Below, piece by piece: positions 1 through 64,000 of a stretch of 64,000 nt of DNA. How positions within the stretch are numbered: position 1 is the stretch's first letter; each line of letters starts with the position of its first letter. The position numbers and the translations under genes were made by a program. This DNA is from Tridacna crocea (lineage: Eukaryota; Mollusca; Bivalvia; Cardiida; Cardiidae). A model generated the notes under the pieces. The model saw nothing but the letters and a program-made list of their open reading frames with translations, had not been told where the DNA came from and searched no databases. The DNA lies in contig OX031058.1 of the NCBI GenBank assembly GCA_943736015.1, forward strand, positions 17,261,001 through 17,325,000, in the 5' to 3' direction.

Positions 1-1810
1 TTTTTGTCCGGAGCATATCTCCAAAAGTATGAAAGCTAGGAACTTGAAACTTCACAAGTGGATAGATCTTATTAAGGAAGCGTGCAGTGTACAAGAACCA
101 TTACTCTATCTTCAGTATTTTTGGAGTTGTTGCCCTTTGTAAATTTTTACTTGGAATTTTTGTCCGTAGCATATCTCCAAAAGTATGAAAGTTAGGAACT
201 TGAAACTTCACACACATATAGAACTCATTGAGGAGGCGTGCAGTGCAAAAGATCCATAAGTCTGTCTTCAGTAATTTTGGAGTTATTGCCCTTTGTAAAT
301 TTTAACTTTGGATTTTTGTCCGTAGCATATCTCCAAAAGTATGAAAGCTGGGAACTTGAAACTTCACAAGTGGATAGATCTCATTAAGGAGGCGTGCAGT
401 GTACAAGAACCATTACTCTATCTTCAGTGTTTTGGGAGTTATTGCCCTTTGTAAATTTTTACTTGGAATTTTTGTCCGTAGCATATCTCCAAAAGTATGA
501 AAGGTAGGAACTTGAAACTTCACAAGTGGATAGATCTCATTAAGGAGGCGTGCAGTGTACAAGAACCATTACACTATCTTCAGTATTTTTGGAGTTATTG
601 CCCTTTGTAAATTTTTACTTCGAATTTTTGTCCAGAGCATATCTCCAAAAGTATGAAAGGTAGGAACTCGAAACTTCACACACATATAGAACTCATTGAG
701 AAGGCATGCAGTGCGAAAGATTCATTACTCTGTCTTCAGTAATTTTGGAGTTATTGCCCTTTGTAAATTTTAACTTTGAACTTTTTTTCGGAGCATAACT
801 CCAAAAGTATGAAAGGTAGGATCTTGAAACTTCACAAGTGGATAGATCTCATTAAGGAGGCGTGCAGTGTACAAGAACAATTACTCTATCTTCAATATTT
901 TTGGAGTAATTGCCCTTTGTACATTTTTTTCTGGAATTTTTGTCTGGAGCATATCTCCAAAAGTATGAAAGCTAGGATTTTGAAACTTCACACACATATA
1001 GAACTCATTGAGGAGGCATGCAGTGCAAAAGATTCATTACTCTGTCTTCAGTAATTTTGGAGTTATTGCCCTTTGTAAATTTTAACTTTGAATTTTTGTC
1101 CGGAGCATATCTCCAAAAGTATAAAAGCTAGGAACTTGAAACTTCACACATATATAGAATTCATTGAGGAGGCGTGCAGTGCGAAAGATCCATTATTCTG
1201 TCTTCAGTATTTTTGGAGTTATTGCCCTTTGTAAATTTTAACTTTGGATTTTTTTCTGGAGCATATCTCCAAAAGTATTTGAAATATCAACTTCAAACTT
1301 CACAAGTGGATAGATCTTATTAAGGAGGCATGCAGTGTACAAGAACCATTACTCTATCTTCAGTGTTTTTGGAGTTATTGCCCTTTGCACATTTTCTTCT
1401 GGAATTTTTGTCCGGAGCATATCTCCAAAAGTATGAAAGGTAGGAACTTGTAATTGTTGAGTTATTGCTCTTTGTAAATTTTCACTTTGGAATTTTGTCC
1501 GGAGCATATCTCCAAAAGTACAAAGGCTAGGAACTTTAAACTTTATACACTTATAGAATTCATTAAGGAGAAGTGCACTTCACAAAAACCAAAACTCTGT
1601 CTTTAGTAATTTTTGAGTTATTGCCCTTTGCTAATTTTTATTTTGGATTTCTGTCTGGCATATATCTCCAAAAGTATAAAAGCTAGGAACTTAAAATTTC
1701 ATACACATATAGAACTAATTGAGGAAAAGTGCAGTGCACAAGAACCATAACTCTATCTTCAGTATTTTTGGAGTGATTGCCCTTTGTAAATTTTTACTTT
1801 GGATTTTTGT
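1..1810 (+). repeat. 156-bp tandem array (left edge cut off)
   Basis: About 11 to 12 units repeat with a 156-bp period; the motif TTTTTGTCCGGAGCATATCT or close variants starts near 1, 157, 313, 469, 625, 781 and 937. Two unit types are mixed: one reads CACAAGTGGATAGATC and the other CACACACATATAGAAC at the same place. The last units (after about 1400) are diverged and one is shortened. ORFs in the array are by-products of the repeat. Arrays of this kind sit inside non-autonomous Helentron-like elements of bivalves, so this is probably the right part of such an element; that is inference. A single diverged stretch at 41140-41340 looks like the front end of a related element. Confidence 0.85.
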
Positions 1811-2284
1811 TCGCACATTTTCATTTAGATTACAGGCTTTTTTCGACTGATTACCCTTTGATGAATTTATTTCATCATGGACATATAACAAAAAGGCCAC
1901 ATGTACATGCAAAACACAATACCTCTTATACGTTTGTATCAAAAAAGGTCTTTTTCGGCGGGGGATATCATTTCAACGAAATTGCTTGTCATATTTAACA
2001 TAACGATTGATCAAACAACTTTTTACCTTGCTGTAGTGGACAGCTTTTTGTAATATCGCTGAAGTAAAGAAACCACTCCCCACCCACTTTCCCCCAGGAA
2101 ATGGCATTAGTACTTGCTTTCACTCTTTACCAGTCTACAAATTGTTAGCCTGTACAAAGTGAAAGTATTTGTGGAAGACAAACATGACCCAAATTATGAA
2201 ATATGTCATCTGTAGGGTAGAAAACAATGTAGAAAAAGGAGAAAATGCCGTTTACCAACATTTTCACAACCGCAGGTATCACAC
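1811..2284. other. Non-genic; shares a dispersed repeat with 4740-5000
   Basis: No gene seen. The stretch around 1870-1990 (AAAAGGCCACATGTACATGC, then GCAAAACACAATACCT) returns in diverged form at about 4740-5000, so this is a dispersed repeat flanking the array rather than unique sequence. Confidence 0.5.
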
Positions 2285-2811
2285 AATCAGTTTTCTTGAT
2301 TACAGATCTTCATCTCTGGAACAGAAGACCATAAACCTTTTATCATACAATCTAGAACTTTCCTTGATCAAGAAAGCTTTTGAAACTTTTGTGGTAACCA
2401 ACAATAATTTTTCTAGTTTTCCACAATATTTCCCTGTCGCAAACAAATCCCATGTTTTGTTCCAGATTGAATAAATCGCTTGCAAGAACATTCATTACAA
2501 AACTGTTCTAAAATATTGTTGTTTGGAAAAGAGATAGTAAATTTTCTGCTTTTTGGTAATAGTGATATTAATAGGGCCATGTTCTAATAAGTTGATCTGA
2601 AATTCTGTCATTTATCAATGACTTTTTGTCTATACTGTCCCAGCTTTCCTGTGCTTAATTCATATAAATAGGTTTAAGAATCATACATTTTCATTACATC
2701 GAATAAAAACTGGTGAATCAATCTTGGATAGACAACTCAAAAATGTAAAATCGATTAATAATGTCAAAGCAGCAACCCATGTTCACGTATATCATATCTT
2801 CATTTATTAGT

Positions 2812-3048
2812 TTAAACACTTCACCAAACCAGAAGTTTAGAGTCATTGAAGTTGAAAGCATTTGCAGACAGCAAATCATAAGTGGCTAAAATGAAGGTAT
2901 TTTTAATTGGAGGGGTAGAAAACATTGTGAGAGAAGAAGAAAATGCTGGTTACTAGCATTTTCTCCATTTTCTCACAATATTTTAAAAAAAGCTTTCTTC
3001 CTCAGGATTGTTAAATTTGGGTACAAGTGCGTTATTTAAAGGGCCTTA
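2812..3048. mobile_element. Old TTAA-MITE (family A), present in both units
   Basis: Diverged member of the palindromic MITE family described at 14657-14885. The same insertion is at 26541-26772 in unit 2, so it predates the segmental duplication. A half copy follows at 3064-3193 (ending TTTGGTAAAGAGTTGA) with no counterpart in unit 2. Confidence 0.65.
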
Positions 3049-3280
3049 AAGAGGGTACCAGAATTGACTCTTGACCCTTTCAAAAACAATCCTAAAATCA
3101 AATTTCAGTTTTCGATTTACATTCATTTTGTTGTCTACAACTGCTTTCAATATGGACGGGTCCAAAAGTTTGTCATTTGGTAAAGAGTTGAGAGAAAAAA
3201 AAACACATAAGCAATAAATTATCAGTCTTCCAATTACTTTGAGAAAAGATTTCAAGGAAGCAACAGTTCTAAGAAAGTTG

Positions 3281-3354
3281 TATAAAAGACTTGAGGGAGA
3301 TACGATACAAGTTCTTTTTCCTTGTGAGATACGATACAAGTTCTTTTTCCTTGT
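3281..3354 (+). promoter_or_regulatory. Candidate TATA element plus 29-bp direct duplication upstream of gene 1
   Basis: TATAAAAG lies at 3281-3288 and is conserved at 26915-26922 upstream of gene 2, in a block similar between units. Directly after it unit 1 has a perfect 29-bp direct duplication (3297-3325 and 3326-3354); unit 2 has a single, slightly different copy. The start codon is some 720 bp downstream, so either the 5' UTR is long or spliced, or this is not the promoter. The inference rests only on the motif and its conservation. Confidence 0.3.
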
Positions 3355-4008
3355 GATGCAAAGTAGGACAAAACAAATACGTCTAAGTATATACTGATTC
3401 GTCAACGTATAGTCTATGGTAAGCATTAATCTTTTTAGTTCTTATGAAATAATTTTTAGCATATATTTCAGAAATAATTATGAGTTTAATTCATAAAACC
3501 AGTAATGAATTTAATGATCAACACATTAGCTTTTGGTGAAAAAAAGGAATTTTTTTTCAGTCGTGTATGTAACAGGTTCAAAAGTTAAATTTGACAATGT
3601 AAATGTTGTACACGTAGATATGCTCACGGTACAAAACTGAACAATCACATACATGATACAAAAGAAAGATGTCCCGAAGATGAACATCTGAATGTTATAA
3701 ATAATGCAAGTTTTGTTTTTGTTAACCAATAATTTGGACAGTGGTGTTCCAGCATTAAACTATCTTGCTAAGTTTTTATTGTGTCAGGAAGAGCCCACTA
3801 TTGTGATACATTTTTTTTCCCTTGTAGTCAGAAAAAACGTCCTTTTTTGTTGTGAAACATGTGTGCTTGTGTTTTTTATGGGAAACCTTAACTAAATTAA
3901 TGATTTACTCCAGTTATAGTCAAGGTCTCATAGTCTCCTGTTATACTTTTTTTAAATGTTTTTAATGCCCACGTTTCTATCGAATTTTAAAAGGAACTGA
4001 CTGTCAAG

Positions 4009-4207
4009 ATGTTACAGTTTAGTATAACTTGGTCGAGTGTATTCATCCTTTTGGACTGTCAACTAAATACAAGAGCAGTAGAAGATTTTCCCTGGACGAC
4101 TGTGGAGATGGCATTGGCCCAGATATGTTCATCTGTTAATGTATGTGGACGCACCGTAGGCTGGAATGTTACTGTACCTTCATCTCGTCGATTCACATGC
4201 TGCAAAG
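4009..4207 (+). CDS. Gene 1 exon 1 (signal peptide and first cysteines)
   Basis: Starts at ATG 4009 and ends before GTAACT at 4208, leaving phase 1. It has the same length (199 nt) as exon 1 of gene 2, with 5 differences in 66 residues (positions 2, 4, 6, 16 and 62). The N-terminus has a hydrophobic stretch (WSSVFILL) typical of a signal peptide. Confidence 0.75.
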
Positions 4208-7200
4208 GTAACTATGGGCAGTAACTTACATATATACCGTGCTTTGAGCATGGTAGTAAAATGCATGTGCCTGCGCTGTACTGACCTTGGTCAAGTTGTT
4301 TTGCTATGAATCAGCTTCTTGCATGACTATGGACCTTGAGGAAGAAGCCTTTCGAACTCATTGTGGGAAAAGGAGAAAATGCTGGTAACCAGCATTTTCT
4401 CCTTTTCCCACGTTTTCTACCTTACAAAAGCAAAATTGCAAAATAAAACTTTCTGGCGGATGGTGAAAACCCGAATATTGTTATTTCAAAGTTATATTTT
4501 TGAAAAAAGAAATCCCATTATCGGATAGTATAGATCAGAGATCACACTGTACAGACTGTGTAGTCTGAACTTGTTCTACACTGTCTGTCCGTTCCATTGT
4601 CCAGAAAGACATCTCTTTAAATCCTTGATGAAAATTGGTGATACACCATACCTGTATTTCTTACGATAGTCCACCGATAAAAATTCTTTTTTTTTTTTAA
4701 TTTGGTGCCGTGTCATCGGAAAAGGGGGCTTGATGTATATTTCCATTATGGACTGATACCTCTTTAACTATTAGACAAAATTTTATGAAACTTCATATTC
4801 ATTTTGTTTGTCGTTGGCCACAGACAATCATATTTGTTTTATCTTTTCAAATGCTACGTTATAGAAAAGGGGGCTCAATGGATAACTTCATTATGGATCA
4901 ATAACTAAAAGGCCTCGTGTACATGCAAAACACAATACCTATTATTTGTTTCCATTTAAAGATGTCTTTAAACATTTTTGTCTCAACGAAATAACCTGCA
5001 TTAAATTGAAAGTTAACAAACTGAAGTTTTTCGTAATATTTCTTGTTTAGAAAAGAAAATATTCAAGAGCGTTAGGTAAAGTCAATTGAGTGAACTGCAT
5101 TTGAATTGAACCGGATTGGATTTAATAACTAGAATGAACCGATGGACCTGTAACAGACTCAGAAACCAAATTTGACAATATTTCCTCAGTCCGGTATAAA
5201 TCAATAAAGATTTACAATTACCATAGCCACTTACCAGTTTCAAATTCGCTAGTCTGTCAGTACTTTCAGTACTTTGATCTAGAATATGTCTCCGTGAGTT
5301 AGGCTACTCCTTAGCCTAATATAGCCTGTTTTACAACCCGCATCTTATAAATCACCAAGAAAATATTTTGACTAATTTTCATATGTATTGAACAGAAAAT
5401 GTGGCCCCTACATCGTACACAAGCTGTTTTAAAGATTTTGCCTGGAAACCTACTTTTTGATCTGATGTGACCCATTTTCGATTTCATACGAGATATCACC
5501 GAGACAAAGATTCTAACAAACGTTTATGAGCATTGGGGGAAAAATATTGTCTCCAGAGTGTACAAAAGGGTTTTCTAAGATTTAATGTATTTACCTAGAT
5601 TTTGACCCAACGTGACTAGTTTTAAAAATATCAAGACACACGATCTTACCAACTTTCATGAGTATTGGACTGAAAATCTAGCCTCTTAAACGTGCACAAG
5701 TTTTTTTTCAGCATTTGAGCCAGTCACCTATTTTTCGACTAGACGTGACCAAAACTCATCATGGAAATCAAGAAGACTAGTTTTCTGACCAGCTTTCAAG
5801 ATGATTGAACTAAAAATGTGGCCTCTAGAAGTTTTTTTTCCCTAAGAGTTGACCTGGCGACATAGTTTTTGACCCGACATGACAAACGTTCACACAAGTC
5901 CAAGATACCATCAAAACAAATAGAATGACCCATTTTCAAACTTGTCTGACATACATGTATCATCAATGCAAACATTCAGACAAACGTTAAAGAGTTTTGG
6001 GTTTAAATGTGGCCTCTAGAGAGTGCACAAGGCTTTCAAAGATTTGATCTGGTAGCCTACTTTTTGATCCGCCGTAACCTATTTTCGAACTCGTCCGAGA
6101 TATCATTGCCATAAAGATTAAAAAATTTCATGAGTATCAGACTGAAAATGTGGCCTCTAAAGCGTACAAAAGCTATTTTCAAAAGTTGATGACGCACACA
6201 GCACTGCGTACGACGGACACAGCACGATTACAAAAGCTCACATCGAGCACTTTGTTCTCAAAAGACCGAAAAGTAATATAACACTGGCATATATGAAACT
6301 GAAACATGTACACTTTAATGAGAATTGAAAAATATAGACTATCTACCGCTATGACGACAAATTATTGAATATGTTCACGATGAAAGCATTTTCTGACGAT
6401 GAATGATTTCCCACATGCTGTAATCTATCTTTGCACACATAAAAAAAATTGATGGAAGAGGATTTCTGTCATTTATATTTTTTCAGTTGTTTTAAAAGAC
6501 TTCTACCATGGGGTCGTTGAATCTTGTGTTTTTTGCAAAAGGTACAATTGCTAGAATGAACACTGAATATATTTAAGAACAATGTTGTTTTCAGATTGTG
6601 CATGTGACGACAACTGCGAACAGCGCGGAGATTGTTGTTTTCCACAAGCCCATACTGAAAACACTGGAAAGTGTATGTACCCTAGAACAAGGTATCAGTT
6701 TGAAGCACTTTCTAAACATGACCAGTCTATCTACATCATTGACACACCACCGCGAAACGGTTGTGTAACCAGAAACAGTTCAGGTTGTCACGGAGATGAG
6801 ATATTACAGCCTGTATCGTCAGAGAACACAGGAGCTGTTTATTCTAATGAGAACTGTGCACATTGTCATGAAACTGGTGACTTCAAACAATGGGAACCCG
6901 ACCTGAAATGCGAAATGCACCGTAGTGTTGATACAATTGACATTTTTAGCTCACCTGAGCACGAAGTGCTCATGGTGAGCTATTGTGATCGTGCTGTGTC
7001 CGTCGTGCGTCGTGCGTCGTCCGTCGTCAACTTTTTACCTTGTGTACGCTCTAGAGGCCACAGTTTTGGTCGGATACTCATGAAAGTTGGTCAGGATGTT
7101 TGTCTCGATGAAATCTCGGACGAGTTCGAAAATGGGTCATGTGGGGTCAAAAACTAGGTCACTAGGTCAAATCTTAGAAAAACCTTGTGTACGCTCTAGA

Positions 7201-10200
7201 GGCCGCATTTTGAGTCCGATACTCATGAAAGTTGGTCAGGATGTTTGTCTCGATGATATCTCGGACGAGTTCGAAAATGGGTCATGTGGGGTCAAAAACT
7301 AGGTCACTAGGTCAAATCTTAGAAAAACCTTGTGTACGCTCTAGAGGCCGCATTTTGAGTCCGATACTCATGAAAGTTGGTCAGGATGTTTGTCTCGATG
7401 ATATCTCGGACGAGTTCGAAAATGGGTCACGTGGGGTCAAAAACTAGGTCACCAGGTCAAATCTTAGAAAAACCTTGTGTACGCTCTAGAGGCCGCATTT
7501 TCAGTCGGATACTCATGAAAGTTGGTGAGGATGTTTGTCTCGATGATTTCTCGGATGAGTTCGAAAGTGGGTCACGTGGGGTCAAAAACTAGGTCACCAG
7601 GTCAAATCTTAGAAAAACCTTGTGTACGCTCTAGAGGCCACATTTTCAGTCGGATACTCATGAAAGTTGGTCAGGATGTTTGTCTGGATGATATCTCGGA
7701 CGAGTTCGAAAGTGGGTCACGTGGGGTCAAAAACTAGGTCACCAGGTCAAATCTTAGAAAAACCTTTTGTACGCTCTACAGGCCACATTTTCAGTCGGAT
7801 ACTCATGAAAAATGGTCAGAATGTTTGTCTGGATGATATCTCGGACGAGTTTGAAAGTGGGTCACGTGGGGTCAAAAACTAGGTCACCAGGTCAAATCTT
7901 AGAAAAACCTTTTGTACGCTCTACAGGCCACATTTTCAGTCCGATACTCATGAAAGTTGGTCAGGATGTTTGTCTCGATGATATCTCGGACGAGTTCGAA
8001 AATGGGTCACGTGGGGTCAAAAACTAGGTCACCAGGTCAAATCTTAGAAAAACCTTTTGTACGCTCTAGAGGCCACATTTTTAGTCGGATACTCATGAAA
8101 GTTGGTCAGGATGTTTGTCTGGATGATATCTCGGACGAGTTTGAAAATGGGTCACGTGGGGTCAAAAACTAGGTCACCAGGTCAAATCTTAGAAAAACCT
8201 TTTGTACGCTCTAGAGGCCACATTTTCAGTCGGATACTCATGAAAGTTGGTTAGAATGTTTGTCTGGATGATATCTCGGACGAGTTTGAAAATGGGTCAC
8301 GTGGGGTCAAAAACTAGGTCACTAGGTCAAATCTTAGAAAAACCTTTTGTACGCTCTAGAGGCCATATTTTCAGTTGGATACTCATGAAAGTTGGTCAGG
8401 ATGTTTGCCTGGATGATATCTCGGACAAGAACAAAAATGGGTCATGTGGGGTTAAAAACTAGGTCACTAGGTCAAATGTTAGAAAAACCTGTTGTAGGCT
8501 CTAGAGGCCACATTTTCAGTCCGAAACTCTTGTAAGTTGGTCAGAATGTTTGTCTTGATGATATCTCAGACAGGTTTGAAAATGGGTCATTGGGGGTTAA
8601 AAACTAGGTCACCAGGTCAAATCTTAGAAAAACCTTGTATATGCTCTGGATGCCACATTTTCAGTCCAACACTCTTGAAAATTAGTCAGAATGTTTGCCT
8701 TTATAATATCTTGGATGAGTTTGAATATGGGTCATGTTGGGTCAAAAACTGGGTCAATATGTCAAATGTTATAAACACCTTTTGTATGCTCTGGAGGACA
8801 CATTTTCAGTCTGATACTCCTAAAACTTGTTCATAATATTTGTCCTGGTGATACCTTAAATGAGTTTGAAAATGGGTCATGTGGAGTCAGAAACTAGGTC
8901 AATGGGTCAAATATTAGAAAAACCTTGTGTACACTCCAGAGGCTACATTTTCTGCCTGATACTCTTCAGACTTGGTCAGAATGTTTGTTTTGGTGATGTC
9001 TCAAAAGAGTTTGATAATGGGTATTTGTCGGGTCCAAAACTAGGTCACTTGATGAAATCTTAGAAAAACCTTTTGTACACTGTAGAGGCCACATTTTCAG
9101 TCCAATACTCATGAAACTTGGCCAGAATGTTTGTCTTATTGATATCTCAAAAGTGTTTGATGATGGGTAATGTCTAATAAAAAACTAGGTCACTGGGAAA
9201 CTAGATGGTGCATGTTTGGTCAATAAACTCAGGTGAGCGATTTCAGGGCCATCATGGCCCTCTTGTTTCCGAATTGTTATCATTAGCAAAAAATCCGGAA
9301 ACCTCTCTTTGTTATCTCGGTTTTGCCATTAACCCAGACGATGACCAAACTTGCATTATTTACAGAAATGTAAGTCGAATTTCGGATAATTATCCAGTAA
9401 ATCCGATAAGTTGGACAAACATGACGGAAGAAGAAATTCGAGACATTTGCTTCAGTGGCTTTACCTTGCCATTCTATTATCCCGTCCACAGACTGTGGTA
9501 TCGAAATCCATTTTGTTTTCTATACGAGCGGGGTCCAACAATTTTGCAATGTAATGAATATGTCCGTGTAGGGCAGGACATGTCCAGCTTTGCAGCGTTA
9601 CTGAAAGCTGACACTGTTTCCCAAGTCGTATCTCAAGGCATGGGTCTTTGTAATAGTTGTTACCAGGAAGTTTGTCACAGAGGTAGCAAACTTGTAGGTA
9701 CTTTTTGTTTTGTTTTTGTTTTGTTTTTAGTTAGTCTTTTCAGCTTTACATAAAAATTTAACCTTTAGCCCTTAAAGGTGCCCTTCAGGTTTTTGGACGA
9801 AAATTTTACAAAAGTGCAAAAAAATCATCCTTATACTCCCAAAGCCTTTTAATTTTCATTCATAAAATCCCAGTAGTCGAAAACCGTCCGACGACACGAA
9901 AAATTAGAGATTTATTACGGCCCAGGTTGACATCAACGGGAGACACATTCTATTTTTAGATGATCAATTCGCTCATTTACTTACAGGAATACACAGAAGA
10001 AGCTTCAAACATAGCGTCCGAAGAAGACATCGTGGAAAATAATTATTACATGTTTGTTACGATAGGGAATTTAAGCGTTATGAGTCATGTGCCAGTCACT
10101 TGACATTCCCACAGTGCTTTACTGATTTTTGGCGCGAAATCTAAAAATAGCTTAAGAGGCTACGTAGCCTTTTAAGGGAATACAGTCAATTTTTTTTTTT

Positions 10201-13200
10201 GTAATTTTATGAATCTTAATTATTGATGATTTGTATTATTTTTTTCAAATGAATTTCAGTGATATAGATAATTTTTAATTTGGTGAGATGTAAAAATTCT
10301 AAATACCCACCTTTAACAGAATCTTGGATCCATCCATAGGAAAAATATCTGCACTGGACAAATGCGGCAGAATAATACACTGAAACGAACTTCTAAATGG
10401 CCACTTTTAAGCTGTAATTTCCTATTGACGTTTTTTTGCGTCCGCTGCCTATAAAAAGGACGGGTAATTTGGTTTCATTTTTCGCAGAATAATTGCCCGG
10501 TCTGAAAACATACCTGAGCCAAATTTTGAAGGGAATTCATTCAATTTTATCGCGGAAGAAACTTATTCGTCGTCCATTCACTCAACATTGTAAATCGAAA
10601 TATCAATTTTTGAAAACTTCATGCTTGTTTTTTTCGGATAACATTTCTTTCACAGAGAATAATTTTCATGTTTTTTCCTATTGCTTACAGAAGTCCAGTA
10701 TTTTATGCTTCTCTTTTTAAACTGTTTTGGCTGGTAGACACCACGCACGTGCAAGCAACTAGTTTTCCTTTTTTCGAAAAAGGGATTTCTTTTGTTGGCA
10801 AAATCGGGAATCTTTTCACCACAATACTATGGTTGACGTCCAGATATACGTCACAATTTGTATTTATTAACATTTTTTTTACTTGGTCCACTTTATAGGA
10901 GAAACAAAAGTGGCCGTTTAGAAGTTCATTTTAGTGTAGAATTTGTCTTTAAAAGGACAGAAAACATTTTTGATGAAATGCTGGTTACCCTCTGGGTCGT
11001 GTAAACTCAGGAATGTTTAGAAAGGACTATGTTAAAGAGTCGAAAAAGTAAATGATAAGACATGTTATTTCATGCTTTCCGGTATGATATCGAGAAATAG
11101 CAGTGATAATATTTTTCGATCTTACACGGGTACGACCAGTGAAAATTCCGATTTTTGTGTCCTCGTTGACTAGATAAATTGCGCGTGCCTGACAACTAGA
11201 TGGGAAATATAACGTCATTTACCTTACATTTTCTCGCGCTTGACGTAATATTGTAATGAGTTGCTATGCGGGAGGGGTACACCACGGGGAAAAACGGAAA
11301 AGAACTGTACTGGATTTTGATAAAGCTCCTTCCAGAATGGGCTAAAAGCATGAAATAAATAGAATATTTGTTTTTTTTCTGTGAAAGATCGAAATTTATT
11401 TCATCTCGTGAACACCATAGGTAATACTTTCACTCGTGGCTGCGCCACTCGTGAAAATATTACCGATGGTGTTCACTCGATGAAACAAATTTCAATCTTT
11501 CATCGAAAAAAACCCCCCAAATATCCTCTATCTATTATGATGACAAGTAAGAAAGACCGAGATAGGCCATTTTTATACATCAGGACAACTCACATATACA
11601 GAGCAATGTAGATCAAAGACCAGGTTTTCTTTGTCATGTCCATCTTCGCAAGCCAGGGATACTAAGGTAGTACCCTTCGCCGCTCGCCTCTTTGAAAATC
11701 GAAGCTCCCGTTGCACCATTTCATTGGATGCGATCAAAAGCCATCGCGTCCAATCAAACCATTCGTAACAAAAAATCTTTCGGAAAACAGAAAACAGTTA
11801 TGGCGGCGACCGTCAAAAAAGAAAGTTGTCGTGTTTGTGACGAAAATTTGCGAAAAAAAAAAAGCAGACGATCGATATTTAATGAGTTTTTTTTTATAGT
11901 TCACGATCAATTATGTGAAGTATTACGAAGGGTTCCTAAGTCAAATGATTGCGAATCATAGTATGTCTGTTCGTCTTGTTTTTGATGTGATGAATCCGAA
12001 AGCGCAGTCATATTTGATGCATAGACTAACAAATTTTATTACATGCATTTTGATGGACCAGAAATAACACCAGCAAAGGTTACGCAACTCGTGATACTCG
12101 ATAGGTAGCGCACCGGGAATTTCTATTTTTAAAGAGGCGAGCGGCCCAAGGTACGTAACGAACAAAGTGGAGTTAGTATCCTTGGCTTGCGAAGATGTGC
12201 CATGTCTAGAACAGTAAAAATGTGTTACTACATATCGAAAAAAGAAATGTTTTGAAATCAACCTAATGTGATATTGTTGTTGTAAACAGAATTATATAAA
12301 CATTGTAGCTACACGATAACTAATTACTAATTAACAACAATATTATCTCAGGTTTTTCAATTTCATTGTCTCGTTTGTACTCATATGTCGGTTTTTCCCT
12401 CGTTTACAGAAAAGTCAACGGCATCAACTTACGTTTGGCAATGTCTTATTTTCAGAGAAAGCATCATCGGAGGTGCCGACCAGTTTATTGCCCAACAGGA
12501 CAAATGTTTGACTTAGAAGGTAACTGTGTGCTAATCACCAATTTCATTTTAATGGGTGGCAGAAGAATTGTGTCCATTCAGATCAGACTGACAGCCTTGG
12601 GTGACAAAAAGTACAACAGGACCAATTTTTTAAGACTCAACGTGACTGATGTAGAAATGGCCATACCGTGGCCCGCTTCATGGAGAATTTCATTTCTAGC
12701 GTTAGCACACGCTGAGGGTAGCAACATCACGTGGACGCCAGACGTAATGATGGTCCTTGAAACTTGGCAAGGAGATTTGAGGTCAAACATTGATGAAGTA
12801 AAACTATCTCTCTCAAAATACATCGCGTTGACTATCGGTGGTATTGAAACAATGTTTAGACAGACAATATATCACCAAACAATAAGAAGATTTGTAAATA
12901 CCGATAAAATTCGAACAACTTTTGTATTTGACTACGTTAAAGAGATTGGCCTCATTGTTGACCTTGCAGACATTGACTTGATCATTTGGGAAGAGTTATA
13001 TTTGTCATCTACCTACTTCTACAACAAAATTATGCTGTCAAAATTGTACTTATGTCCACAAATAGAACTGGCCCCTGACGAGTTTTTGTTACTCGCTGAC
13101 CAACGCTTGCTCTACCATCTCGACAGCGGCTTGTACTTTTACGGGAGAGAATTTCATTTAAATGGAAACGGCAATATTACAACAGCGAGGATATGTGCGG

Positions 13201-13337
13201 AAGAAATAGGATATAGTGTTCATGATCAGAGTTCTGGATGTCAGTCCTGGAAAAGTGAAGAAAACTTTGGTGTTTTGGTGTATCGAATATTGCATATCCT
13301 TATACTCTATGTAATAAAAGTGAGCCAAGCTCTATAA
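4009..13337 (+). CDS. Gene 1: somatomedin-B-domain ectodomain protein (molluscan Mth/secretin-receptor-like), exon 2 split by a HINE element
   Basis: Proposed exons are 4009-4207, 6595-6974, 9247-9693 and 12456-13337, joining to an open frame of 635 codons. Residues 1 to about 23 look like a signal peptide. A cysteine cluster at about 40-90 (VNVCGR, TCCK, CDDNCEQRGDCCFP) fits a somatomedin-B fold. Next comes the motif NENCAHCHETGD with W and C, as in ectodomains of molluscan Methuselah/secretin-like receptors, then CRPVYCPTGQ and CPQIELAPDEF, which in that family precede the first membrane helix. There are several N-glycosylation sequons (NVT, NIT, NMT). The chain stops shortly after the point where helix 1 should begin (VLVYRILHILILYV), so no seven-helix part is encoded. 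Exon 2 is interrupted by the element at 6947-9266. If that element is not spliced out, translation stops at 7157. The ligand and role are unknown; it may be secreted or tail-anchored. Confidence 0.7.
4329..4430. mobile_element. Partial TTAA-MITE (family A) in intron 1 of gene 1
   Basis: Carries the central palindrome (GGAGAAAATGCTGGTAACCA) and one arm (GACCTTGAGGAAGAAGCC). The outer ends are missing or too diverged to place. Confidence 0.7.
4431..5329. other. Intron 1 of gene 1, first part
   Basis: No coding signal. It holds a diverged copy of the short GATCAGACTGCAC palindrome family at about 4525-4595 and a dispersed repeat at about 4740-5000 related to 1870-1990. Confidence 0.5.
5330..6265 (-). 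mobile_element. Old HINE-like element, antisense in intron 1
   Basis: Degenerate reverse-complement copies of the 145-bp unit seen at 7030-9200: GTGGCCTCTAGAG, ACTTTTTGATCC, TCGTCCGAGATATCATTG and CATGAGTATCAGACTGAAAA recur about every 145 bp over some six units. It ends near 6265 with the antisense of the element front (ACGACGGACACAGCACGATT, then GCTCACATCGAGCAC). It is far more diverged than the exon 2 element, so it is an older insertion of the same family. Confidence 0.75.
6595..6974 (+). CDS. Gene 1 exon 2, left part
   Basis: Acceptor TTTTCAG ends at 6594 and the first bases AT complete a GAT codon with the last G of exon 1. It encodes the CACDDNCEQRGDCCFP core and the NENCAHCH motif. 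From 6947 the sequence is element-derived and adds SSPEHEVLM in frame before a strong donor, ATG|GTGAGC, at 6975. Confidence 0.65.
6947..9266 (+). mobile_element. HINE (non-autonomous Helentron-like) element inserted in exon 2 of gene 1
   Basis: About 2320 bp. Seen directly: subterminal inverted repeats GCTCACCTGAG (6949-6959) and CTCAGGTGAGC (9228-9238); a front hairpin made of GAGCAC/GTGCTC and GCTCACC/GGTGAGC; a short GTCGTGCGTC-rich tract; a 145-bp tandem array; and a perfect 17-nt terminal hairpin AGGGCCATCATGGCCCT (9245-9261) followed by CTTGT. This layout (subterminal repeats, internal tandem repeats, 3' hairpin, insertion between T residues, no target duplication) is that of Helentron-associated HINEs. 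Removing 6947-9266 rejoins GACATTTT with TTCCGAATTG, matching GACATTTTCTCCGAATTG in gene 2 at the same place, so the ends are well placed. There is no transposase or helicase gene inside. Confidence 0.85.
7030..9200 (+). repeat. 145-bp tandem array inside the HINE element
   Basis: About 15 units with a strict 145-bp spacing (for example GTTGGTCAGGATGTTTGTCT and its variants recur every 145 bp). The first ten or so units are nearly identical; units after about 8460 drift steadily and include small length changes. Since 145 is not a multiple of 3, each unit shifts frame, which generates a ladder of overlapping 71-codon ORFs. These are not genes. Confidence 0.9.
9247..9693 (+). CDS. Gene 1 exon 2, right part
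   Basis: Begins after TTTCAG (9241-9246) near the element's 3' end, phase 0, with seven element-derived residues GHHGPLV, then the host sequence SELLSLAKNPETS. It encodes the CFSGFTLPFYYP and WYRNPFCFLYERG cysteine segments. The exit donor is placed at CTT|GTAGGT (9694) because only that phase joins exon 3 in frame; the alternative TAG|GTACTT at 9698 would not. Confidence 0.65.
9769..10182 (+). mobile_element. Dispersed repeat H, intron 2 of gene 1
   Basis: About 410 bp, bounded by CCTTAAAGGTGCCCTTCAGG and CTACGTAGCCTTTTAAGGG. A second copy lies in reverse orientation at 47842-48251. Absent from the equivalent intron of gene 2. No ORF. Confidence 0.7.
10377..10938 (+). mobile_element. TIR element I, intron 2 of gene 1
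   Basis: Terminal inverted repeats of about 27 bp: ACACTGAAACGAACTTCTAA at the left and GGCCGTTTAGAAGTTCATTT at the right. A second copy lies in reverse orientation at 53887-54464. It has no transposase, so it is a MITE-like element. Absent from gene 2. Confidence 0.75.
11060..11518 (+). mobile_element. Dispersed repeat J, intron 2 of gene 1
   Basis: Contains ATGCTTTCCGGTATGATATC at one end and an inner inverted repeat near the other (GTGAAAGATCG with AATCTTTCATCG, and GTGAACACCAT with GATGGTGTTCAC). A reverse-orientation copy is at 57110-57523. No ORF. Confidence 0.65.
11641..12197 (+). mobile_element. TIR element carrying a broken ZAD-like zinc-finger exon
   Basis: Inverted ends of about 60 bp: CATCTTCGCAAGCCAGGGAT at the left and CCTTGGCTTGCGAAGATG at the right, with CGCTCGCCTCTTT also inverted inside. 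CATGTC flanks both sides (11635-11640 and, three bases off the end, 12201-12206). Gene 2 intron 2 has the uninterrupted TTTTCTTTGTAACATAGG at this place. Between the ends lies a stretch encoding ESCRVCDENL, KSRRSIFNE and, after one stop, YVCSSC (see 11692-11990). Confidence 0.6.
11692..11990 (+). pseudogene. ZAD-like zinc-finger domain fragment (degenerate)
   Basis: The frame reads ESCRVCDENL, about 45 residues with RRSIFNEFFF, then a TAG and YVCSSC. The Cx2C ... Cx2C spacing resembles the zinc-finger-associated (ZAD-like) domain found at the N-terminus of many zinc-finger proteins. The stop between the two cysteine pairs and the missing downstream exons argue for a dead fragment carried by the surrounding TIR element. 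The family call rests only on cysteine spacing. Confidence 0.35.
12456..13337 (+). CDS. Gene 1 exon 3 (last exon)
   Basis: Follows the acceptor TTATTTTCAG at 12455, phase 0, and begins RKHHRRCRPVYCPTG. It encodes a roughly 200-residue mixed region with sequons NRT, NVT and NIT, then LYLCPQIELAPDEF and a second cysteine-containing segment (RICAEEIGY, SSGCQSW). It ends at TAA 13335-13337 after a hydrophobic stretch. An AATAAA lies at 13313-13318, inside the coding end. It is closely similar to exon 3 of gene 2. Confidence 0.75.
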   Translation, partial: RKHHRRCRPVYCPTGQMFDLEGNCVLITNFILMGGRRIVSIQIRLTALGDKKYNRTNFLRLNVTDVEMAIPWPASWRISFLALAHAEGSNITWTPDVMMVLETWQGDLRSNIDEVKLSLSKYIALTIGGIETMFRQTIYHQTIRRFVNTDKIRTTFVFDYVKEIGLIVDLADIDLIIWEELYLSSTYFYNKIMLSKLYLCPQIELAPDEFLLLADQRLLYHLDSGLYFYGREFHLNGNGNITTARICAEEIGYSVHDQSSGCQSWKSEENFGVLVYRILHILILYVIKVSQAL

Positions 13338-13659
13338 AAAGGGGTTCAATGCATCTGCGAAAAGTATCAACAGGCTAAACTGGGTTAGAACTTTGTGCTA
13401 TCGCTGTTGCAGGAAAATTCTATACTTTTACATTTAGTCCTTTGTTCGACAAATTTGGTTTATGGATACATAACTATATGATGACTTTTTAGGTACATTG
13501 CACCATGAAGATCCTTTAAACCCACTTTTCACAGAGCATGCGTCATTTAGTAAAGTAGTAACAGTTCTAAAATATTGCTAAATATTTCCCGAGGACCTAA
13601 AAGGCAAACATAAGACTGACGTTAAAGTTATATTGACTGTACAAATATCGACTGTGGCT

Positions 13660-14010
13660 AGAGTTGCATTATCTTCCGCTAGATGGCATTCTATAAATAC
13701 TCATCTATCTAATTTGGGCATCCTGGGTACAGAACCGAACCACTTTCCTACGCGACAACCGTTGCTTTGAATTTCAAACTAAAATAAATGTTTACTCAAT
13801 AAAACGCTAGGTACCTCGTGCGATTCACTCAGCTATGGGCAGCAGTTTAGATAAATCTGGAGCTGAATCAGGCCTGATTTTTGCTGAAACGTATTGATAA
13901 AAGCCATTTTCTCTAATGCTACTTTATAGCGTGTATTACTACAGTCTCCCCGATATCGGAGGTCGAATCTTCAAAGAATATGACATGCGCAGACAACGCT
14001 AGAGTGGAGG
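13660..14010 (+). repeat. Dispersed repeat K, copy 1
   Basis: Marked by CGCTAGATGGCATTCTATAA, GGGCATCCTGGGTACAGAAC, CTCAATAAAACGCTAG and TTCAAAGAATATGACATGCG. Other copies: 46420-46700 (same strand), 40925-41570 and 52025-52735 (reverse, both interrupted by other elements). Confidence 0.7.
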
Positions 14011-14656
14011 ATAAAGGTGGTGTAACGTTACAATTCAAATACGATAAGAAATGGAAGCAACATGTTCCCTTTTATGTAATTTTAGGTAAAGAGAATGTTT
14101 CAAGGTGAAAATCTCTCGACTTCATCCCTTTTAAACGACCCCCTCCCTCAGAATTCAGGCTTTGAAAACATTGTGGGAAAAGGAAAAAAACTCCTTACAT
14201 GTGGCCTTTGTCTCATTAAACATTCTCCATGTTATTGAAAGGAAATTAGTTTTTTCTTTCCTTCGAATGTATTATCATTATGTTGTTTGAGCTTTGTTTC
14301 AAAGATACTTGTTATAGAGACACTTCTAAAATGACCCGCTCGTCACAACTCGGCCGATTCCGTATCCAGATCTAATTGATCAACGGATCACCTGAGGATT
14401 TCCGAATGTCAGATGATCCTGTATTGCATTCTTTGAAACCTGATACACCGGTCAACTAGTGGTCTCATGAGTCTAGTCCTGCTTTAATAGTGACAGCATT
14501 TTAACAGATTATGAGGAAACAGTAAAACCGTTACAAAGTTAGAGGAGTGTAATTGGTCATATTTTCAATTACGGGAATAATTACATAGCTCAAATGTCTC
14601 CTGAAGGGCACTGTATAGGAGAAGTTAAACTCTCCATATACCATACAACCCTTGAT
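14011..14656. other. Downstream of gene 1, shared with unit 2
   Basis: No gene. The sequence is colinear with 33140-33600 in unit 2 (shared TTCAGGCTTTGAAAACA and GTCACAACTCGGCC) and contains a very diverged family A remnant near 14160-14250. Confidence 0.6.
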
Positions 14657-14885
14657 TTAACTCTTTACCACACAACAAAATTTTAGACTGGTTCGAATTG
14701 AAAGCATTTGCGGACAACAAAATAAAGGTGACTGAAAAATTGGAATTTGATTTGGGAAGGGTAGAAAACACTGTGGGAAAAGGAGAAAATGCTGGTTACC
14801 AGCATTTTCTCCTTTTCCTAAAGTGTTTTCAAAAGGCTTCTTTCTCAGGGGCGTCAAAAGTAGGGATTGTGTGGTAATGGGTTAA
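14657..14885. mobile_element. TTAA-MITE family A, well-preserved copy
   Basis: Reference copy of the commonest element here. It is flanked by TTAA at both ends (14657-14660, 14882-14885), with imperfect inverted ends CTCTTTACCACAC and GTGTGGTAATGGG. The arms contain GACTGGT, TTGAAAGCATTTGC and GGGGCGTCAAAAGTAGGGAT. The centre is a 43-bp palindrome around AATGCTGGTTACCAGCATT flanked by GGAAAAGGAGAA and TTCTCCTTTTCC. The TTAA target suggests mobilisation by a piggyBac-type transposase; none is encoded in the window. Confidence 0.85.
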
Positions 14886-14889
14886 CGAT

Positions 14890-15058
14890 CCCTGAAAAGC
14901 CCTAGAAAATAATTTGGAAGAAAGAGAAAGTCCTGGTTATCAGAATTTTTTCCTTTTCCTAATTTTTTCCCTCCAAGACAAACACCACCGGCTTAATTCT
15001 TTGTTTGCAAATGCTTTCAATTTAGGCATGTCTAAAACAATATTGTCTGGTAAAGATT
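14890..15058. mobile_element. Old family A MITE shared with unit 2
   Basis: Diverged copy (GGTAAAGATTTCAAGG end, AAGACAAACACCACCG arm). The same insertion is at 33640-33800, so it predates the duplication. Confidence 0.55.
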
Positions 15059-15148
15059 TCAAGGTAAATTAAATCCCGCTTCTGGGGGATAATGGTTTCT
15101 TTTGTGTTGTGCAGATTATGTATCTTGGGAGGAATAAAGATATGTGTA

Positions 15149-15377
15149 TTAACTCATTACCACACGACAAAATTTTAGACTGGTCCAAATCAAAAGCATT
15201 TGCAGACGACAAAATAAAGGTGACCGAAAAATTAAAATTTGGTTTGGGAAGGGTAGAAAACACTGCGGGAAAAGGAGAAAATGCTGGTTACCAGCATTTT
15301 CTCCTTTTCCCACAGTGTTTTCAAAAGGCTTCTTTCACAGGGGCGTCAAAAGTAGGGATTGTGTGGTAATGGGTTAA
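15149..15377. mobile_element. TTAA-MITE family A
   Basis: TTAA at 15149-15152 and 15374-15377, intact central palindrome. It has no equivalent in unit 2 and lies only some 90 bp from the older copy at 14890-15058. Confidence 0.85.
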
Positions 15378-15570
15378 TAGAGTTAAAAGGTAAAATAGTG
15401 GCAAAGGTCATCCCGTCTCTAGGGCTTTAAAACGTAGAGTACCATGATAAACAAATGGAACATTTACAGACCGGAAACAAGACCCATGTGTCGTCTGTCA
15501 AAGTAGATAATGACCACGAGAAAATTGTTTTTTCATGGGAAAAGAAAACGGCATGTTGTAATAATTATAT

Positions 15571-15653
15571 ACATCGTCGATTTAATTCAAAAACCTCGTA
15601 ACGACAGCTTGAAACAAGCTGTCGTTACGAGGTTTTAGAAGTAAACGACGACA
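15571..15653. mobile_element. Cruciform MITE family C, copy 1
   Basis: Near-perfect palindrome of about 80 bp: AACCTCGTAACGACAGCTTG against CAAGCTGTCGTTACGAGGTT, with ends ATCGTCGA and ACGACGA. Other copies: 39818-39902, 45066-45128 (split), 46000-46078, 50689-50774. Confidence 0.8.
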
Positions 15654-16081
15654 TGCTTGTCTACAAAATAACTGTCGTGATTTGAACAGTTCTCTCTAGG
15701 CAAATATTGTGGAAACCCCTCTTTGTCGTTGTGGAGAGATAGAATTTGACAAACACCACTTTTTTGATTTCAGATTTTATTTTAGGACATCATTTAGGCA
15801 ATGTAGTATGTGAAATATCTAAATATTATAATCGATAATGTCCTGTTTGGTAATAATAATATCTGCAGAATCTTTCCCTTATAGAAAATGAAAAGATAGT
15901 TGTCAAGGCAGTTCATGTTTTTACGAATAATAGTGGTCGATTCGCATTTAAATGTAAAATAAGGGCTGTGATATTGTACTACCGAAGACAGAATAAATAA
16001 GTTAATATTTCATTTTACCCCTTCATTCTGCTCAATCTCCAATCATTATTCATTTCTACGTAAGTTTCTTTTGCGTAACAA

Positions 16082-16348
16082 ATTTAAAACAAAAATAATT
16101 TTGGAGTATACTATTCGATTTAATATGTATACGAATGAATCGAAGCTGGGTCACCAAGGATGGCCTGACGAAGGGATGGCGCGTTTAACCCCCGCGTAAT
16201 TGTTTTGGAATGACATTAAACGATGATACATGTAAAGTTCTGTAGGCTTTATTCATTTGTATATTAGTTCCTCACCCTAAAACGTAATAACACTTACAGA
16301 AACTTTAAATCGAATAGTATACTCCAAAATTATTTTTGTTTTAAATTT
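16082..16348. mobile_element. MITE with about 42-bp terminal inverted repeats
   Basis: AATAATTTTGGAGTATACTA at the left (about 16094) is inverted at the right as TAGTATACTCCAAAATTATT (about 16312), and the match extends from AAATTTAAAACAAAA to ATTCGATTTAA. The inner 180 bp has no ORF. Confidence 0.8.
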
Positions 16349-17454
16349 CAACTGATCATGAAAACGTCACAGGGTGACACCCAAAAAGAAAGTATACGAC
16401 TGTTACATTGAGAGAAACGTAATGCTTCAAATCTGGGTTCCGAGGATGTCTCAAATAAGCAAATTGTGAAGTGTCGAAACTCATACATTGTGCATAACGT
16501 TTAAAGGATAACCTGATGGTCGTTTGAGGCAACTAACGAAACGAGATTATGCACGAAACTGCACGTTTTGCCAAGGTTTCGGTGACTTCAAAGTACTCGG
16601 AATTATGAGAAAGCTGACATTTACACTGAATCATTAAACCAAATTTACCTATCTTATGTAGCACTAATGATCTGATGTTTCTTTTTTAATATGCTGAATA
16701 AATGGACAAAGTCTCTGTTTTATCTGTCTGTCTGTCTGTCTGTCTGTTTCTCTCTCTCTCTCTCTCTCTCTGTCTCTGTCTGTCTATCTCTCTCTCTGTC
16801 TCTCTTTCTTGTGTATTATAATTAGTTGTATAAGCACATGAATATTTACATTGTAGGGGAGGGTCGATCTCTAAGATATTATAACTTGTGATCCAACCCC
16901 ATTTTCATGTAAACTTGAGTGAAAATAAACATGTTTAAACTAGAGATTTCACTTTTCATTGAATTGGAGAACTCGGAGGGGATATTCTATTTCGTCAGCG
17001 TCCTCAATTTTTGAGACTTTAAACTTTAAAACAGTCATGCCCAAGTTTCCAAGTCCCCTGCCACCGGTCCGCATTACTAATTGGTAATGTTTCCATTCTT
17101 TGAAATACTACATAAATGTACTCTATATATTGAATAAAATATTATAAACATTATTTGTACAGTGTCGTAAACTTATTTGGACAGTGTCGTAAACTCGACT
17201 CCAGAATCAGGTACCCAAATTCAATGAAGAATGACGTTTCTTATCTTAGTTCTAAAGAGATATGTATATTATCATTTGTACGGTCAAGATGCAGTGGACT
17301 TGGAAACTTGTTCACATCTGTGGCAAATTGTGTCTTGCAAGAGTAATATTGCGTGTCCAAAAGTGAAATGTACATAGCAGGTACCTATCCTAGAAGCAGG
17401 CGCATTTTAATTGGTCCTTAAGAAATTGCTTAATTGTTTTACCAATCAACAGAA
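16349..17454. other. Non-genic stretch with a microsatellite
   Basis: No gene seen. It contains a TCTG/TC microsatellite at 16718-16808. The piece near 17270-17340 (GGACTTGGAAACTTGTTCAC) resembles 28060-28130 in unit 2. Confidence 0.5.
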
Positions 17455-17666
17455 TTTTGTACTCAACCAAATTGAGAGTATTTTGCAAACGACAAGTTAT
17501 ACGTAACTAGCTTAAAATATGACCATTGTCATTCGGAAATGTAGAAAACATCGTGGGAAAAGGAGAAAATGCTGATTGCCTGTATTCTCTCCTTTTCCAA
17601 CTATGTTCTGTAAATCCTTTTTCTTCAAGTCCTTTTAAACTCGAGATTGTTTGGTAAGGGATTAAC
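17455..17666. mobile_element. Diverged TTAA-MITE family A
   Basis: Centre GGAAAAGGAGAAAATGCTGA is kept on one side, but the other arm of the palindrome is mutated. It ends TTTGGTAAGGGATTAA. Another partial copy is at about 17990-18110. Confidence 0.6.
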
Positions 17667-18969
17667 ATAGGTTTAACTGTTGTCAGTTTGATCTTTTCAG
17701 CCGGTCTTTGTGTTTATAAATGAAGTATTGATCACAGTTCAAGAGCTTTTAGCTTTTGTTTGTCTGGGAAAAAAAATATCTTCTTTGTGTATAATAATTA
17801 TATTCCCTCTTGACAGCTATTTGAACCATCTAGTTCGGAGCGACAATTGGCAACACTGGGGCAAGACAATCAGAAATTGGATGTTATGAGAGTTTGCTCG
17901 TGTTACCATAATAGACTCTTCCATATAGAATGTTGCTGCAGCCGACAGATTGAACTCTGTTAAAATGGCAGAATTGCCTTTTAAAGTGCAATCATCTTTG
18001 GAAAAGGAGAAAATGCTGGTTTTTAGTCTGTTTACCTTTTCCTACTACGATTAGTCAAATCTGATTTGTTGTCTGTAAATGCTTAACGTTTGGATGAGTA
18101 TAAAGTTTCTTCATGTTGTCTAGGGTTGAGCAATTGTGCTCCACAAAGTGAATGACTCTTTGTGGAACATTCTTATTGTAAACTTTCAGAAGCTAGTACC
18201 TTACTAAACAATCATAGAAGTGTTTTAAGGCAAGGAAACTTTCCATTTTTCCTGTGATATGAAAAACACTGTTTGAATGTGTGCAATTACTTCCACTAAA
18301 CAATCTGCCTTTTTTCCAAACAATATTGTCTAAAGCGAGCTACTATCGGGATCTATGTTATATTTGTTCAAAATAGTCTGTCTAATATCTAACAAAGAGA
18401 ACGATATTTTATCGCTGATCTATATAGCATCATTGAAATTTCAGAATGATTATTCTTCTAGAGGAAATTCACCTGTTAGCTTTCTAATTTATAGACAAGA
18501 CTCGGAGTTGTCATGGGAATTTGTGGCCATTCTTATCGCATCTCGGAAATGCGATAGCTGTGTCAAAGGCTTTAGATATAAATCTTTAAATCTGAATCTC
18601 TCTGAACTGAAATAATCAACGAAACAACTCATCGTTTAGCCATATTTATAGGTTGGCAGTTCAATTCTACATTTAAAACACCGCTATTTCTATATCTGCC
18701 TATGCAGTGGGTTTCCCGGGTAGAAATTCAGTTACTTTGAAGTTTAGAATATTAGCAAGAATTAAAATGAAAAGTTCTCAAAGATTGGCCAGTCGAAACG
18801 GCTCCGGGCTGATCTATTTGATAATTTTTGAAAGTATCGCATTGTAGCTTAAATGCGATCAAAGAGGATATATAGACTACGGTCTGATAGCTATGTCTAT
18901 ATACTCTCTCCAGAAAGATCGTGAGTTGTCTCGATGGGACTGACTCAAGTTCATTTCCACAATTATGAT

Positions 18970-20480
18970 GTCCTACAATATTGTAATGTAAACAAAAGCA
19001 AAGTCTGTATATATATCAAAAACGTAAAAGTAATTGCAACTTCGATTGGGCTATTGCGGGAGAAAAACTAGAAATTGTTGATGAATTTTGTTATTTAGGT
19101 ATTAAATTCTTTAGAACAGGTAGAATGCAAAATGCAGTTAGTACACTAAATGATCAAGCCTTAAAAGCCATGAATAGTTTATTATCTTTATTTAAAAAAG
19201 TTCCAACAGATATTAAAACAAAACTGCTTCTTTTTGACAATATGGTATCTCCAATTTTGCTGTATGCAGCTGAGGCTTGGGGTGGGGGGGGGGGTTATAG
19301 CTTAAAATCTATTGACAGAATACATATGAAATTTTTAAAGAAAATTTTAGGTGTAAGCCCTCTAACCCCAAACTTCGCTGTGTACGGAGAACTTGGGAGA
19401 TATCCAATGTCACTTTTGGGGCTGGAAAAGTCAATTAAATATTATTTAAAAATCAAAAATAATAGAATGCCACTTATTCATACAATATTTAATGAAAATT
19501 GCAATATTCAAATTGCTAGTAGAAATGCTTTTAGCTGGTCTAAAAAAATCAAGGAAAATTTAGATAAAACTTGATATTCATATATTTGGACAAGATATAA
19601 CATAGATGATTTTAATTTTGTATTCAAACATATTCAAAGAAGACTTCGTTATGGTTTCATGAAAGAATGGCACATTCGGCCCGCACTTGTGTAAAATCAG
19701 AATATTATTGTAATTACAAAACGAATTTCGAATTTGAAAATTATTTAACAAATATAAGGGATGAAACACTAAGAAAAACTCTGACACGCTTTAGACTTGC
19801 CTCGCATAAGCTTGTGATAGAAACTGGGAGAGTCCAAAATATTGATAGACAAGATCGACTTTGCAGACTATGCAACAATAATAGAATAAGATCAGAATAT
19901 CACTTTTAATGTGTTTGTCCAAAATATTGCGAATTTAGATCAAAATACTTAAATATTCATTGGTTTACAATTGTTAAATTTAATAGAATTAGGTCATCTG
20001 AAAAAAGAAAAATCCAAGTAAATACTGCAAAATTCATCAAAAGGGCACTTGATTTACGAAAGACCTTTTTAAATAATGTTTGATATTATTGATCCTTATC
20101 TTGCTGATTATATTAAAATGAATGCAACTTTCAAGCCAGAGTACAAACCCTAATGATGCTATTTCTGTTTATTATTATTATTATTATAATTATTATTATT
20201 GAAGAAAAATAAAATACGTTCTAATCGGACAATATAGATCCCAGATCAGACTACACGGTCTGTGCCGTCTGATCTTGATCTACAATGTCTAGAAAAGGTC
20301 ATTCAAATATGCTTAGTTTCCTTAGGGTTAATACTTCTGTAGTTGCGATATTTTTTCTTTTCAGATTTTTTTGTATTGTATTTGTAAATATTTATTCCAT
20401 ATTTCATGTTAAATTTTTGTAAATGGTCAATGGCAAAATTTTATTTGCCGAGCACCAAATAAAGTCATTTGAGTTGAGTT
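18970..20480 (+). pseudogene. LINE 3' end: reverse-transcriptase C-terminal remnant
   Basis: Broken ORF2 of a non-LTR retrotransposon. Readable pieces are VNKSKVCI, EIVDEFCYLGIKFF, ALKAMNSLLSLFKK and LLLFDNMVSPILLYAAEAWG, then IDRIHMKFLKKILGV, and finally the cysteine knuckle RLCRLCNNNRIRSEYHF with CVCPKYCEF. Frameshifts and stops (for example at 19574 and 19907) separate them. A run of glycines comes from a G-rich slip at about 19280. The 3' end has TTA repeats (20170-20205) and AATAAAGTCATTTGAGTTGA. It is 5'-truncated and absent from unit 2, so it inserted after the duplication. A short MITE (20229-20295) sits in its 3' UTR. Confidence 0.8.
20229..20295. mobile_element. Short palindromic MITE family D, inside the LINE tail
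   Basis: Imperfect hairpin with CAGATCAGACTACACGG against CCGTCTGATCTTGATC. Same family as 50538-50602. Other diverged copies are near 4525, 20571, 23895, 37065, 40059, 40730, 49400, 50335 and 53410. Confidence 0.65.
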
Positions 20481-20570
20481 TAGTTGAATATTTAATACAA
20501 CTTCCTCCATATGGAAACACTAAATAAATATGTAAACTCATGGACTGTTAGGCACGACTCACCGACCTTT

Positions 20571-20642
20571 TGTGGACAGAATAGATACAGATCAGACTGC
20601 ACATTTTGTGCAGTATGATCATGGATCTACACTGCCCGATAA
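20571..20642. mobile_element. Short palindromic MITE family D
   Basis: CAGATCAGACTGCACA against TGTGCAGTATGATCATGG, outer ends TGTGGACAG and CACTGCCCGAT. A diverged relative lies at 37065-37122 in unit 2. Confidence 0.6.
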
Positions 20643-20689
20643 GGAGATACCATTACCCAAAACATAAAATAGCAATATTTGGGCTTTTA

Positions 20690-22530
20690 ATGTCTAATGG
20701 TAAATTTCTTTTTAGCTATTTATCAACAAAAGGGTTCACGGTTTTATGAATACTTGTCTCTGCTATCTTCATCATCAGCTACCCCTTCTCCAGCCGATTA
20801 AAATCAGACTTGTCCCAATCAAAAAGCAGTCGCAAATGAAGGAAAAGATAATTTGGGTAATAATGTCGAAAGAAAGGCATTTTTTGTTACTGGTGACTGC
20901 TTGTCTTGCCAAAAATTTTTCAGATGATGTCAATTGCGGTGGTATTAGTAATAAATACAATCTTTTTGATCTGTACGATGAAATGAAACTAGGCGGGGCC
21001 CAGCCATACCAATGTCTTCATCACTCGCTATCACGTTCCATACATGGATGTTGAAAGGGATCGAAATGACAAAGTAACGTCGTCCGGAGTATGAAAAAGG
21101 AAAAATTATCAGAATCAACAAAGACAGGGTTTAAACTCATAGTGATTACCATCAGTTTAACATTACAACGGACTGTTTAATACATAAGCAGAATAATCCT
21201 GGCAGCAGATCACTCCATTTCCCAGAATGTCTTTCTCGATGGGTTAAATGTCACAGGTAAATGAGAATCTTGAAGAAAGTGTTAAAAATGATGACCGTTA
21301 ACTGTCCAATGACCTTTCCTCCTCAATCGCCTACTCTTCAGTCCATAGCCAAAATCCGATTTCCTTCATTGTATACATCAGACCTGTGTACTCGAACAGA
21401 TTACAATATCATTCTTAATTGACTTTCTCAGGCTTTTGTTTAAATTCTTGAAATAACACAATTTCTAATTGGCTAAATTGTAAGGTTGAATCAGTCAGAA
21501 AGTGCACTTTTCTTCTAAAAATGAGAAGACTAAGAATAATTAATGTTAGGAAATAGGGGCCATAATGATGATTTCCAGGAGAAAAGGATAAAGGTTCACC
21601 TTTTCTTTCTCGTCTACTTGCCTCAATCCGTACCATCCCTTCTGTCGAAGTACTTAACATTAATGAATAAATGTTGATGATCCATATTCAAGAGTTTCCT
21701 TCAAAACAAATTTGTTTCCGGAAAGAATTAGCTACAACTGACTTTGCAGCTTAACTTTCTACACCAAAGTTCATACAATTTGACGGAAAATTTATCATAG
21801 TGATTACCTCGTAAAAGTAGGGAAAAATAAGAACTGTTTATGCTGTATTCTTGATTCAAAAGATATGTTTGTGCTACATAGTTACATTCTAACACTAAAT
21901 TTATACCCGTTACCAATTTATTTCAGTAGGTAACTCTGTTACTCTAACCTACCGTATCTTTCAACGACTCATTATGGTAAAAAGAGAAAATGCTGGTATC
22001 CACCATTTTCTCATTTTACAATAATGTTTTCCACCTTTTCTGTAGAGGATCTTTTTACGTCTAATTTGCCATCTGCAAATGCTTCCAATTTCGAGCAGTC
22101 AGAACTTTACGTTGTCTACTGAAGAGATAAGCAACCGTGGTTATCATCATTCAGACAGTTTTCCAACATTTAATGATTTCGTAGTTATTGTTGGTACTGA
22201 ATCAACAAGTCCATCAAGCAACTCTAGAGAACGAATTAGTTGTAGGGAGTTTGATAAGTAATGTTCAAAGAAATAGCAAATGTTACCCCAAGGATCATAA
22301 ATGACTTTCTTTCTTTTTTGGAAAGTATAATTCAGTAATATATGGGTCAATTTGATGCCGCTCATACTAAACAGAGTTCTTGAGGAAATAACTAAGTAGG
22401 TTAACTGGTTTTCACCTCTAAAAGAACATAATTAAGCCATGCTATGACAGACGGAGTTTTATACATCCCTGTGATGTGTAATCATAAAATCCAAAGAACA
22501 TATTTAATTTCTGAAAACTGACAAAAGTAT
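20690..22530. other. Right part of unit 1, non-coding
   Basis: Colinear with about 37190-39285. ORFs here are not conserved between the units, which argues against coding. It contains diverged MITEs, including a fold-back at 21420-21560 related to 55590-55799 and an old family A copy at about 21960-22125 shared with unit 2. Confidence 0.55.
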
Positions 22531-24072
22531 CAGCAGATTATTTCAAGATAGACATCAAAGGAATTTCTGGACGGTTAAAAATCCATGCTGCACTAGCAAT
22601 ATTATGGGCTACTACAGATAATTGTTCCCAAAGGAGATGTTACTTTTTGAGTGGTCGCCTCTGGGTACAGAGACGATCAAGACAAAACCAATTGAAAGCT
22701 CTTCACAGATTTTGTGCGCAAGTTTGAACTCTCATAATTTCGCAAATAGAGCGCAAAACTAGGATTTAATCACATCTATTGCTGAACAAAAGAGAAAACC
22801 GTGCATTTCATCTGTTACTTGAATTATTTACATTCCCGAAAACACTCAAAATAGCAGCCACGCACGATAAATGCCATCAGTGTTTTTTCCGAGATTTACA
22901 CGTTATAAACGACTTCTACAAGCTTTTAAGGTAATGAACAGTTTAAAAAATGTTCTTTTGTCATGTTAGTTACTTAAATTTAATTGTTTCGCTGCTATAC
23001 AGATTTTACCGACGACACATAAAGACAGTATAGCGCTTAATCTTTGCTTCTGGAAAATTTACGATGAACTTGAGACGGTACGGTACACAATAAATGTCCA
23101 AATATGAATTTTAATTCTTATAACTTGTACAAGCTTTCGACGGTACAACCGCCTTCCTCAGGTGTAATCCTGTGGTGTATCGCAGGATTACACTTGACTA
23201 AGGCGGTTATACCGTCAAAAGCTTGTGTAGATTATAAGAATCAAAATCTATGCAGACAAAATGTTTTTTTCCTGTGGCTATGTTACCTCTTCACCAGGTG
23301 ACAGAAATTTCGGCTTCCTCTAGGATAAAAACAAACATTTGCAGACAACAAACTTGATGTGACCCAAATGACTGTACAGGAGCAAATACTCGTTACCAGC
23401 ATTTTTTTCATTTTCTTACAATATTTAAAGAAAAATCTTTCTCGGGGTCGTTAAAACTATAGATTGGTTTGTAGTGGTTAAATGAGTGCTTGCCTTTGAA
23501 AATCATTTCCCAATAGAACAAAATAAAGAATGACATCTCATCTGTGATTTACGTCAGTGTCTGGCCTGTAAATGATTTACATACCATAAAATTGTTTACT
23601 GTCTTCAGCTCATACGGTTTATTACTTATTAGGTATTTAAATGAACGATTGATTAAATAATAATGATGATCTAGAGCTGGAACTTAAGTTGAAAGTAATA
23701 TTGTGTCACTCACTCTCCGTCATGTAACATACAATTTACAAAGATGTAAATTGATTTCATGATATTTCTTTTAGCCTTATCTAGAGAGCTTAATTAACAC
23801 TACAGACATCCTAAATCTAGAAATAAGGTAAAAAAAAAAAACAGCAGTGCAGTTTCAGGATTGCCTTTCTCAAGTAATGGTCAGAAAGTAGAAAGTGAAG
23901 ATCACAGATCTGATTGCATGTCTTGTGCAGTCTGACCTTGATCTACACAGGCCATAAAGACAATTTGGACCAGTCTAAACTTTTGTCTCTTGGTAAAGGA
24001 TTAAATGTTGAAAACACTTGGGAAAAAAAGGGAGAAAACGGCACCAATTTTTCCTTTGTCTAGAATGTAGAT
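22531..24072. other. Inter-unit spacer
   Basis: No gene recognised. It contains a hairpin at 23113-23245 (listed), a diverged family A copy at about 23325-23483, a family D copy at about 23895-23955 and family A fragments at about 23960-24070. Confidence 0.5.
23113..23245. mobile_element. Fold-back element
   Basis: Inverted arms: TACAAGCTTTCGACGGTACA with CCGCCTT and GTGTAATCCTG, against CAGGATTACAC, AAGGCGG and ACCGTCAAAAGCTTGT. The loop is about 12 nt. Single copy in the window. Confidence 0.75.
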
Positions 24073-24486
24073 CTAGAAAAGGATAAAGTATTGCGAAAAA
24101 CAATTCAAGGAATAACTTAACTTATGTTTGATTTTCTTTTTGAAGATTGCCATTGCGGAATGTTTGTCTTTTGGTTTATGGCCTATCTCCTTTCGACTCG
24201 GAGTTTCGAACAATGTTGGCACAGCATCAGGTTTTAACCGCAGCCTACAATTCCTATAACCAACTTCTTTTGCGAGTTTTGGACTTATTAAGAACTGGCC
24301 GTCCTCGAAGTGTTTCAGGCACAATTTGGAATGAACTGATGGCACCAAATCCGTCGTTACTGTCAGGCCCCGGTTTAAACGTTGAATCCATAGTTTCCTC
24401 CTTTTGAATTCCTTCGGAAATTTGAACATATTAATTCTATGTGTTCCCGATTCTACGTTGCAGCCACAGGCTGCACAATTTACCAT
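24073..24486 (-). CDS. THAP-domain protein, first-exon fragment
   Basis: From ATG 24486 the minus strand encodes MVNCAACGCNVESGTHRIN, then FKFPKEFKRRKLWIQRL, KLCLKHFEDGQF and DAVPTLF. The order C-x2-C ... C-x2-H with W, F and a closing AVPTxF motif is the THAP zinc-binding DNA-recognition domain (about 85 residues). The frame runs on some 40 residues to a stop at 24073, but a splice donor such as ATAA|GTTAAG near 24121 could end the exon earlier. No transposase or partner domain was found downstream, so this is one exon of a larger gene, or the N-terminus left from a P-element-like or THAP9-like transposon. It lies between the two duplication units and is present once. An in-frame upstream ATG (24534) would add 16 residues but does not fit the usual THAP start. 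Confidence 0.7.
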   Translation of the reverse strand: MVNCAACGCNVESGTHRINMFKFPKEFKRRKLWIQRLNRGLTVTTDLVPSVHSKLCLKHFEDGQFLISPKLAKEVGYRNCRLRLKPDAVPTLFETPSRKEIGHKPKDKHSAMAIFKKKIKHKLSYSLNCFSQYFILF

Positions 24487-24539
24487 TTTTCGGCTAATTT
24501 CTTTGTTAATACTCAGATATCTGCGTATAATCATCAGCT

Positions 24540-26044
24540 TTCCTACTAATTTCTACTGACTGTAAACACAGACTGACTCCACAATGACATCATACAGGTA
24601 CGGAAGATAAGCAAATCAGGGGAAGTAAGCCATGTACCATTTTTGGGGCCGTATATCAGCGTGACAATTCGAGCGTGATTTATGGCATGTTACAGTGTGG
24701 TATTTATGAAAACTGATGGACACGAGTTTACTAACATCATTTACAGCTAATTGGAGCAATAAAAAACAGTGTGGTCAAAATATTTTAGGATTTGCCCTTT
24801 AAACAATCCAAATTCTTGAATAATACATAATTGATATACAGTTTCTACGGCTTCTCTGAGTAACCTGTACAGTAATAGGTTACACATCTTCCTTTCCACA
24901 CTCAAAGACAGGTAAAGAAAACGTTTAAAAGAATTAAATGTTGTTATGAGATAAGTATGATTTCTCCCTATTTTCATGTAGTGGGAATAATGATGAAAAG
25001 ACCTTTAAAATTTGCTGAACAAACTCTATTACATTTTTTTCTAAAGCATGCTAATGTTTTAAATGTGATATTTTAACTTGGTAATAATCTACATCTTGAG
25101 TGTGAAATGTTCATGGAAATGAATGTTTTGCTACTGCTGTAAAAACGGGCAAGAGAACTTAATTGAACGAGGCTGTAAATTTTCACGGAGTTCTTTAATC
25201 ACAAAATCTTTATTTTGAGTATGATATGAATTCATATGAACTGTGTTTTTTTGTTTTTAAGAATACATGCTTGAATGTTGTTGTATGTATATAAAAAAAT
25301 GAGTAAAAGTTGAGCAGTTATGTTATTTAAATGTTTTCTCAGATTCTGGAAATCAGTAAAGGTCTCAGATAATATTGCTTAGATGTTGACCTAAAGACAA
25401 TATTTAGCATTATTTTTGTCTCAAATGAAAGCATTTACAGTGAACAAACTCGATTTCATGATAGTAATTGAGTATGTCTTAAAGAAATTAGACAACATTT
25501 TGAGAAGTTCCAGCAAAGAGAAGTTTCGCTAATTCTCCTACTTGACAAATCACTAACAAAAAGGGTTATGACAGGTACTCTTTTAGCCACAATATTCAAC
25601 ATTTATTTATACATGAATATTCAATGATATTTAACCTTAAGTCAACTGTTGATTTTCTTTTATTATGAGTTTCGTCAAAGCCTTTGCTGCTATATTTGTT
25701 CCTGAAGGGTGAGTGATTAACTCTTTATTACACAATCCCAAACTTTAATGACCCTGAGGAAGAAGGCCTATCAAACATTGTGGAAAAAAGAGAAAAAGAG
25801 GGCCCCATTTAATTAAGGTAGTTACGAACAAAAGTTTCGTAAGATTTACGTAAGAATATTAGGCATTCATTATCAATGACTTTGAAGTCCATAGAATGAA
25901 TAATGTGTTAAAGCAAACAGAGAAATTGCTTGCCTAGAGTAATTTCTCTTTTTGCTTCAGTGTTTTAAAAGCCATCTGAGGTTTATATCTGTAAGTTAAA
26001 TGTGAACAATCTATACCCTGACTGTGATGTAAGTAATGATGATT
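24540..26044. other. Inter-unit spacer, second part
   Basis: AT-rich with no gene seen. A diverged half copy of family A is at about 25723-25830 (CTCTTTATTACACAATCCC). Confidence 0.5.
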
Positions 26045-26218
26045 CTTTTAAAATCGTTTGTTATGATTGAAGATCTGCATGTTTTGAACAGAAGACCAAA
26101 ACCCTTTACCAAACAGTCAGGAATTTTCCATGATCGAGAAAGCTTTTGCAAATTTTGGTGTTGACCAAAACGCCTTTTTGAGTATTCTGTCCCTGTTTTT
26201 AAGTTTGAATGTATAAGT

Positions 26219-26406
26219 TTAACCCTTTCCCAAATGACAAACTTTTGGACTAGACCAAATTGAAAGCATTTGCAGACGACAATTTAACTCTTGCTGAGGA
26301 AAAGGAGAAAATGCTGGTAACCAGCATTTTCTCCTTTTCCCACAATGTTTTCAAAAGGCTACTATTCCAGACACGTAAAAACCAGGGATTGTTTGGGAAA
26401 GGGTTA
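26219..26406. mobile_element. TTAA-MITE family A, shortened arm
   Basis: Intact palindrome; the left arm is shorter than in the reference copy. It ends TTTGGGAAAGGGTTAAAG. Not in unit 1. Confidence 0.75.
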
Positions 26407-26540
26407 AAGACCATAATTTTTCATTATATCAAATAAAAGCTGGTAAATGAGTCTAGGATAGACAAGTCGAAGATGTAAAATGACACTAATAATGTCAAAG
26501 AAGCAAGCTATGTCCACCTATATCATATCGTCATTTATTA

Positions 26541-26772
26541 TTCTGGACACTTTACCAAACATAGAAGATTTATACTTACTCAAGTTCAAAGCATTTGCAG
26601 ACGACACACCACAAATGGTTAAAACGAAGGTATTTGTTATTGGTTAAAAAACATTGTGGGAAAGGGAGAAAATGCTGGTTACCTACATTTTCTCCATTTT
26701 TTCCACAATGTTTTCAAAAACATTTCCCCGCAGGTTCGTTAAAACACGGACTGTGCGTTATCTAAAGGGCTT
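26541..26772. mobile_element. Old TTAA-MITE family A shared with unit 1
   Basis: Same insertion as 2812-3048, so it was present before the duplication. The palindrome still reads GAGAAAATGCTGGTTACCTA, then CATTTTCTCC. Confidence 0.65.
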
Positions 26773-26914
26773 TAAAACGGGTACCAGATGTGAAGCGATA
26801 ATCAATCAATTAGTCTTTGAAAAAAAAAAACATGAACAATAAATTATCAGTCTTCCAATTACTCTGAAAAATAAAAGAGAAAAATACAAGGAATCAACAG
26901 ATGCATGCAGGTTA

Positions 26915-26922
26915 TATAAAAG
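26915..26922 (+). promoter_or_regulatory. Candidate TATA element upstream of gene 2
   Basis: TATAAAAG in the context TTATATAAAAGACCTGAGGG, conserved with 3281-3288. It lies about 660 bp before the start codon. Only one copy of the 29-bp block duplicated in unit 1 is present here. Confidence 0.3.
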
Positions 26923-27580
26923 ACCTGAGGGAGATATGATACAAGTCTTTGTGATGCAAAGTAAGACAAAACAAGTACTTGTCGGTATACGTTTACTTAC
27001 TTGACAACGTATAGGCTACAGTAAGTAATCAATCTTTTTAGTTCTACTGAAATAATTTCACAGCATATATTTCAGAAATAATTATATATTCAATTCATCA
27101 AACCAGTCATGAATTCAAAGTTCAATAAATCCGCTTTCGATGAAAAAAGATTGATTTAATTCTTTTCGTATTGTGTATGTTACAAGTTCAAACGTTCAAT
27201 TTACATAGTTTATTTAAATGTGAAGCTCCTTTCTAAACATATTAATTTCACGTAGATATGCTCACGGTATAGAACTGAACAATTACGTACATGATACAAT
27301 AGAAAGATGTCCCCAAGATGACCACCTAAATGTTATAAAGACTGCATTTTTAATCAATAAATTAAATGTGGTTTTCCAGCATTAAACTATCGTCTGTCTT
27401 CTAAGTTTGTATTGTGTCAGGAAGAGCCCGACTTTGCGATGTTGTGTGCTTTTGTTTTTATCGGTTAAAACATAAAACATTTACGAAAGTCAAGATATCA
27501 TGGTCTTTTGTTTTACTTTTTAAATAATTCTTAATCTCCACCTTTCTATCGACTTTCAAAAAGGAATTAATCTTGTCAAG

Positions 27581-27779
27581 ATGATACAGATAAGTTTAAC
27601 TTGGTCGAGTGTGTTCATCCTATTGAACTGTCAACTAAATACAAGAGCAGTAGAAGATTTTCCCTGGACGACTGTGGAGATGGCATTGGCCCAGATATGT
27701 TCATCTGTTAATGTATGTGGACGCACCGTAGGCTGGAATGTTACTGTACCTTCATCTCGTCGATTGACATGCTGCAAAG
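27581..27779 (+). CDS. Gene 2 exon 1
   Basis: ATG at 27581, donor AAAG|GTAACT at 27780, phase 1. The same structure as gene 1 exon 1 supports the start codon, since the block just upstream is also conserved but not in an open frame. Confidence 0.8.
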
Positions 27780-30700
27780 GTAACTATGGACAAATGCATG
27801 TGAAAAAAAGTATCGAATCGCGTCAGACTGCGCAGTCCTGACCTTGGTCGAGTTGTTTTGCTACGAATCGGGTTTCTTGCGTGTCTATGAATCTGCCTAC
27901 CTCGTGATTTAGTTGTTTATGAGACAAATGGATTTTATGAATCTGTATTTATATGATGACTTGCTTAGTATGATGTATCACAGAGTAATATGAGATCCCC
28001 ATTCCCAGAGCACGCCTCAATTTATAAATTTGACTGCCTCTTACCAATGTCTTTATTAGTTGTACGGTCAGGTAGCAGGGGACTTGGAAACTTGTTCACG
28101 GCTGTGGTTAATCATGTCGCCCCGAGCTTCTCAGACATACATGCACAGGGTGTTTCATGATATATGGCTAAATGTTAATAAATGCAAGACAATAAAATCT
28201 ATACCATGGAATAAGTTGAAGAATACAGTTTTATTATATGAAGTGTATGTGCGGTAACATTGAAGAATAATTGAAGGTAGCTCCTTTCTAAACATATTAA
28301 TTATTCGGAATGACGTCCAGTTTTACGTAACAGGACACTGTCTCTTCACGAAATTTGCTTTTACCGATCAGCTCGTCCTGGTTGTGATCATTCTAATCTC
28401 TGTAACTATTGATGTCTTAACCCTTTCCCAAACAATCCCTGGTTTTTACGGGTCAGGAAAAGAAGCCTTTTGAAAACATTGTGGGAAAAGGAGAAAATGC
28501 TGATCACCAGCATTTTCCCCTTTTCCCACAATGTTTTCTACCCTATCATACAGAAAATCATCTTTTTAGAAACTGTTAATTTGTCAACTGCAAAATGCTT
28601 TCAATTTGGTCTGGTCCAAAATTTGCCGTTTGGGAAAGGGTTAAGGCCATCTGTTGTCTGTGGCTTGACTTTATGCACATTGTACGGGATGCTTTGGAGT
28701 GATGAAAAAGTGGGCGTTTTTTCTTGAGGACAGTGCTGAAGACGCTGCATCATTTACCTGGAACGGTATTGGCAGCTTTTCACATGAGGCAAAAAAGTTA
28801 TGGCAGAATCCCTAGTAGGGTATATAGTATAAGAGGAAATGGAGTTTCAGCAAAATGGTACAACACCTCACGCAGCCTAAAGCATATTGAAATGGTTGCA
28901 AGGCGAGTTCGATTCAAAAGGAATCTTAAAAAAGACCGTTACCCTCACTCGCCGGAAATTTATATAAGCCATTTGCACGCTTTCTGTGAGGTTATGGCGA
29001 CAGTGTGGATTAAGTCCAGCCTAAAGAAACAGACAAGCTCAGTAGCTCAGGAGATGAGACCGATCTCAAACAAAACACGCAGATTGATGAAAGCCAATTT
29101 TATGAAGAGGCCGATTGCCCTGCGACATAAACGGACATCATTATGAATATTTAATATAAATCGATGCATATTTTGAAAAGTTCTAGCCACCTTCATGGTT
29201 TAATGTCACCATACATATTCCATAAACTACGAGGGAAGGTCAATAAGTGCGTAGAACTCGATATTTTTCTATACAATTCAAAATTTCTTCTTTCATTTTT
29301 TTGCAGTATAAACCTTTGTCATTTGAATGATTACAGCAATTTAGTCAGCTCTTACTTTTTTTGCTCTTACTTTATGTTGGAAAACCTATACTCATAGGCA
29401 AAAATAGAAAGTCAGAAGCCACTCTGTAGCAGCCTTGAGCTCGTTATCGTCAGGAAACCTCGCTCTAAGCAAGTAGGATGTCAAATTTGGGAACAGACAA
29501 TTATCACTTGGGGCCAGTCTGGACTGTATGGTGGGTGATTTCAATGCTGAAACTTGCACTCACAAATAGCCGCTTGTGCAACTCTTGGCTTGCGCTCTGA
29601 ACTCAGTATTCTGACTTTTCATTTTTGTCTTTGGTAACAGGTTTTCCAACAAAAAGTAAGAGCAGAAATTGTAAAGTGTTGACTGAATGGCTTTTATCAT
29701 TCATCTGGCAAAGGTTTATACTGCACAAAGAACTAAAAAAAATGAATTGTAAAGAAAAATACCGAGTTCTACGAACTTATTGACCTCCTCTCGTATATCC
29801 TTAAACTTACGAAATGGAAGAAATTGTATTGCATTACCTTTATAAATAATATAACTTATGCATATTTGAAAGTGTCATGTATATTAAGGAACACTCTGTA
29901 TCACTGTATAGTAGATACTAGCACCCTAGATTAAATAAGAGTTGAAATGTATTGACCGTTTTCCGCTTCTATGACAAATTTTTGAATATGTTTATATTGA
30001 ATGCATTCTCTGACGAGGAATAAATTTCCTGTAATGTGTCTCTGAACAGCTAAAAACGTCGTGGGAACAGGATTTAATGCTGGTTTCCATCACTTTCTCT
30101 TTTTCCCAGAATATTTCAAAAGCCATCTCCCTCGGGGTCGTTTAAACTCGCGATGTTTTGCAAAGAAAATAGTTATTACGACTGAACTTAAAATATGTAC
30201 ATAAGTACAGTGTTGTTTCCAGATTGCTCCTGTGACGACAACTGCGAAAAACGAGGAGATTGTTGTTTTCCACAAGCCCATACTGAAAACACTGGAAAGT
30301 GTATGTACCCTAGAACAAGATATCAGTTTGAAGCACTTTCTAAACATGACCAGTCTATCTACATCATTGACACACCACCGCGAAACGGTTGTGTAACCAG
30401 AAACAGTTCAGGTTGTAACGGAGATGAGGTATTACAGCCTGTGTCATCAGAGAGCACGAGAATGGTTTATTCTAATGAAAACTGTGCAATTTGTCATGAA
30501 GCTGGTGACTTTAAACAATGGGAACCGGTGCTGCACTGCGAAATGCACCGTAGTGTTGATACCATTGACATTTTCTCCGAATTGATATCTTTAGTAAAAA
30601 ATCCGGAAACCTCTCTTTGTTATGTCGGTTTCGCCTTTAGCGGAGACGATACCTCAGCGATGAAAGACCAAACTTGCTTTATTTACAGAAATGTTAGTCG

Positions 30701-32901
30701 AATATCGGACTATGATCCTCTAAATAGGATAAATTGGCCAAACATGACGGAAGAAGAAATTCGAGACATTTGCTTCAGTGGCTTTACCATGCCATTCTAT
30801 TATCCCGTCGACAGACTGTGGTATCGAAATCCATTTTGTTTTCTGTACGAGAAGGGTCCACCTATTTTACCATGCGATGAATATGTCCGTGTAGGGCAGG
30901 ACATATTCAGTTTTGCAGCATTACTGAAGGTTGACACTATTTCCCAAGCCGTATCTCAAGACATGGGTCTTTGTAAGAGTTGTTACCAGGAAGTCTGTCA
31001 AAGGGAAAGAAAACTTGTAGGTATTTTTTTTCGTTTTTGTGGTTAGTGCCTTCAAGCACCAGTCAATTATAGTCTTTTCGGCTTAACAAATTTAACCTTT
31101 AACTCTTTACAAAATCCATTGGTAAAGTATTTGCTTAAGACAAATTTGGCAAGAGTGATAGCATTTGTCTTTGAAAGGACAGAAAAAATTCTGGGAATAT
31201 GTCTGAAAATATTGGTTACCCCTAAGGTCGTGTAAAATCATGATGGAAAAAGAAACTCATAAGCCATACTATTATGATGACAAGTAAGAAAGACCAAGAC
31301 ATGCTCTTTCTACACACCATGATATCTCACAGAATTATACAGAACAAAGTACACAGGTAGATCAAAGACCAGGGTGCGTATTCACCAATCATTCTTAAGA
31401 ACGTTCTTGGTTTTATTTTCAGGATTTTCTGATTGTGAAAGTAACAGAACATCTGATTGGCTAAACCAAATGGTTTAGCCAATCAAAAATTCTGTTACTT
31501 TCACAATGATGAAATCCTGAAGAATAAGACTAAGAACATTCTTAAAAATGGCTAGTGAATACGAACTCTGGATCCATATTCACCAACGATTCATAAGAAC
31601 ATTATTAGTCCTATTCTCCAAGATTTTCTGAACTTGAACGTAAATGATTTCGCAAATCAAAAGTTTTTTTCTTTTAAACTTAGAAAATTCTCGAGATTAA
31701 GACGAAGAACATTCTTAAAATGGTCGATTGATACTCTCCCAGGTTTTCTTTGTAACATAGGACTAAAAAAGTTCTGATATATATCGAAAAAATGAAGTAT
31801 TTTGAAATTGACCTAGAATTATATTGTTGTTGTAAATCTTATTATCTATAGATACATTGTATTGCTTATTTAATATAGAACAATTGCTTTTAACAACAAT
31901 ATTGTTTCAGGTCAATTCAGTATCCTTGTCTCATTTGTACCATAATTATGCCGATTTTTCTGTCGTTTATAGAAAGATCAATGACATTAACTTAGTAAAA
32001 ATTGAAAATACCTTATTTCCAGAGAAAACATCATCAGAGGTGCCGACCAGTTTATTGTCCAACAGGACAAATGTTTGATTTAGAAGGCAACTGTATGTTC
32101 ATCACCAATTTCATGGTAATGAGTATCGGAAGAATTTTGTCCATTCAGATCAGACTGACAGCCTTAGTTGACAAAAAGTACAACATGACCGATTTTTTAA
32201 GTCTCAACGTGGCTGATGTAGAAATGGCCATACCGTGGCCCGCTTCATGGAGAATTACATTTCTAGCACTAGCACATGCAGAAGCTAGCAACATCACGTG
32301 GACGCCAGATGTACTGATGGTCCTTGAAACTGCTGAAGGAAATCTTAGGTCGAATATTCATGACGTAAAATTATCTCTCTCAAAGCGCATTGGGTTGACT
32401 GTCGGTGGAAATGAAACAATGTTTAGACAGACAATATATCACCAAAAAATAAGAAGATTTGTAAAAACCGATAAAATTCGAACAACTGTATTATTTTACT
32501 ACGTTAAAGAGATTGGCCTCACTGTTGACCTTGCGGACATTGACTTGATCATTTGGGAAGAGTTATATTTGTCATCTACCTACTTCTACAACAAAATTAT
32601 ACTGTCAAAATTGTACTTATGTCCACAAATAGAACTGGCCCCTGACGAGTTTTTGTTACTCGCTGACCGACGATTGCTTTACCATCTCGACAGCGACTTG
32701 TATTTTTACGAGAGGGAATTTCATTTAAATGAAAACGGCAACATCACAACAGCGAGGATATGTGCGGAAGAAATAGGATATGGTGTTCATGCTCAGAGGT
32801 CTGGCTGTCATTCTTGGAAATGTGCTGAAATATTTTGTATTTTGGTCTACAGAATACTACCTACTCTTATTCTCAATACAGTCACATTTTTATTATGGTA
32901 A
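27581..32901 (+). CDS. Gene 2: somatomedin-B-domain ectodomain protein (molluscan Mth/secretin-receptor-like)
   Basis: Exons 27581-27779, 30223-31016 and 32023-32901 join in frame to 623 codons plus stop. A signal peptide (WSSVFILL core) is followed by a somatomedin-B-like cysteine cluster at about 40-90 (TCCK, then CSCDDNCEKRGDCCFP), the NENCAICHEAGD motif at about 151-162, CFSGFTMPFYYP, WYRNPFCFLYEKG, CKSCYQEVC, CRPVYCPTGQ and CPQIELAPDEF. These are the ectodomain landmarks of molluscan seven-helix receptors with SMB domains, from general knowledge of that family. The chain ends with a hydrophobic tail of about 20 residues (ILVYRILPTLILNTVTFLLW) and a TAA; no further helices are encoded downstream. 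It could be tail- or GPI-anchored, secreted, or a relic of a receptor gene. The uninterrupted DIFSEL at 182-187 is the empty site for the element in gene 1. Confidence 0.8.
28417..28644. mobile_element. TTAA-MITE family A in intron 1 of gene 2
   Basis: TTAA at 28417-28420 and 28641-28644. The palindrome centre is changed to GCTGATCACCAGC, which keeps base pairing. It is an independent insertion from the one at 4329-4430. Confidence 0.8.
29225..29800 (-). mobile_element. Mariner-derived fold-back with a transposase C-terminus
   Basis: Long inverted ends: GAGGGAAGGTCAATAAGTGC and CGTAGAACTCGATATTTTTC at the left, matched by GAAAAATACCGAGTTCTACG and ACTTATTGACCTCCTCTCGT at the right. Inside, the minus strand (about 29570 to 29390) reads HPPYSPDW, then after a frameshift SDNCLFPNLTSYLLRARFPD and ELKAATEWLL. 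This is the end of a mariner DD34D transposase, with the third catalytic Asp in the SD pair. All upstream catalytic parts are missing, so it is a dead, internally deleted copy whose right part is an inverted copy of its left part. Confidence 0.75.
29801..30222. other. End of intron 1 of gene 2
   Basis: No gene. It contains a diverged family A half copy near 30050-30160. The bases before exon 2 end TGTTGTTTCCAG. Confidence 0.5.
30223..31016 (+). CDS. Gene 2 exon 2 (uninterrupted)
   Basis: Acceptor TTTCCAG at 30222. The donor is placed at CTT|GTAGGT (31017) because 199 + 794 nt is a multiple of 3 and exon 3 opens in phase 0. It includes SAMK around GDDTSAMKDQTC, which is missing from gene 1. 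Confidence 0.8.
31373..31570. mobile_element. Fold-back MITE family E, copy 1
   Basis: Arms GTATTCACCAATCATTCTTA, then GTTCTT and GATTGGCTAAACCA, are inverted as TGGTTTAGCCAATCAAAAAT and CTAGTGAATACGAAC. A second, more diverged copy follows directly at 31571-31740. A clean copy is at 55590-55799. Confidence 0.75.
31571..31740. mobile_element. Fold-back MITE family E, copy 2 (diverged)
   Basis: Begins ATATTCACCAACGATTCATA and ends GGTCGATTGATAC. The inner arms are partly lost. It lies head to tail with the previous copy in intron 2 of gene 2. Confidence 0.55.
32023..32901 (+). CDS. Gene 2 exon 3 (last exon)
   Basis: Acceptor TTATTTCCAG at 32022. It encodes RKHHQRCRPVYCPTG to the hydrophobic tail and TAA. 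A GTAATA just at the stop could act as a donor, but no exon with membrane helices follows within the window. Confidence 0.8.
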   Translation, partial: RKHHQRCRPVYCPTGQMFDLEGNCMFITNFMVMSIGRILSIQIRLTALVDKKYNMTDFLSLNVADVEMAIPWPASWRITFLALAHAEASNITWTPDVLMVLETAEGNLRSNIHDVKLSLSKRIGLTVGGNETMFRQTIYHQKIRRFVKTDKIRTTVLFYYVKEIGLTVDLADIDLIIWEELYLSSTYFYNKIILSKLYLCPQIELAPDEFLLLADRRLLYHLDSDLYFYEREFHLNENGNITTARICAEEIGYGVHAQRSGCHSWKCAEIFCILVYRILPTLILNTVTFLLW

Positions 32902-33139
32902 TAGGTTAAAAATGTTTCATTTCCAGTGGACTCTTGCACAGTTTTGACATTACTAGTAATAAGGATAACAAAGAAAATACCAATATCGAAGGTGACTGAA
33001 GAAATTTCAGGACCAAGGTCGTGGACCTTTCGAAAACGGTACCTTACAAATAGTTACATATGTTCTACCATGCAACTGCATGTATACAGAGTCTTTGAAA
33101 GTGAAAAATTCTTGAACACATTTACAAAGCAATCCTGAG

Positions 33140-34249
33140 ATCTGACAACCTTCAGCCTTCAGGCTTTGAAAACACTGTGGGTAATAGAGAAACTCTTTGG
33201 GAGTGTTCCTTGTCTCTCACAATATTTTTCATAATATTGAAAGGAAATGCATTTTCTTGACCTTCAAATAAATTTATACGTTTCTACTTTGTAATCAAAG
33301 GTAGTAATTATAGCAACACGTTTGAAATTATCCACAAGTCACAACTCGGCCAATTCCATAACTGGATCTAACTTGATCAAGTCACTCGAGGATTTCCAAA
33401 AGTCAACCAGTGATCGTGTATTGTATTTCGTTGAACCTGATAGAGTAGTCAGCTGATAGTCTCAAGAGTCCAGCATTGATTTAAAATAGTATCATTTCAA
33501 CAAAGCAAAGACAGTAAAACAGTTGTATAAATATTGAAGTGTAATCGGTCATCTTTTCAATTATGGTAATGCTTATGTACTTCAAATGTCTCCTAAAGGG
33601 CCTTATTAAGAAGTTCAACGCAAAATATACCAAATTACCCTTCATTCAACGAATCCAAGAAAAACACAGAAACATTGTGGAAAAAGGAGAAAATGCTTTT
33701 TCTTCTCCTTCAAAGACAAACGCCACCGTTATAATTTTTTGTCTGCAAATGCTTTTAACGTGTTCAAGTCTAAAATAATGTCTTCTGGTAAAGAGTTCAC
33801 AGTGTAATAGGTCCCTCTTTTGGAGGATTACGGGTTGAACATGCTCTTTACCAATATTCGAATGTCTCGTTGCCCTTGAATTTGAGACAAATATAAGACA
33901 AATACACCAGAAAATAAACTTATTATCGTATGTATAAGAAATCTATTTCTTTTTTTCTTGATATTAAGTAGTTTTACTTCTCAAAAAATGCAAAGATCAT
34001 CGACTTTCCGCTGTGAATACTACCGAGCTACCGGAATTAGGTCACGCAATGTTTGCACAAGACGGCCTACGGTATGTTTTTATTTATGCGCATTGAATAT
34101 GAAAATAGTTATCTAAGTTTTTATATGGAAGTGACCAGAAATGATTTTTTATGAAGGCAAGTAATCTCTAGTTCATATTCTGGTCTCAATTCTTAATTTC
34201 ATCAAGTTGTTTCCTTATCATCACGGAATACGGACACTCGAGGCTAATA
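33140..34249. other. Downstream of gene 2
   Basis: Colinear with 14150-15060 up to about 33840. It includes the shared old family A remnant at about 33640-33800. No gene seen. Confidence 0.55.
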
Positions 34250-35297
34250 TATACTCCACAAAAAAATTAAAGGGTCAAGTACAAAGTGTGAAAGCGATTA
34301 CGTCAACGTAGATTTATTAGAAAACAAAATATGGCATTCAATTAAAGAACCGTTTGACATCATTGTTAGGTATAAATTTCGTCTTAAAAAGTTGAATGTC
34401 TTATCACAATTCTTCGTTAGATACGACCACCCTTCAAAGTAGGGGTGCCAGACAGGGTGGGTGGAGTAAAATAAGCAATAAACTAATCATCCAACGGTAT
34501 GGGTTTTTATTCAAAATGCATGTTAGTACCGCGTGTGTCCACCACGCGCATTAATCACTTCCTGGCATCTACGGGGGAAGCTGAGAATTAACCTCCTGAT
34601 GTCTGCAACTAGTATTCGGCGCCATTCTTCAACCAGGAAATTTGACAACTCCTCAGCTGTCCTTGGTTGAGAATGCGACTGGATAATCGGCGTTGAAGAA
34701 TGTCCCAGGCATTCTGTATAGGATGAAGGTCCTGCGACCTTGCTGGCCAGTCCATCCTTTCGATACCCTCCTGCTCGAGATACTGATTCACCACTCTCGC
34801 AAGGTGTCGTCTTGCATTGTCGTACATCAGAATGAAGCCATGACCGCATGCTCCAGCGTAAGGGCGTACAACAGGGTCTAGGACTTCGTCTCTGTATCTA
34901 ACACCGTCAGGGCCCCATTTTTAATGACGTACAGGTCCCTACGTCCATCAAGGGATATGCCAGCCCATACGAGCATTGATCCCCCACCATATCTGTCATG
35001 CTCTGCCACACACCAATCATGAAAACGCTCATTTCTTTGTCTCCACACTGGTCTCCGCCCGTCATTGAAATCCAGATTGAATCTTGACTCGTCCGACCAC
35101 AAAATGTTTCGAAAATGTTGACGTCCAAGTTGCACATGATCACGGGCAAACACAACACGACATCTGCGATGGTGTGGGGTCAAGGGTGGTAGCACCACCG
35201 GTCTTTTGGCCCACAGGTTTGCTCCATGAAGTCTGTTCCTAATGGTTTGAACAGAGATTCTGTACCCATATGTCTGTTCAAAGTCTCTGTTGAGCGT
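34250..35297 (-). pseudogene. Tc1-like transposase remnant
   Basis: Minus-strand pieces in two frames: TIRNRLHGANLWAKRP (helix-turn-helix end), NILWSDESRFNLDF (first catalytic Asp), DRYGGGSMLVWAGIS, and, after a frameshift near 34850-34880, MYDNARRHLARVVNQYLEQ (second Asp) and SQDLHPIQNAWDILQRRLSS. The third acidic residue, expected 35 positions after the second Asp (DD34E), is Gln in HPIQN. The N-terminus is missing because the element abuts a family A MITE half (35291-35372). One end near 34255 reads ACTCCACAAAAAAATTAAAG, similar to Tc1 termini. Dead element, only in unit 2. Confidence 0.85.
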
Positions 35298-35372
35298 AAC
35301 TCGTTTGTTTTGTCGTCTGCAAGTGCTTTCAATTTGGACCAGTCTTAAATTTTGTTGTTTAGTAAAGAGGTA
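35291..35372. mobile_element. Half copy of TTAA-MITE family A beside the Tc1 remnant
   Basis: Keeps only the arm GTCTGCAAGTGCTTTCAATT with the end TTTAGTAAAGAGGTAA. The palindrome is gone, replaced by the Tc1 remnant. Confidence 0.65.
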
Positions 35373-35434
35373 AGAATTGACTTGCTTTATAGTCGTGTCT
35401 TGAAGATTTGTTTCAGGCAACAATGGAGTAACCT

Positions 35435-35663
35435 TTAACTCTTTACCAAACGACAAAATTTTAGACTGGTCCAAATTGAAAGCATTTGCAGACGACAAAA
35501 TAAAAGTGACTGAAAATTCGAAATTTGTTCTCTGAAGGGTAGAAAACATTGTCGGAAAAGGAGAAAATACTAGTTACCAGCATTTTCTCCTTTTCCCACA
35601 ATGTTTTCTAAAGGCTTCTTTCTTATGGGCGTCAAAAGTAGGGATTGTGTGGTAATGGGTTAA
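35435..35663. mobile_element. TTAA-MITE family A
   Basis: TTAA at 35435-35438 and 35660-35663. One palindrome arm has an A for G change (AATACTAGTTACCAGC). A more diverged copy follows at about 35664-35830. Confidence 0.85.
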
Positions 35664-36091
35664 ATTCTTTATCATAAAGCAAACTTTTAGACTCTTCTAT
35701 ACTGGAAGCTATTGAAGACGAAAAATTGAACCCGTTTTGAGGATAGAATTTGCCTTTCAAAGTACAAAAAGCACTGTTGGAAAAAGGAGAAAATGCTGAC
35801 AAACAAGAAACCAATGTGTTCACCTTTTTCCAACAATGCTTTCAATGACTCTTTGCCGAACATGCTGAGTGTATTATACTTAATTACTTATCCCAATTAG
35901 TACATTACTAAACACTCAAAGAAGTATCTGAACTCAAGGATAGTGTCAATTTTCCCTTGGATGTGAAATACATTGTTTGAATGTGAACTATTGCTTTTAA
36001 CAAGCATTCTGTCTTTTTCAAACCAATGTTTTCTACATCGGTTCACGTTTACCCATAAAGTACTGGAACCAAGTTACCTTCTTTTTGGGGA

Positions 36092-36153
36092 CAGTGTTTA
36101 TCAAGATCAGACTGCACAGAACATGCAGTCTGATCTCAGATCAACACTGTCCG
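36092..36153. mobile_element. Short palindromic MITE family D
   Basis: GATCAGACTGCACAGAACAT, then GCAGTCTGATC, with ends GGACAGTGTT and CAACACTGTCC. Nearly perfect hairpin. Confidence 0.75.
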
Positions 36154-36995
36154 CAACCTTCTTACATATTTTGGCCAGAAAAACAATGAAAATACGGTAC
36201 TGAGGATTCTTTTCATAATTGAAGCGGTCCATTATAAATATCCAGTACTCTAAGGGTAAGGGATATAGCCATATATTCGTTATAATAAATAATCTATCTA
36301 ATACCTGACGTAAAATACGAGATTTTATCACTGCTCTATAGCATCATTGAAATTTCTCAATAATTATTCTTCTGGACGAAGTATAGTTGTTAACTACTAA
36401 TCTATGGACAAAACTCGTAATTGTCATGGGAATTCGCGCCCATTTTTCATCACATCTCAGAAATGCGATCGCCGTGTCAACAGCTGTAGATGTAAGATAA
36501 ACTTAAACACCTTTATCCAACTGAACTGAAATCAGCAACAACTTACTGTTTACCTATATTTTTATGGGTACAACGTGCTACACTGTAATAATTTGTACAT
36601 GCAGAAAAAAAAAAAGGAGTGGATACTTGTAACAACTAATTGCCCGTATTCGGACCTTGTTTTGCACACTGGTGACACCTTTGTCAGTGGTTTTAAAGCT
36701 TTGCGCCGTTTGGTTTGTTTTTTCGGTCAGAAATTATACTACTTTGGACTCTGGAACTCTTTCACAGAAAGTGGCCGGTGAAAACGGCTCCTGGCTTATC
36801 CAGGAATCTTGAAACTGGCGAATTGCAGATAAAATGAATCTAGCATCGACCAGGATGGACTACGGTCAGACAACCATGTGTAATCTTTTTTGTAAAACCG
36901 TAGGAGGTCGTGATGAGAATGGAACAAGCTCACTTTCACAATCCACCATGTAGGTTATATAATGACCTATACAAAATGTAACGTACAACATTAAT

Positions 36996-37041
36996 TTGTC
37001 GGAACTTGTTAATCAATCGATGTAAAATAAATATGTTTAAA
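36996..37041 (+). repeat. SINE-2 tail fragment
   Basis: GGAACTTGTTAATCAATCGA followed by TGTAAAATAAATATG matches the 3' tail of the SINE at 39571-39775. Confidence 0.5.
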
Positions 37042-37189
37042 CTATACTACATTAACACTGTAGATCTAGATCAGACTACAGAGGACATGCAGTCTCATCT
37101 TGGATCTACACGATCCGATAAGTAGACATTATTTCCCAAAAACATGGTTTTAAAATAGCAAAATTGTGAATTTTACTATCTGATTGAAA

Positions 37190-39285
37190 ATTTGAATTTT
37201 TAGTTATTAAACATGAAAAGCGTTAAAGTTTTTATGAATACTTGTGTCTGTGATATCTGTTTATCATCAGCTAACCCTTCTCCTGCCGATAAGAAATTAG
37301 ACTTGTCCCAATTTGGAAGCTGTTGCAAATGAAGGAAAAGAAAATTTCTTTCTTGTGTAATTTGGATAATATTATTGAAAGAAAAGAAATTTTTGTTAAT
37401 GATGATCTCTTGTCTTGTCTTGCCAAAATAAAAGGTTTTTAAGTGATGTCAGCTGTGGTGGCAAATAGACTCTTTTTGTACTGTACAATGGATTGAAACT
37501 AACCGGGGCTTCGGTCTTAGCAAAGTCTTAATCACTTGCCATCAAGTTCCATACGTATTCGTTGAATCGGCTCCAAATGAAAAAGTAACATCGGGGCATA
37601 ATTATGGAAGGAAAAATGATCAGAATGGAACCAAGATAGAGTTAAAACCTGAAGTAATTACCATCGATTCAAACATTTTAACGGACTCTTTAATACCCAC
37701 CGGAACAATCCTGTCAACAGAAAGCTCTCGGTTGCCCAGAATGTCTTTTTCGATAATGTGAATGTCACAGGTAAATGAGAATCTTGAACAAAGTGAGAAA
37801 AATGATGTCTGTTTACTGTCCAATAATCTTTCCTCCTCAATCGCCTACTCTTCAGTCCATAGCAAAATTCGATTTTCTTGTATTGTAAACATCAGGCCTA
37901 TGCATATGAATCATTTTCAGTATCATTCCTAGTCGAATTCTTTGAGTTTTGTTTTTATATTTTTAAGATAACGCAATTTCTTATTGGCTAAATAAAATGT
38001 TGAACCAATCAGAAAGTTGTTACTTTCTAAATATCGAGAAGAAGACGAAGAATAAGTTTAAGAATCGTTAGTAAATAAGGTCCATGATGATATTTCTGAA
38101 GAGAAAGGTACAAAGAGCAGGTATTTTTTTCCTCGTCTAGCTGAAGATTTTTTTGTTCGTGATAGTAAAGAAATCATGAGACTTTTACCTCAATATTTTT
38201 CTATCCGCACACTTAATGTAAATAAGTAATGTCTTTAAAACATATTTGTATCCGAAAGTAATGAGCTACAAAAGCTGACGTCATTTCTGTAGCTTTACCG
38301 TTAACACCAATGACCATACAATTTGAAAAAAAAAATCATCGTAGTGTCTGCCACGTAAAAGTAGGAACCATTTATACTGTATATTTGTTTCAAAAGATAT
38401 CTTTGTGTTACATGGCTTCATTATAACAGTAAATTTATAGTTTTTACCCATTAGTTTCAGTAGGCAACCACATTGATCTATGACAAACCTACCATACCTT
38501 TTAACGTCCTTGAGGAAAACACTTTAAAAAATTTATATCACAATTTTTTTCCCATGGACATGTTTTTTTATTTCTTTTAGAAAACTTTACACATAGAAGC
38601 TCATCATGTCTCTGGAAGATTTCTGTAAAAAAAAAAAAAAAAAAAGCCAAAAAAGATTTGGGTCACTGTGCTCGTTTGTGAGAAATTTGCCTTTGTTCTA
38701 AAATTCAGCACGACAAAAATATGTGCGCATCAGGATGCGCGCGAACATTTGCCACATAAGTCATTAATACTTTTATAGCATTGATGGTGACCAGCACTTT
38801 CTACCTTTTAACTTTCAGTTTGTCATCTGCAAATTTCAGTTTCGAGCAGTCAGAATTTTTTTGTCGTCTTCCAAAAAGACTAATAACCGTGGATACCAAG
38901 ATTAAGACAATTTTCCAGCATTTAATGATTTCAAAGAAAAGTTTGTTAGTAATCAATAAGTCCTTCGAGCAACTCTAGAGAACAAAGCAGTTTAGTAAAT
39001 CTGTATTGAATTTTATAAGTAATGTTCAGAGAGATACCAAATGTTACTCTAAGGATCATAAATGACTGTTTCCTGTCTAAAAAGTACAACCCAGTACTGT
39101 ATATGGGTCAATCTGATGCCGGTCATACTAAATGGAGTTCTTGCGGAAATAATTCTATAGGGTAATTGGTTTTCACCTCTACAAAAAACATAATTAAGCT
39201 AACTATGGCATGCAGGGGTTTATGTATCTTTCTTGTGTATAATCGTATAATTATGGATTCATATTATCCATTTTTCGAAAAACTG
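37190..39285. other. Right part of unit 2, non-coding
   Basis: Colinear with 20690-22530. No ORF is conserved between the two. It has a poly-A run at about 38627-38645, a fold-back relic at about 37930-38085 and an old family A relic at about 38770-38890. Confidence 0.55.
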
Positions 39286-39570
39286 ATTGAATTATTAGGT
39301 AGACTTAGCCACGGACATGCAAGAACTTAACCAAAATGAAAAAATAAAAAAATAAAACCTCTTTGTACAGAGAGTGACTCAATCATATTCTTGCTTCCTA
39401 GGAACGGAAAGTATGTGATAGCAGTAATCGCAGGAAAACATGGTATCGTTAACAAAATAGCATAATGCACTGAAATGGTCTGAAAAAAATCATCATTTAA
39501 AATCCATATTGAAACTGGATCACGACCCTTTGTCTTACAGACCTGCATCTTCGCAAGCCAATGCTGATGA

Positions 39571-39775
39571 TTAGTTTTATTATATTTATTTTACATCGAT
39601 TGAGAAACAAGTTCTTACAACTTATACAAATCTCTCTCGATTCTGCTTCCTGGGAACTACACCAGTACTCGCACCGACTGTGTGGGCCAATGAAAAATCC
39701 CAAAGTTGACACCCGCTCCCGGGTATCGAACTCAGGCCGACGTATTTCCTGAAAACCCCATTGACCATCTGAGAT
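39571..39775 (-). repeat. tRNA-derived SINE-2
   Basis: On the minus strand a tRNA-like head has a box-B-like GAGTTCGATACC and a poorer box A (CTCAGATGGTCAATGG). A body follows (GGGATTTTTCATTGGCCCAC, then GGTGTAGTTCCCAGGAAGC) and a tail TTTCTCAATCGATGTAAAAT. Partial copies: 36996-37041, 51813-51916 and 62998-63128. Confidence 0.65.
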
Positions 39776-39796
39776 CAGCTAATTCCATTTTGTCAG

Positions 39797-39916
39797 AGCA
39801 TGGCTCATATTATAATATATCGTCGGTTTACTTCTAAAACCTTGTAACAGCAGTGTATTACAAGCTGTAGTTACGAGGTTTTAGAAGTAAACCGACGATA
39901 TGAGGCATGCTCTAGA
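39797..39916. mobile_element. Cruciform MITE family C, longest copy
   Basis: Core ATCGTCGGTTTACTTC against GAAGTAAACCGACGAT at 39818-39902. The inverted repeat extends outward through AGAGCATGGCTCAT and ATGAGGCATGCTCT. Confidence 0.75.
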
Positions 39917-40058
39917 AAAAGGAGGCTTAATGCTTCTCTGCGATGCCTTTTACCAAGCAGGATATCACACAATTATAAATCTATAAAAATGTTGTTTTCT
40001 TTAACAAAACGGACTGAAACATATGGTAGACTGGTCCTCTGACATCCAGAAAATAGCG

Positions 40059-40122
40059 AAAAGTGTCGACCAAGGTCAGCCTGCGCGGACTGCGCAAGCG
40101 GACCTTGGTCGATACTGTTCGC
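40059..40122. mobile_element. Short palindromic MITE (family D-like, GC-rich variant)
   Basis: GTCGACCAAGGTCAGCCTGC against GCGGACCTTGGTCGATACTG. A related hairpin is at 49400-49470 (CAGGTCAGCCTGCGCAGACT). Confidence 0.65.
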
Positions 40123-40924
40123 CAATGTATTAAGCCCTCTTTTCAAAGACTATGGCTCATATATATATATACATTTTTCAAAACCTCTTTACGTTAGAGG
40201 CATCAGTAAAAATCGGATAAAAGGTGAATGCGTGTATTTGACCAACAAATTATCACAGTTCTGTTTTTTCTACAAGATTTCATATGTTAGAACCAAATTT
40301 ACGGCGATGCATATATCACAAGTCACGCAGTATTTCCATGTTATGTCTTTATAGATATCCAACTTTTCTGATTGCATGTCACCGCATCCACACAGCAAAT
40401 CATGTCATCTTCGGGGAATATAAGAATATACGGTTGATTTTGTAATAGGCACGTTTCTGGTTCGGAATAATAAAACATCACACAGGATGGGAAAGGAGGT
40501 TTTTTGTTTTTTTTAACATGAAAATAAGCTTTGTATAAAGGTGGGGGAGTGTTGTCTTACAAGAGGTTTTATCTCATTTATTATGGAACTGTATTTTCAG
40601 CCTCGAACTGAAAGGATTAGTGTTCAGCATTTGTCCTGTGTGGGTACATAAGAGATTCTATCTTTATGTAGAGAATTGATATTAAGTGATACACCTTTCA
40701 CAACTGAAGTTGTCTTTGATGCTAACACCTATCAAGATCAGACTGCACAAGCCGATTTACACTGGCCACTTTGCTATTTAAACTCTTTAATCATACTTAA
40801 TGTGAAAAATGTTTTATCGTTTCTTTAGGTAGCAAGTATTTTGCATGCCATCATATATAAGAAAGAGAAATTAAAAAAAAATTCAAGCGTCTGGGAATGT
40901 AACATTATCAATAAACACGTTTCA
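40123..40924. other. Non-genic
   Basis: No gene seen; AT-rich with a short family D half near 40730-40770. Confidence 0.45.
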
Positions 40925-41570
40925 TTTACGTTGTCTGCGTATATCATTTTCTTCGAAGATTAGACATATCTTATATGACACATCACCCATTCCCCGATAC
41001 TTGGAAAAATTCGGCTTCTACCGAAGCTAAAGCCAAGCCTGTAGGGATTGATTTAATAAATGGCCGCAAGATTACCTGCAAGCTGGTCATAAATAAATTT
41101 ATTGCACCGGGTAGCGTATTACTGAGTAAACGTTTATTATACCCCCGGAAAACGAATGTTATACTGGAATCAGCCTGTCTGTCCCTGTGTCCGTCCGTCC
41201 GTGTGTCCGTCTGTGTACAAAATACTAGTATTTTTGTGTCGCGAACTCCTCCTATAGTTTTCCTTCAATTGTTTTGAAACTATGCACAAATACTGATCAT
41301 ATTGAATTTTGCAAGACGCAATTTTCAAGTGTAAACTCTTCCTGGTTGAGGAATTATCTTCCTTTGAACTTTACACTTTTTTTCTGTCAAAGCGCTGGGG
41401 GGGGGGGGGGGGGGGTTATTAAGTCACATTCAGTGAGAGCTCTAGTTTTATTTTGGAATTCAAAGTAGCGGTTGTCGTTTTGAAAAATTAGTCCGCATAT
41501 GTACCCAGAATGCCCATATAAGATACATGTTTATTTGTAGAAAGGCATCTAGGTGTCATTTATGCGAAAT
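40925..41570 (-). repeat. Dispersed repeat K, copy interrupted by a HINE-front-like fragment
   Basis: Repeat K (reverse) is seen at about 40925-41040 (TCATTTTCTTCGAAGATTAG) and 41455-41570 (GTACCCAGAATGCCC). Between them, 41140-41340 begins with CCGGAAAACGAATG and GGAATCAGCCTGTCTG, then TCCGTCCGTCCGTGTGTCCG. This is a known-looking front of bivalve tandem-repeat elements and may be related to the array at 1-1810. A run of 21 G is at about 41397-41416. Confidence 0.55.
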
Positions 41571-41752
41571 CGGTTTGAAATAGGTACGATGACGTCATAT
41601 CCGATTCCGTAAAAATAGACATAAATGCCCTTCCCGTTATGTAAATGCTTTCATAGCACCTTGTTTTCTCTTCAGTGTGTATCGTCCAATGTCTTTACGC
41701 TTGCAGAGAAAACTACTTTTAAAAGTATATATCATAGTTCATGTGTCTATTT

Positions 41753-42118
41753 TTAGAAATGTGATGGGTAAAGAAATGTCGTAATTTAAACTGCGGGGAA
41801 TTATTTCCCCGTCACAGTGAATATTTTCCTCCTTCCGAAAATTTGGAAGTACTTTTTTTTTTGAAAAATCAGTTATCCGGTTAATTGACTTGAGACCACT
41901 AGTTTTAAAAGTGGCATTCGTTGACAAAATAATCAGAGGAAATAAATATATAATTTATTTCATCAGCTTGTGGTTAATATGGAGAAATATTTGCCTCAAA
42001 ATGGCAAGGTCCGCGAAAATAACTCGTGCCTTACGGCACTCGTTATTTTCGCATGCCTTTCCCTTTTCGGCAAATATTTCCCCATATTAACCACAAGGTG
42101 ATGAAGTAAATTCTATCT
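41753..42118 (+). mobile_element. MITE family F with nested palindrome, copy 1
   Basis: Contains CATCAGCTTGTGGTTAATAT inverted as ATATTAACCACAAGGTGATG, and inside it CGAAAATAACTCGTGCCTTA against CACTCGTTATTTTCG. A reverse-orientation copy is at 55843-56196. Confidence 0.75.
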
Positions 42119-42248
42119 ACCATTTTTTTCACAAGAGTTTTTTGTTCACTCCAATAAATCTAAATAGCCCAGTTTAAATTGAGATCAAAGATGCTGTTAG
42201 AGACCCTTGCTTCGAGCCGATGTGGTTCCCTGTGTATGAATTTACATA

Positions 42249-42478
42249 TTGAACCCTTTACCAAACAATCCCCGGGTTTTACGATCCTGATGAAGAAAAC
42301 TTGTGAAAACATTGTGGGAAAAGAAGAAAATGCAGGTTACCAGTATTTTCTCCTTTTCGAACAATGTTTTCTAGTCTTCTGAAGTCAAGTTTCAATTTAT
42401 GAGGAACGTTTATTTTGTCGTCTACAAATGTTTTCGATTGAGACAAATCTAAAATTTTGTCTTTTGGTAAAGAGTTAA
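42249..42478. mobile_element. TTAA-MITE family A
   Basis: Ends TTGAACCCTTTACC and GGTAAAGAGTTAA (TTAA at 42475-42478). The palindrome has several mismatches. A half copy is at 43036-43110. Confidence 0.75.
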
Positions 42479-42790
42479 CCAATCCGGAGTCTTTTGTTGG
42501 TTATTCGTTTACGCATAGGCCTTTGAGACTCCACTGGTCTATCACTGTGCCCTAAAGTTTTCTGCGGTCGATCCATGATCGAAAACTTATTCAGTTACAT
42601 ATTGGCATATCGTCTGCATATCACGGAATAATTATATTACTGAAATTTTCATCAACACCGTTTCTATAAATAACACATTGATGATTGCCTCTATGTTTTA
42701 ATAAATAAAAGTATGCAATGAAATTGAAGAAAATTCTAGCCCGAACACATTTAATCAAAAACGAAAAAATAAACCTAGTTACCCTACCCT

Positions 42791-42962
42791 GTAATGCAGA
42801 GAAATGACCCTCCCCTACAAAATGACTCATGGGTCACTTCTCTATGTAGAGGAATGACCCTGGTCATTATTCTACGTAGAGAAATAACCCATGTGTCATT
42901 ATTCTACGTACAGAAATGACCCATGGCTCATTTTGTAAGGGATGGTCATTTCCCTGCATTAC
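42791..42962. repeat. Dyad array M, copy 1
   Basis: A bounded inverted element (GTAATGCAGAGAAATGACCC at the left, GGTCATTTCCCTGCATTAC at the right) filled with alternating palindromes CTACGTAGAG and AAATGACCC...GGGTCATT, about four repeats at roughly 36-bp spacing. The larger relative is at 51315-51582. Confidence 0.8.
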
Positions 42963-43110
42963 CGGCGCAGATTGGTTCACAAATAATTTTTCTTGTGCAT
43001 CCTTACCCTTCTGGAAAAAATTTAAATTTTTGAAATACATTTATTTTGTCGTCTGCAAGTGCTTTCAATTTGGACCTGTCTACAATTTTGTCGTTGGGTA
43101 AAGAGTTGAA

Positions 43111-43917
43111 TTGTGGTCTGCGAATGATTTGAATATGGACGAGTCCTGGCTGTGGTATTTGTCGAAGACAATACCACTATGAGTTCAAGATTGAATTTTG
43201 ATAACCATATATCTTATTTTGTGCAAAGCCGAGGGAAATAAACCCAGTTAAACTCATTCTTTCTCAGACAAATGAGTTTTTCGGTGGCACACAGATATGT
43301 AATTTGAAATGGCATTTTAAAATACATTGGGTGGGGCCATCCATCGTTGAGATACTTATTTTTGATTGAAAATAGCTTCTCTCGTTCATAGCCTGTTATT
43401 GCTGCAATGATACAAATTTGCCTACTGGGCTTTTTCGTTCCAAAACCATTTCGTTCCATGGCTTGTTCGTCCTATGGTGGCGCGCTACTCCATTTGATTG
43501 CTCATGAATATTTATAGATCGAAGTAATTGATTGTAATGTTGGAAAATAAATGTAAACGGCTAACGATATTTCAAAATTATAATTTTAAGGTACATGAGT
43601 ACTCTCCCTTCAACCGGAAAGGTATTCATTTGCTTTTAAGCCAATATTTGAACAATATGTCTCTTTTTCTTTCTTACTATTGATTCCACGCATTGGTTGT
43701 CTTTGACAAATACCACTTCAGCGTTCTCAACGCTTTGATTTTTCTTTTGCGAAAGAGTTAGAATTACAAGGATGCAGTAGTTGGGATAACATGACAGCTG
43801 GAAATGAGGCAGAAACATTGACATAAAGTAGACGAACAGGAAGAATGTTATGTTTACTGATGGATGTAGTAGGAAATTGATAAATAAAGAAATTTAGCCG
43901 CGTTCTGTTAAAAAGGC
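43111..43917. other. Non-genic
   Basis: No gene recognised. Short ORFs on both strands show no domain or splice context. Confidence 0.4.
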
Positions 43918-44152
43918 GTGTCACCCTTTACCAAGCGACAAAATTTTAGACTGGTCCAAATTGAAAGCACTCGCAGACTACAAGATAGTCGTAACTCAAA
44001 AATTCAAAATTGTTTCCAGCTGAATAGAAAATACTGTGGGAAAAAGAGAAATTGCTGGTTACCAGCATTTTCTCCTTTTCCCACAATGTTTTCAAACGCT
44101 TTCTCTGTTAGGGGTGTCAAAAGTCGTCACTGTGTGCATGGTAAAGCGTTAA
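43918..44152. mobile_element. TTAA-MITE family A
   Basis: Starts CACCCTTTACCAAGCGACAA and ends GGTAAAGCGTTAA (TTAA 44149-44152). The left TTAA is mutated. Confidence 0.75.
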
Positions 44153-45065
44153 TGCATGTGCAAAAAGTATCGCCTCGGGTCGGAGAGTGGAGTGCCAACG
44201 TTTTTGCGAATAGTTAAGTTACTATTGCTGAAGGACCAGTTTACCTCATTACTCAGTTTGTTGTCAGACAAAATAACTTTTATGGATACATAATGACGCA
44301 ATGACTTACTTGGTATAATGTACCATCGAGGTGCGTTTTCCAAGATCCTTTTCCAAGAGCATACATTTTTTCCGAAGCAACTATAGATTTTACTTCTGTA
44401 AAACAGTAAAAACAACGTGTTGTATAGTTTATTCAGTCTGTTTATTGATCACACTACAGCGTAACATGAGCCGAAATTTAATTATTGTACTCATACATTT
44501 TTTTCTTCGAAAACTGAATTTATACAATATACGATAAAATCTCTTGAAAGTATTCATGGAAAAACAAAACATATAATCGAAAAGAGAAACAGTGTTACAG
44601 CATATAAGGACGATGTTGATTTCTTGTGTCCTGTATTTGATACTTGCGCATATTGTAAAACAGAAAAGCAAAACAAAAACTTTATTGGACACTTGGAACA
44701 TATCGAAAAAAAAATCTGTAACACGACTTCAATAATTGAATTATTTTTCTGTTATCATTTTTCACTTCAAAGTTAATGTCTAGCATACCACGTTGAATTT
44801 CGAAATGGAACTTGAGGTCTTTCGATGCAAAACTCGCTTCACCTTCCAGAGACACTGTCCTGTACGTGGCATTTTAATTTGAAAAAAATGCAAGTATTCG
44901 TCAAGAGTAATTTTGAACAATATTGAATCATAAAACTTCGAATGTATGTACAAATAAAATAAATAACAAATAAATAAATAAATAGATATATAAATAAAGA
45001 AACAGTAATGATAATAAAAACCTTGTTACTCAGAAAAAACACTTTTTTGAATTGGGAAGCAACAT
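44153..45065. other. Non-genic, AT-rich
   Basis: No gene seen. An AAAT-type simple repeat is at about 44955-45000. Confidence 0.45.
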
Positions 45066-45128
45066 AACGTCGTTTATTTGAACGACCTCGTTACTACAGC
45101 TTGAAATAAGCTGTAGTTACGAGGTTTT
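45066..45128. mobile_element. Cruciform MITE family C, split by a family A MITE
   Basis: Left arm and centre (TACAGCTTGAAATAAGCTGT, AGTTACGAGG) run into the TTAA at 45129. The rest of the right arm (GTAAAC, then ACGATATG) resumes at 45358 after the family A element. This shows the TTAA-MITE inserted into an existing family C copy. Confidence 0.75.
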
Positions 45129-45357
45129 TTAACCCATTACCACACGATCCCTACTTTTGACGCCCCTGAGAAAGAAGCCTTTTGAAAACACTGTAGGAAA
45201 AGGAGAAAATGCTGGTAACCAGCATTTTCTCCTTTTCCCACAGTGTTTTCTACCCTTCCCAGAACAATTTTCAATTTTTCAGTCACCTTTGTTTTGTGGT
45301 CTGCAAATGCTTTGAATTTGAACCAGTCCAAAATTTTGTTGTGTGGTAAAGAGTTAA
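45129..45357. mobile_element. TTAA-MITE family A, nested in family C
   Basis: TTAA at 45129-45132 and 45354-45357. Intact palindrome. Clean nested insertion. Confidence 0.85.
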
Positions 45358-45514
45358 GTAAACTGTCCCTACGATATGCTGTCTTACACGTAGGTTGTTC
45401 ACAACATCGCGAACTTTGGGTTAAATAGCGACCTCGCATTGCTATTGTTGCTTGTAATAAGATGAAAGTAAACGTAGAACAGGCGTGTTGCTCTTGTTAC
45501 ATCATAATGTACAT

Positions 45515-45904
45515 TTATCTTTTACCGAAACAGTATTCCGGGGTGCCGTCTTCTGCATAAATAGATTTATAGTCCAGGTTGGTGGAATATCGTTTTGTAA
45601 GTCCAAGTACACGACTTACATATTCTTGGTCCTTCTTGTCATAGGTTATTCTATTTTTATTCCACACCTTGCATTCCGTGTCAACTTTGATTCCGTTACT
45701 ATAGAGACAACACTTCGCACATTTCTCGCCGTCGTAAAGGTCGTCTCCCCATAGAACGACACAATTAGCACATTCATACAGACAATACTTGTAGCCCGTC
45801 ATTTTTGCTGAGGTCTTTGGTGGATAGAAAATAGTCACGGTGTAGAGCACAAAAATAAATGACAAAATGAGCGACCTGAAAAAAAAAGAAGCAGTTGATA
45901 CCAT
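45515..45904 (-). CDS. Small secreted precursor: eclosion-hormone-like cysteine pattern plus amidated C-terminal peptide
   Basis: From ATG 45904 the frame gives 129 residues: MVSTASFFFR, a hydrophobic core SLILSFIFVLYTVTIFY and a likely signal cleavage after TSA. The mature part has CLYECANC ... EKCAKCCLYSNG ... TEC, i.e. C-x3-C-x2-C-x13-C-x3-C-x11-C, within one residue per gap of the eclosion hormone spacing (x3, x2, x12, x3, x10). Downstream come a KK, a dibasic LTKR, and a 22-residue tail starting YSTNLDYKSIYAEDG and ending PEYCFGKR at the stop, a classic Gly-Lys-Arg amidation signal. A strong acceptor (TTCTTTTTTTTTCAG|G) lies at 45876, so the start could instead be in an upstream exon. 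The nature as a neuropeptide or cysteine-rich hormone precursor is inferred from these processing sites. The family match is tentative because there are eight cysteines, not six. Confidence 0.55.
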   Translation of the reverse strand: MVSTASFFFRSLILSFIFVLYTVTIFYPPKTSAKMTGYKYCLYECANCVVLWGDDLYDGEKCAKCCLYSNGIKVDTECKVWNKNRITYDKKDQEYVSRVLGLTKRYSTNLDYKSIYAEDGTPEYCFGKR

Positions 45905-45999
45905 TTTATTATACATTGAATGTAATAGCATCATTGTGCATTGTCTACGCACTTTCTGCTCCATTGCAACAAAGTGTGCTTAGGACGGTAACCAATATA

Positions 46000-46078
46000 T
46001 CGTCGGTTTGCTTCCAAAACCTCGTAACTACAGCTTGAAACAAGCTGTAGTTACGAGGTTTTGGAAGCAAACCGACGA
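46000..46078. mobile_element. Cruciform MITE family C
   Basis: Perfect or nearly perfect arms: TCGTCGGTTTGCTTCCAAAA and CCTCGTAACTACAGCTTG against their inverses. It lies about 100 bp upstream of the secreted precursor. Confidence 0.85.
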
Positions 46079-46419
46079 AATTCTCTTTTCCACCTAATGT
46101 TTTCAACCTTTGAATTTTGTTGTCATAGCTAGGCATTGACAAATACGGAAGAAAGACAAAAAAAGTTTTTGTTAGGTGAGAACGTAGCATCTTATGGTAT
46201 ACCAGTAACAGATTTCGTGTCAGAATTTGCAATGACTATGGGAATGTCACATGATTTATAACAGGATTCGATGATTTTGGATCTAATTTAAAAAAAAAAG
46301 ACGTTCGATGACGTTGAGCCTATGTTCCAGTCCGTTCATTCTTTCGTTTACGTTGACACGGAAATTAAATTGAAAAAAAAAAATTACAGAAGCGATAGCT
46401 GCGAAAGACCAAAAGTCTT

Positions 46420-46700
46420 TATCTCCCACTAGATGGTATTCTACAAATACACATCTATCTTATTTGGGCATTCTGGGTACAGAACCGGACTATTTTTCTA
46501 CGCGACAAATTTCAAACTAAATTAAACGTTTACTCAATAAAACGCTACCTGGTTCGATTCATTCAGTTATGATCAGCAGTTTAGAGAAATCTGGAATAAC
46601 AACGGGTCTGATTTCTCCTCAAACGTATTGATAAAAGTGATTATCTCCATTCCTACTTTATAGCGCGTATTACTACAATCCCCTCCTCCCCCCAACTTTG
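46420..46700 (+). repeat. Dispersed repeat K, copy 2
   Basis: CACTAGATGGTATTCTACAA, GGGCATTCTGGGTACAGAAC and CTCAATAAAACGCTAC align with 13660-13960. Confidence 0.7.
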
Positions 46701-47057
46701 GGGAGATTGATGCTTCAAATCAGAGAGGTCGTTTCCATTTGAACTGAGAATCGCCTGATTATATATATAGCGCGCCACTGACAGTCGTTTAGCTACAACA
46801 TAAATAACCTCAAAGAAATTATTCACATCTGTCTATTTGTCGGTGAAAACTTCAATCGGAATTGATAAACCACGTGGAAAAAATGGATGTAAGAATTGTT
46901 TGTCAACTGAAATAAAGTTAGAAAGATTTCGATAGAAATTTAAACTCAAATTTTCTTTTGTAAAAGGAGCCGTACAATTTTCAGAACGGTTAACCGGCGT
47001 ATTTCCGAACATATCAATCCACCAAGTCCAGCCGAGGGATTTGATGGCTCCCATCAC
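46690..47057 (-). pseudogene. Unrecognised ORF with one in-frame stop
   Basis: The minus strand reads GWTWWIDMFGNTPVNRSENC, TAPFTKENLSLNFYRNL, FISVDKQFLHPFFPRGLSI and IEVFTDK, then a TAG at about 46833 and, in the same frame, TDVNNFFEVIYVVAKRLS. The composition (aromatic residues, sequons NRS and NLS, no low-complexity) looks like real protein, extracellular if anything, but I do not recognise the family. It starts beside the 41-bp minisatellite. It is either a broken gene piece or a chance ORF. Confidence 0.3.
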
Positions 47058-47209
47058 CCGAGGTGTCCGAATGGCGCAGACAACGGGCTCCCATCACCCG
47101 AGGTGTGCCGAATGGCGCAGACAACGGGCTCCCATCACCCGAGGTGTGCCGAATGGCGCAGACAACGGGCTCCCATCACCCGAGGTGTGCCGAATGGCGC
47201 AGACAACGG
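47046..47209 (+). repeat. 41-bp minisatellite, four units
   Basis: Units GGCTCCCATCACCCGAGGTG, then TGCCGAATGGCGCAGACAAC. The first unit is 40 bp, lacking one base. GC-rich compared with its surroundings; the repeated ORF here is a by-product. Confidence 0.9.
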
Positions 47210-47841
47210 ATCAAAAGTAGACCACGATTAAGAGAAGATTGCTTAATTTGGAGCAATAAAGAAATTTTTGCCGCCTGGGCCCGGGTTAGGTGATGTCATA
47301 CTTTTTTAAAAAGAAAATATAGACGTAATTACTGGAAGCGGAACAACCATCCAGTTCCTTAAACATCAAAATTAAACTTTTTCTCAAAATGTTAATTCTC
47401 GATTTCTTTAAGCTCACAGCTAAAATGCCCCATTCTGTGTACTGTGGAGGATTTTGACTGATGGAAAGATAATTTTAGTATGCCCTTGGCTAGGTGATAT
47501 AAAACCTTGGGCTTGTCACGTAATGCTATAAAATGTGTAAATACTTCGCTTCAAATAAACTACTAATTGAAACCTGCACTGCGACATTCTACGGTATGTT
47601 CGAATGCACTTGTAGTCCATGCATATTTCATAACGGCGTGAGGTGTAGCAACTTCCTTTTGCTAGACGGCGGTGTTCGGTAAATTCGACACTGAGTCAGG
47701 ATTCGAGATTTTAAAGGTAGGTACTTAGGTTTTTTCACATCACACCAAATTAAAATATATATATCACAGAAATTTACTTGAAAACAAAACAAAACAAAGC
47801 AAAACAAATCATCAATACTTATCAAAAGAATTGTGGGTGAT

Positions 47842-48251
47842 ATTCCCTAAAAAGGCTACGTAACCTCTTTAAGCTATTTTCAGATTTTGCCCCCAAATCA
47901 AAAAAGCATTGTGGGAATGTTAAGTGACTGGCACGTGACTAACGACGCTTAAATTCTATAACATAACAAACATGTAATTATATTCTATAATGTCTGCTTC
48001 GGACGCTATGTATGAAGCTTCGTCTGAATATTTCCGGTATGTAAATGAGCCAGTTGCTCATGCAAAAATAGACTGTGTTTTCCGTCCGTGTTGACCAGGG
48101 CTGTAGTAAATCTCTAATATCTGTTGTTATTGGATATGGTGTTCGACTACTGCGGTTTTATGAATGAAAATTACAAGGCTTTGGGAGTATAAAGATTATT
48201 ATTTTGTAAATTTTTGTCCCAAAATCTGAAGGGCTACCTTTACACCCTTAA
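47842..48251 (-). mobile_element. Dispersed repeat H, reverse copy
   Basis: Inverse of 9769-10182: begins TTCCCTAAAAAGGCTACGTA and ends GAAGGGCTACCTTTACACCC. Confidence 0.7.
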
Positions 48252-48573
48252 CTACGAAGCCCGCGTGCGATGGACTGATACAAAGGGGAGGAAATCAACG
48301 GTGAAAATGACGCCAAGACGTGTGTTTGTACAGAAGTGACTATTAAATTAGAAAAAAAAAAGAAATGAAATCTTTATATTTTCCACTTGGGTCGATCCCA
48401 CAAATATTAAAACTAGGTGTTAAGTCTTCAGAAATTCAATTACTACTAAGTTGTTAATGACTTTTTTACCAAGACTTCATTTCTAACGAGGGGGATTCTT
48501 TTTTTTAATTATTTTTATTCAGTAAAAGGTGTACTCTAGTTACAAGGCCATCAAGATTATACCCACGAGACCT

Positions 48574-48801
48574 TTAACCCGTTACCATACAATCCCGACT
48601 TTTTACACCCCTGTGAAAGAAGCCTTTTGAAAACATTGTGGGAAAAGAAGAAAATGCTGGTAACCAGCATTTTCTCCTTTTCCCACAATGTTTTCTTCCC
48701 TTCTTAAAACAAATTTCAATTCTTTAGTCACATTTATTTTGTCGTCTACAAATGCTTCCAATTTGGCCCAGATAGAATTTTGTCCTTTGGTAAAGAGTTA
48801 A
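48574..48801. mobile_element. TTAA-MITE family A
   Basis: TTAA at 48574-48577 and 48798-48801. The palindrome has one A for G change (AAGAAGAAAATGCTGG). A strongly diverged copy lies in 48890-49140. Confidence 0.85.
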
Positions 48802-49177
48802 AACCAGAGAGATTTTTTTCCCATCAGCCACCAAAGTCAAACGGGTACACTTTTTTCCCCTCGACACTGGCTTCGTTCCTGATTATCCCTATACCAGACG
48901 ACAAAATCAAAGACATGTGCATTTTGACAGCGTTTGAAGGCAAACGATTTGGAGTAGTTCAATTTTTAGAATTAGATTTGAAAGACCGGAAAAACTGTAG
49001 GAATTGGAGAAAATCCTATAGTTACCAGTATTTTACCTTTTCCCGCTATGTTTTAAAATCGACCTTAAGTCCTGGCACTCTGATTTTGGCTCTTTCTATT
49101 CGGTGCTTATCTGATTTTCTAGCCGTTGAACAGTTAAGACCCAACTTGCAGAGCACTTAAAAAATAAAAGCAAAATG

Positions 49178-49213
49178 AACAAATAAATAAATAAATAAAT
49201 AAATAAATAAATA
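49178..49213. repeat. AAAT microsatellite
   Basis: About eight AAAT units in a row. Confidence 0.9.
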
Positions 49214-49474
49214 CCGTGAGGATGAGACTAATTTAGCCGAGGAAAATCAAAAATATATACCAGAAAAAAATCTTCCGTTGGGAATCGAAACCTCGATCTT
49301 CGTCACATGATCATAGGTTCATAAAATTCAAGTTCTCTAACAACCAATGGAATCATTAAGTGGAGCGCTGCTCCTTCAACATACAGAAAACTGACCGTTA
49401 GCGAACAGTTTCGGCTCAGGTCAGCCTGCGCAGACTGCGTAGGCTGACCCGGATTGCTATTTTTCGCAGACTCA

Positions 49475-49703
49475 TTTACCCATTACCACACAATTCCTAC
49501 TTTTAACGACCCTGAGAAAGAAGCCTGTTGAAAACCTTGCGGGAAAAGGAGAAAATGCTGGTAACCAGCATTTTGTTCTTTTCCCACAATGTTTTCTACC
49601 CTTCACAAAACAAATTTCAAATATTCAGTCACTTTTATTTCGTCGTCTGAAAATGCTTCCAATTTGGACAAACTTAAAACATTGTCGTTTGGTAATGAGT
49701 TAA
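49475..49703. mobile_element. TTAA-MITE family A
   Basis: The right TTAA at 49700-49703 is intact; the left site is mutated to TTTA. The palindrome is slightly imperfect (TTTTGTTCTTTTCC). Confidence 0.8.
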
Positions 49704-50050
49704 GCCCCTATTTACAGGCCAGGGCTCAAATGATTTCAACCCCTGTCATGCAATAACAGGTATACCGTTAGTAAAGAAATAGGACTTTTTTTTTTCATTA
49801 TAAATACTCAAAATTCTGGTAAAATCTTCGTGTTTTCTAAATATATTTAAATATATTTTTAATCTAAAACTCGACTTTACAAGATAATCAAAATTAGCTA
49901 AAAAAGAATATAATTACGACGCAGAATCTATCATTTGCCCTTTTATCAACAATTACCAGCCATCTTGAGTCCTTTTATAGGAGGCAATGAAAAGGCCAGT
50001 TTAATTAGAAAGGTAGCTTCAACTGTTCAATAATATATCGTCTTTCTTAA

Positions 50051-50266
50051 TCAACCCTTTACTCCATAGATACTCATTTCTACGCATTGCTTGTGGGAGC
50101 CTTTGGAAAACATTGTGGCAAAAGGTGAAATTGCTCGTCACGAGCAATTTCACCTTTGGCCACAATGCTTTCTACACTATCAAAAGGTGTCATATACACA
50201 TTAGAAACCGCTTCATCCTTGCTGTTATTTAGGGTCATAGAAATGCCTTATGGGGTAAAGGGCTAA
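50051..50266. mobile_element. TTAA-MITE family B, copy 1
   Basis: A different MITE with the same style of ends (ACCCTTTACTCCATAG and TATGGGGTAAAGGG). Its own central palindrome is GGTGAAATTGCTCG against CGAGCAATTTCACC. The second copy is at 58868-59096. Confidence 0.8.
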
Positions 50267-50537
50267 TTTCAAAGGACCGAGGATAGGAATGACGATTTTT
50301 TTAACTGCATGACAAAGACAGTACAATTTGTTTATGCAGACGCTGTAGATCAGAATCAGAATGCATAGATCGTATAGTCAGATCTTGAATCTACATTGTT
50401 CGATGCCCTCGTTAAAACAACCATTGTAAACACTTAATAGATATATCGTTTCTTTCTATTAAGTGTATACCATTTTTATTTACGTATCGGTTAAAGAGTA
50501 ACCCATAGGCTGCAAAGAGTGATTCACTGACCTTTTA

Positions 50538-50602
50538 CGGACAGTGTAGATCAAGATCAGACTGCACAGAACGTGCAGTCTGATCTTGATCTACACTGTC
50601 CG
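50538..50602. mobile_element. Perfect 30-bp-arm hairpin, MITE family D
   Basis: CGGACAGTGTAGATCAAGAT begins a 30-bp arm matched exactly by its inverse ending CTACACTGTCCG, around a 5-nt loop AGAAC. Best-preserved member, so probably the youngest. Confidence 0.9.
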
Positions 50603-50688
50603 ATAATGATATATTTTTCTTCAAAGAAATAATTTTGAAATGGTATCATTCGGGTTTTTATTACCGGCTTAAGAGTATTATTTAACTT

Positions 50689-50774
50689 ATATCGTCGGTT
50701 TACTTCAAAAACCTTGTAACTACATCTTGAAAACAAGCTGTAGTTACGAGGTTTTTGAAGCAAACCGACGATAT
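50689..50774. mobile_element. Cruciform MITE family C
   Basis: ATCGTCGGTTTACTTCAAAA and AACCTTGTAACTAC against GTAGTTACGAGG and GAAGCAAACCGACGAT. Confidence 0.8.
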
Positions 50775-51040
50775 AGCAGGATAAGAGTAAATGCCACAAT
50801 TTTTGCTCGTTAAAACTAATTGCATCATACCAAACAAAAACCCGTATTCATCTTAGATACTGGACTCTGCGCAATTAGCCGTTTAACGAGGTAATCTAAA
50901 CAAGAGTTTTGCCGGTATTGGTTGGAGCTTGTTTGTTTTGAATTCTGTAAATTGCCGTTTCAACAGAATTTCAGAGCAAATGATGGTCGATGTCCCTTAC
51001 TCCTTTTTTTTCAGGTTTCATTTACATGTGGTTGTTTCGT

Positions 51041-51270
51041 TTAACTCATTACCAAACGACAATATTATAGACTGGTCCAAATTGAAAGCATTTGCCGATG
51101 ACAAAATAAAAGTGACTGCAAATTTGACATTTGTTTTGTGAAGGGTAGAAAACATTGTTGGAAAAGGAGAAAATGCTGGTTACCAGCATTTTCTCCTTTT
51201 CCCACACTGTTTTCTACCAGCTTCTTTCTCAGGGGCGTCAAAAGTAGGGATTGTGTGGTAATGGATTAAA
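51041..51270. mobile_element. TTAA-MITE family A
   Basis: TTAA at 51041-51044 and 51267-51270. Intact palindrome. Confidence 0.85.
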
Positions 51271-51314
51271 GGCCCAGTACCCTTAAGAAGAGTATCTTAT
51301 TTCATACTTTCCGG

Positions 51315-51582
51315 TGTAAGGCAGAGAAATGACCTTCCCCTACAAAATGACCTGGGTCATTTTTCTACGTAAAGAAATGACCCCAGAAGTCATTTCACTA
51401 CGTAGAGGAATGACCCGGGTCATTATTCTATGTAGAGAAATGACCCTCTGAGGTCATTTCTCTACGTAGAGTGATGACCTCGGTCTTTCCTCTGCGTAGA
51501 GAAGTGACCCATGGGCCATTCCTCTACGTAGGGAAATGACCAATGGGTCATTTTGTAGTGGAGGGTCATTTCTCTACATTAC
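51315..51582. repeat. Dyad array M, copy 2 (larger)
   Basis: About seven repeats in which CTACGTAGAG and an AAATGACC...GGTCATTT dyad alternate at roughly 36-bp spacing. The outer ends (AGGCAGAGAAATGACC, TTCCCCTACAAAATGACC and TCATTTTGTAGTGGAGGGTC) are inverted copies of each other. The same design as 42791-42962, with a different copy number. Confidence 0.85.
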
Positions 51583-51812
51583 ATCGGCAGTTTATTGAAA
51601 AATAACGGTGGAATATATACGGAATACTATGCTTTAGTGATTTTCCTGATGCTTGTATTCACTCCGAGCACCGTTTCAAACAAATCCCCTATTTAAATAC
51701 TACAGGCCTTATTGCGATGCTTTGCCCGTATTCACCACAATTATTAATTGAATTCATAGTCGAAGTCAACTAAGTATCTCGATTTCTGGTTTTCATTGGC
51801 ACACATTTTCGG

Positions 51813-51916
51813 CGCGAGTACCGGTGTAGTTCCTAGGAAGCAAAGCTTAGATAGATTAGTATAAGTTGTAGGAACTTGTTTCTCAATCGATTTAAAATAA
51901 ATATTTTTAAACTAGC
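51813..51916 (+). repeat. SINE-2 3' part
   Basis: GCGAGTACCGGTGTAGTTCC, then GGAACTTGTTTCTCAATCGA and TTTAAAATAAATAT. Confidence 0.6.
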
Positions 51917-52024
51917 CATTGAATACAAGATATTTTTAGATCTCTCAAAAACTTTTCATATACAGTTTTTAAAACCTGTTATTATTCCGTCTAAAAATAC
52001 GTGAGTCGCCACTTTCCCATAATT

Positions 52025-52735
52025 CTTTTTGTTTTGATCGTTGTCTGCGCATGTCATATTCTTCGAAGATTCCACCTGTCTGCTTTAACGCATCCCCCAT
52101 CCCCCGTATACCTGGGAAAAGTAGGGCTTACATCGAAGCTATTTTAGCTTACTACCCGAGCATGTAGAAGCTGTTTTATTATATACCTAGCAGTGAAATC
52201 CTGGAATTTCCCAGTGTAATAAATTTTGATATCATCACTAGTGACGTTATCAACTTTCACTTCCTGACGTCATTTGGGAACTACCTTTTTTTTCGACTAC
52301 ATTTTTTTCGACTTTCAAACGCAAAATTACAAATAATGATGTTAATAAGGTATATAATAAATAGAATAATCAATTGGTTATTTTTGATATGAAAAATATC
52401 TCACTCGGACGCGTCGTAAGGCGTTAAAAAAACTCGTGCTGCGCACTCGTTTTTTCAACGCCTAACAACGCATCCTCGTGAGATATTTTTCATATCAAAA
52501 ACAACCAGTTGATTATCCTCTATTTAATAAATGGTCAATGTCTAAGGTTACATGCTAGTAGATCATAGCTAAATGAATCGCACAAAGTAGCATTTTATTG
52601 TGTAAACGTTTATTTCATTTTGAAATTCAAAGTAACGGTTGTCGTTTTGAAAAATTAATCCGCTTCTGTACCCAGAATGCCCAAATTAGATAGATGTGTA
52701 TTTGTAGAATGTCATCTAGCGGGAGATAATGTGTT
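52025..52735 (-). repeat. Dispersed repeat K, interrupted by MITE family G
   Basis: K sequence at about 52025-52135 (GTCATATTCTTCGAAGATTC) and 52545-52735 (GTACCCAGAATGCCCAAATT), split by the family G element. Confidence 0.65.
52176..52533 (+). mobile_element. MITE family G, copy 1
   Basis: Contains an inner hairpin TGATATGAAAAATATCTCAC with GCGTCGTAAGGCGTT and its inverse, preceded by a unique arm (ATATACCTAGCAGTGAAATC, GATATCATCACTAGTGACG). A reverse copy is at 55112-55470. Inserted in repeat K. Confidence 0.8.
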
Positions 52736-53087
52736 TTGTTAGCCGATTTATAACAAAATTTCAAAAATGCAAAACTTAGTTGTTAAAAGATGTTGGTAAA
52801 TTATACGGGAAAATTACAATGTACATGTACATGTATGTTGCAGTAAGCTTTCCTGGCATTTGAGTTAACTTCTCGCTGTATAGGAAAATTGGACATCTCG
52901 TTCTATCTTCGGTCTCGCACTGTTCGAATCCAATACAAACACCAGGAAATAACTTCAACATGATATTCATGTTCTTTTGCACTCCGAATAATCATTTTGA
53001 ACTTATGCGATTTACATTTGAATATAGTACCGTCTTACACTTAAGGCTGAAGACAGCAATCCAACAGGCTACAGTAGGACTGTACTT

Positions 53088-53275
53088 AATCCTTTACTAC
53101 ACGATCCCGAGGTTTTCCTTTAACTTTTGAAAATATTATGGGAAAAGAATAAAATGCTGGTAACCACAAATATTTTCTGCTCTTTCAGACATCATTAACG
53201 TTATGTTTAATTAATCGTGTTGAATGCTTCTGACCACAATGAAATTTTATTGTTCTGCAACGAGCTAAAACGAAA
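53088..53275. mobile_element. Diverged TTAA-MITE family A
   Basis: CTTTACTACACGATCCCGAG start, AAAATGCTGGTAACCA centre. The right half is decayed. Confidence 0.55.
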
Positions 53276-53496
53276 TGTTTTGCCGTTTAATGATAGTTGT
53301 AATTGATTGCCATGATAATGATTCTACAGGCAAAGTCAAATAAAAAAATATCAAAGCTCCCTTACATCAACATCAATGCCAAAAACGCAAGCTTTGCTGA
53401 CGACAAAGATCATTATTAGAATATGCAGACTAATCTTTGACTTGCACCGTCCGCTCCTTGACACTAAACAATGACTGAATATTCATCTCTGCCCAC

Positions 53497-53549
53497 CCCC
53501 CCCCCCCCCACACACACACATACACACACAAAAAAAAAGGGGGGGGGGG
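53497..53549. repeat. Poly-C / CA / poly-G tract
   Basis: A run of C, then a CA repeat, then A and a run of G within about 50 bp. The C and G runs can pair. Confidence 0.8.
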
Positions 53550-53886
53550 AAATTAACATTTGTTTTGCGGTGAAAAACGTAATCAGATTTATTCCAACGG
53601 AACTACAAAGTTAATGTTGCTTCTGTCTAGTGACAGTATTTATTGGCACTAAACTACAATTACCTTTGATCACATCATAAAACTTTGATTGACTGAGGAA
53701 GATCATACCGAGGGGAACAGTTAACAGTCTTTATGGCCGATATGACGAGTGGAAAAAGTTTAATGTGTCGTCTTAAATCCTTGTAACGTACACAATAACT
53801 GTATTTTGATGAAATGCGTAGTATGTATCAGAAATACATCAATTAGTATGTCACCAACTTTTTGTATTTTAAAACAGCCAACAGAT

Positions 53887-54464
53887 ACACTGACACGAAC
53901 TTCCAAACGGCCAATTTTTGTCTATCCTAATAATTGGAGCAAGTAAGAGAAATGTTAATAAAAACAAATTGTGACAAATACAGGGTGTCACCCTGTATCT
54001 GGACATTAACCATGGTATTGTGATGAAAAGCTTCTCGATTTTGCCAATAGAAGGACTCTCTCTTTGAAAAAAAGGATAACGCATGCGTGGTATATCTATC
54101 AGTCAAAACAGTTAAAAAAAACCCATAAAATACTGAACTGTTGTAAGCAATAAGGAAAAAAAATGAAAATTATTTTCTGTGAAAAAAAAAAATGTAATCC
54201 GAAAAAAAAAGGCATGCAGTGTTCAAAAAGTTGCTTTTTTAATTTACAGAGTTTAATGAATGAACGACAAATAAGTTTCTTTCGTGATAAAAACTGAATG
54301 AATTCTCTTCAGAATTTGACTCAAGAATGTTTTCAGACCGGTCAATAATTCTACAAAAAATGAAACCATGTAAGCTGTCCCTTTTATAGGCAGCAGCCGC
54401 GCGAAAAGGTCTATACAGAAAATTATAGCTTTAAAATGGCCGTTTAGAAGTTCGTTTCAGTGTA
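53887..54464 (-). mobile_element. TIR element I, reverse copy
   Basis: Ends ACACTGACACGAACTTCCAA and GTTTAGAAGTTCGTTTCAGT. Body inverse of 10377-10938. Confidence 0.75.
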
Positions 54465-54593
54465 GTTGAAATATGGTAAATATCTACACACATTCGGGAT
54501 ATCCCTCGTAATAAAAAAATGGTGATGTAATTTATTACTAATTTTGATTTGTATCCACGAATGTTAAGTTATGGTTTCTTTCGACCAAACACC

Positions 54594-54678
54594 AACACCA
54601 GCATTTTCTCCTTTACCCATAATGTTTTCAAAAGTTATGGGGTCGCTAAACTCGGGATCGTGTGGTAAAGCGTTAAAT
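54594..54678. mobile_element. Half copy of TTAA-MITE family A
   Basis: ACCAGCATTTTCTCCTTTAC through GTGTGGTAAAGCGTTAA. The other half is absent. Confidence 0.65.
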
Positions 54679-55111
54679 AGTTGTAGTTTAGCCTGCTTGG
54701 TTGCTCTATTTAGCCGTAAGTATAGGGCGGGATTACATGTATAGAAATGTAAATCGCACATATATATCAATGAAGGAGTTGATAATTCGGAATTCTAAAG
54801 TATGCTTAATTATTCAACCGGCGAAAGTCAAATTTGTAGGCATTTACATTTTGAAGTCTTCTTAATTGAAATAGATTACTACTGAAATTAGGAGTAGCTG
54901 ATTTTTATCGAATTCTGTCGTAAGGCTTTCGGGTCACGTTCTCGAAATCTATTCGGAAGACATTGCATCACGTTCCTATAATCTGTTTGGAAAACATTGC
55001 CTGACAATTATATTAACACTGTCCGGATATATTGGAGCAATCAACGGAGCGAACCAATCGTTATTTTGCATCTCTTCATCAAGTTCATCACTCTTCCAAA
55101 TAGCTAAAGAA
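54679..55111. other. Non-genic
   Basis: Nothing recognised. Confidence 0.4.
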
Positions 55112-55470
55112 ATAGAGCACAATCAACTGGTTATTTTTGATATGAAAAATATCTCACGAGGATGCGTTGTTAGGCGTTGAAAAAACGAGCGCGCAGCACG
55201 AGTTTTATTAAACGCCTTACGACGCATCCGAGTGAGATATTTTTCATATCAAAAATAAATTACCAGTTGATTATTCTATTTATTATATATCTTATTAACA
55301 TTATTATTTTTAACTTTTCGTCTGAAAGTCGAAAAAAAAATGTCGAAAAAAAAAGTAGTTCCTGAATTACGGCAGGAGTGAAATTGAAAGTTGATATCGT
55401 CATTAGTGATGATATCAAAATTTATTGCACTGGGAAATTCTAGGATTTTACAGCTAGGTATATAATAAAT
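55112..55470 (-). mobile_element. MITE family G, reverse copy
   Basis: Inverse of 52176-52533, including the ATCTCACGAGGATGCGTTGT hairpin and the GATGATATCAAAATTTATTG arm. Confidence 0.8.
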
Positions 55471-55589
55471 CACTTTCTTATATTCTTATCTGTAAATTAC
55501 CAGGATTTCACAGAGATTAACACCAATAGTGATGATAAATATGGTATCATCATTGGCGAAAAAAAAAGTTTCTGTGTGTTAACCGGACC

Positions 55590-55799
55590 TGGGTTCGTAT
55601 TCACCAACCATTATTAGGAACATTCTTTGTCTTATTCTCCAGAATTTTCTACATTTGAAAGTAACACGACTTCTGATTGGCTAAACCAAATTGTTTAGCC
55701 AATCAGAAGTTGTGTTACTTTCAAATGTAGAAAATCTTGTAGAAAAAGACATAGAATATTCTTAAGAATGGTTGGTGAATACGAACCCTGCTTTTTTCC
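55590..55799. mobile_element. Fold-back MITE family E, clean copy
   Basis: CTGGGTTCGTATTCACCAAC and TTCTGATTGGCTAAACCA, inverted as TTTAGCCAATCAGAAGTTGT and GGTTGGTGAATACGAACC. Confidence 0.85.
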
Positions 55800-55842
55800 T
55801 ATTATTACCCATATTGTACCATTCTTGATAATCGCTAGAATA

Positions 55843-56196
55843 ACAAATATAGTTTATTTCATCAGCTTGTGGTTAATATGGGGAAACATTTGCCGAGAAA
55901 GGTAAAGGTATGCGAAATGATAAACGTAAGGCACGAGTTATTTTCACGGACCTTTCCCTTTTGTGGCAAATATTTCCCCATATTAACCACAAGCTGATGA
56001 AATAACTTATATATCATATTTTCTCTTTTTTTTTCATTGAAAGCCACTTTTAAAACTAGTGATCTCAAGTAGAATAAAAAAAAGTAGTTCCAGATTTTCG
56101 GCAGCGGGAAAATATTCACTGTGACGAGGAAATAATCCCCCCCCCCAGCTTGAAATACGACATTTCTTTACCCATAACATGTCTGAAAATAGACAC
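55843..56196 (-). mobile_element. MITE family F, reverse copy
   Basis: TCATCAGCTTGTGGTTAATA and its inverse, then TTTTAAAACTAGTGATCTCA and a C-run replacing a GGGGAATTATT segment of copy 1. Confidence 0.75.
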
Positions 56197-56210
56197 ATGA
56201 AATACAAATG

Positions 56211-56605
56211 ACAAATAGAATAATCAACTGGTTGTGTATGATATTAGAAGTCTGTCACTGGAACGGGGTTTAACCCATTACCAACCAACATTTTAGACTT
56301 GTCCAAATTGAAAGCATTTGCAGACGACAACATAAAAGTGACTGAAAATTTAAATTGGTTTTGTGAAGGGTAGAAAACATTGTGGGAAAAGGAGAAAATG
56401 CTGGTTACCAGCATTTTCTCCTTTTCCCACAATGTTTTCTAAAGGCTTCTTTCTCAGTGGTGTCAAAAGTAGGGATTGTATGTAATGGGTTAATGCGGTT
56501 AAAAAACTTTGATCTTCGGACACGTTTTTTCAACCACATCGCACGCCACTCTTATGACAGACTTTTAATATCACATACAAACAGTTGATTATCCCCTATT
56601 TCTAC
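56211..56605. mobile_element. MITE family G-like copy split by a family A MITE
   Basis: ATAGAATAATCAACTGGTTG at the left and CAGTTGATTATCCCCTATTT at the right are the G ends. The middle holds the family A element at 56270-56493. Confidence 0.65.
56270..56493. mobile_element. TTAA-MITE family A, nested
   Basis: TTAA at 56270-56273 and 56490-56493. Intact palindrome. Confidence 0.85.
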
Positions 56606-56754
56606 TTATTCAAAATATCAAGTGTTAAGTATTCATTCTGAATACAGGTATTGTTCTCAACTTTAAATCAATGACTAACAATTCTAATTCGCTTGTACGT
56701 TCAAACTCATTCAACAGATGTATATATATCTCACCTCTCCCGCACTCATGCGCT

Positions 56755-56925
56755 TTTACCAAAATATCCCGAGTTTAACCACCCCGAGACAGACAGCTTG
56801 TCATCAAATTGCGAGAAAAGGAGAAAACGCTGGTAACCATCGTTTCCCCTTTTTCCGAAATATTGTCTGGTCGTTCGAGCATATTAAGTGCTGCATTGAA
56901 AGATTTGTAGACAACAAAATAGCAA
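56755..56925. mobile_element. Diverged TTAA-MITE family A
   Basis: TTTTACCAAAATATCCCGAG, AAAACGCTGGTAACCATCG. The palindrome is partly broken. Confidence 0.6.
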
Positions 56926-56956
56926 AAAGAAAGAAACATGTGCGGAGAATAAATAT

Positions 56957-57025
56957 ATGGGAGCCAGTGGTATAGCCTCGACCTCTCGCACCAAAAATTC
57001 CTGGCTCGAATCACGTGATGAGCGG
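56957..57025 (+). repeat. Possible tRNA-like SINE head
   Basis: GAGCCAGTGGTATAGC and, about 30 bp on, GGCTCGAATCAC resemble boxes A and B. There is no convincing cloverleaf and no body was identified. Confidence 0.25.
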
Positions 57026-57109
57026 TGTCAACCCTAGAAAGCGCACATATTGCGTCGCGTTAAGTCGTTGTTAAGGTTTCCGAAAAGTAATCATCGAGAG
57101 GTATTTATG

Positions 57110-57523
57110 TATAGAGGACATTTGTATTTTTCGGAGAAAGATCGAAAGTTATTTCATTGAGTGAATACCATATGTAAAATATAACCGATGAATTAAATTT
57201 CGATCTTTCACCGAAAAAAAAAAATACTCTATTTATTTCATGCTTTTTAACCCTTTCTGGGAGGAGCTTTATCAAAATCCAGTATAGTTCTTTTCCGTTA
57301 TTCCCCATGGCATACACCTCCCGCATAGCAACGCATTACATTATTACGTCAAGCGCAAGAAATGTAAGGTAAATGACGTCATATTTCCATCTGGTTGTTA
57401 GGCACGCGCATTTTACCAAGGCAACAATAACATGAAAATCGGTATTGTCAATGGTGGTACCCGTGTCAGATCAAAAACTATTTTCATCGCTATTTCTCGA
57501 TATCCTACCGGAAAACATGAAAT
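57110..57523 (-). mobile_element. Dispersed repeat J, reverse copy
   Basis: Inverse of 11060-11518: GAGAAAGATCGAAAGTTATT at one end and TCGATATCCTACCGGAAAAC at the other. Confidence 0.65.
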
Positions 57524-57977
57524 AAAAGTTGTATAATCTTTCTTTCACAATCGATATATGATAAATATGCCGAGACTTAAGGAATAAATTGATAAATTGA
57601 AAAGAAAACAATTGTGATTAAATAGATTCAAACAATGAAATAGATTTATAAAATATATATTGAGCAATTACTATTCTTATCTAACAAACGTTAATTTGGT
57701 TTCCTTATAAAGAGGATCTATGGCACTCTCTTATAATTGACACCATCGGAACTATTTTTCCTGTCAAACGCTGTCACATCAGGTGTCACATCAGGTGTCA
57801 CTTAGCATCAGACGAGGTCAACAAGACCAATAACCCCACTCACCTCATACTGGCTATTCCCGATGTTTCCTCTTCAATACACTTCAAATGGCAGCAGACG
57901 ACACTGTCACGTTCTTTTATAGCGCCTGTGACATTGTCTAGGGACACGGGTTAACTGTCTTGCTTTAACCCTGTAAC

Positions 57978-58176
57978 CCTTTACTACCTTTACCAATTCC
58001 GAGTTTAAGCGACCCTGACGAAGCCTTGAAAACATTGTGGGAAAAGGAGAACACATTTTCTCCTTTTCCCACAGTGTTTTCTACACCATCAAGGTCTAGT
58101 TTCGTCATTTGATTAGTCGTCATCACATGCTCACAATTTGGACAAATCTATAATTTTGTCGTTTGGGTTAAAGGGT
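57978..58176. mobile_element. TTAA-MITE family A with shortened palindrome
   Basis: The hairpin centre AATGCTGGTTACCAGC is deleted, leaving GGAGAACACATTTTCTCC. Ends CCCTTTACTACC and TTTGGGTTAAAGGG. Confidence 0.75.
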
Positions 58177-58599
58177 TGGATGTTAAATAGGCCTTTGATG
58201 TTCTATTGGTCTATCACGGAACTCTAAAATTGGCCTTGGTCGATCATCGAACCAAGCAGGGGTTTTCAAGTGAACGCAATTACATGGTTGAACCCTAATT
58301 ATACAGAGACTAGAATCTGAAGTTGGTTTACATGTATGTAATCAATGCACCCGTATGAGGAATGCACTCGTATAAGACACTTGCATGTACGGGGAAACAA
58401 TTTTCACATTTACAACACCAATAGCTCTGTTTCCCTGAAAGAAAAAATAACACAACACACTCCCTCCATCCATGGATGTTTTCTTCAAATCAGAACCAAA
58501 AGACCAAAAAAATGTCACCATAGTGATATGTGCAGAAATAGACTGGAATGGCAAACCTTACTCAAATTCATGTTTTGTTTTTCTTTGGGCATAAATGCA

Positions 58600-59200
58600 A
58601 TTCATAAGTGGATGACCACCTGGGGAAACCAATTTACGATTCTAGTCTATGTATCAAAATCGTCTGTGTTTGAGAGTTTCTGCCATGTCATTATAGGTTC
58701 AAAGCTCACAATGTCTATTTGGAAGATATTCATGGCCACTGCCTTGTCAGGTAAAGTAAAAACTACTGCAACAGGAAAAAAGGGTTGATAAATGATGATA
58801 AAGTCAGATTTCCAGTGCTAGTCTGTGTATCGATGCCATCTGTGTTCCAGAGAACAAATCATATCATTTAACCCTTTACTCCATAGATACTCATTTCTAC
58901 GCATTGCTTGTAGGAGCCTTTGGAAAACATTGTAGCAAAAGGTGAAATTGCTCGTGACGAGCAATTTCACCTTTTGCCACAATGTTTTCTATGCTATCAA
59001 AAGTTGTCATATACACATAAGAAAGGGCTTCATCTTTGCTGTTATTTAGGGTCAATTAGAGATACCATAGAAATGCCTTATGGGGTAAAGGGTTAAGGCT
59101 CAAGACTCATTATGTTCATTTGGTACAATTCAGAGCCTCAGCCTGGCTAGGCAAAGTTATTTTGAGTAAAGATTACTGTTTAAAAGAGAAAGGATTAATA
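58600..59200. repeat. Two diverged tandem units of about 190 bp, the second split by MITE B
   Basis: CTAGTCTATGTATCAAAATC with ATTATAGGTTCAAAGCTCAC in unit one matches CTAGTCTGTGTATCGATGCC with GGCTCAAGACTCA in unit two. The family B MITE sits where unit one reads ATTATAGG. No gene. Confidence 0.6.
58868..59096. mobile_element. TTAA-MITE family B, copy 2
   Basis: TTAA at 58868-58871 and 59093-59096, ends CCCTTTACTCCATAG and GGGGTAAAGGG, perfect centre TTGCTCGTGACGAGCAA. Confidence 0.85.
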
Positions 59201-59780
59201 AATTAAGATAAGTCCAAATGAGATACATTAATATACATGTACATTTTTAACGCAAAATTCTTTCATTTGCGCACAATAAATGTAAAAACCTGTATTGAGC
59301 GTGCTAAATGCACAAATATGCATGCTGTATGTAGATTTAAACAGTAAAGAAAGGAGATAGTTTGAACAAATTTAGGTTTTTTTTTTTAATCTTACTTTTT
59401 ATGTAGTTATCACAGGCTATTGTAAAAATTTCCACAGTTATAGTATTTATAATTCTGGATAATAAAAATGGTACCTTTTCGTGCTTATTTCTTAAGAAAA
59501 CAGTGATGAATAAACAATAAGCTGTGGTGGGGCCCTCTGCTGCTCCGAAACAATCGAATTATACCTAGAGATCTCAGAATCCTATCTACCCTTATACTAT
59601 AGTATTTTGCAAATAACTCATAGAAATACAATAAAACGTCTGTGGGGAAAAAGAGAATTATGAAAATGTCGGAAGACATCGTTGGTCTCAGTGAAGTAGA
59701 GACGTTACTTATAAGGCTCAATCTCTTCTTTCCCGCAATTTTTACGAAAGCAGAAATAGCTAGGTATCAATGCTACATCG

Positions 59781-60008
59781 TTTATCCCATTACCACACAA
59801 TCCTTACTTTTGACGCCCCTGAGAAAGAAGCCTTTTGAAAACACTGTAGGGAAAAGAGAAAATGCTGGTAACCAGCTTTTTCTCCTTTTCCCACAGTGTT
59901 TTCTACCCTTCCCAGAACAAATTTCAATGTTTCAGTCACCTTTATTTTGTTGTCTGCAAATGCTTCAATTTGAAACAGTCTAAAATATTGTTGTGTGGTA
60001 ATGAGTTA
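59781..60008. mobile_element. TTAA-MITE family A
   Basis: Ends TTTATCCCATTACCACAC and GTGTGGTAATGAGTTA. Target copies are mutated. Centre GCTGGTAACCAGC with one decayed arm base. Confidence 0.8.
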
Positions 60009-61315
60009 TATTACCGTTTAGTTATTAGATTTACAACATGACAAAAGAAAACCAACATGTACAGTATGGATATTTCTGGTATACTGTACTCCATTAAAGG
60101 TGCAGTCTTAAGATTTTATTCAATTGGATGGTTGTTTTGCACTTCTATGAGCTCAGTCTGTTTTTCATGAGATCAGATATGACATCATTGCTCTCATGAA
60201 TCTGAATACGATCAAAAATATATCTTTAAACTACAGTTTGATTTAAAAGTCTGAATAGGATTATGAATATGCTCGGGAGGTCTTTTGTCTGCGTATGCAT
60301 ATGCAACTGACTTAATTTTGTACAAAAAGGTAGGTATATCAGGAGGGTAGCTTTTTTTTTTTGAGAGGGTGAGATTGGGGATATAGGCCTACATGTATAC
60401 GACTTCAGGCATTTTTGAGCCTCAATAGTCGGCTTTGCCTTTGGAGAAAATAATTTGATTAAAAAAAAGTTTCATGCTGTATGGCCCATGCGAGTCGAGT
60501 ACCACAGAGTCAAAGCGATTGAAGTCTCCGTCTTTTTGTTTCAAAATCTAACAAAACTAAACGTTTTCTTAACGTAATCCCGTTCTTTTTTTCATTATAT
60601 CTTAATAAGATATCGAGTGAGAAAAAAATCTGTGCTTTTTTTCAGACGAGTCTTTAAACCTGGTAAAAAATGACTAACATCGAAAGTTTTCTTTCCATTT
60701 AAAACAAAAACTAAAACCTCAAGGGTACATATTAATCCTTGAGTTAATTCAAACGTTTAGGACAGTAATCAAGTTACCTCGCCTCTAACGTCAGACCGGA
60801 AACGTCAACCACTCCCAGTTCGATATCGCTTTTCGGGAGACTTGTTCTTGAGTTTTGTCATTCGATTAACGCAGAAATGAGGTAACTCATCTGGGATTCT
60901 AATTTAATTAACTCTGCAGTTCCTCCGCTAACAAACAAACAAATTAATCTCTAATCGAAATGTAAAAGTAGAATTCCGTCATACGTTAAGTTATATTGAC
61001 ACATAATTCTGAATCATTTAACGGTGTTGATCCAACATCAGATCGCACAAAATCAGACAGGCATAATATCAAAAATATCAAAAATAACATATTTGCAAAG
61101 CTCGGATGATCCGTTGTTCAGGTCAAGTTACATGAGTAGCCGAGTAGTGACGAGTGAATAAAACAAGTTTGGTTTTTATCATCATAGTTCTTAGTCATGG
61201 TTTCAGATGTGTCGTATTGCTTTAAAAACAGTGTAACATGTGCAAGTGTAACATATTCGTGTATTTACATTAGCTGCGTCCCCTCCAAAGGTGTTTGGGG
61301 CAATTGTCTTCGGTT
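60009..61315. other. Non-genic
   Basis: No gene, repeat copy or splice-flanked ORF recognised. Confidence 0.45.
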
Positions 61316-61316
61316 T

Positions 61317-61585
61317 GCCGGCTCGGGTGGCTCAGTGGTGAGTGTGTCGAACTCATGACCTGTTGATTGCGAGTTCTATATCCAATTGAAGCGAACTTTC
61401 TTTCCGGCGCATTTTCACCTCTCACATCTGCTGAAGCATGTGAGAAAAGTAGTTGGTGGCTTTGGAAAGAAAGTTGTGTTAGTACAGGTGGGAGAAAGCC
61501 AGGAAACACATGTGCGTCACCGACCGTCTTGATATGACCTTAGCTGTTAAAGTGGCATTAAACCCCAATACAACCAACATTTTCG
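61317..61585 (+). repeat. tRNA-derived SINE-1
   Basis: Head with box A GGTGGCTCAGTGGTGAG and a weaker box B (GCGAGTTCTATATCC), body with GTGAGAAAAGTAGTTGGTGG and GGAGAAAGCCAGGAAACAC, and end GGCATTAAACCCCAATACAA, a typical molluscan SINE end from general knowledge. Single copy here. Confidence 0.75.
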
Positions 61586-62997
61586 GTTTGCGTTCAAATA
61601 CTTATATCAATACCCGGAAAATAAACAACAATTCTCCTTAATTGGAGAGATCAACAATGGTGAGTTTAACAGGCAGACTGCAACAAAATTTGCTACCTAA
61701 ATCCATTTTTTCTTGCGAAATTGTTCTGATATGCAGTTTGTATCGTCATGGTTTTATAAATAAAGCAAAAAATAAAAAAACCGAAACAGGAAATTGACGT
61801 GGTTTTAATCTTATACATGACGAATTTCAGAAATGATTTGTTATATTAATCTGCCATGGTTGCAAATGAACAGTCCAAAAATTGTAATTCTTTATTACGC
61901 AAATATGTATGAATATAAGCAAAAGAATAGATAAGAAAAATTTCGTGAAAAACGAAAAAGAAGATCTCTGGATAAGATCATGTGACTTGAAAACGCGGCA
62001 AGGTCAAATGACCGGCATATAAAGCATAATAAGTTTCAACGGGGCGGCTTTTTTCCCCTTTTTGTTTACATGTACCAAAATGATATACATGTATTACAGA
62101 AATTAAAAGCCAATGAATTATTTCAGAACATTGATGCTGACCTCTCCTGGCTTCTTCTGTATAGAAGCCTACTTGTTCTTAAACTGTTCACCACCGTTAT
62201 TATAAGTTACATGATGGTTTCGTAATTAGCACAACTTGGTTCGATTTCCGCTTTTGGCTATTCTTAACCGGCAGTGCATTGTTAAAAGAGCCCAAGTGCA
62301 GTAGGCCACTAATGCATCTAAGTATAGTCAAAATATTTTGGAAAACGACATAAAACTTGATCTAACCCTTGCAAATCGATACAAATTTGGAACTGTCGAA
62401 ATAGATAGTATTTGCTTACAACAAAAAATAGCTTGTTTGAAAGGATTTGCATTTAACATGGTAGAAAACATTGTGGAACAACAGCATCGCAAAGCGGCGC
62501 ATATACGCTGGGGGCTTGTCAGTGAAATTACGGTATTCGAATTTTTAAGTCACGTGCACAACTACACATCGTAGAAGTTTATTGTGGTAGTCTAAGTTTG
62601 AACTTACTCCGATAACAAGCACTCAATGCTGTAAAAATGACGATCATAGAGAATTAAGTCAAAGACAGAACGAGGTAGAGTTACAAGTCTTGCGCACTAT
62701 ACTTCCACATATTGCAACAAATAAGCATGACATATTTCAAGTAATTCCTACTTAGGATGACAAAGTTAAGCTCGGGATAAGCCAGAATTGCTATAAAATG
62801 AAGCACAAAGGGGAACACGTCCTGTCATCGACGGGCGTATGAAAAGAAGCAAAGGCTAATCATCAGCATTTTCTCCTTTTCATGTAAAATGTTTTCAAAA
62901 GCCATTATTAACAAGATCAGTTTTCTGCAAGCTATGGATTGCCTGGTGCAGTTTTAAACAAAACGAACAAATGTACTGAGTTAAGAGTTAAGAGTTA
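61586..62997. other. Non-genic with decayed MITE pieces
   Basis: Diverged family A pieces at about 62365-62475 and 62840-62960. No gene. Confidence 0.45.
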
Positions 62998-63128
62998 AAC
63001 ATATTTATTTTACATCGATTGAGAAACAAGTTCTTACAACTTATACTAATCTCTCTCAATTCTGCTTCCTGTGAATTACACCAGTACTCGCGCCGAATGT
63101 GTGGGCCAATGAAAAATCCCAAAGTTGA
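62998..63128 (-). repeat. SINE-2, 3' part
   Basis: Inverse orientation: TTTTACATCGATTGAGAAAC to GGGCCAATGAAAAATCCCAA, matching 39585-39705. The tRNA-like head is missing. Confidence 0.65.
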
Positions 63129-63146
63129 AAAATGTATTGACTAAAC

Positions 63147-63246
63147 CATCGAGGTCCGTAACTTGACTCCCATCACACATAGACCAATATTATAAACGTT
63201 TATAATATTGGTCTATGGGTGGTGGGAGTCAAATTACGGACCCCTA
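63147..63246. mobile_element. Fold-back element
   Basis: GGTCCGTAACTTGACTCCCA with ATAGACCAATATTATAAACG inverted as TTATAATATTGGTCTAT, GGGAGTCAAATTACGGACC. Near-perfect hairpin, single copy in the window. Confidence 0.85.
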
Positions 63247-64000
63247 TGATACAAAGTTATAAAATGGACAATGGTAAGTGGATTTTATCCGAAAATCGAC
63301 AACAAACTTCTAAAAAATAAAATCCCAGTTGCTCATGAAGCCACAGCTCGCTTATATGATTGAATTATTATTCCCTAGTATGTCTCTAAACAGATCAATC
63401 ATTCGCCTTGACATTGCTGTAAATGAACATTTCTATCCAGGTTAATCAGGTCCATAAAAAACAAAAATACACCAACTCCGGTTCTTCCGTGAAAAATCGG
63501 ATCTTGTGTATTAAGAACATATGGTGTCCGCGGCTCACGTTGATCATATTTCGACTCTGGCATTTTCTGGCAATTAATATGGCTAACGTTATTGAGAGTT
63601 TTATGCTGAAAATCAACAGTTCCTCTTAAATACCAAATAAATAGAACTAGATATATTTTTCATTGCACTCGTATTAATTAAGGAGTCATATTCAATAAAA
63701 AAAAGTGCAATTCTAGATGTTTCAATTTAAGGAGTGGTCGTTTTAAATTGGTAACGCCGTCTATTTACATTACAACAGATCATGACGTTCAAAGTCACAG
63801 ACACTTAAAGATCAAATGCTATACCTGTAATTGTCAAACATAGAGCTTGTCCGAGCTACAACTCCTACATTTAACGATGAATTTAAGGTAAGACCTGTGT
63901 AATGTACTTCCGGTGAAAATTCTAAACGGTTGATAATTAAGGATAAATAAGAATTTATGCAGAAATAATATTTTTGCACATTTCTAACGGATCAGAAATT
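63247..64000. other. Non-genic right edge
   Basis: Nothing recognised. Confidence 0.4.

What the first reader, a model, noticed from the sequence alone, without database searches (positions are those of the whole stretch)
6947..9266. A HINE element inside a coding exon that carries its own splice sites and may have become a new intron
The element splits exon 2 of gene 1, yet both sides stay open. Near its front is ATG|GTGAGC (donor at 6975) and in its 3' hairpin is TTTCAG|GGC (acceptor 9246). Both are in phase 0. Splicing 6975-9246 would leave 48 element-derived bases (16 codons, SSPEHEVLM plus GHHGPLV) between DIF and SEL and keep the full 635-codon frame. The donor is the GGTGAGC of the element's own front hairpin, so any sense-oriented copy of this family would bring the same signals: a possible introner-like property for a Helentron-type family. 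Weak point: the pyrimidine tract before the acceptor is poor.
Basis: partly seen in the sequence, partly recalled or inferred. Interest (0 to 1): 0.92.

Follow-up and report, generated by a model that had tools for sequence, protein, structure and literature searches.

The report
Young HINE transposon splitting an exon
A recently inserted mobile DNA element interrupts one exon of a duplicated gene, and although it carries a good splice donor that could in principle let the cell cut it out as a new intron, the matching acceptor is weak and nothing yet shows that this happens.

Summary
A 2,320-bp HINE-type (Helentron-like) element, about 6948-9267, splits exon 2 of gene 1; a tandem paralogue holds the empty site. 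Splicing 6975-9246 leaves 27+21 = 48 bases and gives 635 codons. Both splice motifs are intact in 38 of 40 copies examined, and the residue is open in two of three phases, so the signals do belong to the family.

That the element is a working intron is not shown. It is very young: 1 private substitution in 2,321 sites among 39 copies, so open flanks are expected even if the gene is dead. By a yardstick recalled from memory the donor is good (rank 2 of 257), but 32 AG sites score as well as or better than the acceptor, which falls below all four presumed real acceptors of the two genes. A stronger donor lies at 9233, 10 array acceptors would truncate the protein, AATAAA precedes the acceptor, and both sites lie in hairpin stems.

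Best reading: a recent, mainly disruptive insertion with a latent introner-like capacity. The genome-wide junction search did not complete.

The parts
4009..4207 (+). gene 1, inferred exon 1 (ATG to AAAG|GTAACT)
   Evidence: opens the 635-codon frame; 4010-4208 is 96% identical to 27582-27780 by gene 2
6595..6947 (+). gene 1, exon 2, part before the insertion
   Evidence: lies in a match 6314-6946 of 81% DNA identity to gene 2; acceptor TTTTCAG ends at 6594
6948..9267 (+). HINE-type element, 2,320 bp (ends ambiguous by the flanking Ts)
   Evidence: 40 genome places with agreeing ends; empty site in gene 2
6947..6982 (+). front hairpin (TAGCTCACC/GGTGAGCTA and TGAGCAC/GTGCTCA) holding the candidate donor
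   Evidence: RNA -27.3 kcal/mol, z -5.5
6975..6980 (+). candidate splice donor ATG|GTGAGC
   Evidence: rank 2 of 257 GT sites (weights recalled); motif in 39 of 40 copies
7037..9194 (+). array of 14.9 units of 145 bp, with 10 TTTCAG acceptor-like sites
   Evidence: TRF
9222..9227 (+). AATAAA, polyadenylation-like signal in the element's 3' block
   Evidence: AATAAACTCAG in 40 of 40 copies
9229..9239 (+). 3' subterminal inverted repeat CTCAGGTGAGC; also the strongest donor-like site, CAG|GTGAGC, first intron base 9233
   Evidence: rank 1 of 257; AACTCAGGTGAGC in 39 of 39 aligned copies
9241..9246 (+). candidate acceptor TTTCAG|GGC
   Evidence: listed 26th of 180 AG sites, with ties 32 score as well or better; motif in 39 of 40 copies
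9245..9261 (+). 3' hairpin AGGGCCAT/ATGGCCCT; its first two bases are the acceptor AG
9268..9693 (+). gene 1, exon 2, part after the insertion (donor CTT|GTAGGT)
   Evidence: lies in a match 9268-9719 of 86% DNA identity to gene 2
12456..13337 (+). gene 1, inferred exon 3 to the first stop; true 3' end uncertain
30223..31016 (+). gene 2, exon 2: paralogue with the empty site

Best explanation
A young HINE (non-autonomous, Helentron-like rolling-circle element) inserted at a T-run in exon 2 of one of two closely related tandem genes. Shown: the insertion, the empty site in the paralogue, the family by sequence, the recent date, and that the element's end hairpins carry a good donor and a weak acceptor leaving a 48-base, frame-neutral residue. 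Inferred: most transcripts retain the element, end in it or use its other splice or polyadenylation-like sites, so that this allele of gene 1 is mainly disrupted, while a minor fraction could be spliced 6974/9247. The donor is a by-product of the transposon's palindromic subterminal repeat, which happens to resemble a splice donor, rather than a signal evolved for splicing.
For: 40 places including this one, the others at 97-99%; 1 private substitution in 2,321 sites against dS 0.22 between gene 1 and gene 2, so intact frames say little about function after insertion. Ten TTTCAG acceptors before 9246 would all end the protein at 199-206 aa; retention ends it at 253 aa. The strongest donor is at 9233. 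9246 scores below all four presumed real acceptors of the two genes (-0.84 against -0.03, 1.52, 3.74, 3.75). AATAAA at 9222. Both splice sites are base-paired in end hairpins. All 22 other family matches in the genome run across this place in one open frame.
Against: Donor 6975 scores above all four presumed real donors of the two genes (5.72 against 3.63, 0.48, 3.63, 0.48) and the nearest strong-consensus rival acceptor, 9232, scores much lower than 9246 (-3.22). 6975/9246 is the only qualifying pair wholly inside the element that restores the whole frame. No other break was found in the 635-codon frame. No transcript evidence in either direction.
Confidence: 0.68

Rival explanations
1. The element works as a new spliceosomal intron: spliced 6975-9246, it adds 16 codons (SSPEHEVLM + GHHGPLV) and gene 1 stays functional; sense copies of the family would behave as introners.
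For: Good donor; both motifs in 38 of 40 copies; 48-base residue open in 2 of 3 phases; whole frame kept. An Aureococcus introner that carries both splice sites and adds 12 bp is reported in PMC9860276 (passages).
Against: Weak acceptor with AGs at 9231-9232 and 9236-9237 just upstream, 10 array acceptors that truncate, a stronger donor at 9233, splice sites in stems. At 2.27 kb it is longer than the 30-654 nt family medians in PMC9860276. Of 40 copies the only long sense frame across the site is this copy's own; two antisense copies have one too.
Confidence: 0.15
2. Transcripts of gene 1 end at the element's AATAAA (9222), giving a truncated message (one form of the disruption in the best explanation).
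For: AATAAACTCAG in 40 of 40 copies, followed by T-rich sequence TTGTTT.
Against: A hexamer alone is weak evidence; no 3'-end data.
Confidence: 0.12
3. The element is removed from mRNA by spliceosome-independent 'SOS splicing' (RTCB ligation), helped by pairing of its inverted subterminal repeats.
For: GCTCACCTGAG (6949-6959) and CTCAGGTGAGC (9229-9239) are exact inverted repeats (read from the sequence). The pathway is described in the review PMC13247085 (passages).
Against: 11-bp repeats 2.3 kb apart; the passages seen name no Helentron; the primary paper is not held, so a need for paired repeats is recalled, not read.
Confidence: 0.05
4. The insertion is a rare or heterozygous allele and most chromosomes carry intact gene 1, so no splicing is needed. 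Compatible with the best explanation.
For: Very young insertion.
Against: Not testable with one assembly.
Confidence: 0.3

Closest known systems
HINE / DINE-1-like non-autonomous Helentrons (PMC4067079) and Cg_HINE of Pacific oyster (PMC7492417)
   Same: Palindromic subterminal inverted repeats, 3' stem-loop, central tandem repeats, T-rich target; no sizeable frame of its own
   Different: 3' repeat and 3' hairpin lie nearer the end (28 and 6 bp) than the about 38-60 and 8-35 bp given for the mite families; the autonomous partner was not sought. 'splice' does not occur in the held main text of either paper
Introners (Gozashti et al. 2022, PMC9860276)
   Same: A mobile DNA family carrying both splice signals, able in principle to leave a short in-frame insertion, like the Aureococcus case that adds 12 bp
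   Different: 2.3 kb rather than family medians of 30-654 nt; no splicing shown; copies not shown to lie mainly in genes; 'Helitron' does not occur in that main text
Ds-type intron creation in maize (Giroux et al. 1994, seen only as a reference in PMC3443670)
   Same: A DNA transposon in a gene giving a new intron, by its title
   Different: That Ds splicing was seen in transcripts is recalled; here it is only a sequence prediction

Membership tests
HINE (non-autonomous Helentron) | Subterminal inverted repeats at both ends | tested here: met
   GCTCACCTGAG 6949-6959 and CTCAGGTGAGC 9229-9239 (by eye); front palindrome
HINE (non-autonomous Helentron) | Stem-loop near the 3' end | tested here: met
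   AGGGCCAT/ATGGCCCT 9245-9261; the 3' stretch as a whole folds little better than shuffles (z -1.2)
HINE (non-autonomous Helentron) | Insertion in T-rich target, no target-site duplication | tested here: met
   TTTT stands before the TAGCTC start in 38 of 40 copies. PMC4067079 counts such Ts as part of the element, but gene 2 has TTTTC at the empty site; no duplication beyond Ts there
HINE (non-autonomous Helentron) | Multi-copy, no coding capacity | tested here: met
   40 places scored of 5,724 first-look candidates; the longest frame listed wholly inside is 112 codons, stop to stop
HINE (non-autonomous Helentron) | Shared ends with an autonomous Helentron (Rep/Helicase, endonuclease) | not tested
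   no search made for the partner
Introner | Copies are spliced introns in mature transcripts | not testable with these tools
   no RNA data; protein database switched off
Introner | Many copies create introns at new positions in different genes | tested here: inconclusive
   3 of 40 copies have a joined-flank frame over 150 codons: L001 (this one, sense), L032 (antisense, OTU-like), L033 (antisense, 166 codons, doubtful); sample too small
Introner | Splice signals conserved across copies | tested here: met
   38 of 40 copies keep both motifs, but in copies this young that shows only recent common descent

The most novel reading that the evidence does not exclude
The HINE family is a rolling-circle introner: its subterminal repeat doubles as a donor (ATG|GTGAGC) and its 3' hairpin as an acceptor, set so that any sense copy in an exon leaves a 48-base, frame-neutral residue free of stops in two of three phases, making insertions in exons partly tolerated.
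Probability: 0.1. Interest if true: 0.85.

Novelty: new member of a known kind. Interest (0 to 1): 0.42.

Why it matters
Among the animals and land plants surveyed by Gozashti et al., introners were found in only two groups, both animal (passage), and 'Helitron' does not occur in that main text. If an abundant animal HINE family can be spliced from exons, it would give a directly testable route of intron gain, with a paralogue holding the empty site as a built-in control. If not, this is still a clean, recent case of a HINE breaking an exon.

Tried and rejected
Chance alone as the source of the frame: not excluded. With an acceptor cut-off set low enough to admit 9246, 12 of 585 site pairs keep the frame, one of them wholly in the element; with a cut-off near the weakest presumed real acceptor 11 of 422 do, none wholly in the element. 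Open flanks as evidence for splicing: rejected because of the insertion's youth; L032, an antisense copy in a 357-codon joined frame with an OTU-like domain (E 2.6e-4, 21.9 bits, below Pfam's cut-off of 23.3), shows that open flanks also occur in the other orientation. A retrocopied spliced junction in the own genome would have been strong evidence; that search did not complete. The junction and an element-end pattern in viral contigs and an element-end pattern in prokaryote genome contigs gave 0 matches; those collections are not expected to hold this animal. First gene 1 models took exon 3 from gene 2 by mistake and were replaced. One search paired L030 with the front of an older neighbouring element; one search corrected this (standard copy, 2,356 bp, donor motif present), so one search's 37 of 40 becomes 38 of 40; L030 stayed out of the alignment. 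Splice scores use human-like weights from memory and are a yardstick only. Literature listings: introner + Helitron 2 papers; Helentron + HINE 5; at least three of introner/transposable element/intron gain/transposon/bivalve 383, 25 listed; introner from 2023 on 24; SOS splicing terms 3; transposon-insertion splicing terms 1; Helitron/splice sites/intron gain/exonization/DINE-1 46, 12 listed. No listed title describes a HINE spliced as an intron; of these papers I saw passages of five only (and one section of PMC7492417), none whole.

Full report
The thing. The window lies at G000:C3:17261001-17325000 of a 1.05-Gb assembly in 31 contigs. I take it for a mollusc, probably a bivalve, from the look of its repeats; that is recalled and was not tested. 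At 6948-9267 stands a 2,320-bp element made of a front hairpin, a short tract of 7-base steps (copies differ in length mostly by sevens), 14.9 units of a 145-bp tandem repeat, a subterminal repeat and a 3' hairpin. The genome search scored 40 of 5,724 first-look candidates: this copy and 39 others at 97-99%. TTTT stands before the start in 38 of 40 and the 3' end reads CTTGTT in 36 of 40. These features are those of HINEs, non-autonomous Helentrons (PMC4067079, passages; PMC7492417, passages and section 9).

The host gene. Gene 1 (exons 4009-4207, 6595-9693 with the insertion, 12456-13337) and gene 2 (27581-27779, 30223-31016, 32023-32901) are tandem paralogues: dN 0.083, dS 0.218 over 617 codons (NG86). 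Gene 2 reads DIF|SEL where gene 1 holds the element. Exon 2 of gene 2 has 25 matches in the genome (42 candidates scored): itself, two for the halves of gene 1, and 22 others at 26-33% identity, some as weak as E 8.5e-4, each spanning this place in one open frame. Pfam names no domain above its cut-off for the exon stretches scanned; exon 1 and the second part of exon 2 of gene 1 were not scanned. Similarity between the genes fades just before the stop of exon 3, so the last codons of the 635 are uncertain.

The splice claim. The residue is a multiple of three for any copy with these ends. It is open in two of three phases and has stops in the third. Of 40 copies, 38 keep both motifs: L038 lacks the donor motif and L037 the acceptor motif. 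On human-like weights from memory the donor scores 5.72, second of 257 GT sites and above the four presumed real donors of the two genes (0.48 and 3.63, twice each). The acceptor scores -0.84; 32 of 180 AG sites score as well or better, itself included, and the four presumed real acceptors score -0.03, 1.52, 3.74 and 3.75.

Against it. (1) The acceptor has a short T-run, with AGs at 9231-9232 and 9236-9237 just before it; use of 9232, itself a poor site (-3.22), would end the protein at 210 aa. (2) The array holds 10 TTTCAG sites, several with the same score as 9246, and all 10 would end the protein at 199-206 aa. (3) The strongest donor in the stretch is CAG|GTGAGC at 9233, in the 3' subterminal repeat, 13 bases upstream of the acceptor's last base. 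(4) AATAAA stands at 9222 and is kept in 40 of 40 copies. (5) Donor 6975 is paired with GCTCAC 6949-6954 in a hairpin of -27.3 kcal/mol (shuffles mean -12.4, z -5.5), and the acceptor AG is the base of the 3' stem; the 3' stretch as a whole folds little better than shuffles (z -1.2).

Why open frames do not help. The copy differs from its two nearest relatives at 4 and 5 of 2,321 sites and has one private substitution among the 39 aligned copies; L030 was left out of that alignment. At such an age about one substitution is expected in 635 codons, so a stop would be unlikely whether or not the gene still works (inference). Of the 40 copies, joined flanks give frames over 150 codons in three: L032 (357, antisense, OTU-like), L001 (288, sense, this gene) and L033 (166, antisense, doubtful) (L030 redone, 46 codons). 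That is no excess of sense copies, but the sample is far too small to decide.

Conclusion. The family carries a latent capacity for splicing, and it is a fair hypothesis that some message of gene 1 is spliced 6974/9247. The evidence favours a recent, mainly disruptive insertion. In PMC9860276 (passages) introner families have median lengths of 30 to 654 nt, occur in two animal groups only among animals and land plants, and include a case that carries both splice sites and adds 12 bp, so the proposed mode has a precedent of another origin.

Noticed in passing
window 5351-6260: An older, antisense relative of the same element (about 70% identity over 944 columns) lies in inferred intron 1 of gene 1.
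   Followed up: partly
window 1-1810: A different tandem array, period 156 bp, at the left edge of the window.
   Followed up: no
window 34878-35573, minus strand: A frame with a Tc3-type transposase DNA-binding domain (PF01498, E 4.9e-13).
   Followed up: no
window 14656-14885, 15149-15377, 35434-35663, 28417-28644: A dispersed repeat of about 230 bp around both genes, in both orientations.
   Followed up: no
L032: A copy of the same element, antisense, splits a 357-codon frame with an OTU-like domain.
   Followed up: partly
L030: The copy stands about 830 bp behind the front of an older relative, with the same TGACCCTTTTT before both starts.
   Followed up: no
window 9229-9239 and 6949-6959: The subterminal repeat read on its own strand is CTCAGGTGAGC, close to a splice-donor consensus (recalled), so the element offers donor-like sites in both orientations.
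   Followed up: partly
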